Shown: positions 1 through 64,000 of the stretch, in pieces | Layout: every line of letters begins with the position of its first letter | How positions within the stretch are numbered: position 1 is the first letter of the stretch | Assembly (NCBI GenBank): GCA_900472175.1 | Contig: UCHD01000010.1 | Location: 1-64,000, forward strand | Reading direction: 5' to 3' | DNA: 64,000 bases | DNA from: Hyphomicrobiales bacterium | Lineage (GTDB): Bacteria; Pseudomonadota; Alphaproteobacteria; Rhizobiales; Rhizobiaceae | The notes under the pieces: generated by a model | Databases searched by the model: none | What the model saw: only the letters and a program-made list of their open reading frames with translations | What the model was told of the DNA's origin: nothing | Position numbers and translations under genes: made by a program

Positions 1-445
1 TGATGATGACACAGGTTTTGATCGCGGGGATTTGCGGGGATGATTTTCGGTGCGATTGGGGTGCGCGGGCGTAAGGGAGGTTGGGCGACAAGTATTTGAC
101 GTTAAAGGGAAGATGCTCGTTTTTCCCTGCTCACGCGAGGTGATTTTTTAGCGACCGGGAGATGGATATTTCCTCCGTCGTCCCCGCGGACATACCCGAT
201 GATGAGGTGTTCGCGGGCGGCGGTTGCGTTCGGCCCGAATTGTCATGTCTAAATTCCACCGGTAGCACGTGAGAATAACCGGCAGGTTCATGCTAGCTTG
301 CTGCCGGGGATACCCTGAACCAGCGCAGGCGACCGATGGTGGATGATTGGTGGATCATCCCTTGCCACCCGATACGCGGTTCTGACAAACACGCGGCTAC
401 TGCGCGTGCGCCTCAAGAACGCCGCACCGAGATGGAGTTTTGAAA
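1..445. other. Intergenic region, no gene recognised
   Basis: I see no open frame here that looks like a real protein on either strand. Two close copies of GCGGGGAT lie at 24-31 and 34-41. A 7-6-7 inverted repeat (GGATGAT/ATCATCC) lies at 341-360, about 85 bases before the gre start. The region presumably holds the promoter of that gene, but I found no convincing -35/-10 pair. Confidence 0.6.
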
Positions 446-928
446 TTGAGTGTTGCTTTTGCCAAGGATGACAGTGCTGAAACGGCTGCGGAAACCCATC
501 TGCCGGACCGTCCGATTTCCCCGCACCCGAACCGGGTGACGGCGGCCGGATTGAAAGCGCTGGAACTGCAGCTTGAGCAAGCACGCGCTGCCTATGAGGC
601 CGCGAGTGTCATCGAGGATGTCAATGAACGGCGGCGGCAGACGGCAACCCCCATGCGCGATGCGCGCTACTTTGCAGCAAGGGTTCATACGGCCGAGGTC
701 GTTGCTGCGCCGGAGTCGACCGACACGGTTGCCTTTGGCAGCACGGTGACCTTCACACGCAGTGACGGGCGTGTGCAGACCTACCGTATTGTCGGCGAGG
801 ATGAGGCCGATCCCAAGGCCGGATCGATTTCCTATGTCTCCCCGGTGGCACGGCTGCTGAGAGGCAAGGCCGTTGGCGATGTCGTTGGTGCGGGCGATCA
901 GGAACTGGAGATCATCGCCATCGCATAA
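446..928 (+). CDS. GreA/GreB-family transcription elongation factor
   Basis: A 160-residue protein of the Gre family. These factors bind the RNA polymerase secondary channel and stimulate cleavage of backtracked transcripts. The N-terminal half (about 30-75) is helical and charged, as expected for the coiled-coil finger. The C-terminal half (about 85-158) has the Gre C-terminal core, with VAFGSTVTF, YRIVGEDEAD, ISYVSPVARLL and GKAVGDVV. I chose the TTG at 446, which gives the start MSVAF and has GGAG (434-437) eight bases upstream. A TTG at 440 in the same frame would leave only two bases after that site. Rhizobia usually carry a separate canonical GreA, so this is probably the paralogue. It is followed by a 112-base gap and appears monocistronic. 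Confidence 0.85.
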   Translation: MSVAFAKDDSAETAAETHLPDRPISPHPNRVTAAGLKALELQLEQARAAYEAASVIEDVNERRRQTATPMRDARYFAARVHTAEVVAAPESTDTVAFGSTVTFTRSDGRVQTYRIVGEDEADPKAGSISYVSPVARLLRGKAVGDVVGAGDQELEIIAIA

Positions 929-1040
929 TGGTCCCGGCCGGACAGCCGGCGCTCCGGAAGGTATTTTGAACGGCCGAGGCTAGAAAAGCCGTGTCCGGCT
1001 TCTATTTCTGGCCGGACCCGGAAAACGAAAGGACACTGCG

Positions 1041-1514
1041 ATGGCAAAGAATACCATCTGCCTATGGTACGACAAGGATGCCGAGGCCGCCGCCCGTTTC
1101 TACGCCGAGACATTTCCCGACAGCGCGGTGGGTGCCGTGATGCGGGCGCCCGGAGACTTCCCGGACGGCAAGCAGGGGGACGTGCTGGTCGTTGAATTCA
1201 CGGTTGCCGGTGTTGCCTGTATCGGCTTGAACGGCGGCCCCACATTCAAGCAGGACGAAGCCTTTTCCTTTCAGATTTCAACGGAAGATCAGGAGGAAAC
1301 CGACCGTTACTGGAATGCCATTGTCGGCAATGGTGGCCAGGAAAGCGAATGCGGCTGGTGCAAGGACAAGTGGGGCGTGTCCTGGCAGATTACGCCGCGC
1401 GTCCTGATGGAAGCGATGGCGGCGGGCGGCGGCGAAGCAAAGCGGGCCTTCGATGCGATGATGACCATGAAGAAGATCGATGTCGCGGTGATCGAAGCGG
1501 CGCGGCGCGGCTGA
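1041..1514 (+). CDS. VOC-family protein, PhnB / 3-demethylubiquinone methyltransferase-like
   Basis: 157 residues of the vicinal-oxygen-chelate fold, in the PhnB-like subgroup often labelled 3-dmu-9_3-mt. Typical features are the opening ICLWYDKDAEAAARFY, the FPDS turn, GVACIGLNGGP and the closing CGWCKDKWGVSWQITP. The usual family job is small-molecule binding or detoxification, and the name methyltransferase is historical. Substrate unknown. An AAAGGA lies upstream of the ATG. The gene converges on the LysR gene that ends at 1547, with no clear terminator in the 32-base gap. Confidence 0.8.
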   Translation: MAKNTICLWYDKDAEAAARFYAETFPDSAVGAVMRAPGDFPDGKQGDVLVVEFTVAGVACIGLNGGPTFKQDEAFSFQISTEDQEETDRYWNAIVGNGGQESECGWCKDKWGVSWQITPRVLMEAMAAGGGEAKRAFDAMMTMKKIDVAVIEAARRG

Positions 1515-1546
1515 GACGCGGTGCGCGGCGTGGCTGGGCTGGTACG

Positions 1547-2437
1547 TCAGCTGGCCAGGGACAGGCCGCCGTGCCGGCTGACTTCGGTTTCGATTTCGGC
1601 GACAAGCGTGTCCAGCGCGGGATTGCGGGACTTGCGCGCACGGCGGACCACGTAGGCCAAGGCCGGAGGTGTGGGTAGCGCGGTGGTGACGATGCTCATC
1701 TCGGGGCGCAGATGGCGTTCGCTGAGCAGCGCAACGCCCAGTGCCGATGTGACTGCAGCGACAATCCCGGCAGCGCTTGAGCATTCAAAGACCGTCTCGA
1801 GAAAGAGATCGCCGTCCTGGCCGATATCGAAGGCCCATTGCCGGTAGAAGCACTCGTCGTCGAAGGACAGAAACGGAATGGGACCGTCCGGCGGCAGAAT
1901 GACGTCGGGATGTTTGACCCAGTGCAGCTGTTCGCGAAAAAGGACGACGTCCGTCGGGCGGACCTCATGCGCGAAAATCTGTATGATCGCGGCGTCCAGC
2001 TCGCCCCGCTCCAGCATGGCCCGCAGGACCAGACTCATCCGGACCTTGGTGCGCACCGCGACATGCGGATGCAGGCGGCGAAAACGCCCCAGTATGCGGG
2101 CGAGATCGGTGCAGGTCGTATCTTCGGTCAGTCCCAGCGCGATGCGCCCCGCCAGCGGTGTTTTCGTCAGGCTGAGCAGCGCTTCATCGTGAAGGCCGAG
2201 AATGCGCTCGGCATAATCGAGCAAATCCTCTCCGGCAGCCGTAAAGACCGCAGCGCCCGGTTTGCGGCTGAGAAGATCACAATCGAGGCTGCCTTCCAGC
2301 CGCTTGATCTTGTGGCTCACGGCCGATTGCGAGAGACCCAAAGATTTTGCAGCACGCGTAACCCCGCCATGACGCCGAATAGCCAGCAAGACGCGCAAGG
2401 CGTCGATTTCAAGTCTGCGGCTATTAAGTTCGTTCAT
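1547..2437 (-). CDS. LysR-family transcriptional regulator
   Basis: 296 residues. The N-terminal winged helix-turn-helix (about 8-65) reads ALRVLLAIRRHGGVTRAAK then SQSAVSHKIKRLE, the classic LysR recognition region. The rest is a periplasmic-binding-like effector domain. An upstream ATG in the same frame at 2494 would add 19 residues, but the start at 2437 (MNELNSRR) fits the family length. It is divergent from the DMT transporter at 2608, so that transporter is the likely target. The shared 170-base intergenic region has two TGTCATG copies (about 2521 and 2544). Effector unknown. Confidence 0.9.
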   Translation of the reverse strand: MNELNSRRLEIDALRVLLAIRRHGGVTRAAKSLGLSQSAVSHKIKRLEGSLDCDLLSRKPGAAVFTAAGEDLLDYAERILGLHDEALLSLTKTPLAGRIALGLTEDTTCTDLARILGRFRRLHPHVAVRTKVRMSLVLRAMLERGELDAAIIQIFAHEVRPTDVVLFREQLHWVKHPDVILPPDGPIPFLSFDDECFYRQWAFDIGQDGDLFLETVFECSSAAGIVAAVTSALGVALLSERHLRPEMSIVTTALPTPPALAYVVRRARKSRNPALDTLVAEIETEVSRHGGLSLAS

Positions 2438-2607
2438 GGCAACACTCGCGATGTGATGTTCGCGAACCATGCGCCTTGCCAATGTTTTTCGCAAGTTTCC
2501 ATTACAAAAAACGGCTATTGTGTCATGCCATAATCGAAATTTGTCATGTGCCGGCGCGTCGTGTTTGCTCTATGGCTCGGCTGGAACGATATCCCAGCGA
2601 GTATTCC

Positions 2608-3504
2608 ATGACCGACCAAGCTCTCTCCCGGCCAAAACCTCAGCGAAGTCCTTTCCTCTGGCCGTTGCTGGCAACACTTCTGATCATCGGCTGGAGTTCC
2701 GGCTTTGTCGGTATTCGCTTTGCCATCGAAGAGGCGAGCGTCGTGCTGGTGTTGTTCTGGCGCACCCTTCTGTCAGGGGTGATCCTCCTGCCATTCGCGC
2801 TGTTGATCGGGCCGCGGATGACGCGGCGCGGCGTACTCGAACAGATGGCCTTCGGCGTCATGTCGGTATTTCTGTACCTCGGCGGCTTTGCCCTGGCGAT
2901 CGAGCAGCGCGTTCCGACGGGGCTCGTCGCTCTCATTTCGGACCTTTTGCCGCTGGCGATTGCATGCCTGTCGCAACCGGTCCTCGGCGAACGGCTGACA
3001 TCGCGGCAGTGGCTGGGAACGGCGATCGCGGTGGCCGGGGTCCTGTTTGTTTCGCTCGACAGCCTGAGTTTTGGCGCGGCTCCGTTATGGGCCTATGCCC
3101 TGACGGTGGGCTCCATGCTGGTCTTTGCGCTGGCATCCGTTCTTTACCGGCGGCGGCGCACCCAGCATATGCCTGTCCATCAGAGCCTGTGTGTCCAGAC
3201 GCTGACCGGCTCGGCCCTCTTTGCCGTGTGTGCCCTGATGCAGGGGAACCTCGCCCCGCCGATGACTGCCAATTTTGCCATCGGCATGGTTTGGCTGGTG
3301 CTGATCGCGACCTTTGCCGCCTATTCGGTCTACTATACCAGCCTGCGCCTGTTTCCCGTGGCGCAGGTGAGTGCTGCGATCTATCTCAGCCCGCCCGTGA
3401 CCATGCTGTGGGCCTGGGCCTTGTTCTCCGAACCGCTGACGGTCACCATGTTTATCGGCCTGGCGGTGACACTGGTTGGCGTCTGGCTGACGTCCAAAGC
3501 ATAG
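2608..3504 (+). CDS. EamA/DMT-family exporter
   Basis: 298 residues with about ten hydrophobic segments and the two-fold EamA repeat of the drug/metabolite transporter superfamily. Examples are LIIGWSSGFVGIRFAIEEA in repeat 1 and LPLAIACLSQPVLGERLT at its end. Repeat 2 ends with AAIYLSPPVTMLWAWALFSE. Such proteins export amino acids or small metabolites through the inner membrane. The frame stays open up to 2476, but the ATG at 2608 (MTDQALSR) places a short polar leader before the first membrane helix. Divergent from the LysR gene, a common regulator-exporter arrangement. Substrate cannot be read from sequence. Confidence 0.85.
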   Translation: MTDQALSRPKPQRSPFLWPLLATLLIIGWSSGFVGIRFAIEEASVVLVLFWRTLLSGVILLPFALLIGPRMTRRGVLEQMAFGVMSVFLYLGGFALAIEQRVPTGLVALISDLLPLAIACLSQPVLGERLTSRQWLGTAIAVAGVLFVSLDSLSFGAAPLWAYALTVGSMLVFALASVLYRRRRTQHMPVHQSLCVQTLTGSALFAVCALMQGNLAPPMTANFAIGMVWLVLIATFAAYSVYYTSLRLFPVAQVSAAIYLSPPVTMLWAWALFSEPLTVTMFIGLAVTLVGVWLTSKA

Positions 3505-3531
3505 GCGGTTGCGTTATCAGCCGGCACCGTT

Positions 3532-4272
3532 TTACCAGCCGCGCCAGCCCGTGGATGCCACCAGGTCGTTGCGGATAAAGGCGATGTCGTCGGAAGCAGC
3601 AAGCGTACCGGCGCCGGGGAGACGGCCGCGGCGCAGTGAAGCCACGGCTGTCGTGCGGCGCGTGGTCCTTTCGGGCAGGTCGGGGCTGCACAGGTTTTCA
3701 GAGTCGAAACCCGCCGGATCGATCGAGACGACACGGATGCCGCGCTCCGCGAAGTCGCGGGCAAGGCCGAGTGTCAGCATGTCGATGGCGCTCTTGACGG
3801 TGGCCAGCGTTTCCGCATCCGGAGTTCCGGCCGCCGGTGTGGCATTGGCCGCCGCGCTCATGTTGATGATGACACCGCCCTTGCCGGCGAACTGGCGGGC
3901 CGCCTCCTGGCACATCAGGAACGTGCCGAACACATTGACGGCAAAGATGCGGTTGGGGTCTGCCTCTGTCTGCCGCGGGGCGGCCTGGACAATACTGGCA
4001 TTGTTGACGACGATATCAGGCCGGCCGAAAATCTCGATCGTGGCCCGGAAGATGCGCTTCACATCCTCAGATTTCGACACGTCGCCTTCGACGGCGACAG
4101 CCCGGCCGCCACCCCGGACGATCTTTGCGGCAAGACGGGACGCACCCTCGCTATCGGCGGCATCATTGATGATGACGGCTGCACCTTCGGCGGCAAGGCG
4201 GGCGGCGATCCGCGCCGCTGGTCCATTGGCAACGCCGGTGACGACGGCGGTTTTTCCGGTCAATCTGGTCAT
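3532..4272 (-). CDS. SDR-family protein with degenerate catalytic site
   Basis: 246 residues of the short-chain dehydrogenase/reductase fold, an NAD(P)-dependent Rossmann protein. The nucleotide loop reads VTGVANGPAARIA, so the usual third glycine of TGxxxGxG is an alanine. VEGDVSK and NNAS are present. The active-site YxxxK is replaced by LATVK: the lysine is there and the tyrosine is a leucine, read directly from the codons near 3800. GIRVVSIDPAG is the usual product-release strand. Start at 4272 because AGGAA lies about seven bases upstream. The enzyme may be inactive as a classical SDR, or have a binding or regulatory role. Divergent from the AraC gene at 4463. Confidence 0.8.
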   Translation of the reverse strand: MTRLTGKTAVVTGVANGPAARIAARLAAEGAAVIINDAADSEGASRLAAKIVRGGGRAVAVEGDVSKSEDVKRIFRATIEIFGRPDIVVNNASIVQAAPRQTEADPNRIFAVNVFGTFLMCQEAARQFAGKGGVIINMSAAANATPAAGTPDAETLATVKSAIDMLTLGLARDFAERGIRVVSIDPAGFDSENLCSPDLPERTTRRTTAVASLRRGRLPGAGTLAASDDIAFIRNDLVASTGWRGW

Positions 4273-4462
4273 AGCAATTTCCTTGATTCTTCGGACATGT
4301 TGATCCGATGAGCCAAGCATGCGGCAGACAAGGGCTTTGGCGTTACAACGATACTCCGAGATTTCTATGCGATCCTGCAAATGTGGAGGAGGAGACATTC
4401 CCAGCGCCGAAATTCCGCAGTAGCGTCGGTTCAGTCGAAAATCAGGACATCGCTTCCCCTCC

Positions 4463-5371
4463 ATGCAGAACCAGACAGAACGTTTCGGTGAAATCGCTGA
4501 GATCATTGCGCGGCATACCTCGGGGACGGGGATGTTTCCGACGGCGATCGACAACCTGCTTTTGGGGCGCCAGACCGCGCCAACCGACCCTGTGCATCTG
4601 GCCCACCGCCCGGCCTTCGCGCTCATTGCCCAAGGACAGAAAACCGTGACGCTCGGGCAGGATGTCTATCATTACGGGGCTGGCGATTGTGTCGTGGTGT
4701 CGTTCGACCTGCCGGTCGTCTCGCGCGTCAGCGTCGCCAGCCCGCAGGCACCACATCTGGGGCTTGGCATGGTGATCAATCCCGACCGGCTGCGCGAAGT
4801 GCTGCAGCGGATCGCGGTTCCACCTGTTGCGGCGACGGCAGACGGCATGCGGGGCCTGGCCATCCACAAGGCATCGCCAGCCCTTGTGGATGCGACGCTG
4901 AGATATCTGAGGCTCCTCGATACTCCAAGCGACATCGCGGGCGTGGCACCTCTTGTCGAGCAGGAAATTCTCTATCGGCTGCTGACAGGGCCATACGGGC
5001 CGCGGCTGATCCAGATCGCCACGGTCGACAGTCCGGGAAACCGGGTGGCCAAGGCGATTGCCTGGCTGCGGGAACACTACGTGCGGCCGCTGCGGATCGA
5101 GGAGCTGGCCGATCATTGCGGTATGAGCGTTTCGTCGCTGCACCATCATTTCAAGGCGGTGGCGGCGATGACGCCGATGCAGTACCAGAAGCAGCTGCGG
5201 CTCTATGAAGCGCGCCGCCTGATGCTGGTCGACAATATGGATGCCGGCATGGCTGGGCATACCGTCGGTTACCAGAGCCCGTCGCAGTTCGGCCTGGAAT
5301 ATACCCGTTTCTACGGCCAGTCGCCGCTGCGCGACGTTTCGATGCTGCGTACGCAGGTCGCGGCCGAATAG
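4463..5371 (+). CDS. AraC-family regulator with AraC_N sensor domain
   Basis: 302 residues. The N-terminal half (about 15-175) matches the AraC_N type sensor, with FALIAQGQKTVTLGQDVYHYGAGD cut across its core and VVSFDLPVVSRV after it. The C-terminal half holds two helix-turn-helices: LRIEELADHCGMSVSSLHHHFK and the second ending in YQSPSQFGLEYTRFYG. In E. coli the AraC_N protein YqhC controls aldehyde reductases. Here a divergent SDR and a downstream aldo-keto reductase fit the same idea, which is inference. ATG start at 4463; the gap to the divergent SDR is 190 bases. Confidence 0.88.
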   Translation: MQNQTERFGEIAEIIARHTSGTGMFPTAIDNLLLGRQTAPTDPVHLAHRPAFALIAQGQKTVTLGQDVYHYGAGDCVVVSFDLPVVSRVSVASPQAPHLGLGMVINPDRLREVLQRIAVPPVAATADGMRGLAIHKASPALVDATLRYLRLLDTPSDIAGVAPLVEQEILYRLLTGPYGPRLIQIATVDSPGNRVAKAIAWLREHYVRPLRIEELADHCGMSVSSLHHHFKAVAAMTPMQYQKQLRLYEARRLMLVDNMDAGMAGHTVGYQSPSQFGLEYTRFYGQSPLRDVSMLRTQVAAE

Positions 5372-5515
5372 CACAACAGTTTTGAACGCACCAAGAGCGT
5401 TCGAAAAACCGTGGGCGCGCTGGCAGAACGGCTATTGCGTCCTATCTCCCATGAGAACCCCGCCTGCAGGGCCGGGATCTTCCACCGCTATCCTTACAGA
5501 ACTATGGAGCTAACC

Positions 5516-6562
5516 ATGCGTTACAATCAGCTTGGCAATACCGGCCTGTTCGTTTCGGAAATCTGCCTGGGAACAATGACCTTCGGATCGGCGGAAGGCG
5601 CCTTCTGGGGCGGCATCGCCGGTGTCGGCCAGGATGCGGCCGACCGGATCGTCGAACGGTCCCTGGCTGCCGGCGTCAATTTTATTGATACCGCCGACGT
5701 CTATTCGGCCGGGGAGTCCGAACGGCTGCTCGGGCAGTCGCTGATCAATCTCGGCGTCGAGCGCAAGGACGTGGTGATCGCCACCAAGGTCTATGGTCAG
5801 ATGGGCAACGGCCCGAACGATCGCGGTGCCTCGCGCGGCCATATCATGGATTCGGTCGAAGAAAGCCTCGACCGGCTGCAGATGGATCATATCGATCTCT
5901 ACCAGATCCACGGCACCGACACGGTGACACCGATCGACGAGACGCTCAGGGCGCTGGACGATCTGGTCTCCGGCGGGCTGGTTCGTTATGTCGGCATGTC
6001 CAACTGGCAGGCCTGGCGGATTGCCAAGGCATTGGGTGTTTCCGAGCGCAAGGGGTTTGCCCGGTTCGAGACGCTGCAGGCCTATTACTCGATCGCGGGC
6101 CGCGATCTGGAGCGCGAAATCGTGCCGCTGCTGACCGAGGAAAAGATGGGTCTGATGGTCTGGTCGCCGCTCGCAGGCGGGCTGCTATCGGGCAAGTATG
6201 GACCGGGCGCACCGGGCAATGGCGAGGGCCGCCGGGCGAATTTCGATTTTCCGCCGGTCGACAAGGACCGGGCCTGGGCCTGTGTGGCCGCCATGCGCGA
6301 GGTTGGGGAAAAACACGGTGCCAGCGTTGCCGAAGTGGCGCTCGCCTTCATCCTCGCCAAGCCCTTCGTCACCAGTGTCATCATCGGCGCCAAGCGGGTG
6401 GAGCAGCTGGAGGAAAACCTGAAAGCGGTGAAGCTCCGGCTCGATGCCGATGACATGGCCAAGCTCGAAGCTGTCAGCGCCCTGCCGCCGGAATATCCGG
6501 GCTGGATGCTGGAGCGGCAGGGGGCAGGCCGTCGGCCACAGCCATTCGACGCAAAGGCATGA
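5516..6562 (+). CDS. Aldo/keto reductase
   Basis: 348 residues, an (alpha/beta)8-barrel NADPH-dependent carbonyl reductase. The opening YNQLGNTGLFVSEICLGTM, the catalytic aspartate and tyrosine in NFIDTADVYSAGESE, the lysine in VIATKVYG and the histidine in LYQIHGTD are all in place. The cofactor end carries SVIIGAKRVEQLEENL. ATG at 5516 has GGAG seven bases upstream; the frame is open further upstream, but those starts lack a ribosome site. It follows the AraC regulator by 144 bases in the same direction and may be under its control. Close to the YghZ/Tas type of reductase; substrate unknown. Confidence 0.9.
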   Translation: MRYNQLGNTGLFVSEICLGTMTFGSAEGAFWGGIAGVGQDAADRIVERSLAAGVNFIDTADVYSAGESERLLGQSLINLGVERKDVVIATKVYGQMGNGPNDRGASRGHIMDSVEESLDRLQMDHIDLYQIHGTDTVTPIDETLRALDDLVSGGLVRYVGMSNWQAWRIAKALGVSERKGFARFETLQAYYSIAGRDLEREIVPLLTEEKMGLMVWSPLAGGLLSGKYGPGAPGNGEGRRANFDFPPVDKDRAWACVAAMREVGEKHGASVAEVALAFILAKPFVTSVIIGAKRVEQLEENLKAVKLRLDADDMAKLEAVSALPPEYPGWMLERQGAGRRPQPFDAKA

Positions 6563-6566
6563 TGCC

Positions 6567-6593
6567 GCAGGGCGGCCGTTTGCGCCGCCCTTG
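6567..6593 (+). terminator. Hairpin after aldo/keto reductase
   Basis: AGGGCGGC (6569-6576), a seven-base loop and GCCGCCCT (6584-6591) form a perfect eight-pair stem just after the stop codon at 6562. There is only a weak T-rich tail, so termination strength is uncertain. Confidence 0.5.
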
Positions 6594-6674
6594 CCATTAT
6601 CACGCTTGCATCTGAATTGCATTCCGCCGAGAAAGAGGAGCGTGTTTTGAATTCCCAATCTCGAAAGAACTGCA

Positions 6675-7826
6675 TTGAACGACAACCCCGCTGCCGCCGT
6701 TGAAGCTATCGCGCAGATCAGCGCCGTGCCGACCATTCTCGATGTGGTCTGCAGGACGACCGGGATGCGCTATGCAGCGGTGGCGCGGGTGACCACCGAC
6801 CGGTGGATTGCCTGTGGCGTTCAGGACAATCTGGCTTTCGGGCTGGAGCCCGGTGGCGAATTGAAGATCGAGACGACGATCTGCAACGAGATCCGCGATC
6901 ACCGCCAGCCTGTCATCATCGACAACGTGGCCGAGGATCCGCTGTATTGCGGCCATCATACGCCGGCGCATTACGGTTTGCAGAGCTATATCTCCATGCC
7001 GATCACGCTGGCCGACGGCTCCTTCTTCGGCACGCTCTGCGCCATCGATACGGTGCCGCGCACATTGAACACGCCCGAAATCGTCGGCATGTTTCAGCTG
7101 TTTGCCAATCTGATCGCGTTTCATCTCGACGCCCATGACCGGATGGATCAGGAGCGGCAGAGCAGCGAGCTGCGTGAACAGTTCATCGCGGTTCTCGGTC
7201 ACGACCTGCGCAATCCGCTCGCCTCGCTCGACGCCGGCACACGGATGCTGCAGCGTACGGTGGCGGATGACAAGGGCAAGACGGTGCTTGCGCTGATGCA
7301 GAACAGCATTTCGCGCATGTCGGGCCTGATCGACAACGTACTCGATTTCGCCCGTGGCCGATTGGGCGGCGGCATTTCGATCGAACAGGCCGACCGCGTG
7401 CCGCTTCGGCCTGTGCTGGAGCAGGTGGTCGCGGAACTGAAAATGGCCAATCCGGGCCGGAGGATCGAGGCTGATCTGGCGGAGGCGATGGTGCGCTGCG
7501 ACGAAGGCCGGGTCGGGCAGCTGTTGTCCAATCTTCTGGCCAATGCGCTGACGCATGGCGATCCGGAGGCGCCGATCCGGATACGCTCGGCGATTTCAGG
7601 CGGCCGCTTCGAGTTGACGGTGAGCAATACCGGCGAACCCATCCCGGAAGCGGTGGTCAAGGACCTGTTCAAGCCGTTTGTGCGCGCTTCGGCCAAGGCA
7701 AATCTGGAGGGCCTCGGTCTCGGGCTTTATATTTCCTCGGAGATTGCCAAGGCGCATAGGGGCTTTCTTCAGGTGACATCGTCACCGGAAGAGACGCGCT
7801 TCACCTTCCAGATGCCGCAGCAATAG
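6675..7826 (+). CDS. GAF-domain sensor histidine kinase
   Basis: 383 residues, no membrane segment, so probably a cytoplasmic sensor. A GAF domain covers about 10-155 (PTILDVVCRTTGMRYAAVAR to LFANLIAFHLDA). A HisKA domain follows, with the phosphoacceptor His176 in VLGHDLRNPLASLDAG. The ATPase domain has the N box NLLANALTHGD and the G boxes NTGEPI and LEGLGLGLYIS. The only reasonable start is the TTG at 6675, with a weak AAAGAA upstream, so the start is less certain than the rest. No response regulator gene is nearby, so its partner is elsewhere. Confidence 0.88.
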   Translation: MNDNPAAAVEAIAQISAVPTILDVVCRTTGMRYAAVARVTTDRWIACGVQDNLAFGLEPGGELKIETTICNEIRDHRQPVIIDNVAEDPLYCGHHTPAHYGLQSYISMPITLADGSFFGTLCAIDTVPRTLNTPEIVGMFQLFANLIAFHLDAHDRMDQERQSSELREQFIAVLGHDLRNPLASLDAGTRMLQRTVADDKGKTVLALMQNSISRMSGLIDNVLDFARGRLGGGISIEQADRVPLRPVLEQVVAELKMANPGRRIEADLAEAMVRCDEGRVGQLLSNLLANALTHGDPEAPIRIRSAISGGRFELTVSNTGEPIPEAVVKDLFKPFVRASAKANLEGLGLGLYISSEIAKAHRGFLQVTSSPEETRFTFQMPQQ

Positions 7827-7853
7827 GCGGCACTTTTCCGGCTTCTTTCCTGT

Positions 7854-8189
7854 TCAGCGGCCGTAGTCGTTTGGCCCCTCGGTGCCCGGCCACAGGCAGA
7901 GCGCGAGGAAGAGGACGGGGCTGAGCACGGGGATGAACAGGCAGATGGCGAGATGGCCGGGATAGCCGATGTCGTGCAGCCGCTTGATGGTCAAAAGTGC
8001 AATCGAAGCGGTAGAGACAAGCGCAGTGACCACGAGGATCAGAGTCCAGAGCGCCAGCGGGATGTCATTGCCCTGATGGGCGAAGACACGCGACAGCACG
8101 AAGCCGCTCATTGCGGCCCAGAACAGCCAGCCGAGGAAATAGGGCAGGCGGCTGACGCGGCCGGAGGGGCTGAAGAACAGCCAGGACAT
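7854..8189 (-). CDS. DUF805 inner-membrane protein
   Basis: 111 residues with three to four membrane helices and the DUF805 marks: an SGRVSRLPYFLGWLFWA opening, RLHDIGYPG in the middle and LWPGTEGPNDYG at the end. DUF805 proteins are small membrane proteins of unknown role. I chose the ATG at 8189 because GGAGGGG lies nine bases upstream. An ATG at 8213 in frame has no such site. It lies 29 bases past the dapD stop on the same strand and may be the last gene of that transcript. Confidence 0.85.
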   Translation of the reverse strand: MSWLFFSPSGRVSRLPYFLGWLFWAAMSGFVLSRVFAHQGNDIPLALWTLILVVTALVSTASIALLTIKRLHDIGYPGHLAICLFIPVLSPVLFLALCLWPGTEGPNDYGR

Positions 8190-8218
8190 GCTCTGCTGCC
8201 CCTCCATTTGCATTGTGG

Positions 8219-9076
8219 TTAGTCTCGCAGAAGTTCGTTGATGCCGGTCTTCGAGCGGGTCTTTTCATCGACGCGCTTGACGATGACGGCGCAATAGAGG
8301 TTCGGGGCAACCAAGCCGTTCGGCATCACGGCACCCGAACCCATCGAGCCTGCGACGACGACGGAATAGGGCGGCACTTCGCCATAGGTCACTTCGCCGG
8401 TGGCGCGGTCGACGATCTTGGTCGACTTGCCGATGAACACGCCCATGCCGAGCACCGAGCCCTCGCGCACGATGCAGCCTTCGACCACTTCCGAGCGGGC
8501 GCCGATGAAGCAATTGTCCTCGATGATCGTCGGGCCTGCCTGCATCGGTTCCAACACGCCGCCAATGCCGACGCCGCCGGACAGATGCACATGCTTGCCG
8601 ATCTGGGCGCAGGAACCGACAGTCGCCCATGTGTCGACCATCGTGCCTTCGCCGACATAGGCGCCGAGATTGACGAAGGACGGCATCAGGATGGCGTTGG
8701 GAGCGATATAGGCGGAGCGGCGAACGACCGCGTTCGGCACGGCGCGGAAGCCGGCGTCGCGGAACTGGTTTTCGCCCCAGCCTTCAAATTTCGACGGAAC
8801 CTTGTCCCACCAGGTGGATTGGCCCGGGCCGCCCTTTACCACTTCCATGTCGTTCAAGCGGAATGACAGGAGAACGGCTTTTTTCAGCCATTGATTGACG
8901 GTCCAGTTGCCATCAGTGCCGCGTTCAGCGACGCGCACCTTACCGCCGTCGAGCAGATTGAGAGCCGTGTCCACCGCATCGCGGATCTCGCCCTTGGTGT
9001 TGATGGTGACGCTGTCGCGGTTGTCGAACGCGGTGTCGATGGTCTGCGACAGGGAGGCGAGATCATGGGTCGTCAT
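8219..9076 (-). CDS. dapD: 2,3,4,5-tetrahydropyridine-2,6-dicarboxylate N-succinyltransferase
   Basis: 285 residues, the normal length for DapD. It transfers succinate from succinyl-CoA to tetrahydrodipicolinate in the succinylase branch of lysine and meso-diaminopimelate synthesis, in the cytoplasm as a trimer. The N-terminal helical domain is followed by the left-handed beta-helix built of hexapeptide repeats (about 100-230). Examples are [20 protein letters not shown] and [19 protein letters not shown]. The C-terminus has [16 protein letters not shown]. Start MTTHDLASL at 9076. It is part of the minus-strand housekeeping series. Confidence 0.97.
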
Positions 9077-9110
9077 CGGAATTCCTTAAACTTCGGCGTC
9101 TATCGTAACC

Positions 9111-9151
9111 TGCTCTAGAGCATGATCCCGAAAAATTGAAGTGGTTTTCGG
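9111..9151. repeat. Fragment of rhizobial dispersed palindrome (GAGCATGATCCCGAAAA type)
   Basis: The stretch TCTAGAGCATGATCCCGAAA (9114-9133), followed by GTGGTTTTCGG, matches from memory a short intergenic palindrome that occurs in many copies in Rhizobiaceae genomes. Here only one arm and the loop region seem intact. It lies between the divergent dapD and LOG genes. Confidence 0.6.
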
Positions 9152-9282
9152 TTGCAGTCGGGGCTGGATGAAGGTGTATGTCCCGGAATGAGCACGGGTG
9201 ATTTGATCCGTAGCGACCAGGATGTTGAAAGGAGCATCCGGCAGCGATGATTTGCAGCCGGTTTGCGGCAGGAAAGTTTGAC

Positions 9283-10182
9283 ATGGCAAGAATGAAGAAG
9301 CGGAATCTGCGGCGCAAGGATGGGGTCTGGGATCCCCTGGTCGATAGCCAGCAGACGCGCCAGCGCGCGGCGGGCGTTCCACAGACACCGCAATCAATGT
9401 CACCCTCCTACAGGCTCGCCTATACGGACGATGATTTCCTCGCCCGGGAAGAACTGCGCCCTGTGCGGCTGCAACTTGAATTGCTGAAGCCTGAAATGAT
9501 CATGGCCGAACGCGGCATCAATTCGACAGTGGTAATGTTCGGCGGCGCCCGTATTCCGGAGCCCGGCGGTGACGCCTGGGCAGCAAAGAACGAGACCCAG
9601 CGGAAAAACCTGACCGCTGCATCGGTCTACTACGAGGAGGCGCGCAAATTCGCACGGCTCTGCTCGCTGCATTCCGCCCAGTCCGGCTACAAGGAATATG
9701 TGGTGACCACAGGCGGCGGCCCGGGCGTGATGGAAGCCGGCAACCGTGGCGCCGACGATATCGGCGCGCCGTCGATCGGGTTGAACATCGTGCTTCCGCA
9801 CGAACAGGCGCCAAATCAATATGTGACACCGGACCTGTCATTCAATTTCCATTACTTCGCCATCCGCAAGATGCATTTTCTCGTGCGTGCCAAGGCTGTC
9901 ACGGTTTTTCCGGGTGGCTTCGGCACGTTCGATGAGCTGTTCGAGACGATCACGCTGATGCAGACGGGCCGCATGGCACTGGTGCCGCTGATCCTGTTTG
10001 GCGAAAAATTCTGGCGCAGCGTCATCAATTTCGAGGCGCTGGCCGATTTCGGCACCATCGCGCCCAACGATCTCGATCTCGTTCAGTTCGTCGAAACGGC
10101 AGAGGAAGCCTGGGAGATCATCTCGAAATTCTACGAGACGGTCGATCCCGCGACGGTGCCGGTGGCTTCCGGCGCGCGGTAA
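9283..10182 (+). CDS. LOG-family protein (TIGR00730), putative nucleotide phosphoribohydrolase
   Basis: 299 residues with a Rossmann-like lysine-decarboxylase-lookalike domain in the C-terminal 220. The family signature PGGxGTxxE appears as PGGFGTFDELFE, and GGGPGVMEAGNRGA forms the phosphate loop. Family members hydrolyse cytokinin riboside monophosphates or other nucleoside monophosphates. The longer N-terminal part (about 1-75, basic) is typical of the larger bacterial subgroup with unclear substrate. ATG at 9283 has AGGAAAG seven bases upstream; an in-frame ATG at 9247 has none. Confidence 0.85.
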   Translation: MARMKKRNLRRKDGVWDPLVDSQQTRQRAAGVPQTPQSMSPSYRLAYTDDDFLAREELRPVRLQLELLKPEMIMAERGINSTVVMFGGARIPEPGGDAWAAKNETQRKNLTAASVYYEEARKFARLCSLHSAQSGYKEYVVTTGGGPGVMEAGNRGADDIGAPSIGLNIVLPHEQAPNQYVTPDLSFNFHYFAIRKMHFLVRAKAVTVFPGGFGTFDELFETITLMQTGRMALVPLILFGEKFWRSVINFEALADFGTIAPNDLDLVQFVETAEEAWEIISKFYETVDPATVPVASGAR

Positions 10183-10269
10183 AGCGATCGCGATCCTGTC
10201 TTCTCCAGTCGGCCACAACCGGCGTTGTGTCGCAGTGACAGCGCGCCGCGGCTGTGGCAATGAGCCGTT

Positions 10270-10674
10270 ATGAAAACCCTGCGGCTTGTCTTGAGAGATA
10301 GAGTGTCGGCCAGCGCGATTGCTGTGCTGTTCGCTGCCATGCTGTTGATGCAGGGGCTTCTCTCCGGCGTTGCGCATGGATCGATGGCAAGTGCTGCCGT
10401 CGATCCTTTCAACATCCTTTGCATCGCGCATGAGGACGGGCCGCAGCAGACTTTGCCTGACGGTGGGCCTGCAAAGGCCGCGCACGATCTGTGCGCCACG
10501 CTGTGTCAGCTTGCTGCAGGCTATACGCCTGTTTTGCCCAGCCGTTCGATCGACATCGCAACGCCTGTTCTTCGCGCCGCGGCTGAAATCTATGTCGCCG
10601 CAAAGCCAACTCCGCGTGTTGTCTTACGCAGCCTCTTCGCCGAGGCGAGAGCACCGCCATCCTTCTCCGCATGA
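10270..10674 (+). CDS. DUF2946-like small exported/membrane protein
   Basis: 134 residues. One hydrophobic helix (about 16-36, ASAIAVLFAAMLLMQGLLSG) works as a signal or anchor. The remaining part is outside the cytoplasm, with cysteines in ILCIAHEDG and LCATLCQLAAG, and the C-terminus ends in ARAPPSFSA. The RAPP-type end and the size match DUF2946 proteins, often found beside copper or siderophore uptake genes. It sits 63 bases before the PepSY protein, in the same direction, supporting a metal-related role, though none is proven. The ribosome site is weak. Confidence 0.65.
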   Translation: MKTLRLVLRDRVSASAIAVLFAAMLLMQGLLSGVAHGSMASAAVDPFNILCIAHEDGPQQTLPDGGPAKAAHDLCATLCQLAAGYTPVLPSRSIDIATPVLRAAAEIYVAAKPTPRVVLRSLFAEARAPPSFSA

Positions 10675-10737
10675 CATCTTGAAACCCGGCCGCGCGTGAG
10701 GCGGCGGCCGCTATCTAAGCTCATCTGGAGAAACCCC

Positions 10738-12111
10738 ATGTCCGATTTCACCATCGGCCGCGCGGACGCAGCTGTTGCGGTGCGTTCGCCGTCCGATCTT
10801 TACCGCGCCGTCTGGCGCTGGCATTTCTATGCAGGCCTGCTGGTTCTGCCCTTTCTGATCACGCTGGCGGTCACCGGCGCGCTCTACCTGTTCCGCGACG
10901 AGATCGATGGTCTCGTCTATGCGGACCTGAAGCGGGTCGAGGTTCAGGAAAATTCCGCCACGGCCGCCCCCTCAGTGATGGTCGCGGCGGCACTGGCCGC
11001 CTATCCCGGCACGGCGATCAAATATACCGATCCGCCATCTTCGACAGATTCCGTCGAGATCACCGTCAGCACGCCTGCTGCCGGCCGGATGGCGGTTTAC
11101 GTCAATCCCTATGACGGAAAGGTACTGGGCGCGTTGCCTGATCGCGGTACCATCATGTGGACCATCCGCAGCCTGCACAGCCTGAAGTATTTCGGCTCTT
11201 TCGCGCGGACACTGATCGAGATCGCGGCGGGGTGGTCGATACTTCTGGTCGCCACCGGCATCTATCTCTGGTGGCCGCGCACCCAGACAGGCGGGGTTGT
11301 GAGCGTACGCGGCACGCCGAAACGGCGGGTATTCTGGCGCGACACCCATGCGGTCAGCGGCATCTTCGTCGGCTTCTTCATTGTCTTCCTCGCCGTGACC
11401 GGCATGCCGTGGTCCGGCGTCTGGGGCGAGAAGGTCAACGAATGGGCGAACGGCAGCAATTTCGGCTATCCGGCCGGCGTACGCACCGCGGTGCCGATGT
11501 CCGGTGAACATCTCGATCATATCGCCAAGACGACGTGGTCGCTGGAACAGGCACAGGTGCCGCAATCGACGGGACAAGGTGCCGTGCCGATCACGCTCGA
11601 TCAGGCCGTCGCCACGTTTGACAGGCTCGGTCTGCATCATGGCTATGCCGTCAACATTCCGGCGAAACCGCAAGGCGTCTATACCGGCTCCGTCTATCCC
11701 GACGATGTTTCGCAGCAGCGCGTCGTGCATCTTGATCAGTATAGTGGCAAGCCGCTGATCGACATGAGCTATGCCGATTACGGCCCGCTCGGCAGGGCGC
11801 TGGAATGGGGGATCAATGTCCATATGGGGCAGGAATTCGGGCTCATCAACCAACTCGTGCTGCTCCTGGCATGCATTACCATCGTGCTTCTGGCAGTTTC
11901 GGCTGGAGTGATGTGGTGGAAGCGCCGGCCGAAGGGCTCGCTCGGCGTGCCGCCGATGCCCTCGGACAGAAGGGTGTTTCGCGGCTTGATCGGGCTGCTC
12001 GCGATCGGCGGCATTCTCTTTCCGCTGGTGGGGATCTCGCTGGTGGTGATGCTGGTGCTGGATTGGAGCTACCCGCTCTTCCGGCGTGCCATCCGGTTTG
12101 CGCCGCAATAA
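10738..12111 (+). CDS. PepSY-associated transmembrane (PepSY_TM) protein
   Basis: 457 residues. Four hydrophobic helices are visible: FLITLAVTGALYLF near 45, ILLVATGIYLWWPR near 175, a segment near 210 ending in VTGMPWSGVWG, and a C-terminal pair (VLLLACITIVLLAVSAGVMWW and a last one near 430). The opening RAVWRWHFYAGLLVLPF and histidines near the helices are typical of the group related to iron or siderophore reductases of the inner membrane. It probably transfers electrons to, or handles, imported metal chelates. ATG at 10738 has GGAG seven bases upstream. No TonB-dependent receptor is adjacent, which is unusual for this pairing. Confidence 0.85.
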   Translation: MSDFTIGRADAAVAVRSPSDLYRAVWRWHFYAGLLVLPFLITLAVTGALYLFRDEIDGLVYADLKRVEVQENSATAAPSVMVAAALAAYPGTAIKYTDPPSSTDSVEITVSTPAAGRMAVYVNPYDGKVLGALPDRGTIMWTIRSLHSLKYFGSFARTLIEIAAGWSILLVATGIYLWWPRTQTGGVVSVRGTPKRRVFWRDTHAVSGIFVGFFIVFLAVTGMPWSGVWGEKVNEWANGSNFGYPAGVRTAVPMSGEHLDHIAKTTWSLEQAQVPQSTGQGAVPITLDQAVATFDRLGLHHGYAVNIPAKPQGVYTGSVYPDDVSQQRVVHLDQYSGKPLIDMSYADYGPLGRALEWGINVHMGQEFGLINQLVLLLACITIVLLAVSAGVMWWKRRPKGSLGVPPMPSDRRVFRGLIGLLAIGGILFPLVGISLVVMLVLDWSYPLFRRAIRFAPQ

Positions 12112-12128
12112 AAGGTTGCTGCAAGCTG

Positions 12129-12160
12129 ATGACCCCGGCCAATGGGTTGGCCGGGGTCAT
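12129..12160. terminator. Bidirectional hairpin between PepSY and EF-hand genes
   Basis: ATGACCCCGGCCAA (12129-12142), a TGGG loop and the exact complement (12147-12160) give a 14-pair stem between convergent genes whose stops lie at 12111 and 12165. Strong stem, poor T run. Confidence 0.75.
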
Positions 12161-12164
12161 GCAA

Positions 12165-12692
12165 TCAGATTTTCTTGGTCTTGGTGAAATCCGAGGCGTC
12201 GATGACGCCGTCGCCATTGGTGTCGCGGCGCTTGAACATTGCGTCCGCCCGCGCCGTCACTTCGGTCAGGCTGAGCGAACCGTTCTTGTCGGTGTCGGTG
12301 CGCTTGAAACCCTTGTGCCGCATACCGGGCAGCATGGTAGGACGCATTTCCTTAAGCTTTTCCATGGCCGCCGTCTTTTCGTCGCCGGTCTTGTCCTTGG
12401 CGGCCCGCCATTCCTTGCGGGCCTCGCGGAAGGCCGTGCGCTTGGCCTTGATCTCGTCACGGGTAACCTGGCCATTGCCATCGGCATCGAACGCCTTGAA
12501 GGCTTCGGCGGTTTTCGCGTTGATCTCGTCCAGGGAGACCTTTTTGTCGCCATTGGTATCGAAGCGCTTGATCATCCATTCGGCCCGCTGCTCCGGCGTC
12601 GGCTTTTGCCGGGCGGCGAAGGTGGGGGCGACGAAGCCGGTCAGGGCGATGCTGGCAGCGACCGCGCCGAGGATTAGAGTGTTCTTCCGCAT
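12165..12692 (-). CDS. Exported EF-hand calcium-binding protein
   Basis: 175 residues. A signal peptide (about 1-26) ends near TFAARQ, so the protein is probably periplasmic. Four canonical 12-residue loops follow: DTNGDKKVSLDE, DADGNGQVTRDE, DTDKNGSLSLTE and DTNGDGVIDASD. The last loop has Asp instead of Glu at position 12, which may weaken calcium selectivity. A lysine-rich linker separates loops 2 and 3. Such proteins are common in rhizobia and may buffer or sense calcium outside the membrane; role unknown. ATG at 12692 follows AAAGGA; an ATG at 12737 would precede the signal peptide with polar residues and is less likely. Confidence 0.88.
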   Translation of the reverse strand: MRKNTLILGAVAASIALTGFVAPTFAARQKPTPEQRAEWMIKRFDTNGDKKVSLDEINAKTAEAFKAFDADGNGQVTRDEIKAKRTAFREARKEWRAAKDKTGDEKTAAMEKLKEMRPTMLPGMRHKGFKRTDTDKNGSLSLTEVTARADAMFKRRDTNGDGVIDASDFTKTKKI

Positions 12693-12778
12693 GTCAAAGT
12701 CCTTTCCATGAGCAGGTTCATGGGAAAAGATAGACATCCCGGCGGATAGGGCCAGTTAAAGTTTTGTAATGTAAGTCA

Positions 12779-12807
12779 TTGACGGAAAACGGGTTTTTCC
12801 GTGTCAA
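12779..12807 (-). terminator. Hairpin downstream of pyrimidine 5'-nucleotidase gene
   Basis: ACGGAAAA (12782-12789), a five-base loop and TTTTCCGT (12795-12802) form an eight-pair stem, flanked by TTGA/TCAA. It begins about 25 bases after the stop of the minus-strand gene at 12830 and precedes the EF-hand gene. Terminator is the likeliest reading. Confidence 0.45.
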
Positions 12808-12829
12808 AATTGTGTTCCGATGGCCGGTC

Positions 12830-13543
12830 TCAGCCTTCGGACAAAATCCGGTTGAGGAAGCTGGTCAAGTCTTCTGTGACGTAATCGACCTGCGCGGACC
12901 CATCCTCCGTCTTTTCCCAGGATTCGGCAAACTCGTATTCGAAATTGCGCGGCACCAGGAGAACCGTCTTCATGCCGAGCGTCTTCGGCACGATCAGGTT
13001 GCGCGGCAGGTCCTCGAACATGGCGGCGTGCCTGGTATCGACCCGGTGCAGGCTCATGAACTTGTGATAGGTATCGCCGGCGGGCTTCGGCACGTATTCG
13101 GCAGCGACGATGTCGAAGATATCGTCGAAATGATCGAGGATACCAAGAGCGCGGGCCGTCATCTCAGCGTGCTTGACGCTGCCATTGGTGAAGATGAACT
13201 TGCGGCCCGGCAGCGCCTTGATCGCCTCGCCGAGCGCCGGATCGGCCGGAACGACGGAATAGTCGATCGCATGCGCCTTTTGCAGGAAATCGTTGGGGTC
13301 GATGCCGTGATGGATCATCAGCCCCTGCAGCGTGGTGCCGTGATCGCGGTAATATTCCTTCTGCAGCGCCTTGGCCGAAACCGGATCCAGCGTCAAAAGC
13401 GCCGCGACATACGCCGTCATGTTGCGGTCGATCTGCGAGAACAGATTGACGTGATGCGGATAAAGCGTGTTGTCGAGATCGAACACCCAGTCGGTGACAT
13501 GGGCGAAATCGGCTTGGGTCGGCAGGCGGTCGAGCTGTGTCAT
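12830..13543 (-). CDS. HAD-superfamily pyrimidine 5'-nucleotidase
   Basis: 237 residues of the haloacid dehalogenase fold, type I with a helical cap. Motif I is VFDLDNTLYPH (nucleophile and acid-base aspartates), motif II is FIFTNGS and motif III/IV lies around PKTLGMKTVLL with MFEDLPRN. The family (SDT1/PHM8-like) dephosphorylates pyrimidine or other nucleoside monophosphates. In rhizobia a gene of this type lies between argB and dapD, which fits here although extra genes are inserted. Start MTQLDRLP at 13543; the open frame extends to 13672 without a better start. Confidence 0.88.
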   Translation of the reverse strand: MTQLDRLPTQADFAHVTDWVFDLDNTLYPHHVNLFSQIDRNMTAYVAALLTLDPVSAKALQKEYYRDHGTTLQGLMIHHGIDPNDFLQKAHAIDYSVVPADPALGEAIKALPGRKFIFTNGSVKHAEMTARALGILDHFDDIFDIVAAEYVPKPAGDTYHKFMSLHRVDTRHAAMFEDLPRNLIVPKTLGMKTVLLVPRNFEYEFAESWEKTEDGSAQVDYVTEDLTSFLNRILSEG

Positions 13544-13598
13544 TTGCGCGTTATGCCATGGGTCGCGGCGGACGCAAATGGGAAATGTGCCACTCTGT

Positions 13599-14324
13599 TC
13601 ATGCCGCCCGGACGATGACGATGATTTCCTCGGAAACGGCCTCGTCGAACGGTTCCGACAGCCAGCCGCCATAGACGGCTTCTGCCCGCAGGCCGGATGT
13701 GGTCAGATGGTCTTCGATCTCGGTTCGCGACAGGAAGAGCAGTTCGCTGGACGAAATGAGCGTACGGCCGGGCAGTTCATAGTGGGTGTCGAACGCAATG
13801 CGCCTGTTGGCCATGCGCGAAACCCGGCGTGACTGGCGGACGGAGTGTCCTTCGGCCGCAAGGTCGGCATCCCGGTTCCAGCGGGCGGGCCAGTCGATTG
13901 CCGGGTTGCGGCTCTCGAAGGCGATCAGGCCGCCCGGCGCAAGGTGCCGGCGCATCGTTGCCAGCACGGCGAGCACGTCGCTGTCTTCGAGAAAGACCTG
14001 GAAGGCGTGACCGGTCATGATGATCAGGTCGAACCGTTCCGGCGAGCGGAAATGCTGGGCTGCGGCCTGCACCCAATCGATCCGGTCGCCGTTGGGCTTT
14101 TGCCGGGCGATATCGAGCATGGCTCTGGCAGGGTCTACGCCGGTGACCACATGGCCAAGCGCGGCATAGGCGTCGCAGAGCAGCCCGGTCCCGCAGCCGA
14201 GATCGAGGACCCGCTGCGGCGCCTTGCCGGCCAGCGCCAGATAGAAATCCCGGTCGAGCGACCAGCCGCTGTCGAGATCGTAAAGTTCCGCCAGCGATGG
14301 CTCTTCATAGTGCAGATCTGGCAT
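13599..14324 (-). CDS. Class I SAM-dependent methyltransferase
   Basis: 241 residues of the seven-strand methyltransferase fold. Motif I is VLDLGCGTGLLCDAYA (SAM glycine loop), followed by VTGVDPARAML with the acidic ribose-binding Asp, and the post-motif FDLIIMTGHAFQVFLED. LAPGGLIAFESRNP marks motif III. No substrate domain is recognisable, so the substrate (small molecule, protein or other) cannot be named. It lies 55 bases upstream of the nucleotidase on the same strand and may be transcribed with it. Divergent from the EamA gene at 14508. Confidence 0.85.
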   Translation of the reverse strand: MPDLHYEEPSLAELYDLDSGWSLDRDFYLALAGKAPQRVLDLGCGTGLLCDAYAALGHVVTGVDPARAMLDIARQKPNGDRIDWVQAAAQHFRSPERFDLIIMTGHAFQVFLEDSDVLAVLATMRRHLAPGGLIAFESRNPAIDWPARWNRDADLAAEGHSVRQSRRVSRMANRRIAFDTHYELPGRTLISSSELLFLSRTEIEDHLTTSGLRAEAVYGGWLSEPFDEAVSEEIIVIVRAA

Positions 14325-14507
14325 CCGGCGTCCCTGGTCTGAATTGCGCTGACGCTACCCAACCGCATGCGCCGTGCAAGGGTGGAGGTCCGTGACCTGA
14401 GACTTGCTGCGAAAACGCCAGCGGTCTTGTTGCCTAAAGGCGACAATGGCCCGGTTGCGCGATGCGCGGTGATGGATTCCGGCCGCCGGGCATGCTAGCC
14501 CGCACAC

Positions 14508-15422
14508 ATGCAAACCTGGATCGTCATCACCATCGCGGCTGCCTTCCTGCAGAACATCCGCTCCGCCATGCAAAAACACCTGAAGGGCGTGATGGGCACG
14601 ACCGGGGCGACCTTCGTGCGCTTCGGTTACGGCGTGCCGTTCGCGCTGATCTACCTCGCCATTCTCTGGCGCGGGTTCGACCGGCCGCTGCCGGTTCCGG
14701 ATGCGCATTTCTTCCTTTGGGCGGTGATCGGCGGCCTGTCGCAGATCGCCGCGACCTTTCTGCTCGTGCATCTGTTTTCCTTCCGCAATTTTGCCGTCGG
14801 AACCGCCTATTCCCGCACGGAACCGGCACAGGCGGCGCTGTTTGCGCTGATCTTTCTCGGCGAGGCGGCAAGCCGGGGGACGCTGGTTGCGATCGCGATT
14901 TCCGTCGTCGGCGTGATGATCATTTCGGTGGCGCGCACGCCGCTCAGCGTCACATCGCTGGTGACGTCGGTGTTTACCCGCACAGCTGGAATCGGCCTTC
15001 TGTCCGGCACGTTCTTCGGCCTGTCGGCAGTGTCTTACCGGTCTGCATCGCTGGCGCTGGCGCCGAGCCTGCCCGCGCCGGATTTCGTCATGCAGGCGAG
15101 TTTTACACTCGGTTTCGTCATCCTGCTGCAGACCGTGACGATGCTGGTCTGGATACTGATCCGCGAGCCGGACGAGTTGAAACGGGTGGTCAAGGCCTGG
15201 CGGCCGGGCCTGCTGGTCGGCTTTGCCGGCGCGTCCGCATCGTTCGGCTGGTTCATGGCGATGACGCTGCAGCAGGCGGCGATCGTCAAGGTGGTGGCGC
15301 AGGTGGAAATGCTGTTCACCTTTGCCTCCGCCGTCTTCATCTTCCGCGAGTGGATCAACAAGCTGGAAGTCCTCGGCTGCCTGCTGATCGTGCTCGGCGT
15401 GGTGATGCTGCTGGTTCTTTAA
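14508..15422 (+). CDS. EamA/DMT-family transporter
   Basis: 304 residues and about ten hydrophobic helices, again two EamA halves. The first half ends with YSRTEPAQAALFALIFLGE, where a positively charged re-entrant strip is followed by the acidic end, and the second ends with EMLFTFASAVFIFREWIN. A drug/metabolite exporter, substrate unknown. No ribosome site is obvious before the ATG at 14508. The next gene (Ada) starts about 40 bases after the stop in the same direction, so both could be co-transcribed. Confidence 0.85.
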   Translation: MQTWIVITIAAAFLQNIRSAMQKHLKGVMGTTGATFVRFGYGVPFALIYLAILWRGFDRPLPVPDAHFFLWAVIGGLSQIAATFLLVHLFSFRNFAVGTAYSRTEPAQAALFALIFLGEAASRGTLVAIAISVVGVMIISVARTPLSVTSLVTSVFTRTAGIGLLSGTFFGLSAVSYRSASLALAPSLPAPDFVMQASFTLGFVILLQTVTMLVWILIREPDELKRVVKAWRPGLLVGFAGASASFGWFMAMTLQQAAIVKVVAQVEMLFTFASAVFIFREWINKLEVLGCLLIVLGVVMLLVL

Positions 15423-15463
15423 AAAATACGCGCCCGATTTTCGGCGGCGCTCAGAATCGTCCG

Positions 15464-16558
15464 ATGGTAGAAGGGATCATGCTGTTTGATCTGCCCCCTG
15501 AAGACACCCTTTACGACGCGCTCCTGGCGCGCAGCACCGACTATGAAGGTTCGGCCTTCGTCTGTGTGAAGACCACCGGCATCTTCTGCCGCCTCTCTTG
15601 CCCGGCGCGAAAACCCAGGCGCGAGAACACGATTTTCACCGATTCGATCGGCACCTGCCTGGAGGCGGGTTTCCGGCCCTGCCTGCGCTGCCGTCCACTC
15701 GAAACGGCGGGTGGCAAGGACGCAATCGTCGACGGCCTGATGCAGGCCCTCGACGCCGATCCGGAGCGGCGCTGGACGGAGACCGATCTGATCCGGCGCG
15801 GCTATGATCCGTCGACCGTGCGCCGCGCTTTCAAGCGTCATCTCGGCATCACGTTCCTTGATCTCGCCCGGCACCGCAGGCTGGGTGCCGCAGCGCGGCA
15901 TCTGGCCGAAGGTGGCCGCGTCATCGACGCCCAGATCGAGGCGGGCTACGAATCGCCAAGCGGCTTTCGCGCCGCCTTCGCGCGGCTGATCGGCGGAGCC
16001 CCGGCGATGTCGCAGGGCCGGACGCTGCTCTATGCCGACTGGATGGAAACGCCGCTTGGGCCGATGGTCGCGGTGGCCGACGAGACACGGCTGCATCTCT
16101 TGGAATTTCACGACCGCAAGGGATTGCCGGCCGAGATGGAGAAACTGAAGCGGAACACGCGCTCGTCCGTAGCGCCCGGAAAGACACCGCCGATCGCGCA
16201 GATCGAGACCGAGCTTTCGGATTATTTCGCCGGCAAGCCGGGCGCCTTCAAGACGCCGCTGGCCCTGAACGGAACGGCGTTCGAGCGGCAGGTCTGGGCG
16301 AGACTGCAGGACATTCCGCCGGGCGAGACACGATCCTATGGCGATATTGCGCGCGACGTGGATACGATGAAGGCGGTCCGGGCCGTTGCCAAGGCCAATG
16401 GCGCCAACCAGATTTCGATTGTCATTCCCTGTCATCGCTGCATTGGTACAGATGGCTCGCTGACCGGATATGGCGGCGGCATCTGGCGCAAGCAGTGGCT
16501 TTTGCGGCATGAAGGCAGGATGAGGCCAACGGGATTGTTTTCGGAGGAAAGACGATGA
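15464..16558 (+). CDS. ada: Bifunctional Ada: methylphosphotriester / O6-methylguanine-DNA methyltransferase and regulator
   Basis: About 364 residues with three parts. The N-terminal Ada zinc domain has Cys42 and Cys46 (CRLSC) and Cys-Leu-Arg-Cys in GFRPCLRCRP; Cys42 should accept the methyl group from phosphotriesters. An AraC-type helix-turn-helix lies in the middle (about 95-180). The C-terminal methyltransferase domain has the active-site motif IPCHRCIG and the usual GETRSYGDIA. Ada repairs alkylated DNA and, once methylated, activates alkylation-resistance genes. The start is uncertain: ATG at 15464 or ATG at 15479 (MLFDLPPED); neither has a well-spaced ribosome site. The stop overlaps the next gene by four bases (ATGA). 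Confidence 0.92.
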   Translation: MVEGIMLFDLPPEDTLYDALLARSTDYEGSAFVCVKTTGIFCRLSCPARKPRRENTIFTDSIGTCLEAGFRPCLRCRPLETAGGKDAIVDGLMQALDADPERRWTETDLIRRGYDPSTVRRAFKRHLGITFLDLARHRRLGAAARHLAEGGRVIDAQIEAGYESPSGFRAAFARLIGGAPAMSQGRTLLYADWMETPLGPMVAVADETRLHLLEFHDRKGLPAEMEKLKRNTRSSVAPGKTPPIAQIETELSDYFAGKPGAFKTPLALNGTAFERQVWARLQDIPPGETRSYGDIARDVDTMKAVRAVAKANGANQISIVIPCHRCIGTDGSLTGYGGGIWRKQWLLRHEGRMRPTGLFSEERR

Positions 16559-17322
16559 ACCAGACGGACAAGGCAAAGGCGTTCGCCAACCTGCATCGCA
16601 AGGGCGATCCGGTGGTGCTCTACAACATCTGGGATGCGGGCACGGCCAAGGCTGTGGCGGCATCGGGCGCCAAGGCGCTGGCGACCGGAAGCTGGTCGGT
16701 GGCCGATGCCAACGGTTATGGCGATGGCCAGCAAATCCCGATGCTGCAACTCATCGATATCGCCCGCAGCATTATCGCTGCGACTGATCTACCGGTGTCG
16801 ATCGATTTTGAGGGCGGCTATGCGGAAGACGCTGGGACGACCGCTGAAAATGTCGGCCGGGTGATCGATACCGGCGCTGTCGGCATCAATTTCGAGGATC
16901 AGGTGGTTGGCGGCAGCGGGCTGCATACGGTCGAAGCACAGGCCGCCCGGATCAAGGCGATCCGGGCAAAGGCCGACGAAAAGGGCATTCCCTTCTTCAT
17001 CAATGCCCGTACCGATCTGTTCCTCAAGCTCTCCGATCCTGTCCGGCATGCGCCATTGGTTGACGAGGCAATCGAGAGGGCGGCGGCCTATGCCGACGCT
17101 GGTGCCAGCGGCTTCTTCGTGCCGGGATTATCGAACCCGGACCTGATCGGACGGGTCTGCGAAGCAGTGGCGCTGCCGGTGAATGTGATGATGCGGCCGG
17201 GCATGGAGATAAAGGCGCTGGCGGCGCTGGGCATCGCGCGGATCAGCTATGGGCCGGGCCCGTACCGGGCGATGATCGAATGGCTGAAGGGTGAGGCGGC
17301 AAAGGTATATCAGCAGGGCTGA
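16555..17322 (+). CDS. Isocitrate lyase / PEP mutase-family protein
   Basis: 255 residues of the PEP mutase/isocitrate lyase barrel. Recognisable parts are LYNIWDAGTAKAVAASGAKALATGSWSV split over the start region, PVSIDFEGGYAED with the metal-binding acidic residues, GINFEDQVV and FFINARTDLFL. The family includes 2-methylisocitrate lyases, oxaloacetate decarboxylases and C-C bond hydrolases; this compact 250-residue subgroup is mostly uncharacterised. The short ATGA overlap with ada implies translational coupling, a surprising partner for a DNA-repair gene. The isocitrate lyase catalytic KKCGH motif is absent, so it is not a glyoxylate-cycle isocitrate lyase. Confidence 0.82.
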   Translation: MNQTDKAKAFANLHRKGDPVVLYNIWDAGTAKAVAASGAKALATGSWSVADANGYGDGQQIPMLQLIDIARSIIAATDLPVSIDFEGGYAEDAGTTAENVGRVIDTGAVGINFEDQVVGGSGLHTVEAQAARIKAIRAKADEKGIPFFINARTDLFLKLSDPVRHAPLVDEAIERAAAYADAGASGFFVPGLSNPDLIGRVCEAVALPVNVMMRPGMEIKALAALGIARISYGPGPYRAMIEWLKGEAAKVYQQG

Positions 17323-17381
17323 GGGCTTGGGTTTCCCACCGCTCGCGGGGTTAACGATTCTGGAGCGGCAATCTCACTCTC

Positions 17382-17521
17382 CCGTCATCTTCTCCTCGAG
17401 TTTAACCCAAGGACCTGTGGCGGGGATTCAGTAGCGGCGCATCCGCGCCGCTGGAAGATTTTTTTCACACGACGGATGTCGCGTGGCCGGATTCCTGTGG
17501 CAAGTACAGCAGGAATGACGG
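17382..17521. repeat. Degenerate dispersed intergenic repeat with CCGTCAT/ATGACGG ends
   Basis: The element starts with CCGTCAT (17382-17388) and ends with ATGACGG (17515-17521). Inside are a GAGTTTAACCCAAGGACCTG arm and the inner inverted pair ATTCCTG/CAGGAAT. The wording resembles the long palindromic intergenic elements common in alphaproteobacteria, here decayed in the middle. It fills most of the gap between the convergent PEP-mutase-like gene and argB. Confidence 0.5.
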
Positions 17522-17548
17522 AGGTAGGAAGAACCGTTGCGGCCAGCC

Positions 17549-18436
17549 TTACGGAACGATTAGCGTTCCCGCACCATGTTCCGTGAAGATCTCGAGCAAC
17601 ACCGAATGCGCCGTCTTGCCGTTGAGGATGACGACGCCTTCGACGCCGCGGGAAAGCGCTTCGATGCAGGTTTCGACCTTCGGGATCATGCCGCCGGAAA
17701 TCGTGCCGTCCTTGATCAGCGCGTGCGCTTCGGCGACCGAGAGTTCCTTGATCAATTCGCCCTTCTTGTCGAGGACGCCCGGAACATCGGTGAGGAACAA
17801 CAGGCGGGTGGCATTCAGCGCGCCGGCAATGGCGCCGGCAAATGTATCGGCGTTGATGTTGTAGGTGGCGCCGTCGCGGCCGGGAGCGACCGGGGCGATG
17901 ACCGGGATCATTTCCGAGCGGGCAAGCAGGTCGAGAAGGGTGCGATCGACTTCGACGATCTCGCCGACAAAGCCGAGATCAAGAACACGTTCGATATTGC
18001 TGTCCGGATCCTTGATGGTCTTCTTGGCCTTTTCGGCAAAGACCATGTTGCCGTCCTTGCCGCACAGGCCGATCGCCCATTCGCCGGTCTGGTTGATCAG
18101 CGCGACGATTTCCTTGTTGATCGAACCGGCGAGAACCATTTCGACGATCTCGACGGTTTTTTGGTCAGTGACGCGCAGGCCGCCTTCGAACTTTGATTCG
18201 ATGCCCATCTTGGTCAGCATCGCGCCGATCTGCGGGCCGCCGCCATGAACGACAATCGGGTTGACACCTGACTGCTTCAAAAGCGCGATATCCGCGGCAA
18301 AGGCCTTGCCGAGCTCGGCATTGCCCATGGCGTGGCCGCCATATTTGACGACGATGGTCTTGTTCTCGTAGCGCTGCATATAGGGCAGCGCCTTGGCGAG
18401 AAGATTTGCCTGGATTTCGCTTTCTGATGCGGACAT
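17549..18436 (-). CDS. argB: Acetylglutamate kinase
   Basis: 295 residues. ArgB phosphorylates N-acetylglutamate with ATP, the second step of arginine synthesis, in the cytoplasm. The amino-acid-kinase fold is clear: [11 protein letters not shown] at the N-terminus (ATP), [13 protein letters not shown] (substrate loop), [16 protein letters not shown] and [10 protein letters not shown]. The [15 protein letters not shown] segment near the C-terminus is typical of arginine-sensitive hexameric enzymes, as is the N-terminal helix. Start MSASESEIQ at 18436. In many Rhizobiales argB directly follows engB; here five other genes separate them. Confidence 0.97.
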
Positions 18437-18621
18437 GGAAATACCTCGAAATTAGCCGGGTGCTGTTTAGCGCAAGTTTCCGGTGGAGGGAATGATCCGT
18501 GGCAAAGATAAAGCCGGTGTGACATCAGCCTGTAGCACCGTTTTTATCTACCGCAACTCCCCTTTTTATCCTCGGATTAGTGCCCTATGTTCGCCGCTGA
18601 CGGACGAGGACCGGAGCATCA

Positions 18622-19161
18622 ATGACCACAGACGACATCTCCACGCTGATCGGCCGGATCTCGCTGAGGGATCGCGCCGCGTTCTCCGCGCTCTACAGGC
18701 AGACCAGTCCGAAACTTTTCGCCATTTGCGTCCGTATTTTGAGAGACCGGACGGAAGCGGAAGAAGCCTTGCAGGAAATCTACATCAAGATATGGCAGCG
18801 GGCAGACCGTTTTGCCAGCGGCGGCACCAATCCGATGTCCTGGCTTTCGGCAATTGCGCGCAATCATGCGATCGATCATCTGCGGGCAAGAAAGCCGGTG
18901 GCAAACACGATTGACGAGGCCTATGATCTGGCGGATTCTGCGCCGGACCCGGAAAAAACCGCCATCAATACGGCGGAGGGCCGGCGGATCGACAATTGCA
19001 TGAATGAACTCGAGGCAGACCGCGCCGATGCCGTGCGCAAGGCCTATGTCGAAGGGTTAAGTTATCAGGAACTGGCCGACCTTTTCGGCACGCCGCTGAA
19101 TACGATGCGAACATGGCTGCGCCGCAGTCTGTTGAAACTCAGAGAGTGCATGGAGCGATGA
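18622..19161 (+). CDS. ECF-type RNA polymerase sigma factor (SigK-like)
   Basis: 179 residues containing sigma regions 2 and 4 only. Region 2 has AFSALYRQTSPKLFAICVRI then EEALQEIYIKIWQRADRF and WLSAIARNHAIDHLR. Region 4 has LSYQELADLFGTPLNTMRTW and RRSLLKLREC. The next gene overlaps by four bases and encodes an RskA-like membrane anti-sigma factor, so this factor should be held inactive at the membrane until a signal frees it. Likely targets include its own promoter and perhaps the fasciclin and MsrB genes that follow. ATG at 18622 follows GACCGGAGC. Confidence 0.9.
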   Translation: MTTDDISTLIGRISLRDRAAFSALYRQTSPKLFAICVRILRDRTEAEEALQEIYIKIWQRADRFASGGTNPMSWLSAIARNHAIDHLRARKPVANTIDEAYDLADSAPDPEKTAINTAEGRRIDNCMNELEADRADAVRKAYVEGLSYQELADLFGTPLNTMRTWLRRSLLKLRECMER

Positions 19162-19880
19162 CCACACAGAATCCCGAAAGCGGAGATTCCCGCCGCGACC
19201 AGGTGATTGCGGGCGAGTATGTTCTGGGTGTTCTGTCTGCCGACGACCGCCGCAAGGTCGAAGCGCGCATCGTTCTCGATGGCGCCTTTGCTGCCATGGT
19301 CAATCACTGGCAGAGCAACCTCACCTCTTTCGACGATGCCTATGAGCCGATCGCACCACCGCCGCAGGTGCTGGTCGCCGTCGAGCGCCGCCTGTTTGCA
19401 ACGCAGGTCAAACCGGCCGTCGCTGCTACGGGGGTCTGGAATTCTCTGGTCCTGTGGCGCATGCTGACGTTGGCATCGGTGGCGGGTCTCGTGACGGTTG
19501 CGACCTTCGCCACGGGTATCCTGACGCCTGTCAGTCAGACGAAGCCGCTGGTGGCCGAACTGACTGGCGATGCCAGCACGACGATCAATCTTCTGGCGCA
19601 ATACGACGCCGGCAACGGCGCCCTGAAGATCACGCCGGTGGCGGCAAAGCAGGCCGAGGCCAAATCGCTGGAACTCTGGCTGATCGAAGGCGATAACCCC
19701 GCCAAGTCGCTGGGCATCCTGCCGCAGACGGGCGAGGGCGAGATCATCATTCCGCCGGAGCTACGTTCGAAGTTCGGTGCAGGCGTCACGCTCGCCGTCA
19801 GTGTCGAGCCTTTCGGCGGCTCGCCGACAGGCACGGCCACTGGCCCGGTCGTTGCCGTCGGCAAGACGCGGCGGCCGTAG
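19158..19880 (+). CDS. Anti-sigma factor, RskA-like
   Basis: 240 residues. The N-terminal cytoplasmic part (about 1-95) has the anti-sigma fold with AGEYVLGVLSADDRRKVEAR and VNHWQSNLTSFDDAYEPI. A single membrane helix follows (about 105-127, MLTLASVAGLVTVATFATGI). The exterior C-terminal domain is RskA-like, with LELWLIEGDNPAKSLGILP. There is no zinc HxxxCxxC motif, so it is not of the ChrR/RsrA type. Start ATG at 19158 overlaps the sigma stop, ensuring balanced production. The trigger (redox, envelope stress) cannot be read from sequence. Confidence 0.88.
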   Translation: MTTQNPESGDSRRDQVIAGEYVLGVLSADDRRKVEARIVLDGAFAAMVNHWQSNLTSFDDAYEPIAPPPQVLVAVERRLFATQVKPAVAATGVWNSLVLWRMLTLASVAGLVTVATFATGILTPVSQTKPLVAELTGDASTTINLLAQYDAGNGALKITPVAAKQAEAKSLELWLIEGDNPAKSLGILPQTGEGEIIIPPELRSKFGAGVTLAVSVEPFGGSPTGTATGPVVAVGKTRRP

Positions 19881-19910
19881 CGGCTTATTGTAAGTAATTG
19901 ATTACCAAGT

Positions 19911-19938
19911 GGCTGCCCTTGCAAGAGGGCGGCCTTTT
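19911..19938 (+). terminator. Terminator after sigma/anti-sigma operon
   Basis: GGC-T-GCCCT pairs with AGGGC-G-GCC (one T/G wobble or bulge), followed by TTTTCG. It lies 30 bases after the anti-sigma stop and separates this operon from the fasciclin gene. Confidence 0.7.
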
Positions 19939-20127
19939 CGTTGCGCCGCACGCGCTTCCCGAAGAGGTAAATGAAATCAATTATTTGGATTGTTCATATT
20001 TTTCCTGAAACTCTTTCAGACGACCTTCCGTACCTTGTTCTGTCCTCTGCGCAGAGAACACGAATTCCAGCAAAACTTGGGAGAGATCCGCAACGCGGGT
20101 CCGCGAGATCAACAGGAAGGAAGAGAA

Positions 20128-20685
20128 ATGTTCAAGTCCATGCTGCGCACGGTCACCGTCGCTTCGATACTGGCCGCCGGTGCATTTGCAGCGCACGCTG
20201 AAAATCCGATGGTCGGCGGCGCACCGATGTATGCCAACAAGAACATCGTCGAAAATGCCGTCAACTCCAAGGATCACACGACGCTGGTCGCCGCCGTCAA
20301 GGCTGCCGGTCTCGTCGAAACGCTTGAGGGGAAGGGGCCGTTCACGGTTTTTGCTCCGACCAATGAAGCCTTTGCCGCCCTGCCTAAGGGCACTGTGGAA
20401 ACCCTTCTGAAGCCTGAAAACAAGGCGATGCTGACCAAGGTTCTGACCTGCCATGTGGTGGCGGCAGACGCGATGTCCAAGGCGATCGCCAAGATGGTCA
20501 AGGATGATGGCGGCACCCATGACGTCAAGACTGTCGGCGGCTGCATTCTGAAGGCCAAGGACAAGGGCGGCAAGATCACGCTGACCGACGAAACCGGCGG
20601 GGTCGCGCACGTCACCATCGCTGACGTCAAGCAGTCGAACGGTGTCATCCATGTGATCGACAAGGTGCTGCTGCCAAAATCCTGA
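20128..20685 (+). CDS. Exported fasciclin (FAS1) domain protein
   Basis: 185 residues. A signal peptide (about 1-22, cleavage near AAHA) leads to one FAS1 domain (about 45-183). FAS1 signatures are present: FTVFAPTNEAFAALP and the closing NGVIHVIDKVLLP. Such proteins are secreted or periplasmic and mediate adhesion; the rhizobial homologue Nex18 is a known example of the type. ATG at 20128 has AGGAAGG just upstream. It has its own promoter region of about 190 bases after the sigma operon terminator. Regulation by the neighbouring sigma factor is likely but is inference. Confidence 0.9.
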   Translation: MFKSMLRTVTVASILAAGAFAAHAENPMVGGAPMYANKNIVENAVNSKDHTTLVAAVKAAGLVETLEGKGPFTVFAPTNEAFAALPKGTVETLLKPENKAMLTKVLTCHVVAADAMSKAIAKMVKDDGGTHDVKTVGGCILKAKDKGGKITLTDETGGVAHVTIADVKQSNGVIHVIDKVLLPKS

Positions 20686-20762
20686 TCCACGCCCTTGTGG
20701 CTTGGGAGCCGGATGCATCCTCAACGCATTTTCGGCTCCGGGCCGGAGACCTCTCCGGCCTC

Positions 20763-20798
20763 AAGGCCACCGGCTTTTCAGTCGCCGGTGGCCTTTTT
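20763..20798 (+). terminator. Strong terminator after fasciclin gene
   Basis: AAGGCCACCGGC (20763-20774) pairs perfectly with GCCGGTGGCCTT (20784-20795), followed by TTT. A smaller GGCCGGAG/CTCCGGCC hairpin lies just before it (20741-20760). Confidence 0.85.
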
Positions 20799-20914
20799 GT
20801 CTCGTATACAAGCGATTGCTCACGCGGGATTGATTGGCATTTGTTTTGCCCCCGGGCGAACGCCGCATTAGTTTTCAGGTGTTGCCGGCACTATCAGGCA
20901 GACGGGAGACGATC

Positions 20915-21406
20915 ATGACAAGCCGACGCTTTTTTCTTCTTTCCGGAGTAGCCATTGCAGCTGCAGCGGCGTTTCGCGGGGGCAGGCCCGAGGCCGTTGC
21001 CGCCGAAACGTTCGAAGTGATGAAGACCGATGCGGAATGGAAAGCGATCCTGACCGCCGAGCAGTACCAGATCCTGCGGCATGAAGACACCGAACGGCCG
21101 TTTACCAGCGCGCTCAACACCGAGAAACGCAAGGGCACGTTTCACTGTGCCGGCTGCGATCTGCCGGTCTATTCGTCGGAAGCGAAATACGACAGCGGCA
21201 CGGGCTGGCCGAGTTTTTGGGAATCGCTTCCGGATGCTGTCGGCAAGCGTGAGGACACGTCGCTGTTCATGACCCGCACCGAATGTCACTGCAGGCGGTG
21301 CGGCGGCCATCTCGGCCATATCTTTGACGATGGTCCGCAGCCGACCGGCATGCGTCATTGCATCAACGGGTTCGCAATGACGTTCACGCCCGCATCGGCT
21401 GCCTGA
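20915..21406 (+). CDS. msrB: Exported peptide-methionine (R)-S-oxide reductase
   Basis: 163 residues. The start TSRRFFLLSG followed by an alanine-rich segment is a twin-arginine signal, so this MsrB should be folded in the cytoplasm and exported to the periplasm. The catalytic domain (about 38-160) has both zinc pairs, CAGC and CRRC, the YDSGTGWPSFW core and the active-site cysteine in RHCINGFAM. It reduces methionine-R-sulfoxide in proteins, repairing oxidised envelope proteins. ATG at 20915 follows GGGAGAC. It follows fasciclin and the ECF sigma operon, which supports an oxidative envelope-stress function. Confidence 0.93.
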   Translation: MTSRRFFLLSGVAIAAAAAFRGGRPEAVAAETFEVMKTDAEWKAILTAEQYQILRHEDTERPFTSALNTEKRKGTFHCAGCDLPVYSSEAKYDSGTGWPSFWESLPDAVGKREDTSLFMTRTECHCRRCGGHLGHIFDDGPQPTGMRHCINGFAMTFTPASAA

Positions 21407-21410
21407 CCGT

Positions 21411-21944
21411 TTAAAGGGCTGCTGGAGCCGCAGGCTGGGAATCGGACAGCGCTGCCTGAAGCTTGGCTTCCTGGTCCGGCGACAGCGAGGTCTTCAAGAC
21501 CTTGCCGCGCAAGCCATGAAACTCCGCCAGAACCTTTTCCGGCTGTACCTTGCGCACCAGAACGAACAGCGCCGAGGAATTGTTGGGAATGGTGTCGCCG
21601 AGCGACTTGATGAAATTGTCATCGATGCCGTAATCGGCCAGCGACCCCGACAGCGCGCCAGTGCCGGCGCCGATCGCGCCACCGATGGCAAAGCCGGCCA
21701 GCGGGTTGAGGAACAGCAGACCGACGAGGCCGCCCCAGAGCGAGCCGCTGAGAAGCCCCGATGTCGCGCCGATGGCCGTCAGGTTCATGCTCTGCTTCAA
21801 GTGAACCTTGCCGGTCTCGTCGCGCACCACGACGACGGCATCCTCGAGGTCGATCAGATATTCCTTCTTCAGCGTATTCAGCTTCAGAAGCACCTTGTCG
21901 GCTTCTTCCGTGCTGTCAAAACCCACCACAATCAGATCGGACAT
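21411..21944 (-). CDS. DUF1269 membrane protein with glycine-zipper region
   Basis: 177 residues. After VVGFDSTEEADKVLLKL and a beta-rich part, a glycine- and alanine-rich hydrophobic stretch (about 65-105) has GLLSGSLWGGLVGLLFLNP then FAIGGAIGAGTGALSGSLAD, a zipper typical of DUF1269. The C-terminal domain has PNNSSALFVLVRKVQPEKVL. Function unknown; family members are often induced by stress. ATG at 21944 has AGGAGAA upstream. It converges on msrB with a four-base gap and may share no terminator. Confidence 0.85.
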   Translation of the reverse strand: MSDLIVVGFDSTEEADKVLLKLNTLKKEYLIDLEDAVVVVRDETGKVHLKQSMNLTAIGATSGLLSGSLWGGLVGLLFLNPLAGFAIGGAIGAGTGALSGSLADYGIDDNFIKSLGDTIPNNSSALFVLVRKVQPEKVLAEFHGLRGKVLKTSLSPDQEAKLQAALSDSQPAAPAAL

Positions 21945-22039
21945 GTCGTGTTCTCCTTGAACTCTCAACGCATTGGAGGTCGCCGGAAGGCCGCCCCGCG
22001 CGGGGAGATAGAGCACATTTCATGCCGGGGTAGTGTGAC

Positions 22040-22080
22040 AGATGCATTTAAAGCATGCCGCGCAAAACTGCGCGGCTGCA
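22040..22080. repeat. Fragment of rhizobial dispersed palindrome (AAAGCATGCCGCGCAAAA type), also a hairpin
   Basis: ATGCATTTAAAGCATGCCGC (22042-22061) followed by GCAAAA is close to a motif that recurs between genes in Rhizobiaceae. GCCGCGC (22057-22063) and GCGCGGC (22070-22076) form a perfect seven-pair stem with loop AAAACT. Lying 25 bases past the engB stop, it could also end that transcript. Confidence 0.55.
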
Positions 22081-22100
22081 CGCGTTAGTGTGGGGCTGGG

Positions 22101-22754
22101 TCAGGTCGAGATCGCGACCCGGATGGCGGCGCGCAGTTCTTCCATACCAAGGTTCTTTTCGGACGATGTCGCAAGCACCTCCGGGAAGGCCGCGGGCCGC
22201 TTCTTGATCTTTTCCAGCGTTTCGGCGATCAGCCGCGGAACCGCCGGGTCCTTGATCTTGTCGGTCTTGGTCAGCACGACCTGGTAGGAGACGGCCGCCT
22301 TGTCGAGCAGGCTCAAGACGTCCTCGTCATTCTTCTTGATGCCATGGCGGCTGTCGATCAGGACGTAAACGCGCTTCAGCGTCGAGCGGCCGCGCAGATA
22401 GTCGAAGACCAGCTTGGTCCAGGCATCGACATGCTCCTTCGGCGCCTGCGCATAGCCGTAGCCGGGCATGTCGACCAGCGCCATCGGCGGCAGGTCGCCG
22501 GGCTGGCCGGAATAGCCATCCGGCACGAAATAGTTGAGCTCCTGGGTGCGGCCCGGCGTGTTCGACGTACGGGCAAGACCCTTCTGGCCGACCAGCCCAT
22601 TGATCAGCGACGACTTGCCGACATTGGAGCGGCCGGCAAAGGCGATCTCGAACGGACCCTCCGGCGGCAGGAACTTCATTGACGGCACGCCGCGGATGAA
22701 TACCCATGGCCGCCCGAAAAGGGGCTTGTCGTCCTGCTGCGTGGCGTCTGTCAT
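22101..22754 (-). CDS. engB: Ribosome biogenesis GTP-binding protein YihA/EngB
   Basis: 217 residues, a TRAFAC GTPase needed for large-subunit assembly. G1 is [14 protein letters not shown]3 is [13 protein letters not shown]4 is LTKTDKIKD and G5 is ATSSEKN. The switch region has [13 protein letters not shown], the family hallmark. Start at 22754 (MTDATQQDD); the frame remains open far upstream, which is only GC-rich shadow. In related genomes it lies between yidC and argB; here DMT exporter genes and a LysR gene come between it and yidC. Confidence 0.96.
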
Positions 22755-22837
22755 GGTATCCTGTCCTTGGCTTTTGTTCAGGACTTCACGGTTTTGCGCC
22801 GCCATGTCAAGAAAACTCGCGATTTTCGCGAATTTGC

Positions 22838-23749
22838 TCAGAAAGCCGCGCGCCGCTGACGCCACATCTCGATGCTGAGATAGGAAAGCAGCGCGATTAG
22901 CACGATCGTGCCGCCGAGGATGGTGTTGAGGCTCGGGATCTCGCCGTGGATCAGGGCGACCCAGAGCGGTGCCAGGATCGTCTCGGCGGTGCCGAGCAGG
23001 GCGGCGAGCGCCGAGGGGATCAGCCGCGCACCGGTGACGAAGAAGGCCAGACCAAGGCCGAAGTTGAGCGCGCCGAACGTGACGAGGATGCCGAGCTCCG
23101 GCAGCGTGACGCTGAGGTCTGAGGCCATGATTGCCGCAACCGTGCCAGCGACGATGGTGCCGAAACAGGCAGCCGGTGTCATGCGCACATGGGCATAGCG
23201 GCGGGTGATGACGGTGGCGAGCGCGAAGACGAAGGCGATCAGGATGGCCAGCGCATCGCCCACGGGCGAGACCGCGCCATTCATGGAGTCCGAGACCATG
23301 ATCGCCACGCCGGAAATCACGGCAGCGATGGCAAGCCAGGTCAGGAGCGAGACGCGTTCGCGAAAGACGATCCAGCTGATCAGCGCGGCAATCAGCGGCA
23401 CGCCGGCCTGAATGAGAACGATGTTGGCAACGGTGGTATAGGCAAGCGCCAGGATGAACGAGGTCGAGGCGATGGCAAAACACAAGCCGACCGCGATGCC
23501 CGGCAGGCCCATGTTGCGAAACAGCGAGACGGTTCCGCGCGGCCCGTCGCGCAGCAACATAAAGCCGATGAGGAACAGGGCGGCAAAGAGCGAGCGCCAG
23601 AAGACGATGGTCCAGCCATCCTCGATCGACAGGAAGCGCGCCAATGTTCCGCCGAAACTCCAGACGATGGCGGAGCCGAGCACCAAGGCTGCGCCCTGGG
23701 TGGCGCTTTGCCGGTCAGGGGTTACGGATTGCGGCAGGGGCTGCGACAT
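22838..23749 (-). CDS. EamA/DMT-family transporter
   Basis: 303 residues with ten helices in two EamA halves: [19 protein letters not shown] opens the first, [18 protein letters not shown] ends it, and [21 protein letters not shown] closes the second. Probable exporter of small metabolites; substrate unknown. It lies 83 bases upstream of engB on the same strand, and another exporter gene of the same superfamily lies 110 bases further upstream. Start MSQPLPQS at 23749. The pair is not simply a tandem duplication, since the sequences differ strongly. Confidence 0.85.
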
Positions 23750-23859
23750 GGCGGGAATCCGGTTGCGGTGTTGCAGTGTAGGAGCAAACGGTCCGGCGCG
23801 CGCTGGTATCCGCGACAGGGTGCTGTCGCAAACCTTCCTGTGTGCCTTATGTGACGCAA

Positions 23860-24786
23860 CTATTGAATCTCGGCGGCGGTTTTGTCCGGTTCGGGCTTTA
23901 TCACGGCAAGAATCACACCGCCAATGGCGATGATGGCCGCACCGGCGATCACGCCCGTCGTCGGAATTTCGTTGAAGAACAGGAAGCCGATGACGGCGGC
24001 AAAGACCAGCCAAGCATAATCGACCGGACCGACGATCGCCAGCGAGGCAAGCCGGTAGCCACGCACGACGCAATATTGTGCCGCCACCGCGATCGGGCCG
24101 AGCAGCAGGAACGGGACCATGGCGGAGAGGGATGCTTCTTTCCATGTCCAGAACGCCGGTATCGCCAGGAACAGGACGCCAAAGGCGTTGACATAGAGCA
24201 GGACCGTCAGCGGGCGGTCGGCATGGGAGAGGACACGGATCATCAGCCCTTCGATGGCGAGTAGCGCGGCACCGAGAACAGCAATCGCTGCGGGGACGAG
24301 ATAGGCGGGCTCGAACTGGGTGAAGGCGCCGCGCGAGATCATGATGAAACCGGCACCGGCAAAACTGAGGGTGATGCCGACCATATGCTGCTTTGTCACC
24401 GTTTCCTTGAGCACGATAACCGCCAGCGGGATGATGAAAACCACGTAGAGAAGACCAAGCGCCGTTGCATCGACAATCGGCATCGCCGCAGAGGCATAAA
24501 TCAGCGCGAAGCCGCCGGAAACACCGAACGCGGCGCGCATGGCATGGGAAAACGGCCGGGCGCTGCGATAGACGCGCAAGCTGTCGCGCTTGAAGGCAAC
24601 CACAGCCAGAAGCGTTGCCAGGCCGCTGACATAGCGCAGGAACTGGATCTGCACCACGGACAGGCTGTCTCCCCCGAACTTGCCCGAGGCAAAGATCAAG
24701 GAAAATAACGCCGTGCCGAGTACGACCCAGATCATCGCTTCGGCATTCGAGTTCAGCAGGTTTTTCCGCAAGGCCTTAACTTTCAA
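23860..24786 (-). CDS. EamA/DMT-family transporter, LysR-linked
   Basis: About 308 residues, ten helices. The first half starts at AMIWVVLGTALFSLIFASG and closes with LLYVVFIIPLAVIVLKETV. The second half has YVNAFGVLFLAIPAFWTW and WLVFAAVIGFLFFNEIPT. The start is uncertain: TTG at 24786 (with GAAGAG upstream) adds a short basic leader, while the ATG at 24735 begins directly in the first helix without a ribosome site. Divergent from the LysR gene at 24865, its likely regulator. Family suggests amino-acid or metabolite export. Confidence 0.8.
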   Translation of the reverse strand: MKVKALRKNLLNSNAEAMIWVVLGTALFSLIFASGKFGGDSLSVVQIQFLRYVSGLATLLAVVAFKRDSLRVYRSARPFSHAMRAAFGVSGGFALIYASAAMPIVDATALGLLYVVFIIPLAVIVLKETVTKQHMVGITLSFAGAGFIMISRGAFTQFEPAYLVPAAIAVLGAALLAIEGLMIRVLSHADRPLTVLLYVNAFGVLFLAIPAFWTWKEASLSAMVPFLLLGPIAVAAQYCVVRGYRLASLAIVGPVDYAWLVFAAVIGFLFFNEIPTTGVIAGAAIIAIGGVILAVIKPEPDKTAAEIQ

Positions 24787-24864
24787 AGGTTTCTCTTCAA
24801 ACTCTTGCCAAATGATCCTGCCGCATTGCAAATTCGATTTTTGAACCCTGAATGAGTATTTTCG

Positions 24865-25743
24865 ATGCAGAACAAGCGGAACGTCTCGCTCAATGCCGTG
24901 CGGGTTTTTGTCCTGACGGCCCGCCATCTCAGTATCGTCCAGGCCGCCGCAGAAATAGGCGTTACCCCGAGCGCCGTCAGTCATCAGTTGAAGAAGCTGG
25001 AGGGTGAACTGGGCGTGGCGCTGTTCAAGCGGAGCCACAACTTTCTTGACCTGACGGATGCGGGGCGGCGCTTCCACGACGATGCCGCCGCCGCCATCGC
25101 TGCGATCGACCGTTCGGCAGAGGCACTGAGCCGCGACCAGAACGAAATCGTCGTCCGCGTCTCGGTCTCGCTTGCCGTTCGCTGGCTGATCCCGGCGCTG
25201 GAGCGGTTCAAGGCGATGCATCCGGCCGCCCGTGTGCGTGTCGAGACGAAAACCGGTTCCAACATCTCCCTCGGGTCCGGCGACCTGGCGATTTCCTATC
25301 ATCGTGCCGGTACGAACCCAGACGAGGGAGAGTGGTTGGCCGCCGATATGAGCCGCCCAGTCGCGTCCCCGGCGCTGCTGGCGGCCGTCGGGTATGACGG
25401 GACCGGCGATCTTGGAAAGGTGCCAGCCCTTCAATGCTCGGCGGGCAATTGGGACTGGGCATTGTGGACCCGCACGCTCGGCCTCGATAGCGGCGCCATA
25501 CAGATCCAGCATGTGTTCGACACCGACGATACGGCTCTGCATGCGGCCACGGCCGGTCTGGGCATGGTTCTGGCGCCGGCGTTCCTCACGGAGCGCGAGA
25601 TCCGCTCAGGCGGGCTGGTGGTCTTGCCGGGCTTCGGGCCAGTCGATCTCGGTCATTACAGGGTGGTCTTCCAGCGCCATGAAAACCGCATGACCCGAAA
25701 ATTCCGCAAGTGGCTGGGTGAGGAAATGCAGCGCATGGTTTAG
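24865..25743 (+). CDS. LysR-family regulator (GcvA-like)
   Basis: 292 residues. N-terminal helix-turn-helix with ARHLSIVQAAAEIGVTPSAV then SHQLKKLEGELGVALF. The effector part has GSGDLAISYH and TAGLGMVLAPAFLTEREI, which is the layout of the GcvA-like subgroup. It lies 78 bases from the divergent DMT gene, so exporter control is the simplest reading. The gene ends just before the bidirectional terminator at 25771-25803. Confidence 0.9.
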   Translation: MQNKRNVSLNAVRVFVLTARHLSIVQAAAEIGVTPSAVSHQLKKLEGELGVALFKRSHNFLDLTDAGRRFHDDAAAAIAAIDRSAEALSRDQNEIVVRVSVSLAVRWLIPALERFKAMHPAARVRVETKTGSNISLGSGDLAISYHRAGTNPDEGEWLAADMSRPVASPALLAAVGYDGTGDLGKVPALQCSAGNWDWALWTRTLGLDSGAIQIQHVFDTDDTALHAATAGLGMVLAPAFLTEREIRSGGLVVLPGFGPVDLGHYRVVFQRHENRMTRKFRKWLGEEMQRMV

Positions 25744-25770
25744 CGACCACAGCGCAAGTTTTTCGCCAAG

Positions 25771-25803
25771 AAAAAACCCCGGATCAGTGGATCCGGGGTT
25801 TTT
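25771..25803. terminator. Bidirectional rho-independent terminator
   Basis: AAAAACCCCGGATC (25772-25785), loop AGTG, GATCCGGGGTTTTT (25790-25803): a perfect 14-pair stem with A and T runs on either side. It serves both the LysR gene and the yidC operon, which converge here. Confidence 0.95.
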
Positions 25804-25823
25804 GATTTTCGCCTTGTTCCGGC

Positions 25824-27614
25824 CTATTTGGCCGGTTTCGGTTTCTTCGAGAACAATCCCTTCAGATTGTCGAACAGCTCTACCTTGGCACCCTGACGCT
25901 TCATGATGAAGGCCTGCTGCATGATCGACAGCGTGTTGTTCCAGGCCCAGTAGATGACCAGACCGGCCGGGAAGCTTGCCAGCATGAAGGTGAAGACCAG
26001 CGGCATCCAGGTGAACAGCATCGCCTGGGTCGGATCCGGCGGCGTCGGGTTCATGCGCATCTGCAGGAACATGGTGATACCCATGACCAACGGCCAGACG
26101 CCAATCACCAGCGCATGCGGTACGTCGTAGGGCAGGAGGCCGAACAGGTTGAACAGCGAGGTCGGATCCGGTGCGGAAAGGTCCTGAATCCAGCCGAAGA
26201 ACGGTGCATGGCGCATTTCGATGGTGACGTAGATCACCTTGTAGAGCGCGAAGAACACCGGAATCTGCAACAGGATCGGCCAGCAACCGGCGATCGGGTT
26301 GATCTTCTCTTCCTTGTAGAGGGCCATCATGCCCTGCTGCAGCGCCATGCGGTCGTCGCCGTGCTTCTTCTTCAGTTCCTCCATCTTCGGCTGAACCTTC
26401 TTCATGTTCGCCATCGATGCGTACTGCTTCGAGGCAAGCGGGAAGAACAGGCCCTTGACGACGATGGTGGTCAGAAGGATCGCGACACCGAAGTTGCCAA
26501 AATAACGGAAGAAGAAATCCATCAGTTTGAACATTGGCTTGGTGATGAAGTAGAACCAGCCCCAGTCGATCAGAAGGTCGAACTGCGGGATCGAGTAGGA
26601 CTTCTCGTAGCCGTCAACCAATGGAACCTGCTTGGCGCCTGCAAAAACGAGGGTCTTCAGGTCGGTGGACTGGCCGGGCGCGATGGTAACTGCATCCTGC
26701 TTGTAATCAGCCTGGAAGCGCGGGCGGCCGTCGGTGAAGTGCTCGTACTTGGATTCGTAGGCCAGTGTCTGCGGCGGCACGATGGCGGCTGCCCAGTACT
26801 TGTCGGTGATGCCGAGCCAGCCGGTCGTTGCCTTCTCGTGCTTGACCGGAACGTCGTTCTCCACCTTGCTGTAGGCGATTTCGTTCAGGCCGTGCTCGCC
26901 GATAACGCCGATAAAGCCTTCATGCAGAACGTAGACGCTCGGCGTGGTCGGCTTGTTGAAGCGGGTGACGCGGCCGTAGGTCGACAGCGACACCGGAACG
27001 CCGCTGCCATTGTTGATGGTATCGGCAACCTGGAACATGAAATGTTCGTCGATCGAGATCGTGCGGGTGAAAACCACGCCCTTCTCGTTGGTGTAGGTCA
27101 AGACGACAGGGGTTGCGGTCGTCAGCTTATCGCCGCTCTTGACTGTCCAGACGGTCGTCGGGCCAGGAACGGTGCCGGTCGCTTCGTTGCCGATATAGCC
27201 GAGCTCGGTAAAGTAGCCGTCTGGCGTGTCGGAGGGGCTGAACAGCGTGATCAGCGGGCTCTTGTCGTCGACGGTCTCGTGGTATTCCTTGAGCTTCAGG
27301 TCGTCGAAGCGTGCGCCGGTCAGGTTGATCGAACCAATCAGCGCCGCCGTGTCGATGGAAACACGGGCCGATTTGGCGATCGCCTGATCGCGGGTTTCAA
27401 CAGCGCCGGGGACGGCGCCCTGGGCCGGCTGGGCCTGGCCCGGGACGGCAGCAGGCGTACCAGCCGCCTGCGTCTGCTGGGTGAGCTTCTGATGGGCTTC
27501 CGCCGCAATCCGTTCTTTCTCTATCTTCGGGTTCACATAGAGAAATTGCCAGGCAATCAGAATGAGCACTGATAGCCCGATCGCCACGAAGTAGTTGCGG
27601 TTTTTTTCCATCAT
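25824..27614 (-). CDS. yidC: Membrane protein insertase YidC
   Basis: 596 residues, normal for the Gram-negative type. YidC inserts and folds proteins in the inner membrane, alone or with SecYEG. The first helix is [19 protein letters not shown], then a large periplasmic beta domain (about 90-340), then the conserved core with [20 protein letters not shown] (hydrophilic-groove Arg is not in that helix), [14 protein letters not shown] and [15 protein letters not shown]. The ATG at 27614 overlaps the rnpA stop (ATGA); a second ATG follows directly. Ends 20 bases before a bidirectional terminator. Confidence 0.97.
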
Positions 27615-28000
27615 TCTTTCCTGGAGCCGGCCTGTTGAGGCCGTGAATATTTCTGCTTGCTTTCGATCCGCTCACAGAGGGTCTTTTCGATCCGCTTAAA
27701 GGGGGCGTTCAAAAGGTCGCGTCTGGCGACAATCACATAGTCATGTCCGGGCTTCATTGCAAATCCGGCGGAAAGCCGCACGGCCTCTTTCAGGCGCCGG
27801 CGCATCCGGTTGCGTTCGACGGCATTGCCGTGCTTCTTCGTGACGGTAAAACCGACACGCGGCCCGGTATCCGGTTCGCTGCGATCAAGAACTTCCAGAA
27901 GAAACAACGGACCCTTCCGCTGCTCTCCCTTGCGCACAGCAAGAAACTGCGGCCGGCTTTTCAGCCGCCCGGCAGTTGATTTAGGCTTGGGTGATGTCAT
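27611..28000 (-). CDS. rnpA: Ribonuclease P protein component
   Basis: 129 residues, basic. RnpA binds the RNase P RNA and helps process tRNA 5' ends. The signature RNxxRRRLKE is here as [15 protein letters not shown], preceded by [15 protein letters not shown], and the C-terminal part has [14 protein letters not shown] at 28000 has AAGGAG eight bases upstream; the open frame reaches 28084 but overlaps the rpmH leader side without a site. Classic rpmH-rnpA-yidC order, with translational coupling to yidC. Confidence 0.96.
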
Positions 28001-28135
28001 TCGCCCGCGCTCCTTCTTGGAGCTGGAGCATCCATCGTCCCGAAAGACGGTTGAAGGATGCTCCGGCGCCGTGAAGCCGCGCATGCAGGTTTCGCGAAGG
28101 TAAGTGCGCGAAGACGCGGCACGCGCCAGACGGCC

Positions 28136-28273
28136 TTAAGCCGACAGACGCTTACGGCCACGTGCCCGGCGGGCAACGATAACCTTGCGGCCACCCTTGG
28201 TGGCGATACGTGCACGGAAGCCGTGACGGCGCTTGCGAACAAGCTTGGACGGTTGATAGGTACGCTTCGTCAT
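28136..28273 (-). CDS. rpmH: 50S ribosomal protein L34
   Basis: 45 residues, very basic, read directly from the codons: opening [20 protein letters not shown] and closing [11 protein letters not shown], the universal L34 pattern. It is a component of the large ribosomal subunit. First gene of the rpmH-rnpA-yidC group, about 115 bases downstream of a good promoter (28387-28416). The gap to rnpA is 135 bases. Confidence 0.98.
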
Positions 28274-28691
28274 TTATTTTAATACCGCGGTGTGCGGCCC
28301 TTCTTGGGTTTGCTTCTTAGCAAGGGAGCGTTACGTTCCGGACACGGCATTGCACAGGGCAAGGGGACTTGTCCGGACGTGGGCGGCTTATAAGAGCAAA
28401 GGCCCGCGAAAGTCAATTGCCGGGGCTGAAAAGCTGGAATCGGCGCGGGTTTTCCCGTTTCGGCCGGGTAGCAGCCGTATGATGTATCTTTTGTCTAATT
28501 CAACTAACGATTGAAATTTAGTGTATAATAATGTAATTGAATAAACAAAGCCCTAAGGTCTGATCAGTAGAATTGTTGAGTTTCATAAGGGGCTTCATTA
28601 ACCATCGCCGCTCTAGTGTCGCGCCTGAGACAAGAACCCGTAAGCTGCGCCGTTCATGGCCTGCTGCCGGTCCCAGGGGAGTGACACGTAA
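28274..28691. other. Divergent promoter region between rpmH and chemoreceptor gene
   Basis: 418 bases without a supported gene. It holds the rpmH promoter (28387-28416, minus strand). From about 28487 to 28560 it is unusually AT-rich for the window and contains TTCAA-N7-TTGAA (28499-28515) and a TATAAT (28524-28529) facing the chemoreceptor gene, but without a well-placed -35. Confidence 0.6.
28387..28416 (-). promoter_or_regulatory. Promoter of rpmH-rnpA-yidC
   Basis: On the minus strand TTGACT (28416-28411) and TATAAG (28392-28387) are separated by 18 bases, a good housekeeping-sigma pair, giving a leader of about 105 bases before rpmH. Confidence 0.75.
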
Positions 28692-30701
28692 ATGAAAATT
28701 CGAGGCAAGATCTATCTCATCGTCGGCTTGATGAGCCTGATCGCACTGGCCGTGACCGGCATGGCGCTGACAGTGGTCACACAATATAATGCAAGACTCG
28801 TCCAGTTCGACAACGCCTCGGATCGCGCGCTGAACGGCGAACACCTCAACCGCCTGGTAACGGCCGTGGTCATGGAAGCGCGCGGTATCTACGCAGCGCC
28901 GACGGTGGAAAAATCGAAGCCCTTTGCTGAAGGCCTGGTGAAAAACCTCGACAAGATCGATGCCCTCCTTGCCGAGTGGAAGCCGCTCGTGCCTGCCGAG
29001 GAAATTGCCGCCTTCGATGCCGTCGTCAAGCGCGCCGCCGAATTCCGGGCGTTCCGCACGGAAACCGCCCGTCTGAGCCAGGAAGTCTCGCCGCAGGCCG
29101 CCAACGAACAGGGCAACAACGATCTCAATCGCGCCAACCGCAAGGCCTTCCAGGCGGAAATCGACGCCATCGTCGATACCGATCGCGCGGCACTGGATAC
29201 GATCCAGAACGAAGTCAACGCGATCGAAAGCCAGATGATCCTGATGGTGTTGCTGACCGCCGGCTTCGGTCTGATCATCGGCGCGGGTACCGCTTTCTAT
29301 ATCGGCACCAAGCAGCTCAGCCAGCCGATCCTGCAATTGACCGGCACGATGAAGCAGTTGGCTGATGGTGACCTGAATGCCAACGTACCCTTTGCCGGAC
29401 GCAAGGATGAAATCGGTGAAATGGCGGCTGCCGTCGAAGTCTTCAAGCGCAATGGCCTGGCCGTACGCGAATTGAATGCACAGGAAACCGTGCTGCGCGA
29501 AAAGAGCGCCGATCTGCAGTCGAGCATTGCCGTTGTGGTCACGGCCGCTGCTGCCGGCGACTTTACCCAGCGGATCAGCAAGGATTACGGCAATGCCGAT
29601 CTCAATCGCTTTGCCGCCAGCCTCAACGAGCTTGTCGATGGCGTCAATAGCGGTGTCAACGAGACCCGCCGCGTTATCGCCAGCCTTTCGGGTGGCGATC
29701 TGACGCAGAACATGCACGGTACGTTCCAGGGCGCCTTTGCCGAGTTGCAGCAGAACGTCAATGACACGCTGTCGACCCTGCAGAACACGCTGCGCGAAGT
29801 TCGCACCACGACGGACTCGATCAACGGCAATTCGTCGGAGCTGCGCTCCGCAGCCGACGACCTGTCGAAGCGCACCGAACAGCAGGCCGCAGCGCTCGAA
29901 GAGACCTCGGCTGCCCTCGAACAGATTACCGCGGCGGTCCGCAACTCCACCGACCGCGCCCAGGAAGCGACCGTCATGGTCACCGAGGCCAAGCAGAGTG
30001 CAGCCCAGTCCGGCGAAGTCGTGCGCAAGGCCGTCGATGCCATGGGCCGGATCGAGCAGGCCTCCAGCGAGATCGGCCAAATCACCAATGTGATCGATGA
30101 AATCGCCTTCCAGACCAATCTTCTGGCACTCAACGCCGGTGTCGAGGCTGCACGGGCAGGGGATGCCGGCAAGGGTTTTGCCGTCGTTGCCCAGGAGGTC
30201 CGCGAACTCGCCCAGCGTGCGGCAAGTGCGGCCAAGGACATCAAGGGTTTGATCGCCAAGTCCGGCTCGGAAGTCGCAACCGGCGTCAAGCTGGTGCAGG
30301 AAACGGGTGAGGTTCTCGGCAGGATCGAAACGCGGGTGTTGAGCATCAACGACCACATCCATTCGATCGCCACCGCCGCCCGCGAACAGTCGACTGGTCT
30401 TGGCGAAGTCAGCACCGCTGTCAACCAGATGGACCAGGTGACCCAGCAGAACGCTGCTATGGTCGAGGAAGCCAATGCCGCCACCCACAAGCTTTCGGCC
30501 GAAGCCGACAGCCTGGCGCGGCTGATCTCCCACTTCAAGCTGGACGACAGCGCGCCGTTGCGCGTCGTTGCCGCTCCGGTTCGCGAAAACACCCGGCCGG
30601 TGGCATCACCTGCCCGCAAGATGATGGGCACGGTCGCCCGTGCCTTCGGTGGCGGCTCGGCCAGTGCGGCAGTGTCGAAGGACAATTGGGAAGAATTCTG
30701 A
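28692..30701 (+). CDS. Methyl-accepting chemotaxis protein
   Basis: 669 residues. First membrane helix about 5-30 ([20 protein letters not shown]), a helical periplasmic sensor of about 150 residues, second helix about 178-202 ([18 protein letters not shown]). HAMP domain follows ([20 protein letters not shown]), then a second HAMP-like segment with [10 protein letters not shown] and [10 protein letters not shown]. The signalling domain has the invariant hairpin tip [20 protein letters not shown]. The last five residues are NWEEF, like the CheR/CheB docking pentapeptide NWETF of E. coli Tar and Tsr. Ligand unknown. GGGGAG lies upstream of the ATG; a strong terminator follows. Confidence 0.95.
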
Positions 30702-30730
30702 TCTTTCGACGGTAATCGGACGTGAACAGC

Positions 30731-30766
30731 AATCCCGCGGCGAGCCGGTCTCGCCGCGGGATTTTG
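30731..30766 (+). terminator. Terminator after chemoreceptor gene
   Basis: AATCCCGCGGCGAG (30731-30744), a five-base loop and its exact complement (30750-30763), then TTTT overlapping the stem end: a 14-pair stem. Confidence 0.88.
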
Positions 30767-30844
30767 CATTCTGATCACGGCGACGTTGTTGAGCGCGATC
30801 ATTCGTTATTGGTTCGAGCGGCGCTTTCCTTCTAATGCTGGGCG

Positions 30845-31645
30845 ATGGAACACAATGATCACAAAAGGCCGCAGCCGGGCGTGACGGCGGGCGAGGGCCA
30901 GCCTGCGGGGCAGCCGCTGGTGCTGCGCCTCGCTCCGCTCTTCGTGCTGGCGGCAGGCCTTGCCCTTGCCTATGGGCTGGGATGGCACCGTTATCTGACG
31001 CTCGGCTGGCTGGCCGATCAGCGCGAGGTGCTGCTCGATATGGTGGCGCGTCATCCGGTGCGGGCGGTGGTGCTGTTTTTCGCGGTCTATGCTGCCATCG
31101 TGGCGCTGTCGGTTCCCGCGGCATCGGTGCTGACGATCTTTGCCGGCTTCCTGTTCGGTTGGCTGCCTGGCGGGATCATCGTGGTAATCGCCGCCACAGC
31201 CGGTTCCTGCCTGCTGTTTGCGGGTGCACGTACGGTGTTCGGCGATACGCTACGGCGGCGAGCGGGGCCGTTTCTCAACCGGTTTTCGGCCGGTTTCAGC
31301 CGCAATGCCTTCAGTTACCTGCTGATCCTGCGTCTGGCGCCGGTGTTTCCGTTCTTCGTGGTCAACATCGCCCCCGCTTTCTTTGCCATCAGCCTGCGGA
31401 CCTTTGCGCTGGCCACCGTGGTCGGCATCATTCCGGGCACATTCGTCTACACGTGGTTGGGCTGCGGCTTCGAGGAGGCCATCGGCGATGCAGCGGCCTA
31501 CGGCAGGCCCCTGCAACTGGGCGATTTCCTAACGCCAAAACTGACCGTTGCCTTCATGGCGCTCGCCGTCATTGCCGCCCTGCCGCTTCTGGTGCAATTT
31601 GCTCGCGAAAAACGGCAGGCGGCGGGTGATCGTGGACAAGACTGA
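30845..31645 (+). CDS. TVP38/TMEM64-family membrane protein
   Basis: 266 residues with about six hydrophobic helices. The core DedA/TVP38 motif is visible: VALSVPAASVLTIFAGFLFG, then AATAGSCLLFAGARTV, then the conserved FLNRFSAGFSRNAFSYLLIL and LRLAPVFPFFVVNIAPAF. Family members act in membrane lipid scrambling or transport and are poorly defined in bacteria. The gene overlaps the next one, a flavoprotein, by 14 bases. In other bacteria these two proteins are fused in one chain, so they probably work together at the membrane. Confidence 0.88.
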   Translation: MEHNDHKRPQPGVTAGEGQPAGQPLVLRLAPLFVLAAGLALAYGLGWHRYLTLGWLADQREVLLDMVARHPVRAVVLFFAVYAAIVALSVPAASVLTIFAGFLFGWLPGGIIVVIAATAGSCLLFAGARTVFGDTLRRRAGPFLNRFSAGFSRNAFSYLLILRLAPVFPFFVVNIAPAFFAISLRTFALATVVGIIPGTFVYTWLGCGFEEAIGDAAAYGRPLQLGDFLTPKLTVAFMALAVIAALPLLVQFAREKRQAAGDRGQD

Positions 31646-33074
31646 CGGCGTGGCAACGGTTCTTTCCCCCGATATCTGCATCATCGGCGCGGGCTCTGCG
31701 GGTCTTTCCGTTGCCGCAGGCGCGGCCGCCTTCGGCGTCCCCGTCGTGCTGATCGAGCGCGGGCAGATGGGCGGCGAGTGCCTGAACACTGGCTGCGTGC
31801 CGTCCAAGGCGCTGATCGCGGCGGCAAAGCACGCGCATGCGGTCCGCAAGGCAGCCGAGTTCGGGGTGATCGCCGGTGAGCCGCTGATCGATTTCGACAA
31901 GGTGCAGGCGCATGTCCGCTCGGTGATCGATGCCATCGCGCCGAATGATTCGGCCGAGCGGTTCACGGCCATGGGCGTGACGGTCATCAGGGCAGATGCG
32001 CGGTTCATCGACGGCGATGCCGTTATCGCCGGAGGCTATACTATCCGCGCGCGCCGTTTCGTTATCGCCACGGGAGCCGCGCCGCTCATTCCGCCGGTTC
32101 CCGGCCTTGCCGGTATCGATTACCTGACCAACGAAACGCTGTTCGACCTCAAGAGCCTTCCACAGCATCTCGTCATCATCGGTGCCGGAGCGGTCGGGAT
32201 GGAAATGGCGCAGGCGCACAGGCGGCTGGGGGCGAGGGTGACGGTCGTCGATACGGGCAGGGCGCTTGCCAAGGAGGACCCGGAACTGGCGGGCATCGTG
32301 CTCGAGCGGCTGCGGGACGAGGGCATCGAGATTGTCGAGCACAGCCGGGTTCTGTCGGCCGAAAAAACGGCAAATGGCGTTCGCCTGCACTGTGAAACGC
32401 CGGGTGGGCGGATTGCCATCGATGGCAGCGCCCTGCTGGTTGCGGCCGGGAAGACGGGCAATACTTTGGGACTGGGCCTCGAAGCCGCCGGCATTGCCGT
32501 TACGAAAGCCGGTATCGCCGTCGACGGCCGCCTGCGAACCACCAACCGCCGGGTCTATGCGATCGGCGACGCGGCAGGCGGGCTGCAATTCACCCATGCC
32601 GCCAATTATCACGCTTCGCTGGTACTGCGCGAAATCCTGTTCCGCCTGCCGGGCCGGGAAAACCGCGATATGGTTCCGCGTGCCACGTTCACCGATCCGG
32701 AGATCGCGTTCGCCGGGCTCAGTGAAGAGGAAGCCCGCGCCCGTTACGGCCAGGTGAACGTCCTTCGCTGGTCCTACGCGGACAATGACCGCGCCCAGGC
32801 GGAACGCAGGACTGCGGGCCTGATCAAGATCATTACCGGCAGGCGCGGGCGGATTGTCGGCGTTGGCATTGCCGGGGCCGGAGCGGCCGAGATGATCGCC
32901 ACCTGGTCGGTCATCATTGCCAATGGCCAGCGTCTCTCGCATGTGCGCAACGCCATCGTGCCCTATCCGGCCATGGCAGAGATTGGAAAACGCGCCGTCA
33001 TCGCCTATTATGCCCCCCTGACACGCACGCCGTTCGTCCGGGCCATCATCCGACTGCTCAGACGTTTCGGCTGA
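31632..33074 (+). CDS. Mercuric reductase-like FAD-dependent pyridine nucleotide-disulfide oxidoreductase
   Basis: About 480 residues. FAD motif CIIGAGSAGLSVAAGA near the N-terminus, the redox-active pair in GGECLNTGCVPSKALI, the NAD(P) motif VIIGAGAVGMEMAQA, the second FAD motif VYAIGDAAGGLQFTH, and a C-terminal dimerisation domain. It lacks an N-terminal heavy-metal domain and the C-terminal vicinal cysteines of true mercuric reductase MerA, so it probably does not reduce mercury. GTG at 31632 has GGCGG eight bases upstream; GTG at 31626 is an alternative. It overlaps the TVP38 gene and is followed after four bases by a histidine kinase. Confidence 0.88.
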   Translation: MDKTDGVATVLSPDICIIGAGSAGLSVAAGAAAFGVPVVLIERGQMGGECLNTGCVPSKALIAAAKHAHAVRKAAEFGVIAGEPLIDFDKVQAHVRSVIDAIAPNDSAERFTAMGVTVIRADARFIDGDAVIAGGYTIRARRFVIATGAAPLIPPVPGLAGIDYLTNETLFDLKSLPQHLVIIGAGAVGMEMAQAHRRLGARVTVVDTGRALAKEDPELAGIVLERLRDEGIEIVEHSRVLSAEKTANGVRLHCETPGGRIAIDGSALLVAAGKTGNTLGLGLEAAGIAVTKAGIAVDGRLRTTNRRVYAIGDAAGGLQFTHAANYHASLVLREILFRLPGRENRDMVPRATFTDPEIAFAGLSEEEARARYGQVNVLRWSYADNDRAQAERRTAGLIKIITGRRGRIVGVGIAGAGAAEMIATWSVIIANGQRLSHVRNAIVPYPAMAEIGKRAVIAYYAPLTRTPFVRAIIRLLRRFG

Positions 33075-33078
33075 GACG

Positions 33079-34575
33079 ATGGAATTCGACGGCATGACGG
33101 CAGAGACAACAGACACCACGGCCCTTGAGAGGCAGCCGGTCCGCGTTGGTTTTTTTCGCGGCCTTTCCGGCAGGCTTCTGTTTCTGACGGTCGTCTTCGT
33201 CATGCTTGCCGAAGTCCTGATCTTCGTGCCGTCCGTCGCCAATATGCGCATCCGCTGGATGGAAGACCGGCTGAATACGGCGGCGGCCGCCGGTGTCGTC
33301 GTCGACGGCCTGCAGGGTGTGCAGCTGCCGCGCCCGGTTCAGGAAGAAACCCTGATGGCGACCGGGACCAAGGCGATCGTGCTGCGGCGCAAGGACGAAT
33401 CGCGGCTGATCGCGGCGGTGGACATGCCGCCCGAAATTGACGCCCAGTACGACGTCGCCGCGATGACCCCGATCACCGCTATCCGCGACGCCTTCGACAC
33501 GCTGCTGTTCGGCGGCGACAAGGTGGTGCGGATCTATGGGCCGATCGGCGAAAGTGCTGCGATCATCGAAGTGGTGATGGAGGATGCCAGCCTGCGCAAG
33601 GCGATGCTGGTCTATTCGCGCAATGTCTTCTTCCTGTCGCTGGTCATCTCGCTGTTTACGGCAGCGCTGATCTTTCTCGCCATCAACCGCCTGATGATCG
33701 TGCCGATCCGCCGGATGACCACCAACATGCAGGAATTCGCGGCCGAACCGTCCAATCCCGCCCGCGTTCTGGAGCCGGCGGCAGGGCGTGACGAGCTTTC
33801 GATTGCCGGGCAGCACCTGTCGGCCATGCAGCAACAGCTGCAGAAGACGTTGAAACAGCAGAAGAACCTTGCCGATCTCGGGCTTGCCGTATCGAAGATC
33901 AATCACGACATGCGCAATATCCTCGCGTCGGCGCAGCTGATCTCCGACCGCCTCGCCGATGTCGACGATCCGATCGTCAAACGGTTCGCGCCGACGCTGC
34001 TGCGCACTATCGACCGGGCCGTCGGCTACACGACCGAGGTTCTGTCCTATGGCCGCACCACCGAGCCGGAGCCGCATCGCCGGTTCGTCAAGCTGCGGCC
34101 TCTGGTGAGCGATGTCGGCGAAATGCTGGCGATCGACCCGAATGCCGGCATCGAATTCGGTATCCAGATCCCGGAAGACCTGCAGGTGGATGCCGACAGC
34201 GAACAGCTGTTTCGCGTCGTCCACAATATCTGCCGAAACGCGGTGCAGGCGCTGATGAACGATCATGCCGATAACGGCATCGCCCGCACCATCAGCGTGT
34301 CGGCGATGCGCACCGGCAGCGTCGTCAGCATTTCCGTCGATGATACCGGCCCCGGCATGCCACCCAAGGCGCGCGAACACCTGTTTTCGGCCTTCAGGGG
34401 CTCCGCCCGCTCCGGCGGCACGGGTCTCGGTCTTGCAATCGCCCGTGAACTGGTGCTGGCCCATGGCGGCACCATCGCGCTGGTGGAAAAACCGACGCCG
34501 GGAACGCTGTTCAGGATCGAACTTCCCGACCGTCCCGTCCCGCTGGACGCTTTCCGCTCAAAAGCCCGTCACTGA
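33079..34575 (+). CDS. Membrane-bound sensor histidine kinase
   Basis: 498 residues. First helix about 30-52 (LLFLTVVFVMLAEVLIFV), a periplasmic loop of about 130 residues, second helix about 185-205 (VFFLSLVISLFTAALIFLAI), then a HAMP-like linker. The phosphoacceptor is His276 in KINHDMRNILASAQL. ATPase motifs follow: NICRNAVQAL, DDTGPGMPP and GGTGLGLAIARELV. Start at 33079 or an in-frame ATG at 33094. It lies four bases after the flavoprotein, implying one transcript (TVP38, flavoprotein, kinase). No response regulator is in the window. Confidence 0.9.
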   Translation: MEFDGMTAETTDTTALERQPVRVGFFRGLSGRLLFLTVVFVMLAEVLIFVPSVANMRIRWMEDRLNTAAAAGVVVDGLQGVQLPRPVQEETLMATGTKAIVLRRKDESRLIAAVDMPPEIDAQYDVAAMTPITAIRDAFDTLLFGGDKVVRIYGPIGESAAIIEVVMEDASLRKAMLVYSRNVFFLSLVISLFTAALIFLAINRLMIVPIRRMTTNMQEFAAEPSNPARVLEPAAGRDELSIAGQHLSAMQQQLQKTLKQQKNLADLGLAVSKINHDMRNILASAQLISDRLADVDDPIVKRFAPTLLRTIDRAVGYTTEVLSYGRTTEPEPHRRFVKLRPLVSDVGEMLAIDPNAGIEFGIQIPEDLQVDADSEQLFRVVHNICRNAVQALMNDHADNGIARTISVSAMRTGSVVSISVDDTGPGMPPKAREHLFSAFRGSARSGGTGLGLAIARELVLAHGGTIALVEKPTPGTLFRIELPDRPVPLDAFRSKARH

Positions 34576-34775
34576 CCGGTAATTTTTTTGAAGGCCTCTG
34601 CAACAGGCGTCAAACGCCGCTGTGGAAAGGCTTTGCGTGCGAAATCTATCCACAGTTTCAAAGGTATAAGCAGGAGATTTCATCAAAAATGAAAATTTCT
34701 GCCGAAATTCGCTTGCATTCCCCGGTGGGACGTTTTAGAGGATCGCCACGCAAGCGGTTGACGCCGCAGCAGGAA

Positions 34776-34852
34776 GCACCCGTAGCTCAGCTGGATAGAG
34801 CATCAGACTACGAATCTGAGGGTCGGACGTTCGAATCGTTCCGGGTGCACCA
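34776..34852 (+). tRNA. tRNA-Arg (anticodon ACG)
   Basis: A 77-base cloverleaf: acceptor GCACCCG pairs with CGGGTGC, discriminator A, encoded CCA. The anticodon stem is TCAGA/TCTGA with loop CTACGAA, giving ACG (read as ICG after deamination). D loop AGCTCAGCTGGATAGAGC and T arm with GTTCGAATC are standard. Confidence 0.97.
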
Positions 34853-34952
34853 TTTCTTTTCAATGACTTATCCTAATGACATGCTGGTTTTCGCCCAAGG
34901 GCAAAACGCCGCCGCAGCGTGTCGCCACGTCAGCGCGCCCTATAAATCTAGA

Positions 34953-35195
34953 TTATCTCTTCTTTCGCAGGGCCTCGATCAGTGTGCGGGTTTTTCCGGT
35001 GGCATAGACGATGTCTTCGCGGTCGAGATGCACGGTAATCTCGACGTCTTTCCAGCCGGCGCCGTTTTCGCGGGCAAAGATTACGGCTGCTTCCAGCGAC
35101 GGGAAGACTGAGGCCGCAGCGCCGGCAATCAAGAACTGTACCGTGCACTCTGCGTCCGAATAGTTGGTAAGTGCCTTGATGGGATCAAACGCCAT
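34953..35195 (-). CDS. Small conserved hypothetical protein
   Basis: 80 residues, opening MAFDPIKALTNYSDAECTVQ and ending in TLIEALRKKR. The composition is that of a soluble alpha/beta protein; I recognise it only as a rhizobial conserved hypothetical, with no domain I can name. ATG at 35195 has GGAGAA six bases upstream, and the frame upstream of it (to 35366) looks like shadow. It lies between the tRNA and an aldo/keto reductase and has a hairpin upstream. Confidence 0.6.
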   Translation of the reverse strand: MAFDPIKALTNYSDAECTVQFLIAGAAASVFPSLEAAVIFARENGAGWKDVEITVHLDREDIVYATGKTRTLIEALRKKR

Positions 35196-35325
35196 GGTGT
35201 TCTCCGGTGTCGTTGCTGACCGGGCGATCATACGTTCCGGCAGGGCCGCTATAGCCGGAAAAAACTGTTTCGTCTCTGGTGCGATTGCCAAAACCTGCTT
35301 GGGAGAACTCCAATCAGCACAAGCG

Positions 35326-35352
35326 TGCCGCGCCGGAAGGACCGGCGCGGCA
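35326..35352 (-). terminator. Hairpin after aldo/keto reductase
   Basis: TGCCGCGCCGG (35326-35336), loop AAGGA, CCGGCGCGGCA (35342-35352): a perfect 11-pair GC stem starting eight bases after the minus-strand stop at 35360. No T run. Confidence 0.65.
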
Positions 35353-35359
35353 TTGGCTT

Positions 35360-36346
35360 TTACCATTTCTGGTGAACGTGAACCTTGATCAGGCGCTCAT
35401 AGACCTCGGCAAGGGCTGCCAGCGTTTCGGCCGGGATGGCGGGGAGTTCGCTTGCCGCGGCATTGGCCTTGGCCTGTGCCTCGTTGCGGGCTCCTGGGAT
35501 GACGACGGAGACGGCCGGGCTCTGGAGGATCCAGGCGAGCGCGAACTGCGCCATCGACGCGCCCTGTGGCACGAGCGGCCGCACCTGCTCGACGGCTTCG
35601 AGCGCCACATCCAGCGGCACACCGGCAAAAGTTTCGCCGACATCGAAGAATTCGCCGTTGCGGTTGAACTTGCGATGATCGTCATCGGCAAACTTGGTAT
35701 CGGCAGTGATCTTGCCGGACAAGAGGCCGGACGCCAGCGGCACGCGCACGATGATGCCGACATTTTTCTTCTGCGCCTGCTCGAAGAACAGGTCATGCGG
35801 GCGCTGGCGGAAGATGTTGTAGATGATCTGGATGGTCGCGACGCCCGGATATTCGATCGCCTTCAGCGCTTCCTCGACATTGGAGACGGAGACGCCGTAG
35901 TTGCGGATCTTGCCTTTGACGGTCAGGGCATCGAGCGCGCCGAACATTTCCGGCCGGTAGAACACCTCCGTCGGCGGGCAGTGAAGCTGCACGAGATCGA
36001 GTGTCTCGACACCGAGATTGGTGAGGCTGCGATCGATGAAGGCTTCGATATTGGCGGCCGTATAGCCGTCGGCTACGTGCGGGTTCAGCCGGCGGCCGGC
36101 CTTGGTGGCAACGAAGGGCTTTTCGCCGCCGCGTTCCTTCAGCACGGATGCGATGATCTTTTCCGAGCGGCCGTCGCCATAGACGTCGGCCGTGTCGACG
36201 AACGTGACCCCGGCATCCAGGGCTGCGTTCAAGGCGCGCTTGCCATCTTCTTCCGTTACGTCGCCCCAGGCGCCACCGATCTGCCAGGCGCCGAAGCCGA
36301 TTTCGGAAATGGCAGCACCGGTGCGCCCCAATGTTCTGTTTTTCAT
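35360..36346 (-). CDS. Aldo/keto reductase
   Basis: 328 residues, second such enzyme in the window. Opening NRTLGRTGAAISEIGFGAWQ, catalytic tyrosine and aspartate in TFVDTADVYGDGRSE, lysine in FVATKAGR, and histidine in DLVQLHCPP. SVVIPGARNEAQAKAN binds the cofactor near the C-terminus. An NADPH-dependent carbonyl reductase, substrate unknown. I chose ATG 36346 because AGGAA lies eight bases upstream; the ATG at 36361 has none. It differs clearly from the one at 5516. Confidence 0.9.
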   Translation of the reverse strand: MKNRTLGRTGAAISEIGFGAWQIGGAWGDVTEEDGKRALNAALDAGVTFVDTADVYGDGRSEKIIASVLKERGGEKPFVATKAGRRLNPHVADGYTAANIEAFIDRSLTNLGVETLDLVQLHCPPTEVFYRPEMFGALDALTVKGKIRNYGVSVSNVEEALKAIEYPGVATIQIIYNIFRQRPHDLFFEQAQKKNVGIIVRVPLASGLLSGKITADTKFADDDHRKFNRNGEFFDVGETFAGVPLDVALEAVEQVRPLVPQGASMAQFALAWILQSPAVSVVIPGARNEAQAKANAAASELPAIPAETLAALAEVYERLIKVHVHQKW

Positions 36347-36474
36347 CGCGTATTTCCTCATTTGGCAGTCATGCCGCCTTGGTGATCCCGCCGGGAGGAG
36401 GGGAGCTTATTTTAAAAGACATTCTTATGCCGGATGTGACAGGCAACCAAGCGGCCGGTTCCGGTCTTCCGCAT

Positions 36475-38241
36475 CTATATTGGCCAGACCAGCAACAGCA
36501 TCGGAATGCTGACGACCAGGACGATGGCCGACAGCGGCAGTCCAAGGCGGGCATAGTCTCCGAAGCGATAGCCGCCAGGTCCCATGACCAGCGTGTTGCA
36601 CTGGTGTCCGATTGGGGTGAGGAAATCACAACCGGCGCCGATCGCCACCGCCATCAGGAACGCATCCGGCCGGAAACCGAGATTTTCCGCAAAGGTCGCG
36701 GCAATCGGCGCCATGACCAGCACCGTTGCCGCATTGTTGAGGAATGGTGTCACAGCCATGGCGGCCACCAGAATGAGCGCCAGGGCACCGGAGGGCGGCA
36801 GCATGGCCGCGAGTTTGGACAGAAGGCTGGCGATGATATCTGTCGTCCCGGTGGTTCTGAGGGAATCACTGATCGGGATCAAGGCGGCGAGCATGATCAG
36901 GATCGGCGCGTCCAGATGTTCGTAGACGTCTTTCAATGGCAGTGAACCGGACACCACCATTAAAAATGCGGCGGCGAAAAACGCGTGGGCGACGGGAACG
37001 CCGCCAAAGGCTGTTGCGCCCATCGTGACGATCAGGATCAGCACTGGAACGATGCTGTTACGTACGCTTCCAAGCTTCAGGTCACGTTCGACCAGCGGCA
37101 GGCAGCCCCATTCGCGCAAAAGGTCCGGCAGGCGGCGAAGGTCGCCTTGAAGCACCAGCACATCGCCGTTGCGGATCTTGATTTCCCCGAGGCGTTCGCT
37201 GAAGCGCTTGTCGCGGCGGCTGACGGCCAGAAGGTTGAGACCGGTGTTTTCAAACAGCGACACATCCTTGGCGCTGAGCCCGATCAATTGCGAATGTTCG
37301 CCGACAACAGCCTCGACGGAGCCGACGTCCTTGATGGTATCTTTTTCATGCTTGCGATCGGAGAGCTGGAGCTTGCCCTCCTTGACGATGCGGTCGAGTG
37401 CGGCTTGTTCGCCCTCGATGATTAACAGGTCGCCTTCCTTGAGCACAGTGTCCGGCAGCGGCGAGCGCTTCCTGTCGCCATTGCTGATGATGGCCGTGAC
37501 CATGGCGTCGCCCTGCGCCGGCTTCTGCAGCCAGCTGATGGATTGTCCGGCTGCCGATGATTGCGCAGTGACACGCGCTTCTGTGGTGTAATTCTTGATC
37601 CGGAGCGCTTCGTCAAGCGAAGCCTGTTCCTTCACTCGTTCCGGCAGCAGCTTGTAGAAGACCGCGAGGAAAGCAATGCCGGCCAGTGTAAGGGCGGCTC
37701 CGACCGGCGTATAGTCGAACATCGTGAACGGCGTGCCGGTGATTTCCTCGCGCACCCGCGAAACGATGATATTCGGCGAGGTGCCGATCTGCGTCATCAG
37801 GCCGCCCAGAAGCGAGGCAAAGGCCATGGGCATCAGGAACATCGATGGCGAAACCCGCGACTTCCGCGCCATCTGGAACGCAACGGGGATCATGATGGCC
37901 AGCGCTCCGATGTTCTTGATGAAGGCCGAGAGCACGGCGACGATCGCAACGAGAATAAGCAGCTGTATGCGCGGCCCGCGCCGTTCCGGAGAAAAGCGGC
38001 GCAGCGCAATTTCCATGATGCCGGACCGGGATATGGCGGCGCTGACCACCAGGGCGCTGGCGACGATGATGACGATATCATCCGAAAAGCCGGAAAACGC
38101 CTTGGTGACCGGGACAATCCCAATGGCAACGGCCACCAGCAGCGATCCGGCAGCGACGACATCGTATCTGTAGCGTCCCCACAGGAACGCGGCCATCATC
38201 AGGGCGATGACAAGGAGGGAAAGCCATTGGTCCGTGCGCAT
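36475..38241 (-). CDS. SLC13-family permease with two TrkA-C domains
   Basis: 588 residues. Two blocks of membrane helices (about 5-195 and 400-588) flank a soluble part (about 205-375) with two RCK_C/TrkA-C domains, for instance LPDTVLKEGDLLIIEGEQAA and IRNGDVLVLQGDLRRLPDLL. The transport signature appears as IGTSPNIIVS in the first half and FLNNAATVLVMAPI in the second. Members carry sulfate, dicarboxylates or related anions with sodium, and the RCK_C domains may regulate gating. Substrate unknown. It appears monocistronic, 94 bases before YigZ end on the same strand. Confidence 0.9.
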   Translation of the reverse strand: MRTDQWLSLLVIALMMAAFLWGRYRYDVVAAGSLLVAVAIGIVPVTKAFSGFSDDIVIIVASALVVSAAISRSGIMEIALRRFSPERRGPRIQLLILVAIVAVLSAFIKNIGALAIMIPVAFQMARKSRVSPSMFLMPMAFASLLGGLMTQIGTSPNIIVSRVREEITGTPFTMFDYTPVGAALTLAGIAFLAVFYKLLPERVKEQASLDEALRIKNYTTEARVTAQSSAAGQSISWLQKPAQGDAMVTAIISNGDRKRSPLPDTVLKEGDLLIIEGEQAALDRIVKEGKLQLSDRKHEKDTIKDVGSVEAVVGEHSQLIGLSAKDVSLFENTGLNLLAVSRRDKRFSERLGEIKIRNGDVLVLQGDLRRLPDLLREWGCLPLVERDLKLGSVRNSIVPVLILIVTMGATAFGGVPVAHAFFAAAFLMVVSGSLPLKDVYEHLDAPILIMLAALIPISDSLRTTGTTDIIASLLSKLAAMLPPSGALALILVAAMAVTPFLNNAATVLVMAPIAATFAENLGFRPDAFLMAVAIGAGCDFLTPIGHQCNTLVMGPGGYRFGDYARLGLPLSAIVLVVSIPMLLLVWPI

Positions 38242-38350
38242 GGGCGTATCCTGATGGGTATCGTTAAACGCCCGAAATGCAAAATCGATGCGGTCGCGGA
38301 AAAAGATAGGCAGGGATCGCGCCGGTCAAGCCGGGGCACAGGCAAAAATG

Positions 38351-38935
38351 TCAGTCGCCGAGCTTCAACAGCGTGCGGCCACGGCTAAGGTCGAGGATGA
38401 TGGCGGAAGCGGTCTCGGCTGCCTCCCTGGGAATTTGCAACGACAGTTCCGCTCCGGTGCCGGTAAAGGCTTCGGCGCTGATCGTGACGCCAAGTGCTGT
38501 CAGCCGCGCCTTGATGAGAGCGAGATCGGAAAAGTCGCAGACCGCGCTGCCCGTCACGGTTTCGATGACTTCGGTTTTCTCCGCCGCCCGCAGGCACATC
38601 GCCGCAGTGCCGCCATAGGCGCGCATCAGCCCGCCGCTGCCGAGCAATGTGCCGCCGAACCAGCGGGTGACGATGGCGGCGACGTGGTCCAGCGATTGAC
38701 CGTCGATTGCCTGGAGGATGGGTTTTCCCGCCGTTCCGCTGGGTTCGCCATCGTCGCTGAAGCGATAAGTCTGACCGATGCGATAGGCCCAGCAATTGTG
38801 GCTGGCCGTCAGGTCCGAATACTGGGTGATGAAGTCGCGTGCTTCTTCTTCGTTGCCCACGGGCCCGCAGATTGCCAGGAAACGGCTTTTCTTGATTTCC
38901 TGTGTCTGGGTCTCGATGCGCTGAAGCGTAAACAT
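38351..38935 (-). CDS. YigZ/IMPACT-family protein
   Basis: 194 residues. The N-terminal UPF0029 domain has SRFLAICGPVGNEEEA, ASHNCWAYRI and the block DDGEPSGTAGKPILQAI, then VTRWFGGTLLGSGGLMRAYG, all diagnostic. A smaller C-terminal domain (DUF1949, about 135-194) follows. Related eukaryotic IMPACT binds Gcn1; bacterial role is unclear, probably in translation or ribosome stress. Start MFTLQRIETQ at 38935, 115 bases from the putA 3' end. Confidence 0.93.
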   Translation of the reverse strand: MFTLQRIETQTQEIKKSRFLAICGPVGNEEEARDFITQYSDLTASHNCWAYRIGQTYRFSDDGEPSGTAGKPILQAIDGQSLDHVAAIVTRWFGGTLLGSGGLMRAYGGTAAMCLRAAEKTEVIETVTGSAVCDFSDLALIKARLTALGVTISAEAFTGTGAELSLQIPREAAETASAIILDLSRGRTLLKLGD

Positions 38936-39005
38936 TCGCCGGTTCCGTTTGCGCGGTGATAGCGCATCGAAAGCCTTGATGCCAACAGGCGAGAAAGGTT
39001 TCTGC

Positions 39006-39029
39006 CCATCCCGGCCAAGACCGGGATGG
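39006..39029 (-). terminator. Terminator after putA
   Basis: CCATCCCGG (39006-39014), six-base loop, CCGGGATGG (39021-39029), nine pairs, located 22 bases past the putA stop and followed on the minus strand by a T-rich stretch. Confidence 0.65.
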
Positions 39030-39050
39030 AACTGGGAAAGAAGCGCCCGA

Positions 39051-42000
39051 TCAGCCGATCGACATCAGGCTGGCGTTGCCGCCAGCCGCCGCCGTGTTGA
39101 CGCTGGTCGAGACCTCTTCGAGCAGCCAGTTGAGGCAATAGGCGTCCGGGTTTTTGGCAAGCTCGGCCGTCGAGGCTGCCTGAACGAGGACCAGAGGGCC
39201 GGGAAGGGCGGCGATCTTCTTGTTGACCGTTCGGATGCGCTCCGCTTCGCCTTCGATCAATGCACCGGCAAAAGGCACATCCATCCGCCAATCAGCGGTG
39301 AACGAGACGCGGGCAGCCACCGTGGCAGGCAGCGACGCCAGCGCTTCCTTGAGGCCGGATGCCGTATCGACCACGGCGGCGTTGCCGGTGGCAAAGACGG
39401 CGGCCAACTGGCGGTAAAGGCCATCGGCTGTCTCTGGCACAAGCAGAATGCGGCCACGCGGATGCAGCGCATACAGATTGCGCTCGCCGACCGGTCCGGC
39501 AAGCTCGGTGGTGAGGCCGAGTGCCGATTGGCTGCCGGTTTCGCGGGCATCCTGCGCCTGTGTCTTCAGGCCTTTGCTGTCCAGCCACTTGGCAAAATCG
39601 AGCAGGACCGGATCCGTGTGCACCGAGCTGTGCTGCGGCGGCACCGGTGGCGTGGTGACGAGGCGGCCGAGATAAAGCGGCCCGCCGGCCTTCGGGCCGG
39701 TGCCGGAAAGGCCACGGCCTCCAAAAGGCTGCACACCGACGACGGCGCCGATGATGTTGCGGTTGACGTAGAGATTGCCGGCCTTCACGCGCGAGGTGAC
39801 ATGGGCAATCGTCTCGTCGAGGCGGGTGTGCAGACCGAAGGTCAGGCCATAACCGGTGGCGTTGATATCATCGATCAGCCGGTCGAGATCGTCGCGCTCA
39901 TAGCGCAGCACGTGCAGCACCGGGCCGAAGACTTCACGCTTCAGGTCGGAAAGCTGCTTCAGCTCGATGATCGTCGGCGGCACGAATGTGCCTTGTGCGG
40001 TGGCCGGCGACAACGCGATCTGCTCGACCTTGGCGCCGATACCGCGCATGGCAGCGATATGCTTTTCGATAATGCCCTTGGCTTCCCCGGTGATCACGGG
40101 ACCGACATCGACGGCGAGGCGGTCGGTGCGGCCGATATCGAGTTCGTGCAGGGCGCCTTTCAGCATGGTCAGCACGCGATCGGCAACATCGTCCTGCAGG
40201 CACAGCACGCGCAGCGCCGAGCAACGCTGGCCGGCACTGTCGAAGGCAGAGGCAATGACGTCGCCGACGACCTGTTCGGCAAGGGCGGATGAATCGACGA
40301 TCATGGCGTTCTGGCCGCCGGTTTCGGCAATCAGCGGGATCGGTTTGCCGGAAATGGACAGGCGGTCGGCAAGCTGGGCCTGGATCAGCCGGGCAACTTC
40401 GGTCGAGCCGGTGAACATCACGCCGGCAATGTTGGGCGCGCCGACGAGGGCAGCCCCGACGCGGCCGTCGCCCGGAAGCAGCTGCAGTGCCTCGGCAGGG
40501 ATGCCTGCCTCATGCAGGATGCGAACACCTTCTGCGGCGATCAGAGGGGTCTCTTCGGCGGGCTTGGCCAGTACCGGATTGCCGGCAACCAGAGCTGCGG
40601 CGATCTGGCCGGCAAAGATGGCCAGCGGGAAGTTCCACGGGCTGATGCAGACGATCGGGCCGAGCGCCTGATGCGCCGGGCCGAGCGTACGGGTCGCCTG
40701 TTCAGCATAGTAGCGCAGGAAGTCGATGGCTTCGCGGACTTCGGCGATGGCGTTGGGCAGTGATTTTCCGGCTTCGCGGACGATCAGGCCGAGCAGCGTT
40801 GGCATGCGGGCCTGCATCAGGTCGGCGGCGCGCACCAGGCATTGGGCGCGCTCAGCGGGCGAGACGGTGCTCCACTTGGCGCCTTCGGCACGGGCGATCT
40901 CGACGGCACGGCGGGCATCGTCCTCGGCTGTTTCAATGACGGAGCCGACGATGTCGCGGTGATCGCCGGGATTGAGCACCGGGCGGCTCTCACCGCGCAC
41001 GGTTTCGGCGCACAGATGCGGCGCGGCCGTCCAGCTGGTCGCGGCGCTCGCCTTCAGCGCTTCCGACAGCATCGACAGCGAGGTTTCGTTGGAGAGGTCG
41101 AAGCCGGCGGAATTGCTGCGGCCCGTATAGAGATCGACGGGTGCCTTGATCTGCTCGTGCTGGGCGCCCATGACCGGCATGGCACGGACGGTATCGACGG
41201 GATCGGCAATCAGCTCGTCGATCGAGACGGCCGGATCGGCGATGCGGTTGACGAAGGAGGAGTTGGCGCCGTTTTCCAGCAGGCGGCGGACAAGATAGGC
41301 AAGCAGCGTCTCATGCGTGCCGACTGGTGCATAGATGCGGGCCGGGCGGTCGAGATTGGCCTTGCCGACCACTTCGTCATAGAGCGGCTCGCCCATGCCG
41401 TGCAGGCACTGGAATTCATAATCGCCAACCTTGAAGTCAGGCCCGGCCATTTCATAGATCGTTGCCAGAGACTGAGCATTGTGGGTGGCGAACTGGGGGA
41501 AGATCACGTCCTTGGCGGCGAGCAGCTTGCTGGCGCAGGCAATGTAGGAGACGTCGGTGTAGATCTTGCGGGTATAGACCGGGAAGCCTTCGAGACCGTC
41601 GATCTGGGCGCGCTTGATCTCGGCATCCCAATAGGCGCCCTTGACGAGGCGCACCATCATCCGATGTCCGGAGCGGCGGGCGAGATCGATGATGAAATCG
41701 AGCACGAACGGGCAGCGCTTGCCATAGGCCTGGACAACGAAGCCGACACCGTTCCAGCCGGACAGGGCCGGATCGAGGCGCAGTGCTTCGAGCAGGTCAA
41801 GCGACAGTTCCAGCCGGTCTGCTTCCTCGGCATCGATGTTGAGGCCGATATCGTAGCTCTTGGCGATCAGCGCCAGCGCCTTCACCTTTGGCAGCAGTTC
41901 GCCCATGACACGGGCCGACTGGGCGCGGACGTAGCGCGGATGCAGGGCCGACAGCTTGATCGAGATGCCGGGGCCTTCATAGATGCCGCGGCCGGCGGAC

Positions 42001-42746
42001 GCCTTGCCGATGGCGTGGATGGCGTTTTCGTAGTCGGCATAATAGCGCGTGGCGTCGGCGGCTGTCGTCGCGGCTTCACCGAGCATGTCGTAGGAATAGC
42101 GGAAGCCGCGGGCTTCCAGCGGCCGCGAGCGCTTCAGCGCCTCGTCGATGGTTTCACCGGTGACGAACTGCTCGCCCATCATCCGCATTGCCATATCGAC
42201 GCCACGGCGGATTACCGGTTCACCGGCGCGTGCGATCAGGCGGGTGAGCGCTGCCGACAGGCTGCGATCGTTGACGGTGGAGGTCAGCTTGCCGGTAACG
42301 ACGAGACCCCAGGTTGCGGCATTGACGAACAGGGAGCGGCCGCCGCCGATATGCGAGCGCCAGTCGCCATCGGCGATCTTGTCGCGGATCAGCGCATCGC
42401 GGGTTGCGGTGTCGGGAATGCGCAACAAGGCCTCAGCCAGGCACATCAGCGCCACGCCTTCCTGGCTCGACAGCGAATATTCATGCACCAGACCTTCGAC
42501 GCCGGAGCCTTTGTGCTTGGCGCGCAGGGCGGTGATCAGCTTGCGGGCCGTGGTCTTGGCGCGGGCGCGGATATCGTCGGGCAGGGTGGCGGCGGTGACC
42601 AGCGGCGGCAGGCATTCGGTCTCTGGGCGGCGGTACGCGGCCGTGATTGCCTGGCGCAGAGCGGTCTGTTCGGCAATGGGTGGGGCGAAATCGGCAAAGG
42701 GAGCAGTCGGGGTACTAGAAGTGTTTTGCGGCAGCGGCTGGCTCAT
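39051..42746 (-). CDS. putA: Bifunctional proline dehydrogenase / L-glutamate gamma-semialdehyde dehydrogenase
   Basis: 1231 residues. PutA oxidises proline to glutamate with FAD and NAD, at the membrane face. The proline dehydrogenase barrel (about 180-480) has ISIKLSALHPRYVRAQ, VRLVKGAYWDAEIKRAQ and FATHNAQSLATI. The aldehyde dehydrogenase part (about 560-1030) has SPWNFPLAIFAGQ, FTGSTEVARLI, AETGGQNAMIVDSSA and the catalytic Cys842 in GQRCSALRV. A C-terminal ALDH-like domain follows. There is no ribbon-helix-helix domain at the N-terminus, so it does not repress its own gene as E. coli PutA does. Start MSQPLPQN at 42746. Confidence 0.97.
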   Translation of the reverse strand: MSQPLPQNTSSTPTAPFADFAPPIAEQTALRQAITAAYRRPETECLPPLVTAATLPDDIRARAKTTARKLITALRAKHKGSGVEGLVHEYSLSSQEGVALMCLAEALLRIPDTATRDALIRDKIADGDWRSHIGGGRSLFVNAATWGLVVTGKLTSTVNDRSLSAALTRLIARAGEPVIRRGVDMAMRMMGEQFVTGETIDEALKRSRPLEARGFRYSYDMLGEAATTAADATRYYADYENAIHAIGKASAGRGIYEGPGISIKLSALHPRYVRAQSARVMGELLPKVKALALIAKSYDIGLNIDAEEADRLELSLDLLEALRLDPALSGWNGVGFVVQAYGKRCPFVLDFIIDLARRSGHRMMVRLVKGAYWDAEIKRAQIDGLEGFPVYTRKIYTDVSYIACASKLLAAKDVIFPQFATHNAQSLATIYEMAGPDFKVGDYEFQCLHGMGEPLYDEVVGKANLDRPARIYAPVGTHETLLAYLVRRLLENGANSSFVNRIADPAVSIDELIADPVDTVRAMPVMGAQHEQIKAPVDLYTGRSNSAGFDLSNETSLSMLSEALKASAATSWTAAPHLCAETVRGESRPVLNPGDHRDIVGSVIETAEDDARRAVEIARAEGAKWSTVSPAERAQCLVRAADLMQARMPTLLGLIVREAGKSLPNAIAEVREAIDFLRYYAEQATRTLGPAHQALGPIVCISPWNFPLAIFAGQIAAALVAGNPVLAKPAEETPLIAAEGVRILHEAGIPAEALQLLPGDGRVGAALVGAPNIAGVMFTGSTEVARLIQAQLADRLSISGKPIPLIAETGGQNAMIVDSSALAEQVVGDVIASAFDSAGQRCSALRVLCLQDDVADRVLTMLKGALHELDIGRTDRLAVDVGPVITGEAKGIIEKHIAAMRGIGAKVEQIALSPATAQGTFVPPTIIELKQLSDLKREVFGPVLHVLRYERDDLDRLIDDINATGYGLTFGLHTRLDETIAHVTSRVKAGNLYVNRNIIGAVVGVQPFGGRGLSGTGPKAGGPLYLGRLVTTPPVPPQHSSVHTDPVLLDFAKWLDSKGLKTQAQDARETGSQSALGLTTELAGPVGERNLYALHPRGRILLVPETADGLYRQLAAVFATGNAAVVDTASGLKEALASLPATVAARVSFTADWRMDVPFAGALIEGEAERIRTVNKKIAALPGPLVLVQAASTAELAKNPDAYCLNWLLEEVSTSVNTAAAGGNASLMSIG

Positions 42747-42825
42747 CGAAATCGTCCCTGTTCGAAGCTATCAGGCACACGCAGTGTGGCCCGGAATTCA
42801 TGGGCGCAAAATAGGGTAGACGGCT

Positions 42826-42841
42826 CCGGATAGCTATCCGG
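42826..42841. promoter_or_regulatory. Perfect 16-bp palindrome upstream of putA
   Basis: CCGGATAGCTATCCGG, perfectly self-complementary, 80 bases upstream of the putA start in the putA/YkgJ gap. A candidate operator; in Agrobacterium an Lrp-type PutR activates putA. Confidence 0.4.
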
Positions 42842-42934
42842 GAAAATGAGACTTACGGCGGATGTTTCACCGATTATGATTGTTAATACCGTACACTCTG
42901 CGGTGATATCCAGATCAAGCCGGATGATCGGGTG

Positions 42935-43249
42935 TCAGAGAAGCACTTTCTGTGACAGCTTGTGCCGGGCCATCAGACATTCGTCATCGCCCGGCATGCA
43001 GGTGCGGCAAACGATCGGGCGCACGGCATAGATCTTGCAGCCGACATGGACGCCGAGCTTGCCGTCGAGCGCCGAGCAGCGGTTGTCCTCGCAGCGCATG
43101 CCGCCGAGATCGGCAGACACATATTCTGCCGGGATACGGTCCAGTTCCTCGTCAGTTTCCAGTGAAAAACGTGGCCAGTCTTCGGAATAGCTGCAGCACG
43201 CGCCACAACTCTGGCAGTCGAAATCATCGGTGGGAACGGCAATGGTCAT
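42935..43249 (-). CDS. YkgJ-family cysteine cluster protein
   Basis: 104 residues with eight cysteines in the pattern of CxxCxxxCC-type zinc/iron chelatase proteins: FDCQSCGACCSYSEDWPRF near the start, MRCEDNRCSAL and VHVGCKIYAVRPIVCRTCMP later. Family members probably bind a metal or iron-sulfur cluster; role unknown. Start MTIAVPTDDF at 43249. On the same strand as putA but separated by 188 bases including the palindrome, so probably separately transcribed. Confidence 0.88.
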   Translation of the reverse strand: MTIAVPTDDFDCQSCGACCSYSEDWPRFSLETDEELDRIPAEYVSADLGGMRCEDNRCSALDGKLGVHVGCKIYAVRPIVCRTCMPGDDECLMARHKLSQKVLL

Positions 43250-43349
43250 GGGGGTAGGGTAGCGGAAATTGTAAAGGAACGAAATGGGGCGGCTGAAATG
43301 TAAGTCTCTGCGTTATGAGCGGGATAGTCGCATCAGGAGCGACTAAAAA

Positions 43350-43613
43350 CTACCGTCTTGCCTTGCGCCACCCAGCAGCACGCGCATCTGCTTCCGAACA
43401 AAAGTAGCGCTCACCGTACTGGGGCGAAATCTTCGTCGCCAGATAATATTCCTGACCGGGCACATGATAAATATGCTCGCCGCTCCGAATGCTTATATTA
43501 CCCTTGATTTGGCAGGGAGGATCATATTCATGACGGGGAAGAAGCGACCATCCGCCCGCACCGACAAATGCGGCTGCCGACGACAGTGCGACGGTAATGG
43601 TGAACTTGCTCAT
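43350..43613 (-). CDS. Small exported protein with sunset-like domain
   Basis: 87 residues. The hydrophobic N-terminus (about 1-22, TITVALSSAAAFVGAGGWSL) may be a signal or anchor. The rest has CQIKGNISIRSGEHIYHVPG, then ERYFCSEADARAAGWRKARR. This pattern (IKGN, GE-IYH-PG, CSEADA-AGWR) is the small C-terminal domain found on many rhizobial thermonuclease-like proteins, here standing alone without a nuclease. Role unknown, perhaps metal or sugar binding. A clear GGAGG lies just before the ATG at 43613. Confidence 0.75.
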   Translation of the reverse strand: MSKFTITVALSSAAAFVGAGGWSLLPRHEYDPPCQIKGNISIRSGEHIYHVPGQEYYLATKISPQYGERYFCSEADARAAGWRKARR

Positions 43614-43716
43614 GTAGCCTCCTATCGATCAAGGCTATCAAGAGAGTGCTAATTCTCGGTGCAATGAGAAGTTCGAATTTTAAGCGATGCCAATCGCGCT
43701 GAGATCGGAGGGATTA

Positions 43717-44523
43717 TCACGCCACAACCGCTTCCCTGACCGCGATTTCATAGTCCTCCGTATACACCAGAATACCGGTGTCGGTCATCACGGCGATGCC
43801 ATAGGCCGCGGGTTCGTCGACGGAGAGCGAAGGGTCCGGCGCATCGAAGGGCATCGGCTGCTGGTGGACGGGGCTCTTGAACACCGAAAACGGAATGCCG
43901 CGGCTGGAGCCCGAAATCGTCCGGTGCACATGGCCGGCGAAAATGTGCAGCACATTGTCCCGGCGTTTGACCACGTCGTAGAAATCCACCTCGTTGATCA
44001 ACCGCATCAGGTCCATGCCGGTAAAGCCCGTCGCGTGCGGCGGATGGTGCATGAACAGCAGCACCGGCAGGTCGCCTGCGGTCTCCAGCTGCCGGTCGAG
44101 CCAGGCAAGCCGCTTGGTGCAGAGGAAACCGGCATGGCTGCGCGGGTAGTCATAAGGCGGGGCAAACAGAGTATCGAGAATGATGGCGCGGCAGTCCGGA
44201 AAATCGATGACCTGCTGGACGAAACCGTCGTCGTCTGTCGCAACGTCCGGAAAGACATCGAGAAAGGTTTCGCGGTTGTCATGGTTGCCGATGGTGATGG
44301 CAAGCGGTGGGATCAGCCGGTCCAGCAGACCTTTCAGCCGCTCATAGGAAGGCCGGTCGGCACGGTGGGCCAGATCGCCCATGACAATGACCCGGTCCGC
44401 ATCGGCGTGGTAGCGGTTGACGTGGTCGATACCGGCGGCGAGCCGCTGGAAGGGATCAAGCCCGATAATTGATTTCCCCTCGGGGACCATATGCAGGTCG
44501 GTGAATACAATAAGCTTCGTCAT
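43717..44523 (-). CDS. Class III (CpdA/Icc-type) metallophosphodiesterase
   Basis: 268 residues of the calcineurin-like fold. All metal-binding motifs are present in order: FTDLHM (D, H), VMGDLAHRAD, IGNHDNRE, FMHHPPH and FAGHVHRT. Such enzymes hydrolyse cyclic mononucleotides (CpdA for cAMP) or related phosphodiesters. The sequence is near the rhizobial group annotated as 3',5'-cyclic AMP phosphodiesterases, though S. meliloti SpdA of the same class prefers 2',3'-cAMP in vitro. ATG at 44523. It is 5 kb from a cyclase and a Crp-type receptor, which supports a cyclic-nucleotide role. Confidence 0.85.
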   Translation of the reverse strand: MTKLIVFTDLHMVPEGKSIIGLDPFQRLAAGIDHVNRYHADADRVIVMGDLAHRADRPSYERLKGLLDRLIPPLAITIGNHDNRETFLDVFPDVATDDDGFVQQVIDFPDCRAIILDTLFAPPYDYPRSHAGFLCTKRLAWLDRQLETAGDLPVLLFMHHPPHATGFTGMDLMRLINEVDFYDVVKRRDNVLHIFAGHVHRTISGSSRGIPFSVFKSPVHQQPMPFDAPDPSLSVDEPAAYGIAVMTDTGILVYTEDYEIAVREAVVA

Positions 44524-44793
44524 TACCGGTGTTCCGTTAAAGAAGAATTTGCTAATTAACGTCATCACCGTGTGCGCCTGCGGAGCGACCGTCAAGCAAC
44601 ATAATTGGGACGATTCGATCGGTAGATATTTCAAGCCGCGCCCGCCCAGGCAGCGCCCTTGGTAAGGCACGCCATACTGATCGTGTTGATCGTGCGCCCG
44701 AAAATCTATTGCCGCAGGGGTGGCAGCGGATGGATCAGTTTCCAGGCTGGTCCTACGTCCTGAAAACGTGGTTCGGCGCCGCATTTCCGGTTT

Positions 44794-45684
44794 TCACTTT
44801 ACCCGGCCCGCCTTTGCTATAGCCAGGCTTGCCTGTTCGCTCGGCTCGACGCCGGTTGCAGCGGCGGTGGCGGCTGCCGGCTGAATGAGCCTGGTTTGCG
44901 CAAAGGCGTCGCCCTTTTCGGCGGCCTTGCTGAACATCGCAGCTGCGGCGACAGTGTCGGCAGTCACGCCTTCACCGCTTTCCAGCATCAGCCCGAGATT
45001 GACCATGGCGTCGACATTGCCGCGATCGGCAGCGAGTTTGTAGAATTGTGCCGCCTTGCCGTTGTCTTCCGGGATCTGCGTGCCTTCGTCCAGCATGACG
45101 GCGAGATTGAAGGCGCCCAGATTATCCTTGGCGGTAGATGCCCGCTCGAACCATTGCGCGGCAAGCGCACCATTGGCCGGTGCGCCGATGCCGTCGCGGT
45201 AGGCGACGCCGAGATTGTAGGCGGCAAGGATGTTTCCGGTGGCGGCGGCCTTCTGGTAAAGCGCAAACTCCGCGACATGGTCGCCGCGTTCACCGAGCAT
45301 CACGGCATAATTCACCATCGCGATCGCATGGTTGCCTTTGGCCGCCTTTTCCAGCATCGCCATGGCCTGTCCTTGCTGGCCCGCGGCATGGAGCACCCGG
45401 GCAAGTTCGAAGGTCTGCCGGGGTCCGCTTCCCTGGTTGTAGGCCTCGCGGCAAGCCGAAAGGGCGATGCCGATGCGGATATCGTCTGTCGCCACGGGAC
45501 GAAAGGCCAGGTTGCGTTGCAGGTCGTGTTCGCTGCCTGCTTCCGCGTCGCATTGGTCTGCCGGCAGCAGTGCCGAGGCGGCACGGGCGGAAGGAATGGC
45601 GATCGCGGCGATCGAAAGCAGGCTCACGGCGGTGAGCAGGATCGCGTTGATGGCTGAAATGCGCTTGCTGGATCTGTTTTTCAT
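44794..45684 (-). CDS. Exported Sel1-like repeat protein
   Basis: 296 residues. A signal peptide (about 1-36, AILLTAVSLLSIAAIAIPSA) precedes helical Sel1/TPR repeats from about 85 to 265. The repeats show the usual A-x-x-x-L-G-x-x-Y-x-x-G-x-G pattern: ILAAYNLGVAYRDGIGAP, LGAFNLAVMLDEGTQIPED and VDAMVNLGLMLESGEGV. Such periplasmic solenoids are adaptor proteins. Divergent from the FecR gene at 45881, so it may share its promoter region and function. Partner unknown. Confidence 0.85.
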   Translation of the reverse strand: MKNRSSKRISAINAILLTAVSLLSIAAIAIPSARAASALLPADQCDAEAGSEHDLQRNLAFRPVATDDIRIGIALSACREAYNQGSGPRQTFELARVLHAAGQQGQAMAMLEKAAKGNHAIAMVNYAVMLGERGDHVAEFALYQKAAATGNILAAYNLGVAYRDGIGAPANGALAAQWFERASTAKDNLGAFNLAVMLDEGTQIPEDNGKAAQFYKLAADRGNVDAMVNLGLMLESGEGVTADTVAAAAMFSKAAEKGDAFAQTRLIQPAAATAAATGVEPSEQASLAIAKAGRVK

Positions 45685-45880
45685 GGCTTTCTCCCTGGTG
45701 TTTGTGTCACCTTATCGGGCGGGCAGGCCCACGCTGTTCCCCGGGAAACAGCACGCGTGGCGATCTGGCAGGAGGATGGAGATAACGCCGGACAAGAGCG
45801 GCATCCGAGGGCGCGGGTTTTCCACCCGTAGTGGCTGACCTCGCGCCGGAGACCGGGCGTTTGAACAAGGAGCAGGGACA

Positions 45881-46525
45881 ATGACGCCAGACATTCAACG
45901 GCTGCGGCAGGGCCTTATCGGACGGCGGACATTCATTGCCGGCTGCGCTTTGGTCGCCGGTGGTCTCGCCGCAATCCCCACGCAGGCCAGCACGGTGATC
46001 GGCAAGGCATCTGACGTGCGCGGCAAGGTCGATCTCAAGCGGGCGGAAAAACAAGCAGGGCTGATGGCCGGCGGCCAGATCATGGACAACGATTTCGTCA
46101 CCACCGGCAGCGACAGTTTTGCCGACTTGGCGCTGGTCGGCGACACGCGCATCCTGCTGGGGAGCAAGACGGAGCTTCTGCTCGACAGCTTTATCGCCGG
46201 CCAGGGCGGCACGATGGAACTCGGCATGGGCCAGATGGTGTTCGACCGGCCGGAGGGCCTGCCGAAGATCGATCTGGCGCTGCGCACCACGTTCGGCATG
46301 ATCGGCGTGCGCGGCACGAAGTTTTTCGCAGGACCCAATCGTGGCGTCTTTGCCGTTTTTGTCGAGCATGGCCAGGTGTCTGTCGATGCCGGCGGCGTCC
46401 AGCGGCTGGTCGGTGCCGGTGAGGGCATCGAAATCGCCAAGCCCGGCGAAGCGCCGAACGAGACTGTGAAATGGAAGGAAGCCCGGATAGTTGAGGCCTA
46501 TGCCAGTGTCGGCCTAAAGCGCTGA
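45881..46525 (+). CDS. Exported FecR-domain protein
   Basis: 214 residues. The N-terminus GRRTFIAGCALVAGGLAAIP is a twin-arginine-like signal. The FecR domain (about 40-190) has VRGKVDLKRAEKQAG, FVTTGSDSFADLALVGDTR, then TTFGMIGVRGTKFFAG, typical of this sensor or matrix domain. It lacks the DUF4880 and sigma-interacting parts of true FecR anti-sigma proteins, so it is a stand-alone type. AAGGAG lies upstream. It converges on the CHASE2 cyclase with only six bases between stops. FecR plus CHASE2 combinations recur in bacteria, suggesting a functional pair. Confidence 0.85.
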   Translation: MTPDIQRLRQGLIGRRTFIAGCALVAGGLAAIPTQASTVIGKASDVRGKVDLKRAEKQAGLMAGGQIMDNDFVTTGSDSFADLALVGDTRILLGSKTELLLDSFIAGQGGTMELGMGQMVFDRPEGLPKIDLALRTTFGMIGVRGTKFFAGPNRGVFAVFVEHGQVSVDAGGVQRLVGAGEGIEIAKPGEAPNETVKWKEARIVEAYASVGLKR

Positions 46526-46531
46526 GCGTTC

Positions 46532-48388
46532 TCAGGTTGCATTGGTGAAAAGCTCCATTTCGCCAAAGCCCCGGATTTCGTGCATGCCGACCGAGCGCAG
46601 TGTGCGGCCGCTCTGGACGGCGGCTTCCGGGCCGATGCAGATGGCGGTGCCGAGAAATTTGTTGGCCTCCTGAAGCCGGGCAGCAAGGTTGATGCAGTCG
46701 CCATGCGCGGTATAGTCGAGCTTGCCACCGGCGCCGACTTCGCCGAGCACTGCAATACCGGTCTCTATGCCGATGCGGGTGCGGCCGAATTGATGTTCGG
46801 CAAAACCCTGCCGCCTTCGCATTTCCTCCGTCAGCGCCCGGATCGCTTCTGCGCAGTCGATCGCCTTGTTGACGTGGTCGGCGAGGTCCTCCGGCGCATT
46901 GAAGAACGCATGCACGGCATCGCCGACCACCTTGTCGACCATGCCTCCATACCGGGCGACGAGGCCGTTGACCTCGGCATAATAGATGTCGAGCAGCGTG
47001 ACGAGATCGCGTGGCGGAAGCTTCTGGGATAGCGTGGAAAAGCCCTCGATATCGGTAAACAGGGCGGTCACCGGACGTTCTTCTCCGGCGACGCGGTCGT
47101 CATCCGGGTTATCGATATATCGCGCGACGACGGATTGCGGCAGGTATTGCGAGAATTTGCTGCGTGCCGTCGATTCCGCCCGCCGCACACGGGCGAATTG
47201 CAGCGTGCTGGTGACGGCAAGTACGAAGATCAGAACAAGGCTGATGCCGACGGCATCGACCAGCAGAGCGGAACCGGCATAGATTGCCGCCGCCGCCCCG
47301 ATCGTGGCGGAGATGGCCAGAAGCCCGAGGGCAACGGAGGTAACCGGCCGCAGGCGCGTCGCGACAAACGCCACCAAAAGCCCGCCGATCAGGGCCAGCG
47401 CGGCTTCGAACAGGGGCAGCCTTGCCTGCCTCTCGGGAATGAAGCCGGTCAGCACGGCATTGGCGATGTCGGCATGGATCTGCACCGATGGCTCCAGCGG
47501 CATCGAGGCAGTGGAGCGCAGGCCGCCGAGATTGGGCAGGCTGCTGCCGATCAGCACCGTCTTGTCCTTGAAGCGACCGTCGGCAACCGCGCCGCTCAGC
47601 ACATCGCCTGCCGACACGGTGCGTGCCTCGATGGCGGCAATCGGGCTTGCGGCAAACCGCAGGCTGCCATCCTCGTCCAGTTCGATCAACCGGCTCTCGA
47701 GCTTCAGCCATGCGGGTTGCCCGCCCAGAATTGGCGTGCGGCCGCCTGCGGCCAGACGTGCTGCTTCCAGTCCCAGCGCCGGATAGGCGTCATTGCCGAT
47801 GATCGAGAAAGCCTGGACCCGGCGGATGCGGGCATCCTCGTCTCCGACCAGGAACGCCGCTGCTGCCGAGTGCGATGCGGCTTGCAGGAAACTGCAGGAT
47901 GCTTCCGCACCGTTGATGAACCAGAGATCGGGGATGGCGACCGGCTTGCGGACCGCAACCGGCGGCACGGGGGCCGGATGTTCCGGCCCGCCATCGGCGA
48001 TGAGGAAGCCGAGAACGACCGGCACGCTGGAAATCGCCTGCGTCAGTGCGACATTGGATGGTTCTGCCGGATCGCAGGCCGTACTGAAGATGAAATCGAG
48101 GGCAACGGCCCTGGCGCCGGCCTTGGACAGGCGTGACACAAGATCGGCGGTTTCCGTCCGGCCCCAGGTCTTGTCCGGTAATTGCTGCATCGATTTGCGG
48201 TCCACATCGATGACGACGATCTCCGCCGATTGCGGCGCCGGAACCCATTGGGTGAGAGAATCGAAGAACTGCTCGCGCTGGGTCTCCAGTGCCTGCTCAC
48301 CATAGAAGAACAGCAGCAATGCGCCGAGAAGGCTCGCCGCCATCCCCGCGAAAAGCGGCCTGATCCGTGGCAGGCGGAAACTTTTCAA
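46532..48388 (-). CDS. CHASE2-domain adenylate/guanylate cyclase
   Basis: 618 residues. A short cytoplasmic start and one helix (about 12-30), a large extracellular CHASE2 sensor (about 35-330), then about three membrane helices (335-405), then the class III cyclase domain (about 430-610). Catalytic elements are intact: metal Asp in FTDIEGFSTL, the Lys and metal Asp in VDKVVGDAVHAFF, and the second base-binding and transition-state residues in LDYTAHGDCINLAARLQ. The pattern favours ATP as substrate. The gene starts five bases after the Crp-like gene on the same strand, so the two form an operon. Confidence 0.9.
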   Translation of the reverse strand: MKSFRLPRIRPLFAGMAASLLGALLLFFYGEQALETQREQFFDSLTQWVPAPQSAEIVVIDVDRKSMQQLPDKTWGRTETADLVSRLSKAGARAVALDFIFSTACDPAEPSNVALTQAISSVPVVLGFLIADGGPEHPAPVPPVAVRKPVAIPDLWFINGAEASCSFLQAASHSAAAAFLVGDEDARIRRVQAFSIIGNDAYPALGLEAARLAAGGRTPILGGQPAWLKLESRLIELDEDGSLRFAASPIAAIEARTVSAGDVLSGAVADGRFKDKTVLIGSSLPNLGGLRSTASMPLEPSVQIHADIANAVLTGFIPERQARLPLFEAALALIGGLLVAFVATRLRPVTSVALGLLAISATIGAAAAIYAGSALLVDAVGISLVLIFVLAVTSTLQFARVRRAESTARSKFSQYLPQSVVARYIDNPDDDRVAGEERPVTALFTDIEGFSTLSQKLPPRDLVTLLDIYYAEVNGLVARYGGMVDKVVGDAVHAFFNAPEDLADHVNKAIDCAEAIRALTEEMRRRQGFAEHQFGRTRIGIETGIAVLGEVGAGGKLDYTAHGDCINLAARLQEANKFLGTAICIGPEAAVQSGRTLRSVGMHEIRGFGEMELFTNAT

Positions 48389-48392
48389 TGGG

Positions 48393-49097
48393 TTATTCCT
48401 CTTCCGGTTCAGCGATCCTCTGCAGGCGGCCGATATGGCAGGTGATGACGCCGTCGGCCCGTTTGATGGCCGAGTCTTCCTCGAGCGCCTGAATGGCCCG
48501 GTTCACCTTGGGGCGGCTGGCGCCGAGTATTCCGGCAATGTCGGACTGGCTGAGCGTGATGCGGAGATTGGCGCTTTCGGGCAAGTCGGTTCCGTGGATT
48601 TGTTTCAGTGTGGCGAGGAAAAAGCGCGCGACGCGGGCGTGCAGGTCGTAAAGCGCGATCGTCTCCAGCCGGTCCGTCGTGTCGCGCAGCTGCGAGCAGA
48701 GATAGCGGATGATCGATTCGGCGGCATTCGGGGTGTGGGTGATGAAGTCTAGGAAGGCCTTTTTGCCGATGACATAGCCTTCCGTCGCGGTGATCGCCGT
48801 GGCGTCGGCGGAACGTGGCTGGTTATCGAGAATGGCCATCTCCCCGAAAAGGGCGCCGGCCTCGATATGACGCAACAGCAATTCGCGGCCCTGGGGCGTG
48901 ATCAGTGACAGCTTGATACGGCCGGACAGGACGGCAATCATGTAATTGCCTTCATCGCCGCGCTGGAAAATCACCGTTCCCGGCGTCCATTTGCGATAGG
49001 TTGCAAGTGCTGCGATCGCGGATATCGTTTCCTTGTCGAATTCTTCGAAAATCGGAAAGGAACGCCAGAAGGCTGGACTCTTGTTGATCTCGCTCAT
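48393..49097 (-). CDS. Crp/Fnr-family transcriptional regulator
   Basis: 234 residues. The cyclic nucleotide-binding domain (about 15-140) has the phosphate-binding cassette FGEMAILDNQPRSADATA, where RS in PRSADA fits the cAMP ribose-phosphate contacts of Crp. The C-terminal winged helix (about 165-230) has LSQSDIAGILGASRPKVNRA as recognition region. There is no N-terminal cysteine cluster, so it is not an oxygen-sensing Fnr. It lies upstream of the cyclase gene with five bases between, which is strong context for cAMP sensing. Start at 49097. Confidence 0.9.
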   Translation of the reverse strand: MSEINKSPAFWRSFPIFEEFDKETISAIAALATYRKWTPGTVIFQRGDEGNYMIAVLSGRIKLSLITPQGRELLLRHIEAGALFGEMAILDNQPRSADATAITATEGYVIGKKAFLDFITHTPNAAESIIRYLCSQLRDTTDRLETIALYDLHARVARFFLATLKQIHGTDLPESANLRITLSQSDIAGILGASRPKVNRAIQALEEDSAIKRADGVITCHIGRLQRIAEPEEE

Positions 49098-49391
49098 TTG
49101 CTCCCCGTCCGCAAATTCAATGCTCCCCGCTGAAATTCTTCTCGCAGTCTTCGCGGTGTTGCAACAAAAAACACCATAGAAGCGGCAATGCCCAAGGATA
49201 TGCTGGCGATGCCGGGCGGATTCGCTGTCACAATGACGCGTTACAAGGGTGACGGTATGACCGGTTGACGATCTTCATGGGCCGTCTACTTATTGTGAAC
49301 GATCTGTCTCCGGCGCATGGGCTGGATGAATTTGGAATTGCTGATAAATCTGTCGTCAACTTGAATTTGACCCCAAACCGGAGCTTCTCCA

Positions 49392-49775
49392 ATGCCGCAG
49401 AATGCAGTCCTCCTCGTTGCGCGTATCCTTCTGTCGATCCTCTTCATCATTGCCGGCTACGGCAAACTCACCGCACTCGGCGGCACTGCCGGCTATTTCG
49501 GCAGTATGGGCCTGCCGCTCCCGATGGTCACGGCCATCATCGTCACGGCTGTCGAACTGCTTGGCGGCCTCGCCATCCTGCTCGGCCTCTTCACTCGCCC
49601 GGCTGCCTATATCTTGGCACTCTTCTGCGTTGCCACGGCGTTCATCGGCCATGGTGACTTCTCGGTTGCCGGCAACGACATCCACTTCATGAAGAACCTG
49701 GCCATGGCTGGCGGCTTCCTGTTCGTCGCCACCTTCGGCGCCGGTGCACTTTCGGTCGACGCCAAGCGCGCCTGA
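49392..49775 (+). CDS. DoxX-family membrane protein
   Basis: 127 residues and four membrane helices: LLVARILLSILFIIAGYGKL, VTAIIVTAVELLGGLAILL, AAYILALFCVATAFI and a last one near 100-120. The R-x-x-x-x-x-x-F-x-x-G-x-x-K opening and FMKNLAMAGGFLF near the end are DoxX marks. Family members are small inner-membrane proteins linked to redox or sulfur metabolism, role usually unknown. It has 294 bases of upstream region shared with the divergent Crp-like gene, where I see no clear promoter, and a strong terminator downstream. Confidence 0.88.
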   Translation: MPQNAVLLVARILLSILFIIAGYGKLTALGGTAGYFGSMGLPLPMVTAIIVTAVELLGGLAILLGLFTRPAAYILALFCVATAFIGHGDFSVAGNDIHFMKNLAMAGGFLFVATFGAGALSVDAKRA

Positions 49776-49795
49776 TTGCTGGTTGCTTGACAAAG

Positions 49796-49831
49796 AAAAG
49801 CCCGCCGGTTGGGAAAACCGGCGGGCTTTTT
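49796..49831. terminator. Bidirectional rho-independent terminator
   Basis: AAAAGCCCGCCGGTT (49796-49810), loop GGGAA, AACCGGCGGGCTTTT (49816-49830): a perfect 15-pair stem with A and T runs, between the convergent DoxX and FucU-like genes. Confidence 0.95.
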
Positions 49832-49847
49832 CGTGTCTGGATACTCG

Positions 49848-50276
49848 TCAGGGATAGATGACGCCCTTGCGCAGAATGACATTGCCGTAAAGCCGCGGTT
49901 CGCTGGTCTGGACGACGGTATGCGCCGCGCGAACCCTTGGATAGAATTCCGGCCCGAGAAGTGGTGTGACTGCACGGTCGGGTTCGTATTTGGCGCAGCA
50001 GTCGATAATGTCCTGATGCACGGGGTCGAGTGCGTCGCGATCCTGTTTCACAGTGGCGCGAAAAATTGCCGACGGTACGAAATCGTCGATCGGCAGGACG
50101 CTGAGGATGGCGTCGAGAACCGGAATCAGATGATGCCCGTCGAGCCGGATCAACCGGCGGCCATGTTCAAGGCCGGGATAGTTGCCATCGACCAGAGCAA
50201 TTTCGTCGCCATGGCCCATGGCGCGCAATGTGCTTAAAAGCTCGGGGCTTAAAAGCGGGTTCAGACCTTTCAGCAT
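49848..50276 (-). CDS. RbsD/FucU-family sugar mutarotase
   Basis: 142 residues, close to FucU length. Opening LKGLNPLLSPELLSTLRAMG with HGDEIALVDGNYP (the catalytic His and acidic residues of the RbsD/FucU fold), and a closing RLYGNVILRKGVIYP that resembles the FucU end. The enzyme interconverts sugar anomers or ring forms. Its ATG overlaps the frcR stop by one base (TGATG), so it is translated with the fructose regulator. Fructose or a related sugar is the likely substrate by context, not by sequence. Confidence 0.88.
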   Translation of the reverse strand: MLKGLNPLLSPELLSTLRAMGHGDEIALVDGNYPGLEHGRRLIRLDGHHLIPVLDAILSVLPIDDFVPSAIFRATVKQDRDALDPVHQDIIDCCAKYEPDRAVTPLLGPEFYPRVRAAHTVVQTSEPRLYGNVILRKGVIYP

Positions 50277-51508
50277 CAGGGTGTTTCCTTGAAAAGAACG
50301 TTTGTGTCGATGAGGTAACGGGAAAACAGTGGCAGGCTGGCGCCGCCGATAGCGCGGGCCTGCGCGCCGACGGCGCCTTCGATGATGTCAGGCAGGATGA
50401 CGCCTTCGAGATCGAGTTCCCCGGCTGCATTGCGGATTGCCGCGACGATGCGCTCGCGCACCCAGCCGGGAAAACCTCCGTCGATCACGGCGGCGCCGAA
50501 ATCGATGATCGAGGCGGAGGAGACGATGGCCTGCGCCAGTGCTGCGGCCGTCAGCTGGATCCACGTTTCCAGCGGTTCGCCGAAATCGATCCATTCATCG
50601 GCGGAATACCAGAGTGGCTTCGGGTCTATGCCCCTCTCGCGCAGCAGATTTTCAAGCACGTATATCGAGGCTATTTTCAACAGCTGCTGCGGCTTGCCGT
50701 TCTTGTCGGAAACCTGCAGCGGGCCGACGGCGCCGGCCGTTCCGGTGCGGCCGGAAAACAACGCCGAGTTCAGGACGATGCCGCCGCCGATGAACGAGCC
50801 GATATAGAAATAGATGAAATCCGGATAGGAAGAGCCGACCCCGAAGATCAGTTCGGCACCACAGGCGCTGGTGGCATCGTTCTGCATCAGCACGGGGTGA
50901 TGGGTGCGGGCCGCCACCTCTTCGCGCAGATCAAAACCGCGCCAGCTGTTCATCGCCTCGCGCGGTGCGCCGGTCTCCTCGGCCCAGCTCCAGAGCTGGA
51001 AGGGGGTGGCGATGCCGACGCCCGCGATGCGTTCGCGTTGCTCCGCAGTCAGCATCTTTTCAAGTTTCGGGATGCCCTCCGTGATGAAAGACAGGATGTC
51101 GCCGGGCATCGGATAGGCATGGGCTTGATGTAACTGCAGGCGGATATTGCCGACGAAATCCATCAGCACGAGATCGCAGCTGCGCCGGCCGATCTTGACG
51201 CCGTAGGAATAGACCGCATCCGGATTGAGCCGCATCGGGATCGAGGGCTGGCCGACACGGCCGCGCACGGGTTCGCCGCGCATCAACAGGTTGTCTTTTT
51301 CCAGCGCCCGCATGATGACCGTCACCGTCTGTGCCGAAAGGCCGGAACGCCGGGCAATGTCGGCCTTCGACAGGCTGCCGTGGCGGCGTACCAGCGACAT
51401 GACCAGCCGTTCGTTATAGGCGCGGACGCGGGTCAGGTTTGCGCCACCGCCAGGATCGAAAACGTCCGGAACGGTCGATGCACCGCCGGAACCGGCTTGT
51501 GATGTCAT
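50276..51508 (-). CDS. frcR: ROK-family transcriptional regulator of fructose uptake
   Basis: 410 residues of the NagC/XylR-type ROK family. An N-terminal winged helix has SLVRRHGSLSKADIARRSGL then SAQTVTVIMRALEKDN. The sugar-kinase-like part follows, with MQNDATSACGAELIFG and GSFIGGGIVLNSALFSGRTG. The usual ROK cysteine-rich zinc motif is missing. It is divergent from the fructose transporter genes in the order known for S. meliloti frcRBCAK. FrcR probably represses frcB until fructose or a phosphate ester binds. The candidate operator lies at 51659-51679. Confidence 0.85.
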   Translation of the reverse strand: MTSQAGSGGASTVPDVFDPGGGANLTRVRAYNERLVMSLVRRHGSLSKADIARRSGLSAQTVTVIMRALEKDNLLMRGEPVRGRVGQPSIPMRLNPDAVYSYGVKIGRRSCDLVLMDFVGNIRLQLHQAHAYPMPGDILSFITEGIPKLEKMLTAEQRERIAGVGIATPFQLWSWAEETGAPREAMNSWRGFDLREEVAARTHHPVLMQNDATSACGAELIFGVGSSYPDFIYFYIGSFIGGGIVLNSALFSGRTGTAGAVGPLQVSDKNGKPQQLLKIASIYVLENLLRERGIDPKPLWYSADEWIDFGEPLETWIQLTAAALAQAIVSSASIIDFGAAVIDGGFPGWVRERIVAAIRNAAGELDLEGVILPDIIEGAVGAQARAIGGASLPLFSRYLIDTNVLFKETP

Positions 51509-51658
51509 GCCCGTTACCTCCCTAAAGCGCGATCTCCTATCCGGGTTGGGTTGTTCCGGACTGGCCTCCTGATCACGCCTTGCATTTTGTTTCTTGCGTA
51601 CACTGCAACCACGAGGAGCGCATGCACATTTTCTGCGCAGAGAATGGCACAGATTTTT

Positions 51659-51679
51659 AATAATTCAATTTGATTTATT
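51659..51679. promoter_or_regulatory. Candidate FrcR operator
   Basis: AATAATTCAA-T-TTGATTTATT: two ten-base arms with nine matching pairs around a central T. It abuts the TTGACA box, where a ROK repressor would block polymerase. Base composition (A/T arms) fits ROK operators. Confidence 0.55.
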
Positions 51680-51681
51680 TA

Positions 51682-51687
51682 TTGACA
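51682..51687 (+). promoter_or_regulatory. Probable -35 box of frcB
   Basis: A perfect TTGACA, 123 bases before the frcB start. Seventeen bases further is only TTGTTT, so the -10 is uncertain. Confidence 0.4.
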
Positions 51688-51809
51688 GCATTTCATTTTG
51701 ATGTTTGTTTTGTGTCCGGAAGCGCCACCCGCACAGAGGAGATGTTGCGGTGGGCGAAGCCTGACGGACCGGTTCGCCGGTTCCTTTTTTCAATCCTTGG
51801 GAGGATTTC

Positions 51810-52835
51810 ATGAAGAAGACTATTGTTTCCGCCGCTCTCGGCGCGCTGGCGCTTGGCGTCGTATTTGCAGCCCCTGCCCAGGCCGCCGGTGTTTCGGCTT
51901 GCCTGATTACCAAGACCGATACCAACCCCTTCTTCGTCAAGATGAAGGAAGGCGCCGAAGCCAAGGCCAAGGAGCTGGGTGTTGACCTGAAGTCCTATGC
52001 CGGCAAGGTCGATGGCGACCATGACAGCCAGGTTGCCGCCATCGAATCCTGCATCGCCGATGGCGCCAAGGGTATCCTGATTGCCGCTTCCGACACCAAG
52101 GCCATCGTTGACCAGGTCAAGAAGGCGCAGGATGCCGGCCTTCTCGTCATCGCTCTCGACACCCCGCTGGATCCGCCCGGTTCGGCCGATGCAACCTTTG
52201 CAACGGACAACCTGCAGGCCGGCAAGTTGATTGGCGCCTGGGCTGCCGCGACGCTCGGCGACAAGGCCAAGGATGCCAAGATCGGCTTCCTCGATCTCGT
52301 TCCTTCGCAGCCGACTGTCGATGTTCTGCGCGACCAGGGCTTCATGATCGGCTTCGGCATTGACCCGAAGGATCCGGCGAAGATTGGCGATGAGGACGAT
52401 CCGCGCATCGTCGGCCATGACGTGACCAACGGCAACGAAGAAGGTGGCCGCACCGCCATGGAAAACCTTCTCCAGAAGGACCCGGACATCAACGTCATCC
52501 ACACGATCAACGAACCGGCCGCAGTTGGCGCCTATGAAGCGCTGAAGGCCGTCGGCAAGGAAAAGGACGTTCTGATCGTTTCCGTCGACGGCGGTTGCCC
52601 GGGCGTCAAGTCGGTGGCTGAAGGCGTCATCGGCGCGACATCACAGCAATATCCGCTGCTGATGGCCTCGCTCGGCATCGAAGCGATTGCCCAGTACGCC
52701 AAGGACGGCACCAAGCCGCAGCCGACTGCAGGCAAGGACTTCTTCGACACGGGCGTTGCACTCGTCACCGACAAGCCGGCCGCCGGCGTCGAGTCGATCG
52801 ACGTCAAGACCGGCACGGACAAGTGCTGGGGTTGA
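51810..52835 (+). CDS. frcB: Fructose ABC transporter, substrate-binding protein
   Basis: 341 residues. Signal peptide about 1-25 ([20 protein letters not shown]), then a type I periplasmic sugar-binding fold with [39 protein letters not shown] and the hinge region [12 protein letters not shown]. The two C-terminal cysteines (one near GGCPGV, one in DKCWG) could form a disulfide. It delivers fructose (and in S. meliloti also mannose and ribose) to the membrane complex. GGGAGGA lies before the ATG. First gene of the frcBCAK operon. Confidence 0.9.
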
Positions 52836-52868
52836 TGCTCTAGGGCTTTAAGCACACAATCAATATGG

Positions 52869-52892
52869 AAGGGCGGTTTCAAGGCCGCCCTT
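52869..52892 (+). terminator. Intercistronic hairpin between frcB and frcC
   Basis: AAGGGCGG (52869-52876), an eight-base loop and CCGCCCTT (52885-52892), then TTCAAC. It lies in the 104-base frcB-frcC gap, so it is more likely a partial terminator or RNA-stabilising hairpin that lowers expression of the downstream genes. Confidence 0.65.
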
Positions 52893-52939
52893 TTCAACAA
52901 CCGGTTGGTAGGCCGGTCTCTTGGGAGGGAGGCGTTGTC

Positions 52940-53998
52940 ATGACAAGCGTCCAGGAATTCGAAAAAACACTGGATCAGAGCGACAAAACAGTCGCTTCAT
53001 TCGAAGATCGTTCGCTTCTGCGGCGCGTTCAGCATTTCCTGCATTCGACACCGGCTGCCGTGCCGGCAATCGTGCTGATTGTATCCATCATCGTATTCGG
53101 CGTTTTGAAGGGCGAGCGGTTCTTCACGGCCGGAACGCTGACTTTGATCCTGCAGCAGATCGCCGTCGTCGGTATTCTCGGCGCCGCGCAGACGCTGGTC
53201 ATCCTGACCGCCGGTATCGACCTGTCGATCGGCGTTATCATGGTCCTGTCCGCGGTCGCCATGGGCAACTGCGCGGTCACCTATGGCATGCCGGCGCCGC
53301 TCGCCGTGCTCGTCGGCTTTGTCGTCGCTGGCGTTTGCGGCCTGATCAACGGCTTCCTCGTTGCCCGGGTGAAACTTCCCCCCTTCATCGTCACGCTCGG
53401 CACATGGAGCATCTTTGCGGCGACGAACTACATCTATTCCGCCAACGAAACCATTCGCCGGGCCGATATCGAGACGTCGGCGCCCTTCCTTGGAATCTTC
53501 GGGTACAGTCTGAAGATCGGCTCGGCGGTGTTCACGCTCGGGGTGATCATGATGGTCGTGCTGGTGCTGGTACTCTGGTATGCGCTCAATCACACCGCCT
53601 GGGGGCGGCACCTTTATGCCGTCGGTGACGATCCTGAAGCCGCTAAACTTTCCGGTATCCGCACCGACCGCGTCCTGCTCGGCACCTATGCGCTGGCAGG
53701 TCTGATTGCCGGACTTGCCGCCTGGGTCTCGATCGGCCGCAATGGTTCTATCTCGCCCTCCTGGGCGGTGACCGACTACAACCTGCAGGCCATCACCGCG
53801 GCGGTGATCGGCGGTATCTCGCTGTTCGGCGGCCGTGGCTCCATCCTCGGAACGCTGTTTGGCGCGCTGATCGTCGGCGTCGTGTCGATGGGCCTCAACA
53901 TGCTCGGTGCCGATCCGCAATGGAAAGTCGGTCTCACCGGTGTCCTCATCATCTCGGCCGTTGCGGTCGATCAATGGATCAGAAAGGTGGCCGGCTGA
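52940..53998 (+). CDS. frcC: Fructose ABC transporter, permease
   Basis: 352 residues, about ten membrane helices. The first is AVPAIVLIVSIIVFGVL. The RbsC-type pattern is clear: GAAQTLVILTAGIDLSIGV and, near the end, AVIGGISLFGGRGSILGTLFGA. It would form the channel of the fructose transporter. The ATG at 52940 has GGGAGGGAGG upstream; the open frame starts earlier but without a site. Its stop overlaps the frcA start by one base. Confidence 0.9.
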   Translation: MTSVQEFEKTLDQSDKTVASFEDRSLLRRVQHFLHSTPAAVPAIVLIVSIIVFGVLKGERFFTAGTLTLILQQIAVVGILGAAQTLVILTAGIDLSIGVIMVLSAVAMGNCAVTYGMPAPLAVLVGFVVAGVCGLINGFLVARVKLPPFIVTLGTWSIFAATNYIYSANETIRRADIETSAPFLGIFGYSLKIGSAVFTLGVIMMVVLVLVLWYALNHTAWGRHLYAVGDDPEAAKLSGIRTDRVLLGTYALAGLIAGLAAWVSIGRNGSISPSWAVTDYNLQAITAAVIGGISLFGGRGSILGTLFGALIVGVVSMGLNMLGADPQWKVGLTGVLIISAVAVDQWIRKVAG

Positions 53999-54771
53999 TG
54001 GAACCTCTTCTCACTGCACGCGGTATCGTCAAGCGCTACGGCCGCGTCACGGCCCTCGATCACTCCGATTTCGATCTCTATCCCGGCGAAATCCTCGCCG
54101 TGATCGGCGACAATGGCGCCGGAAAATCTTCGCTGATCAAGGCGATCTCAGGCGCCGTCCGGCCCGACGAGGGAGAAATCCGCCTTGACGGAAAGGTCGT
54201 GCACTTTTCCAATCCGATGGAGGCGCGCGCCGCTGGCATCGAGACCGTCTATCAGAACCTTGCACTGTCGCCGGCTCTGTCGATCGCCGACAACATGTTC
54301 CTCGGCCGCGAAATCCGCAGGAGCGGCCCGATAGGCTCGCTGTTCCGGATGCTCGACCGGCCGAAGATGGAAAAGATCGCCCGCGACAAATTGAGCGAAC
54401 TGGGGCTGATGACCATCCAGAACATCAATCAGGCGGTGGAAACCCTGTCCGGTGGCCAGCGTCAGGGGGTCGCGGTGGCACGCGCCGCAGCCTTCGGCTC
54501 CAAGGTCATCATCCTCGATGAGCCGACGGCGGCCCTTGGGGTGAAGGAATCGCGCAAGGTTCTGGAACTGATCCTCGACGTGCGCAAGCGCGGCCTGCCG
54601 ATCGTGCTGATCTCGCACAATATGCCGCATGTCTTCGAGGTGGCGGACCGCATCCACATCCACCGGCTCGGCAAACGCCTCTGCGTCATCAACCCGAAGG
54701 ACTATACGATGTCGGATGCCGTCGCCTTCATGACCGGCGCCAAGGTTCCGCCGGAGGCCGCTGCCGCATGA
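53998..54771 (+). CDS. frcA: Fructose ABC transporter, ATP-binding protein
   Basis: 257 residues with one ABC domain, Walker A GDNGAGKSSLI, signature LSGGQRQGV, Walker B VIILDEPTAALG and switch His in LISHNMPHV. Most sugar ABC ATPases of this family have two such domains in 500 residues; here there is one, as in known FrcA. The stop overlaps the frcK start (ATGA), coupling the two. Confidence 0.92.
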   Translation: MEPLLTARGIVKRYGRVTALDHSDFDLYPGEILAVIGDNGAGKSSLIKAISGAVRPDEGEIRLDGKVVHFSNPMEARAAGIETVYQNLALSPALSIADNMFLGREIRRSGPIGSLFRMLDRPKMEKIARDKLSELGLMTIQNINQAVETLSGGQRQGVAVARAAAFGSKVIILDEPTAALGVKESRKVLELILDVRKRGLPIVLISHNMPHVFEVADRIHIHRLGKRLCVINPKDYTMSDAVAFMTGAKVPPEAAAA

Positions 54772-55403
54772 CCATGACGCTTGCCGCCATTGCGGATCGC
54801 ATCGTCGAAAAGGCGGACAAATCGCCCCGCTTCATCGTCGCCATTGCCGGCCCTCCCGGGGCCGGCAAGTCGACGCTGGCCGATGCCTTGCACGACGAGT
54901 TGATGCGACGGGGCGAAAAATCGGCCGTGTTGCCGATGGACGGCTTTCACATGGACAACGGCATTCTCGAAGAGCGCGGCCTGCTGAAGCGCAAAGGCGC
55001 GCCGGAGACCTTCGATGTGCGCGCCTTCATCGATATCGTTTCGGCGGTTCGAAAAGCGGACGAAGAGGTTCTCGTGCCGGTATTCGACCGGTCGCGTGAA
55101 ATCGCCATTGCGTCGGCCCGGCCGGTGTCGCCTGAAACGCGGATTATCCTGGCGGAAGGCAATTATCTCTTGCTCGATGAAAAACCATGGTCGCGGCTCG
55201 ATGGCATGTTCGACCTGTCGATCTTCGTCGGTCCACCCTATGACGTTCTGGAAGAGCGGCTGCGGCAGCGCTGGGTCCATTATGGGCTGGATGCCGCGGG
55301 CATTGAATGGAAGCTCTACGGCAATGATCTGCCGAATGGCAAGCGGATCATCGACAATTCGAGGCCGGCCGATATTGCCATCGAGATTTTCGAAACGGCC
55401 TGA
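54768..55403 (+). CDS. frcK: P-loop kinase of the fructose operon
   Basis: 211 residues, uridine-kinase/panK-like P-loop protein. Walker A is VAIAGPPGAGKSTLADAL, then the substrate region VLPMDGFHMDNGILEE and RIILAEGNYLLLDE, and a lid with ERLRQRW. In S. meliloti frcK is the last gene of frcBCAK; its substrate is not certain, and true fructokinase activity is expected from the separate frk gene at 58949. It might phosphorylate the imported sugar or a nucleoside. A small hairpin follows. Confidence 0.88.
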   Translation: MTMTLAAIADRIVEKADKSPRFIVAIAGPPGAGKSTLADALHDELMRRGEKSAVLPMDGFHMDNGILEERGLLKRKGAPETFDVRAFIDIVSAVRKADEEVLVPVFDRSREIAIASARPVSPETRIILAEGNYLLLDEKPWSRLDGMFDLSIFVGPPYDVLEERLRQRWVHYGLDAAGIEWKLYGNDLPNGKRIIDNSRPADIAIEIFETA

Positions 55404-55416
55404 TGCCCGGCAATCG

Positions 55417-55442
55417 ATCATTGTTTTTCGCCACACAATGAT
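55417..55442 (+). terminator. Hairpin between frcK and pyrC
   Basis: ATCATTGT (55417-55424), a ten-base loop with TTTT and ACAATGAT (55435-55442). It could end the frc operon or be part of the pyrC leader. AT-rich stem, no T run after it. Confidence 0.35.
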
Positions 55443-55510
55443 GCTATCGGACCCTTCGGTCAGCGCATGCCCGAACCCATGCGCACACGATTGCGTCTGG
55501 AGATACCGCC

Positions 55511-56563
55511 ATGAGCCCACAGTCCGTCACCGAACTGACGATCCGCCGTCCTGACGACTGGCATCTGCATCTGCGTGATGGCGGCATGCTCAAGGGTGTG
55601 ATTGGCGACACCAGCCGCCACTTCGCGCGCGCCATCATCATGCCCAATCTTGTGCCGCCGGTGGTCACCACCGCCGATGCGATAGCCTATCGCGAACGCA
55701 TCATGGCAGTACTGCCGAAGGGTGACCGTTTCGAGCCGCTGATGACGCTTTATCTCACCGAGGGAACCAACCCGGATGACGTCGAAGCTGGTCATGCCAG
55801 CGGCCTGATCAAGGCCGTCAAACTCTATCCTGCCGGCGCGACCACCAATTCGCATGGCGGCGTGCGCAACTTTGAAAATGCCATGCCGGTTCTGGAGCGG
55901 ATGGCCAAGATCGGCCTGCCGCTTTGTGTGCATGGCGAGGTGACGACGCCGGAAGTCGATATTTTCGACCGCGAGGCCGTCTTCATCGAAACCGTGCTCG
56001 AGCCGTTGCGCACCCGCCTACCGGAACTCAAGGTGACGATGGAGCATGTCACCACCAAGGACGGTATCGACTACATCAAGTCGGCAAAGAGCAATCTCGC
56101 CGGTTCGATCACCACCCATCATCTGATTATCAATCGCAACGCCATTCTGGTCGGCGGTATCCGCCCGCATTATTATTGCCTCCCGGTCGCCAAGCGCGAG
56201 TTGCATCGCCTTGCGCTGCGGGCTGCGGCAACCTCCGGCGATGGCCGTTTCTTCCTCGGCACGGATTCTGCGCCGCATGTCGATCCGCTGAAGGAATGCG
56301 CCTGCGGCTGTGCCGGTATCTATACCTCGATCAACACGATGAGCTGCCTTGCGCATGTATTCGAGCAGGAAAATGCCCTGGACAAGCTGGAGGCCTTCAC
56401 CTCGCTGAATGGCCCGGCCTGGTATGGTCTGCCGGTCAACGAGGAAACGATCACATTGCGCAAGCAGGCGGAAGCTCTGACATTCCCGGAAAAGATCGAG
56501 ACGGAAGCAGGTACGGTGACGGTGTTCGATCCGATGTTTCCGCTGCATTGGGCCGTTTCCTGA
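55511..56563 (+). CDS. pyrC: Dihydroorotase (class II)
   Basis: 350 residues. PyrC closes carbamoyl aspartate to dihydroorotate, step three of UMP synthesis, with two zinc ions. The metal motif is [11 protein letters not shown] near the start; other metal or substrate residues are in [16 protein letters not shown] (carbamylated Lys), [14 protein letters not shown] and [10 protein letters not shown]. Length and pattern are those of E. coli-type PyrC. ATG at 55511 follows AGATACCGCC. It follows frcK by 107 bases and lies 1.6 kb from pyrE. Confidence 0.97.
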
Positions 56564-56564
56564 A

Positions 56565-56582
56565 GGTGGGCCAAAGCCCGCC
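56565..56582. terminator. Short hairpin between pyrC and exported protein gene
   Basis: GGTGGGC, CAAA loop, GCCCGCC (one G-T pair), between convergent genes. No clear T run, so only a possible terminator. Confidence 0.4.
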
Positions 56583-56605
56583 TCCAGGAAACAGGCGTTG
56601 TCCTG

Positions 56606-57106
56606 TCAGGATTTGAGCTTCGAATTGCAGATGCTGTAGAAGCCGCCGCCCTTCTGGATCCAGGCAAGGCCGTTGAGTGAATTGTCGGCCTTGTCGGCCT
56701 TGTATTGATCGAGGCAGGTGTGCATGCGGGCCTTGCCTGCGGTCTCGGTCGAATATTTGGAATCGACCTTGGTCGGGAAGACGACGCCCTTTGGCGCCTT
56801 TGCCGTGGTCTTGGCCGGTTCCGGCATATTCTCCGTATTGGCCATCGATGGTTCCTGGTCGGTACTCATCTTGGCTGGTTTGGCCGCCGTTTTCGTGGAA
56901 GCCGGTGTCATGGATGTCGCGGCGGCATCGCTGCCACATTGTGCTTTGCGGAAATCGTTCCACTTCATTCCGTTCAGCGCTCCGGCCGCCTGGGCCGTTT
57001 TGTACTTGGCGCTGCAGTCCGTCATGCTCATGGCATTTGCGGCGGATGACAGCATGAAGGGAGCAAGGGAAAGCGCGGCGAGGGTGGCGAGATTGATCAT
57101 CTTCAT
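56606..57106 (-). CDS. Exported protein with two PsiF-like repeats
   Basis: 166 residues. Signal peptide about 1-25 (LATLAALSLAPFMLSSAANA). Two similar segments, DCSAKYKTAQAAGALNGMKW and CLDQYKADKADNSLNGLAWI, each with Cys, a basic helix and LNG(M/L)xW, then a second Cys; they flank a Thr/Ala/Lys/Pro-rich linker (about 60-110). It resembles small PsiF-repeat periplasmic proteins, whose role is unknown. Start at 57106; the longer frame upstream has no site. Confidence 0.7.
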   Translation of the reverse strand: MKMINLATLAALSLAPFMLSSAANAMSMTDCSAKYKTAQAAGALNGMKWNDFRKAQCGSDAAATSMTPASTKTAAKPAKMSTDQEPSMANTENMPEPAKTTAKAPKGVVFPTKVDSKYSTETAGKARMHTCLDQYKADKADNSLNGLAWIQKGGGFYSICNSKLKS

Positions 57107-57506
57107 TGGATAACCTCATGATACGAGGGCATCAGGCGTTCAGCGACGCGTTGAACGTCCGCCTCAACTGCAGATATGTCTCCCGGTTTGTGTCTGGATC
57201 GTGATTTTTTCTCTAATATAGCTAAAGCTTACCAAGAATTAATCTGGCGGATGTTGCCGGTGTCGCGCTACGTTGGCCGGGTGACAGACTGCCGTTCGAA
57301 ATCGGCGAGCGGCGGGCTTGATCGGGGAAAAAACTTCACCTAACAATGGGGCAGGCCGGATGCGGCCAGCCGCCCCGCAGTGCCCTGGCACGAATGGTGA
57401 ATGCATCCATCCAAACCTTCTCATCCCTGCCTTTTGGCGTTGATGGCGAACGGGTCAGCAGAGCGGGCACTGATCGTCCTGTTTGCCGCCAGACGGAGGA
57501 TGAACC
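57107..57506. other. Intergenic region, divergent promoters expected
   Basis: 400 bases without a supported gene. It should hold promoters for the exported protein (minus) and the glyoxalase-like protein (plus). An inverted repeat CGTTCA/TGAACG flanks 57137-57157, close to the minus gene. The 57200-57245 stretch is AT-rich with TATATT on the minus strand but no partner box. Confidence 0.5.
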
Positions 57507-58070
57507 ATGCGCGATTTTCGCGATGCAAAACTGATGGCAAAGGTGCTGAAACAAGCCTTTGCCAATCGCAACACAAACCTTTCCCACAGCGAAGCCCTTG
57601 AGATCGTCGCCGGTCAGTTTGGCTACGATCAATGGAATATCCTGTCGGCAAAGATCGACACGGCAGACAAGCCGCAAAGGCAGGACGGCCATGTCGGCAT
57701 TCAGCCGCCGATCCCGATCTTCCGCATCTTCGATGTCGCCAAGGCGATGGAGTTCTATTGCGGTTTTCTCGGCTTCACACTCGATTGGGAACACCGCTTC
57801 GGCGACAATTTTCCGCTCTATTGCCAGGTCACCCGGGAAGACATGATCCTGCATCTGAGCGAGCACGCCGGTGACGCGAGCCCCGGCGCCCGTGCCTTCG
57901 TCCGCGTCGGCGATGCCGTGGTGCTGCAGGCGGAACTGGCGGCCAAGAACTACCGCTACATGAAGCCCGGCGTGACAAAGGCACCGTGGGGGCTGGAGGT
58001 CGAGGTGATCGATCCCTTCAACAACCGCATCACCTTCTGCCAGCAGCAGGGCGAGAGCCAGAACGGCTGA
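57507..58070 (+). CDS. Glyoxalase-superfamily protein with N-terminal helical domain
   Basis: 187 residues. The N-terminal ~55 residues (DAKLMAKVLKQAFANRN, then SHSEALEIVAGQFGYDQW) form the helical domain that precedes some VOC proteins (Glyoxalase-related). The VOC part (about 70-185) has IPIFRIFDVAKAMEFYCGFL, DMILHLSEHAGDASPGAR and the ending EVIDPFNNRITFC. It resembles bleomycin-resistance-like or dioxygenase proteins; substrate unknown. ATG at 57507 has GGAGG about six bases upstream. Confidence 0.85.
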   Translation: MRDFRDAKLMAKVLKQAFANRNTNLSHSEALEIVAGQFGYDQWNILSAKIDTADKPQRQDGHVGIQPPIPIFRIFDVAKAMEFYCGFLGFTLDWEHRFGDNFPLYCQVTREDMILHLSEHAGDASPGARAFVRVGDAVVLQAELAAKNYRYMKPGVTKAPWGLEVEVIDPFNNRITFCQQQGESQNG

Positions 58071-58077
58071 TTTTGGC

Positions 58078-58099
58078 GGCGCGGCGGCTCTGCCGCGCC
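58078..58099 (+). terminator. Weak GC hairpin between glyoxalase and pyrE genes
   Basis: GGCGCGGC, six-base loop, GCCGCGCC, eight pairs, just after the stop codon at 58070. No T run. Confidence 0.35.
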
Positions 58100-58175
58100 C
58101 TCCACCTCTGGCATTGCGCGGCCCGACCTGCTATGCGGCGGGTAATAAAATCCCCCAGCTGCAGGAGCCCCGCCG

Positions 58176-58874
58176 ATGATCCAGACATCCTTTCCCGACA
58201 AGGCCGTGATGGCCGAACTCGTCGCCAAGATGCTCTGGGAAATCAAGGCGGTGCATTTCAGCGCCGACAAGCCCTACAAGCTGGCCTCCGGCATGGCGAG
58301 CCCGGTCTATATCGATTGCCGCAAGCTGATCTCGTATCCGCGCATTCGATCGGCCGTGATGGATTTTGCTGCGGCAACCGTGCTGCGCGAAGCCGGTTTC
58401 GAAAAATTCGATATCATTGCCGGTGGCGAGACGGCGGGCATCCCTTTCGCTGCGATGCTGGCCGAACGCCTGGCGCTGCCAATGATCTATGTCCGCAAGG
58501 CGCCCAAGGGCCATGGCCGCAATGCCCAGATCGAAGGCCATATGCCGGAAGGCGCCCGCGTTCTCGTCATCGAGGACCTGACGACAGCCGGCGGCTCGAT
58601 GTTCAAGTTCATCGATGCCATCCGCGCCGCTGGCGGTGTCGTCGATCACGGCATGGCTCTGTTCTACTACGATATCTTCCCGAAAGCCCGCGCCGAGATG
58701 TTGGACAAGGGTGTGACACTGCACAATATCGCTACCTGGCGCGATGTACTGGCTGTCGCCAAGCAGCAGAAATTGTTCGACGAAAAGACGCTGTCGGAGG
58801 TCGAGGCCTTCCTCAACGCGCCGCTCGAATGGTCCGGCCGCAACGGTGGTGTCAGCGAACTCGCGACCGCTTGA
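58176..58874 (+). CDS. pyrE: Orotate phosphoribosyltransferase
   Basis: 232 residues. PyrE joins orotate to PRPP, giving OMP. The PRPP motif [20 protein letters not shown] is intact. Orotate contacts come from [17 protein letters not shown] and [17 protein letters not shown]. Its length (longer than the 213 of E. coli) is typical for rhizobia. It starts 106 bases after the glyoxalase gene. Together with pyrC it covers two UMP synthesis steps; the other pyr genes are outside the window. Confidence 0.96.
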
Positions 58875-58948
58875 AAACGGCGCTGGAAATCCGGCGGAGT
58901 TTGGTTTAAATCGATTGAAATTACATCCAGGATAGGGAGGACGTTGCC

Positions 58949-59875
58949 GTGATCGTTTGCTGTGGGGAAGCCTTGATCGACATGCTGCCACGTCAGACGA
59001 CGGCGGGCGAAACAGCGTTTGCTCCCTATTCCGGCGGTGCGATCTTCAACACGGCTATCGCTCTTGGGCGTCTCGGCATCCCGACCGGCTTCTTCACCGG
59101 TCTTTCCGACGATATGTTCGGCGACATGCTGCGCGAGACGCTGAAATCCAGCAATGTCGATTTCGGTCCCTGCGCAACCCTTTCGCTGCACACGACAGTC
59201 GCGTTCGTCAAACTGGTCAACGGTTCGGCGACCTATGCGTTCTTCGACGAAAATACGGCAGGCCGGATGATCACCAAGGATCACCTTCCGGCGCTTGGCG
59301 ATTTCTGCGAGGCGCTGCATTTCGGCGCCATCAGCCTGATCCCTGAACCGTGCGGATCGACCTACGAAGCGTTGATGACCCGCGAGCATCAGAAGCGGGT
59401 GATTTCCTTCGATCCCAACATCCGCCCCGGTTTCATCAAGGATGCCGAAGCCCACAAGGCCCGCATGTTGCGCATGGCAGCGATGTCCGACATCGTCAAA
59501 TTCTCCGATGAGGACCTCGACTGGTTCGGGGAAGAGGGCGGCCATGACGAACTGGTGGCCAAATGGCTTAAGCGCGGCCCGAAACTCGTCGTCATTACCA
59601 AGGGTGCGGATGGGGCCGATGGTTATACGGTGCGCGGCAAGGTCTCGGTTCCAGGCGAAAAGGTCGAGGTCGTCGATACCGTCGGTGCCGGCGATACGTT
59701 CGATGCCGGCATCCTGGCGTCGCTGAAGATGAACAATCTCCTGACGAAGGAACAGGTCGCGAATCTCAGCGAGAGTGCCGTCCGCGACGCTTTGGCACTG
59801 GGTGCGAAGGCGGCCGCCGTTACCGTTTCGCGGGCGGGGGCAAACCCGCCGTGGAGCTACGAGATCGGGCTTTAA
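58949..59875 (+). CDS. frk: Fructokinase, PfkB family
   Basis: 308 residues of the ribokinase fold. The start CCGEALIDMLPRQTT, then FNTAIALGRLGIPTGFFTG, and the catalytic C-terminal motif VVDTVGAGDTFDAGILASL with base Asp and oxyanion glycines. GTG start at 58949 with AGGGAGG about nine bases upstream. It phosphorylates fructose to fructose-6-phosphate; the sequence is close to rhizobial Frk as I remember it. Fits the FrcBCA import and Pgi at the window end. Confidence 0.92.
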   Translation: MIVCCGEALIDMLPRQTTAGETAFAPYSGGAIFNTAIALGRLGIPTGFFTGLSDDMFGDMLRETLKSSNVDFGPCATLSLHTTVAFVKLVNGSATYAFFDENTAGRMITKDHLPALGDFCEALHFGAISLIPEPCGSTYEALMTREHQKRVISFDPNIRPGFIKDAEAHKARMLRMAAMSDIVKFSDEDLDWFGEEGGHDELVAKWLKRGPKLVVITKGADGADGYTVRGKVSVPGEKVEVVDTVGAGDTFDAGILASLKMNNLLTKEQVANLSESAVRDALALGAKAAAVTVSRAGANPPWSYEIGL

Positions 59876-59882
59876 TCCAGCG

Positions 59883-60929
59883 TCAAGCCGCCGATCCGAG
59901 CTTGCGGCCGCGCCCGGCGAAAGCGCTGCGCGGTACGCCCGCGAGATTGGACAGAAACTGGCGGGCACATTCGCTCCAGCTGAACGTCAGGGCTTTTTGC
60001 CGTGCGTCCTCCCGGGACAGTGTCAAAGCCGCGAGCGCCGCCTCCCGCAGATCGGTGGAGAGCGCGCCGCCGCCATCTCCCAGAATATCTTTTGGTGCGG
60101 TCACCGGAAAGGCGGCAACCGGGCAGCCGCTGGCGAGCGCTTCCAGGATGACGTTGCCAAATGTATCGACCCGGCTTGGAAAGACGAACACGTCAGCCGA
60201 TGCGTAAAGCGTCGCCAGGTCCGCTCCTAGGCGCTTGCCGAGGAAGTAGACATCCGGATAGCGCTGCCGCAACGCGGCCAGGTCCGGGCCGTCGCCCACG
60301 ACGATCTTGGTCCCGGGCAGGTCGAGATCGAGGAAGGCCGGCAGGTTCTTCTCGACCGCTACCCGCCCGACATTGAGGAAGATCGGGCGGGAAAACGGCA
60401 GGTCCTGACGGCGTGCCGGATCGAACAAAGCCGTATCGATACCCCGTGTCCAGCGCTTGATATTGTGAAACCCGTGCGCGGCCATTTCGGTGCCGAGCGA
60501 CGCGGTCGCGACCATCATGCCATTACCGGAATTGTGAAACTGGCGCAGCCACCAATAGCTCCAACTTTCGGGGATAGGCAGGCGGGCGCTGACGAACTCT
60601 GGAAAGCGGGTGTGATAGCTCGTGGTGAACGGCAGGCCCCGGCGCAGGCAGATACCGCGTGCCACGAGACCAAGTGGCCCTTCCGTGGCGATATGGATGT
60701 AGTCGGGCGCCACCGCGTCTATTTCGCCCGCCACCTGCTTGCGCGTTGGCAGCGCCAGCCGGATGTCGGGATAGAAGGGCAACGGAAAGGTGGTAAAACG
60801 TTCCGGCGTCAGGAAGTGAATGGCGATGCCTTGTTCTTTCAGGGAGCGGGCGAGCTCATCGAGCGTACGCACAACACCATTGACCTGCGGATGCCAGGCA
60901 TCGGTAACAACGAGAACGGTTTTTTCCAT
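59883..60929 (-). CDS. Glycosyltransferase family 4 protein
   Basis: 348 residues, GT-B fold. N-terminal domain with VLVVTDAWHPQVNGVVRTLD and IATEGPLGLVARG; C-terminal domain with FLNVGRVAVEKNLPAFLDL, VVGDGPDLAAL and the acidic EX7E region FVFPSRVDTFGNVILEALAS. No membrane helix. Related alpha-mannosyl or diacylglycerol glucosyl/glucuronosyl transferases (rhizobial Agt) are the closest group I know; donor and acceptor cannot be proven. It converges on frk with only seven bases between. Confidence 0.85.
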   Translation of the reverse strand: MEKTVLVVTDAWHPQVNGVVRTLDELARSLKEQGIAIHFLTPERFTTFPLPFYPDIRLALPTRKQVAGEIDAVAPDYIHIATEGPLGLVARGICLRRGLPFTTSYHTRFPEFVSARLPIPESWSYWWLRQFHNSGNGMMVATASLGTEMAAHGFHNIKRWTRGIDTALFDPARRQDLPFSRPIFLNVGRVAVEKNLPAFLDLDLPGTKIVVGDGPDLAALRQRYPDVYFLGKRLGADLATLYASADVFVFPSRVDTFGNVILEALASGCPVAAFPVTAPKDILGDGGGALSTDLREAALAALTLSREDARQKALTFSWSECARQFLSNLAGVPRSAFAGRGRKLGSAA

Positions 60930-61117
60930 AGGTCGCCTCGACGGGGATTTGCCACCTGCCGGGAAGCACCGGCTGACCTCGAATCAGGTGACGGCTGCAA
61001 TTGACCCGTTTGATCATGCTCTGATGACAGGCGGATGATCGGCATATCCACGGGCGGCCTCATCGGGTGGTGGCGGTTGGTTGATCCGGGCGCAATTGCG
61101 CCCGGCCAGTGCCGATC

Positions 61118-61471
61118 CTATTGTGTGCTCAAGGCGGGAAGGACGAGATCTCCGACCTTGTAGATGTGAAATTCGCTTTTCGACACGGTGTCCAGCGACT
61201 TGAATTTCTCCACGAAGACCGGATCAGAGAAAAACTCGTCGACATTGTCGGCGCTGTGGATTGCCTCGATGTTGACGACGGTCTTGCCGTCGGTGCTTTT
61301 CGACAGGTTGCTCCAGAGAAAACCTGCCTTGCGTTCGGCAACATAGTGCACGACGTCCTGGATGATCCGGAATGCCTCATCCTGTTTGCCCGGGTGGGCG
61401 TGGATGACGTTCACGACAAACACGGTTGGCTGCGGAGTGAGTTGAAATTCGGCCTTTGGGGAGTGAGTCAC
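61118..61471 (-). CDS. Antibiotic biosynthesis monooxygenase (ABM) domain protein
   Basis: 117 residues, a ferredoxin-like dimeric alpha/beta barrel. The ABM pattern is visible: VFVVNVIHAHPGKQDEAFRI, then AGFLWSNLSKSTDGKTVVNI and FFSDPVFVEKFKSL. Such proteins oxidise small aromatic or polyketide compounds without cofactors or are uncharacterised. GTG start at 61471 with GGAG upstream. The frame open to 61855 is a shadow of the divergent LysR. That LysR gene is the likely regulator. Confidence 0.82.
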   Translation of the reverse strand: MTHSPKAEFQLTPQPTVFVVNVIHAHPGKQDEAFRIIQDVVHYVAERKAGFLWSNLSKSTDGKTVVNIEAIHSADNVDEFFSDPVFVEKFKSLDTVSKSEFHIYKVGDLVLPALSTQ

Positions 61472-61569
61472 GTTGTCTCCATTCGCAAAACGATGGGCGG
61501 AAAATGCCGCCGGATCGAGACTTAATGCGTGGCGATGCGTGGAAAAACGGGTTATGGCTCCGTTGATAG

Positions 61570-61585
61570 CGGACATGGATGTCCG
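61570..61585. promoter_or_regulatory. Perfect inverted repeat before LysR start
   Basis: CGGACAT-GG-ATGTCCG (7-2-7), just ahead of GGAG (61590-61593) and the GTG at 61601. Possibly an operator for the LysR protein or a hairpin in its leader. Confidence 0.4.
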
Positions 61586-61600
61586 TAATGGAGCGTCGCC

Positions 61601-62488
61601 GTGGAAACCATCGGTTCCTTGAATGTGTTCGTGATCGTGGCGGAAACCCGCAGCTTCGTCGGAGCAGGCGAGGTTCTCGGCATCTCCTCGTCGGCTGTTG
61701 GCAAGGCAATGGCCCGTCTGGAGAAGAGGCTTGGCGTCCGGCTGTTTCACCGCAGTACCCGCAGCATCGCGATCACCGCAGAGGGCACGATGTTCCTCGA
61801 ACGCTGCCGCAGGATTTTCTCCGAAATAGAAGCCGCCGAGCAGGAATTGTCGCAAACGCTTGCCGCGCCGCGCGGCCGTCTTCGCGTCAGTCTACCACTC
61901 GCCGGCATGCTGTTCATGCCGGCAATCACCAAGTTCATGCGCCTGTTCCCGGAGGTCTCCATCGATCTCGATTTCACGGATCGTCTGGTCGATGTGATCG
62001 AAGAGGGTTTCGACGCTGTCGTTCGAACAGGAGACATAAGCGATAGCCGCCTGATGATGCGCAGCGTCGGTAAATTCTCTCATCGTATTGTCGGGACGGA
62101 GGACTACCTGGCGCGCGTCGGAATTCCCGAAAAGCCCCAGGATCTGTCGGCACATCTCTGCCTCCACCACAAATACCCGTCGTCCGGGAAGCTCGAACGC
62201 TGGCCGCTCAGGCATGATGTCAAACAGGGGAAATTGGAGGTGCCTGTGTCCTCCATGGCGAGCACGCTGGAGCCGTTGGTCAGCATGGCAGAGCAGGGAC
62301 TTGGCCTCGCCTGTTTGCCGCTCTTCACGGTTCACGCCCAGATCGCCGGGGGAAAGCTTGTGCCGGTTTTGGGCGACTATATCGAGGACGTCGGCGAGTT
62401 TAGCATTCTGTGGCCGTCCAGCCGGCATCTGTCGCCAAAGGTGCAGGCGTTCGTCAGGTTCATGAGCGAAAACCTGTTCCGGACATGA
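61601..62488 (+). CDS. LysR-family transcriptional regulator
   Basis: 295 residues. Helix-turn-helix region AETRSFVGAGEVLGISSSAV then GKAMARLEKRLGVRLFHRST. The effector domain follows, with SIDLDFTDRLVDVIEEGFDA and ADAVV replaced by AVVRTGDI, as in the CrgA/DhcR-like subgroup. Start GTG at 61601, GGAG seven bases upstream. Divergent from the ABM gene by 129 bases, which also contain a perfect inverted repeat. Confidence 0.92.
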   Translation: METIGSLNVFVIVAETRSFVGAGEVLGISSSAVGKAMARLEKRLGVRLFHRSTRSIAITAEGTMFLERCRRIFSEIEAAEQELSQTLAAPRGRLRVSLPLAGMLFMPAITKFMRLFPEVSIDLDFTDRLVDVIEEGFDAVVRTGDISDSRLMMRSVGKFSHRIVGTEDYLARVGIPEKPQDLSAHLCLHHKYPSSGKLERWPLRHDVKQGKLEVPVSSMASTLEPLVSMAEQGLGLACLPLFTVHAQIAGGKLVPVLGDYIEDVGEFSILWPSSRHLSPKVQAFVRFMSENLFRT

Positions 62489-62515
62489 TGCGACCTGCGG
62501 CAGCGGCTCAGCTCG

Positions 62516-62776
62516 TCATCTGCTCATCAAGGCCAGTTGCTCGTATCCGCGGCCAGCCGAGGCGGCGACGACAGCCAGCACCGAGCCTTCATCGGTGCGT
62601 ACGTGGACGGTGAGCGAGCGATAGTCACTATCGCGACCGATCCTGTCGGCAATCCTCTGGCCGTAATAGACGGCGGATCCGACATCGAAATGATCGACGC
62701 CTTCTTCATCGACAACCTGTTCATTGCCGAAATGCAGATCGAAGAAATAGTGTTCCACGTTATGCCCCGAACCCAT
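62516..62776 (-). CDS. Small conserved protein, DUF6894-like
   Basis: 86 residues. The opening EHYFFDLHFGNEQVVDEEGV and the end with HVRTDEGSVLAVVAASAG fit the small rhizobial DUF6894 proteins (YFF-L-NG...D-EG pattern), role unknown. ATG at 62776 or GTG at 62758 (directly before EHYFF, with GGGG upstream). It converges on the LysR gene, leaving 27 bases. Confidence 0.65.
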   Translation of the reverse strand: MGSGHNVEHYFFDLHFGNEQVVDEEGVDHFDVGSAVYYGQRIADRIGRDSDYRSLTVHVRTDEGSVLAVVAASAGRGYEQLALMSR

Positions 62777-62892
62777 GCGCCGCTGGAGATTTCTCCGGCT
62801 TGAGGACGCAGGTTCAGGGATAGCGCATTGTGTCCGAATACAGGCTGAATTGTATGTTCAGCCTGTATTCATCGCGGTTGTACGGCTCAGCG

Positions 62893-64000
62893 TTACTTCG
62901 CTGCCTTCAGCAAAGCGGCAACCAAGCCTGCCGTCGAACTGTCATGACCCGCAGCGCTTTCCTTGCCTTCGACGACCGGCAGCAGGCCTGTCGCCAGTTC
63001 CTTGCCGAGCTCGACGCCCCATTGGTCGAAGGAGTTGATGTTGAACAGCGCGCCTTCAACAAAAACGCGGTGTTCGTAGAGCGCAATCAGGCGGCCAAAG
63101 GTGAAGGGCGTCATCTCATCATAGACGAGGGTCAGCGACGGACGGTTGCCGGTAAAGACACGGTGCGGCGCGATACGCTCGATGAAGTCCTTGTCCTGAC
63201 CTTTCGAAGCCATCTGGGCCTTGGCTTCTTCCAGCGTGCGCCCCTTCATCAGAGCTTCCGACTGTGCCAGGCAATTGGCCATCAACAGCTGGTGCTGGTG
63301 GCGCAGGTTTGGCTCATGGCCGTTGGCGGCGATCATGAATTCGGCCGGGATGATGCTCGTGCCCTGATGGATCAGCTGATAGAAGGCGTGCTGACCGTTG
63401 GTGCCGGGCTCGCCCCAGACGACCGGGCCGGAATTGCCCTCGACCGATGTTCCGTCCAGCGTCACACCCTTGCCGTTTGATTCCATGTCGAGCTGCTGCA
63501 GATAGGCCGGGAAACGCGACAGGCGCTGATCGTAGGGCAGGATGGCGCGGGTGGCGTAACCGAGTACGTTGCGATGGTAGAAGCCGAGAAGACCGAGCAG
63601 CATCGGGAGGTTTTCGCGCAAGGGCGCCGTGCGGAAATGATTGTCGATGGCGTGCGCGCCGGCCAGGAACTCGCCAAAATTCTCCTTGCCGATGGCGATC
63701 ATCAGCGGCAGGCCGATCGCCGACCAGATCGAATAGCGCCCGCCGACCCAATCCCAGAAACCGAAGATGCGGTCCGCGTCGATGCCGAAAGCGGCAACCT
63801 TGTCGAGTGCCGTGGAGACGGCGCAGAAATGATGGCCGACGGCCTTTTCGCCAAGCTTTTCGGCAATGAACGCCCGCGCGGTCGCGGCATTGGTCATCGT
63901 CTCAATGGTGGTGAAGGTCTTGGATGCAACGATGAACAGCGACGTTTCCGCGTCGAGCAGCTTCAGCGTGTCGGCGATGTGCGCGCCATCGATATTGGAG
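62893..64000 (-). CDS. pgi: Glucose-6-phosphate isomerase (5' end outside window)
   Basis: The C-terminal ~370 residues of a ~540-residue enzyme; the frame runs open past the right window edge, so the start is missing. Pgi interconverts glucose-6-phosphate and fructose-6-phosphate. Motifs: [15 protein letters not shown] near the cut end, [18 protein letters not shown], the active-site [11 protein letters not shown], and the signature [13 protein letters not shown] near the C-terminus. It ends at 62893 in a C-terminus reading [11 protein letters not shown]. It fits with frk and the frc operon upstream, though it is on the other strand. Confidence 0.97.

Follow-up and report, generated by a model that had tools for sequence, protein, structure and literature searches.

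Does the near-palindrome that lies between the divergent genes frcR and frcB, directly against the -35 box of frcB, constitute the operator of FrcR? An earlier note on the window (the whole 64,000-nucleotide stretch of DNA analysed here) had proposed such a site, and direct reading of the sequence agrees with its description. The arms AATAATTCAA (51659-51668) and TTGATTTATT (51670-51679) flank a single T at 51669 and match in nine of ten pairs, as the note had said, with the sole mismatch at 51664/51674. The 21-base palindrome is followed by TA and then by a perfect TTGACA, the whole (51659-51687) reading AATAATTCAATTTGATTTATTTATTGACA, so that the claimed two-base gap was also correct. The distance of 150 bases given in the note for the divergent regulator was likewise correct, its ROK-family open reading frame starting at 51508.

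FrcR carries a ROK domain (PF00480, 70.7 bits; cut-off 22.9) and an N-terminal winged helix-turn-helix (PF13412, 33.1 bits, cut-off 21.9; PF01047, 30.5 bits, cut-off 24.6), which is absent in ROK kinases; with both domains present, the protein is predicted to be a ROK-family transcriptional regulator. The features of the locus are collected in Table 1. A second FrcR site before frcC was considered and discarded, as the stretch that separates frcB from frcC in the window contains none of this type. A terminator-like hairpin in the leader of frcB (GGACCGGTTCGCCGGTTC, 51766-51783), immediately upstream of the ribosome-binding site, is followed by CTTTTTT. It was rejected as a terminator because the T-run is not kept in locus L003 and others, and the leader fold is little better than that of shuffled sequences (z -1.32; 18/200 shuffles at least as stable).

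Table 1. Features of the frcR-frcB region, in coordinates of the window
Feature	Position	Strand	Remarks
frcR	50276-51508	-	ROK-family regulator with winged helix-turn-helix
Conserved box AGAATGGCA	51641-51649	-	Possible extended -10 of frcR (minus strand TGCCATTCT)
FrcR operator (predicted)	51659-51679	.	Palindrome AATAATTCAA-T-TTGATTTATT, conserved in 80 frcB loci
-35 box of frcB promoter, TTGACA	51682-51687	+	Near-invariant across loci; two bases past palindrome
Candidate -10 of frcB, TTGTTT (weak)	51705-51710	+	Putative; 17 bases past the -35 box
frcB	51810-52835	+	Periplasmic sugar-binding protein, PF13407, 154.4 bits (cut-off 35.1)
frcC, frcA, frcK	52865-55403	+	Permease, ATPase and P-loop kinase ORFs (PF02653, PF00005, PF00485); mechanical starts

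The frequency of such a palindrome by chance was estimated from 2000 dinucleotide shuffles per region. A palindrome with a one-base gap and at least nine of ten matching pairs arose in 0.75% of cases when the intergenic region (51509-51809) was shuffled and in 0.1% when 51640-51720 was; when gaps of 0-6 bases were allowed, the figures rose to 3.45% and 1.35%, respectively. Because the same scan found five other nine-of-ten palindromes with a one-base gap within the 64-kb window, and because one more nine-of-ten palindrome lies in the same intergenic region, the palindrome by itself, leaving conservation aside, is only suggestive. That second palindrome (CATTTTCTGCGCAGAGAATG, 51627-51646, gap 0) shares bases with the possible -10 of frcR. 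All ten of its pairs match in L003 and it is present in L001, and it was not seen among the more distant aligned sequences.

A scan for frcB relatives yielded 80 loci from other genomes, every one of which has a divergent FrcR-like gene (47-96% identity) upstream. Alignment of their upstream regions revealed one strongly conserved block, typically TTAATAATTCAATNNGATTTATTTATTGACA, that is present at all 80 loci. Its core, TAAWTC-N5-GATTTA, is centred on the position corresponding to 51669 and reads TAATTC-N5-GATTTA in the window (51661-51677), while the two innermost pairs of the palindrome (67/71 and 68/70) are poorly kept as pairs. A degenerate 27-base pattern matched exactly at 74/80 loci, with one mismatch at three and with three mismatches at another three (L031, L038, L079); the exact arms of the window recur at 50/80, and Sinorhizobium medicae (L015), a close relative of S. 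meliloti, has the site. A weight matrix was trained on 24 distinct 32-mers, drawn from the 79 aligned upstream regions that remain of 81 once L038 and L079 are left out, so its scores for the 80 contig loci and for the window are not independent of the training set. The window operator scored 58.5, the best in the window.

The pattern was also searched without regard to genes. With up to two mismatches it matched in 77/297 genomes of the order (three matches for a reversed control), giving 79 loci outside the window. At 64 of these the site lies upstream of an FrcR-like ROK gene that starts no more than 900 bases away. An frcB match is present at 56 of the 64; at the other eight a different gene takes its place, and at one of the eight (L112) another ORF stands between the site and the ROK gene. 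The 15 pattern loci with no FrcR nearby comprise L118, L122, L125 and a group of 12 (L151-L162) that belong to a single family of very small genomes. In five of this family (L154, L157, L159, L161, L162) the sequence AATATTTCAATTTGATTTATTTATTGA, or one base different, recurs, and a search of the surrounding contexts found no frc genes. Within the window's own genome (5.46 Mb), the only arm-pattern match with fewer than three mismatches is the site described here, beside frcR; three more matches occur at exactly three mismatches (control 1). Together with the shuffles and the conservation, the gene-blind scan rules out chance in AT-rich DNA as the sole cause of the palindrome.

Does the site follow frcB or its regulator? 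Among the matches listed, frcB relatives occur in 94/297 genomes of the order and FrcR-like genes in 111/297. The 102 frcB matches were sorted by neighbour, using all listed frcB rows and leaving out weak FrcR rows (none of which lay beside an frcB match by eye), into 68 divergent pairs, 15 same-strand pairs and 19 with no listed FrcR. The site is present in 68/68 divergent pairs, and the check set by the earlier note, i.e. that the palindrome should stand before other frcB genes, thus held in every such pair among the 297 genomes. The 68 consist of 55 pairs that had entered via the pattern (scores 32.9-60.2), the window, and 12 pairs that the pattern had missed and the matrix found (22.4-41.9; z 7-16). 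Conversely, no site was detected at the nine inspected of the 19 frcB genes with no listed frcR neighbour, where the matrix score reached at most 8.7; the remaining ten are frcB matches of 44-55% identity. Two of the nine, L178 and L185, scored 8.7 and 8.2, a slight rise over shuffles of the same sequences (z 4.8); L185 also shows a weak ROK match on the same strand.

The site also stands before other genes adjoining FrcR: PfkB sugar kinases (L093, L094, L095, L098), a fructose-6-phosphate aldolase whose score exceeds the TIGR00875 cut-off (L133), solute-binding proteins (L112, L120) and frcC (L121). The neighbours at L094, L095, L098, L112 and L120 were identified by Pfam, and the best NCBIfam match of the L093 neighbour is fructokinase, below its cut-off. 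Of 15 FrcR relatives with no frcB that were scored by the matrix, seven exceeded 20 and eight did not; likewise, only 7/15 same-strand frcR-frcB operons scored above 20 before frcR. Four same-strand loci (L187, L188, L193, L202) carry an FrcR-like palindrome before frcR, mostly with no adjoining TTGACA. In other orders of the class, an FrcR orthologue was found in 10/289 genomes at the threshold used, and all ten loci have the site (28.1-53.9), which in L227 precedes an frcA-like gene adjoining frcR. The site tracks FrcR-type genes more closely than it does frcB.

Pairing between the half-sites was tested about 26 axes over 71 distinct sites, and the axis at 51669 gave the largest excess of complementary pairs. 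Here 548/710 cells were complementary, where 1000 shuffles averaged 519.3 (sd 5.6) and none exceeded 535, a statistic that ignores the relatedness of the sites. Four loci were left out of these counts, L097, L099 and L135 because the site faces frcR and L117 because of an indel. The arms AAGTTAG..CTAACTT (L175) and TACTTC..GAAGTA (L179, outside the pair count) show clear compensating changes, and G and C hold fixed half-site positions across loci. In the recognition helix of FrcR, Q60 is kept in 122/125 and T61 in 120/125 distinct helix-turn-helix regions. Replacement of AQT by PNA in the helix (L103, L106, L108 and the ROK-only locus L133) is accompanied by different arms. Those of L226 (PPA) are aberrant, and those of L014 and L119 (AQA) are of the ordinary type. 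This co-variation lends further support to the link with FrcR from a few independent lineages. The locus thus presents an inverted repeat with conserved half-sites, near a promoter and linked to the gene of its regulator, as a ROK operator would. The earlier reading of the palindrome as an FrcR site gains support from its presence in the divergent pairs, its absence at the nine inspected frcB genes with no listed frcR, its occurrence before other genes and the compensating arm changes.

The promoters on either side are less sharply defined. A promoter scan passed no consensus sigma-70 promoter, and the candidate frcB -10 shows T-rich conservation at positions 1, 2 and 6 across loci. On the frcR side, TGCCATTCT is a possible extended -10, with TTGAAT (51668-51663, within the left operator arm) as its -35. 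TTGAC flanks the operator on both sides at 57/147 sites (19/80 contig loci and 38/67 order loci), which favours a repressor acting on both divergent promoters; in the window just the box facing frcB is left, and at L097, L099 and L135 the better-scoring orientation of the site faces frcR. ATG and CA of ANNATGNCA are both kept on the frcR side at 53/62 single-TTGAC loci (the window included), and the stricter AGNATGNCA occurs there at 40/62 single-TTGAC loci, 0/19 double-box loci and 3/55 loci of the order sample, a contrast between single- and double-box loci that could stem from relatedness. As many lineages have TGTCAAT..ATTGACA, we considered TTGACA as an outer operator arm; this is disfavoured, since the spacing of the left box varies by one base (L028 versus L085) and the right box stands two bases farther out in L038 and L079.

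Because the palindrome and FrcR travel together through many alphaproteobacteria, 51659-51679 is very probably the operator of the divergently encoded FrcR. According to the model, an FrcR dimer would occupy the two TAAWTC half-sites directly against the frcB -35 box, thereby blocking the contacts of the sigma factor and of the alpha C-terminal domain of RNA polymerase at frcB and probably at frcR. FrcR would thus repress frcB, and probably its own gene, until relieved by a fructose-derived metabolite. Binding and its dimeric mode are inferred here, as are the effector, autoregulation and a repressing rather than an activating role. The whole explanation, in which an FrcR dimer on this site holds down frcB and probably frcR when the inducing sugar signal is missing, appears likely to us.

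The S. meliloti frcBCAK/frcRS fructose ABC-transporter locus, reportedly described by Lambert in 2001, offers the closest comparison. It has the same gene order, with frcR divergent from frcB and frcCAK following, and FrcR is called a putative negative regulator there (PMC10433430). It differs in that frcB is said to be constitutive and only frcCAK inducible, from a promoter of its own (PMC10433430, citing Mauchline 2006); the passages concerned give no operator. The reported constitutive expression stands against the simplest version of the model, i.e. relief of frcB repression by the cognate sugar, and the lack of an FrcR-type site before frcC in the window also counts against the model. SMc02172 is placed high in computed networks (PMC11387232), in passages that give no site, and the relevant passages of PMC9611204 add nothing on frcB. 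In the open-access literature searched, no prior description of the site was seen; regulon databases (RegPrecise and others) lay outside the scope of the search.

It is conceivable, though we think it unlikely, that FrcR binds here mainly as an activator or dual regulator that touches RNA polymerase just upstream of the -35 box. The site does lie upstream of, not between, the promoter elements, its centre is at about -48 from the presumed start, and the frcB -10 is weak; however, the near-perfect and near-invariant TTGACA would need little help, and the TTGAC boxes on both operator sides argue for repression. Protein data from S. meliloti conflict and are confounded by Hfq. As reported in passages of PMC3484140, FrcR and FrcA are both about 3-fold down in an hfq mutant, which would suit activation, whereas SMc02171 (frcB by gene order) is among the raised proteins while FrcR falls, which would not; FrcB, however, is listed as lowered in PMC2848018.

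If FrcR is the probable ligand of the palindrome, could another regulator, for example a ROK paralogue, bind it instead? The same genome holds 11 PF00480 matches in about ten genes, and one paralogue (L230, 27% identical to FrcR) has a site of its own, AATAATTAAACTAAATTATCTTATTGACA (score 29.0, at L230 1136-1167, G000:C32), lying where its ROK gene and a solute-binding-protein gene, assigned by Pfam, diverge; here too the palindrome abuts TTGACA. Judged by this sequence, the FrcR-type motif is not exclusive to FrcR, and cross-binding between FrcR and L230 sites is possible. Two further ROK genes, L232 and L234, have upstream palindromes of their own (AATTTCTAAATTTTAGAAATT and TTAAGTCAAAGCAATTGACTTAA). 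Because palindromes precede all three, FrcR-like with TTGACA at L230 and with other arms at L232 and L234, a palindrome joined to TTGACA is, by its sequence, a recurrent ROK layout in this genome. Nevertheless, those other arms, the single pattern site below three mismatches in the genome, beside frcR, and the linkage of the site to FrcR across the order make another regulator a very improbable occupant.

Hardly credible is the reading in which the block is solely an UP element for the RNA polymerase alpha subunits, needing no regulator and palindromic by accident: it is AT-rich, conserved in position and directly upstream of the -35 box, but its linkage to FrcR disfavours this, the block being absent at all nine inspected frcB genes with no listed frcR and present before other genes adjoining FrcR, as do the fixed G and C of the half-sites and the compensating arm changes. 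The block may well serve as an UP element in addition to its role as operator.

Returning to FrcR as repressor, the distribution of the boxes suggests a tentative history. In the older alphaproteobacterial frcR/frcB divergon, a single FrcR operator may have lain between back-to-back -35 boxes, one dimer shutting both promoters; the Rhizobiaceae, including the organism of the window, might then have lost the frcR-facing box and recruited the left arm as a -35 for frcR, together with a separate extended -10. The regulator/operator pair might also have been put to use again in front of other genes of the fructose pathway (PfkB sugar kinase, fructose-6-phosphate aldolase).

FrcR shares its ROK domain and winged helix-turn-helix with the Escherichia coli ROK repressors Mlc and NagC, whose operators are palindromic, AT-rich and located at sugar-uptake promoters. 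It differs from them in its arms (TAAWTC..GATTTA) and in missing the cysteine-rich zinc motif typical of Mlc/NagC, since its only cysteines are Cys111 and Cys216. The NCBIfam equivalog cut-offs (530 and 650 bits) lie far above the FrcR scores (53.5 and 53.7 bits, respectively), and FrcR does not appear to be an orthologue of either repressor. Among solved ROK proteins, 7rhe (E 1.1e-52) and Lmo0178 (PDB 5f7p/5f7q; E 3.3e-12) are sequence relatives from other organisms and with other ligands.

The site emerges by comparison as an ordinary but well-supported local operator in sugar-gene regulation, with an informative divergent-promoter layout in its relatives. It gives a concrete predicted binding site to a regulator called just a putative negative regulator in passages of PMC10433430, and its conflict with the constitutive expression reported for frcB is a useful one. 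Naturally matched variants of regulator and operator would provide tests of ROK-DNA specificity. Moreover, as the motif follows FrcR through many families, control of the fructose genes in alphaproteobacteria would be predictable from sequence.
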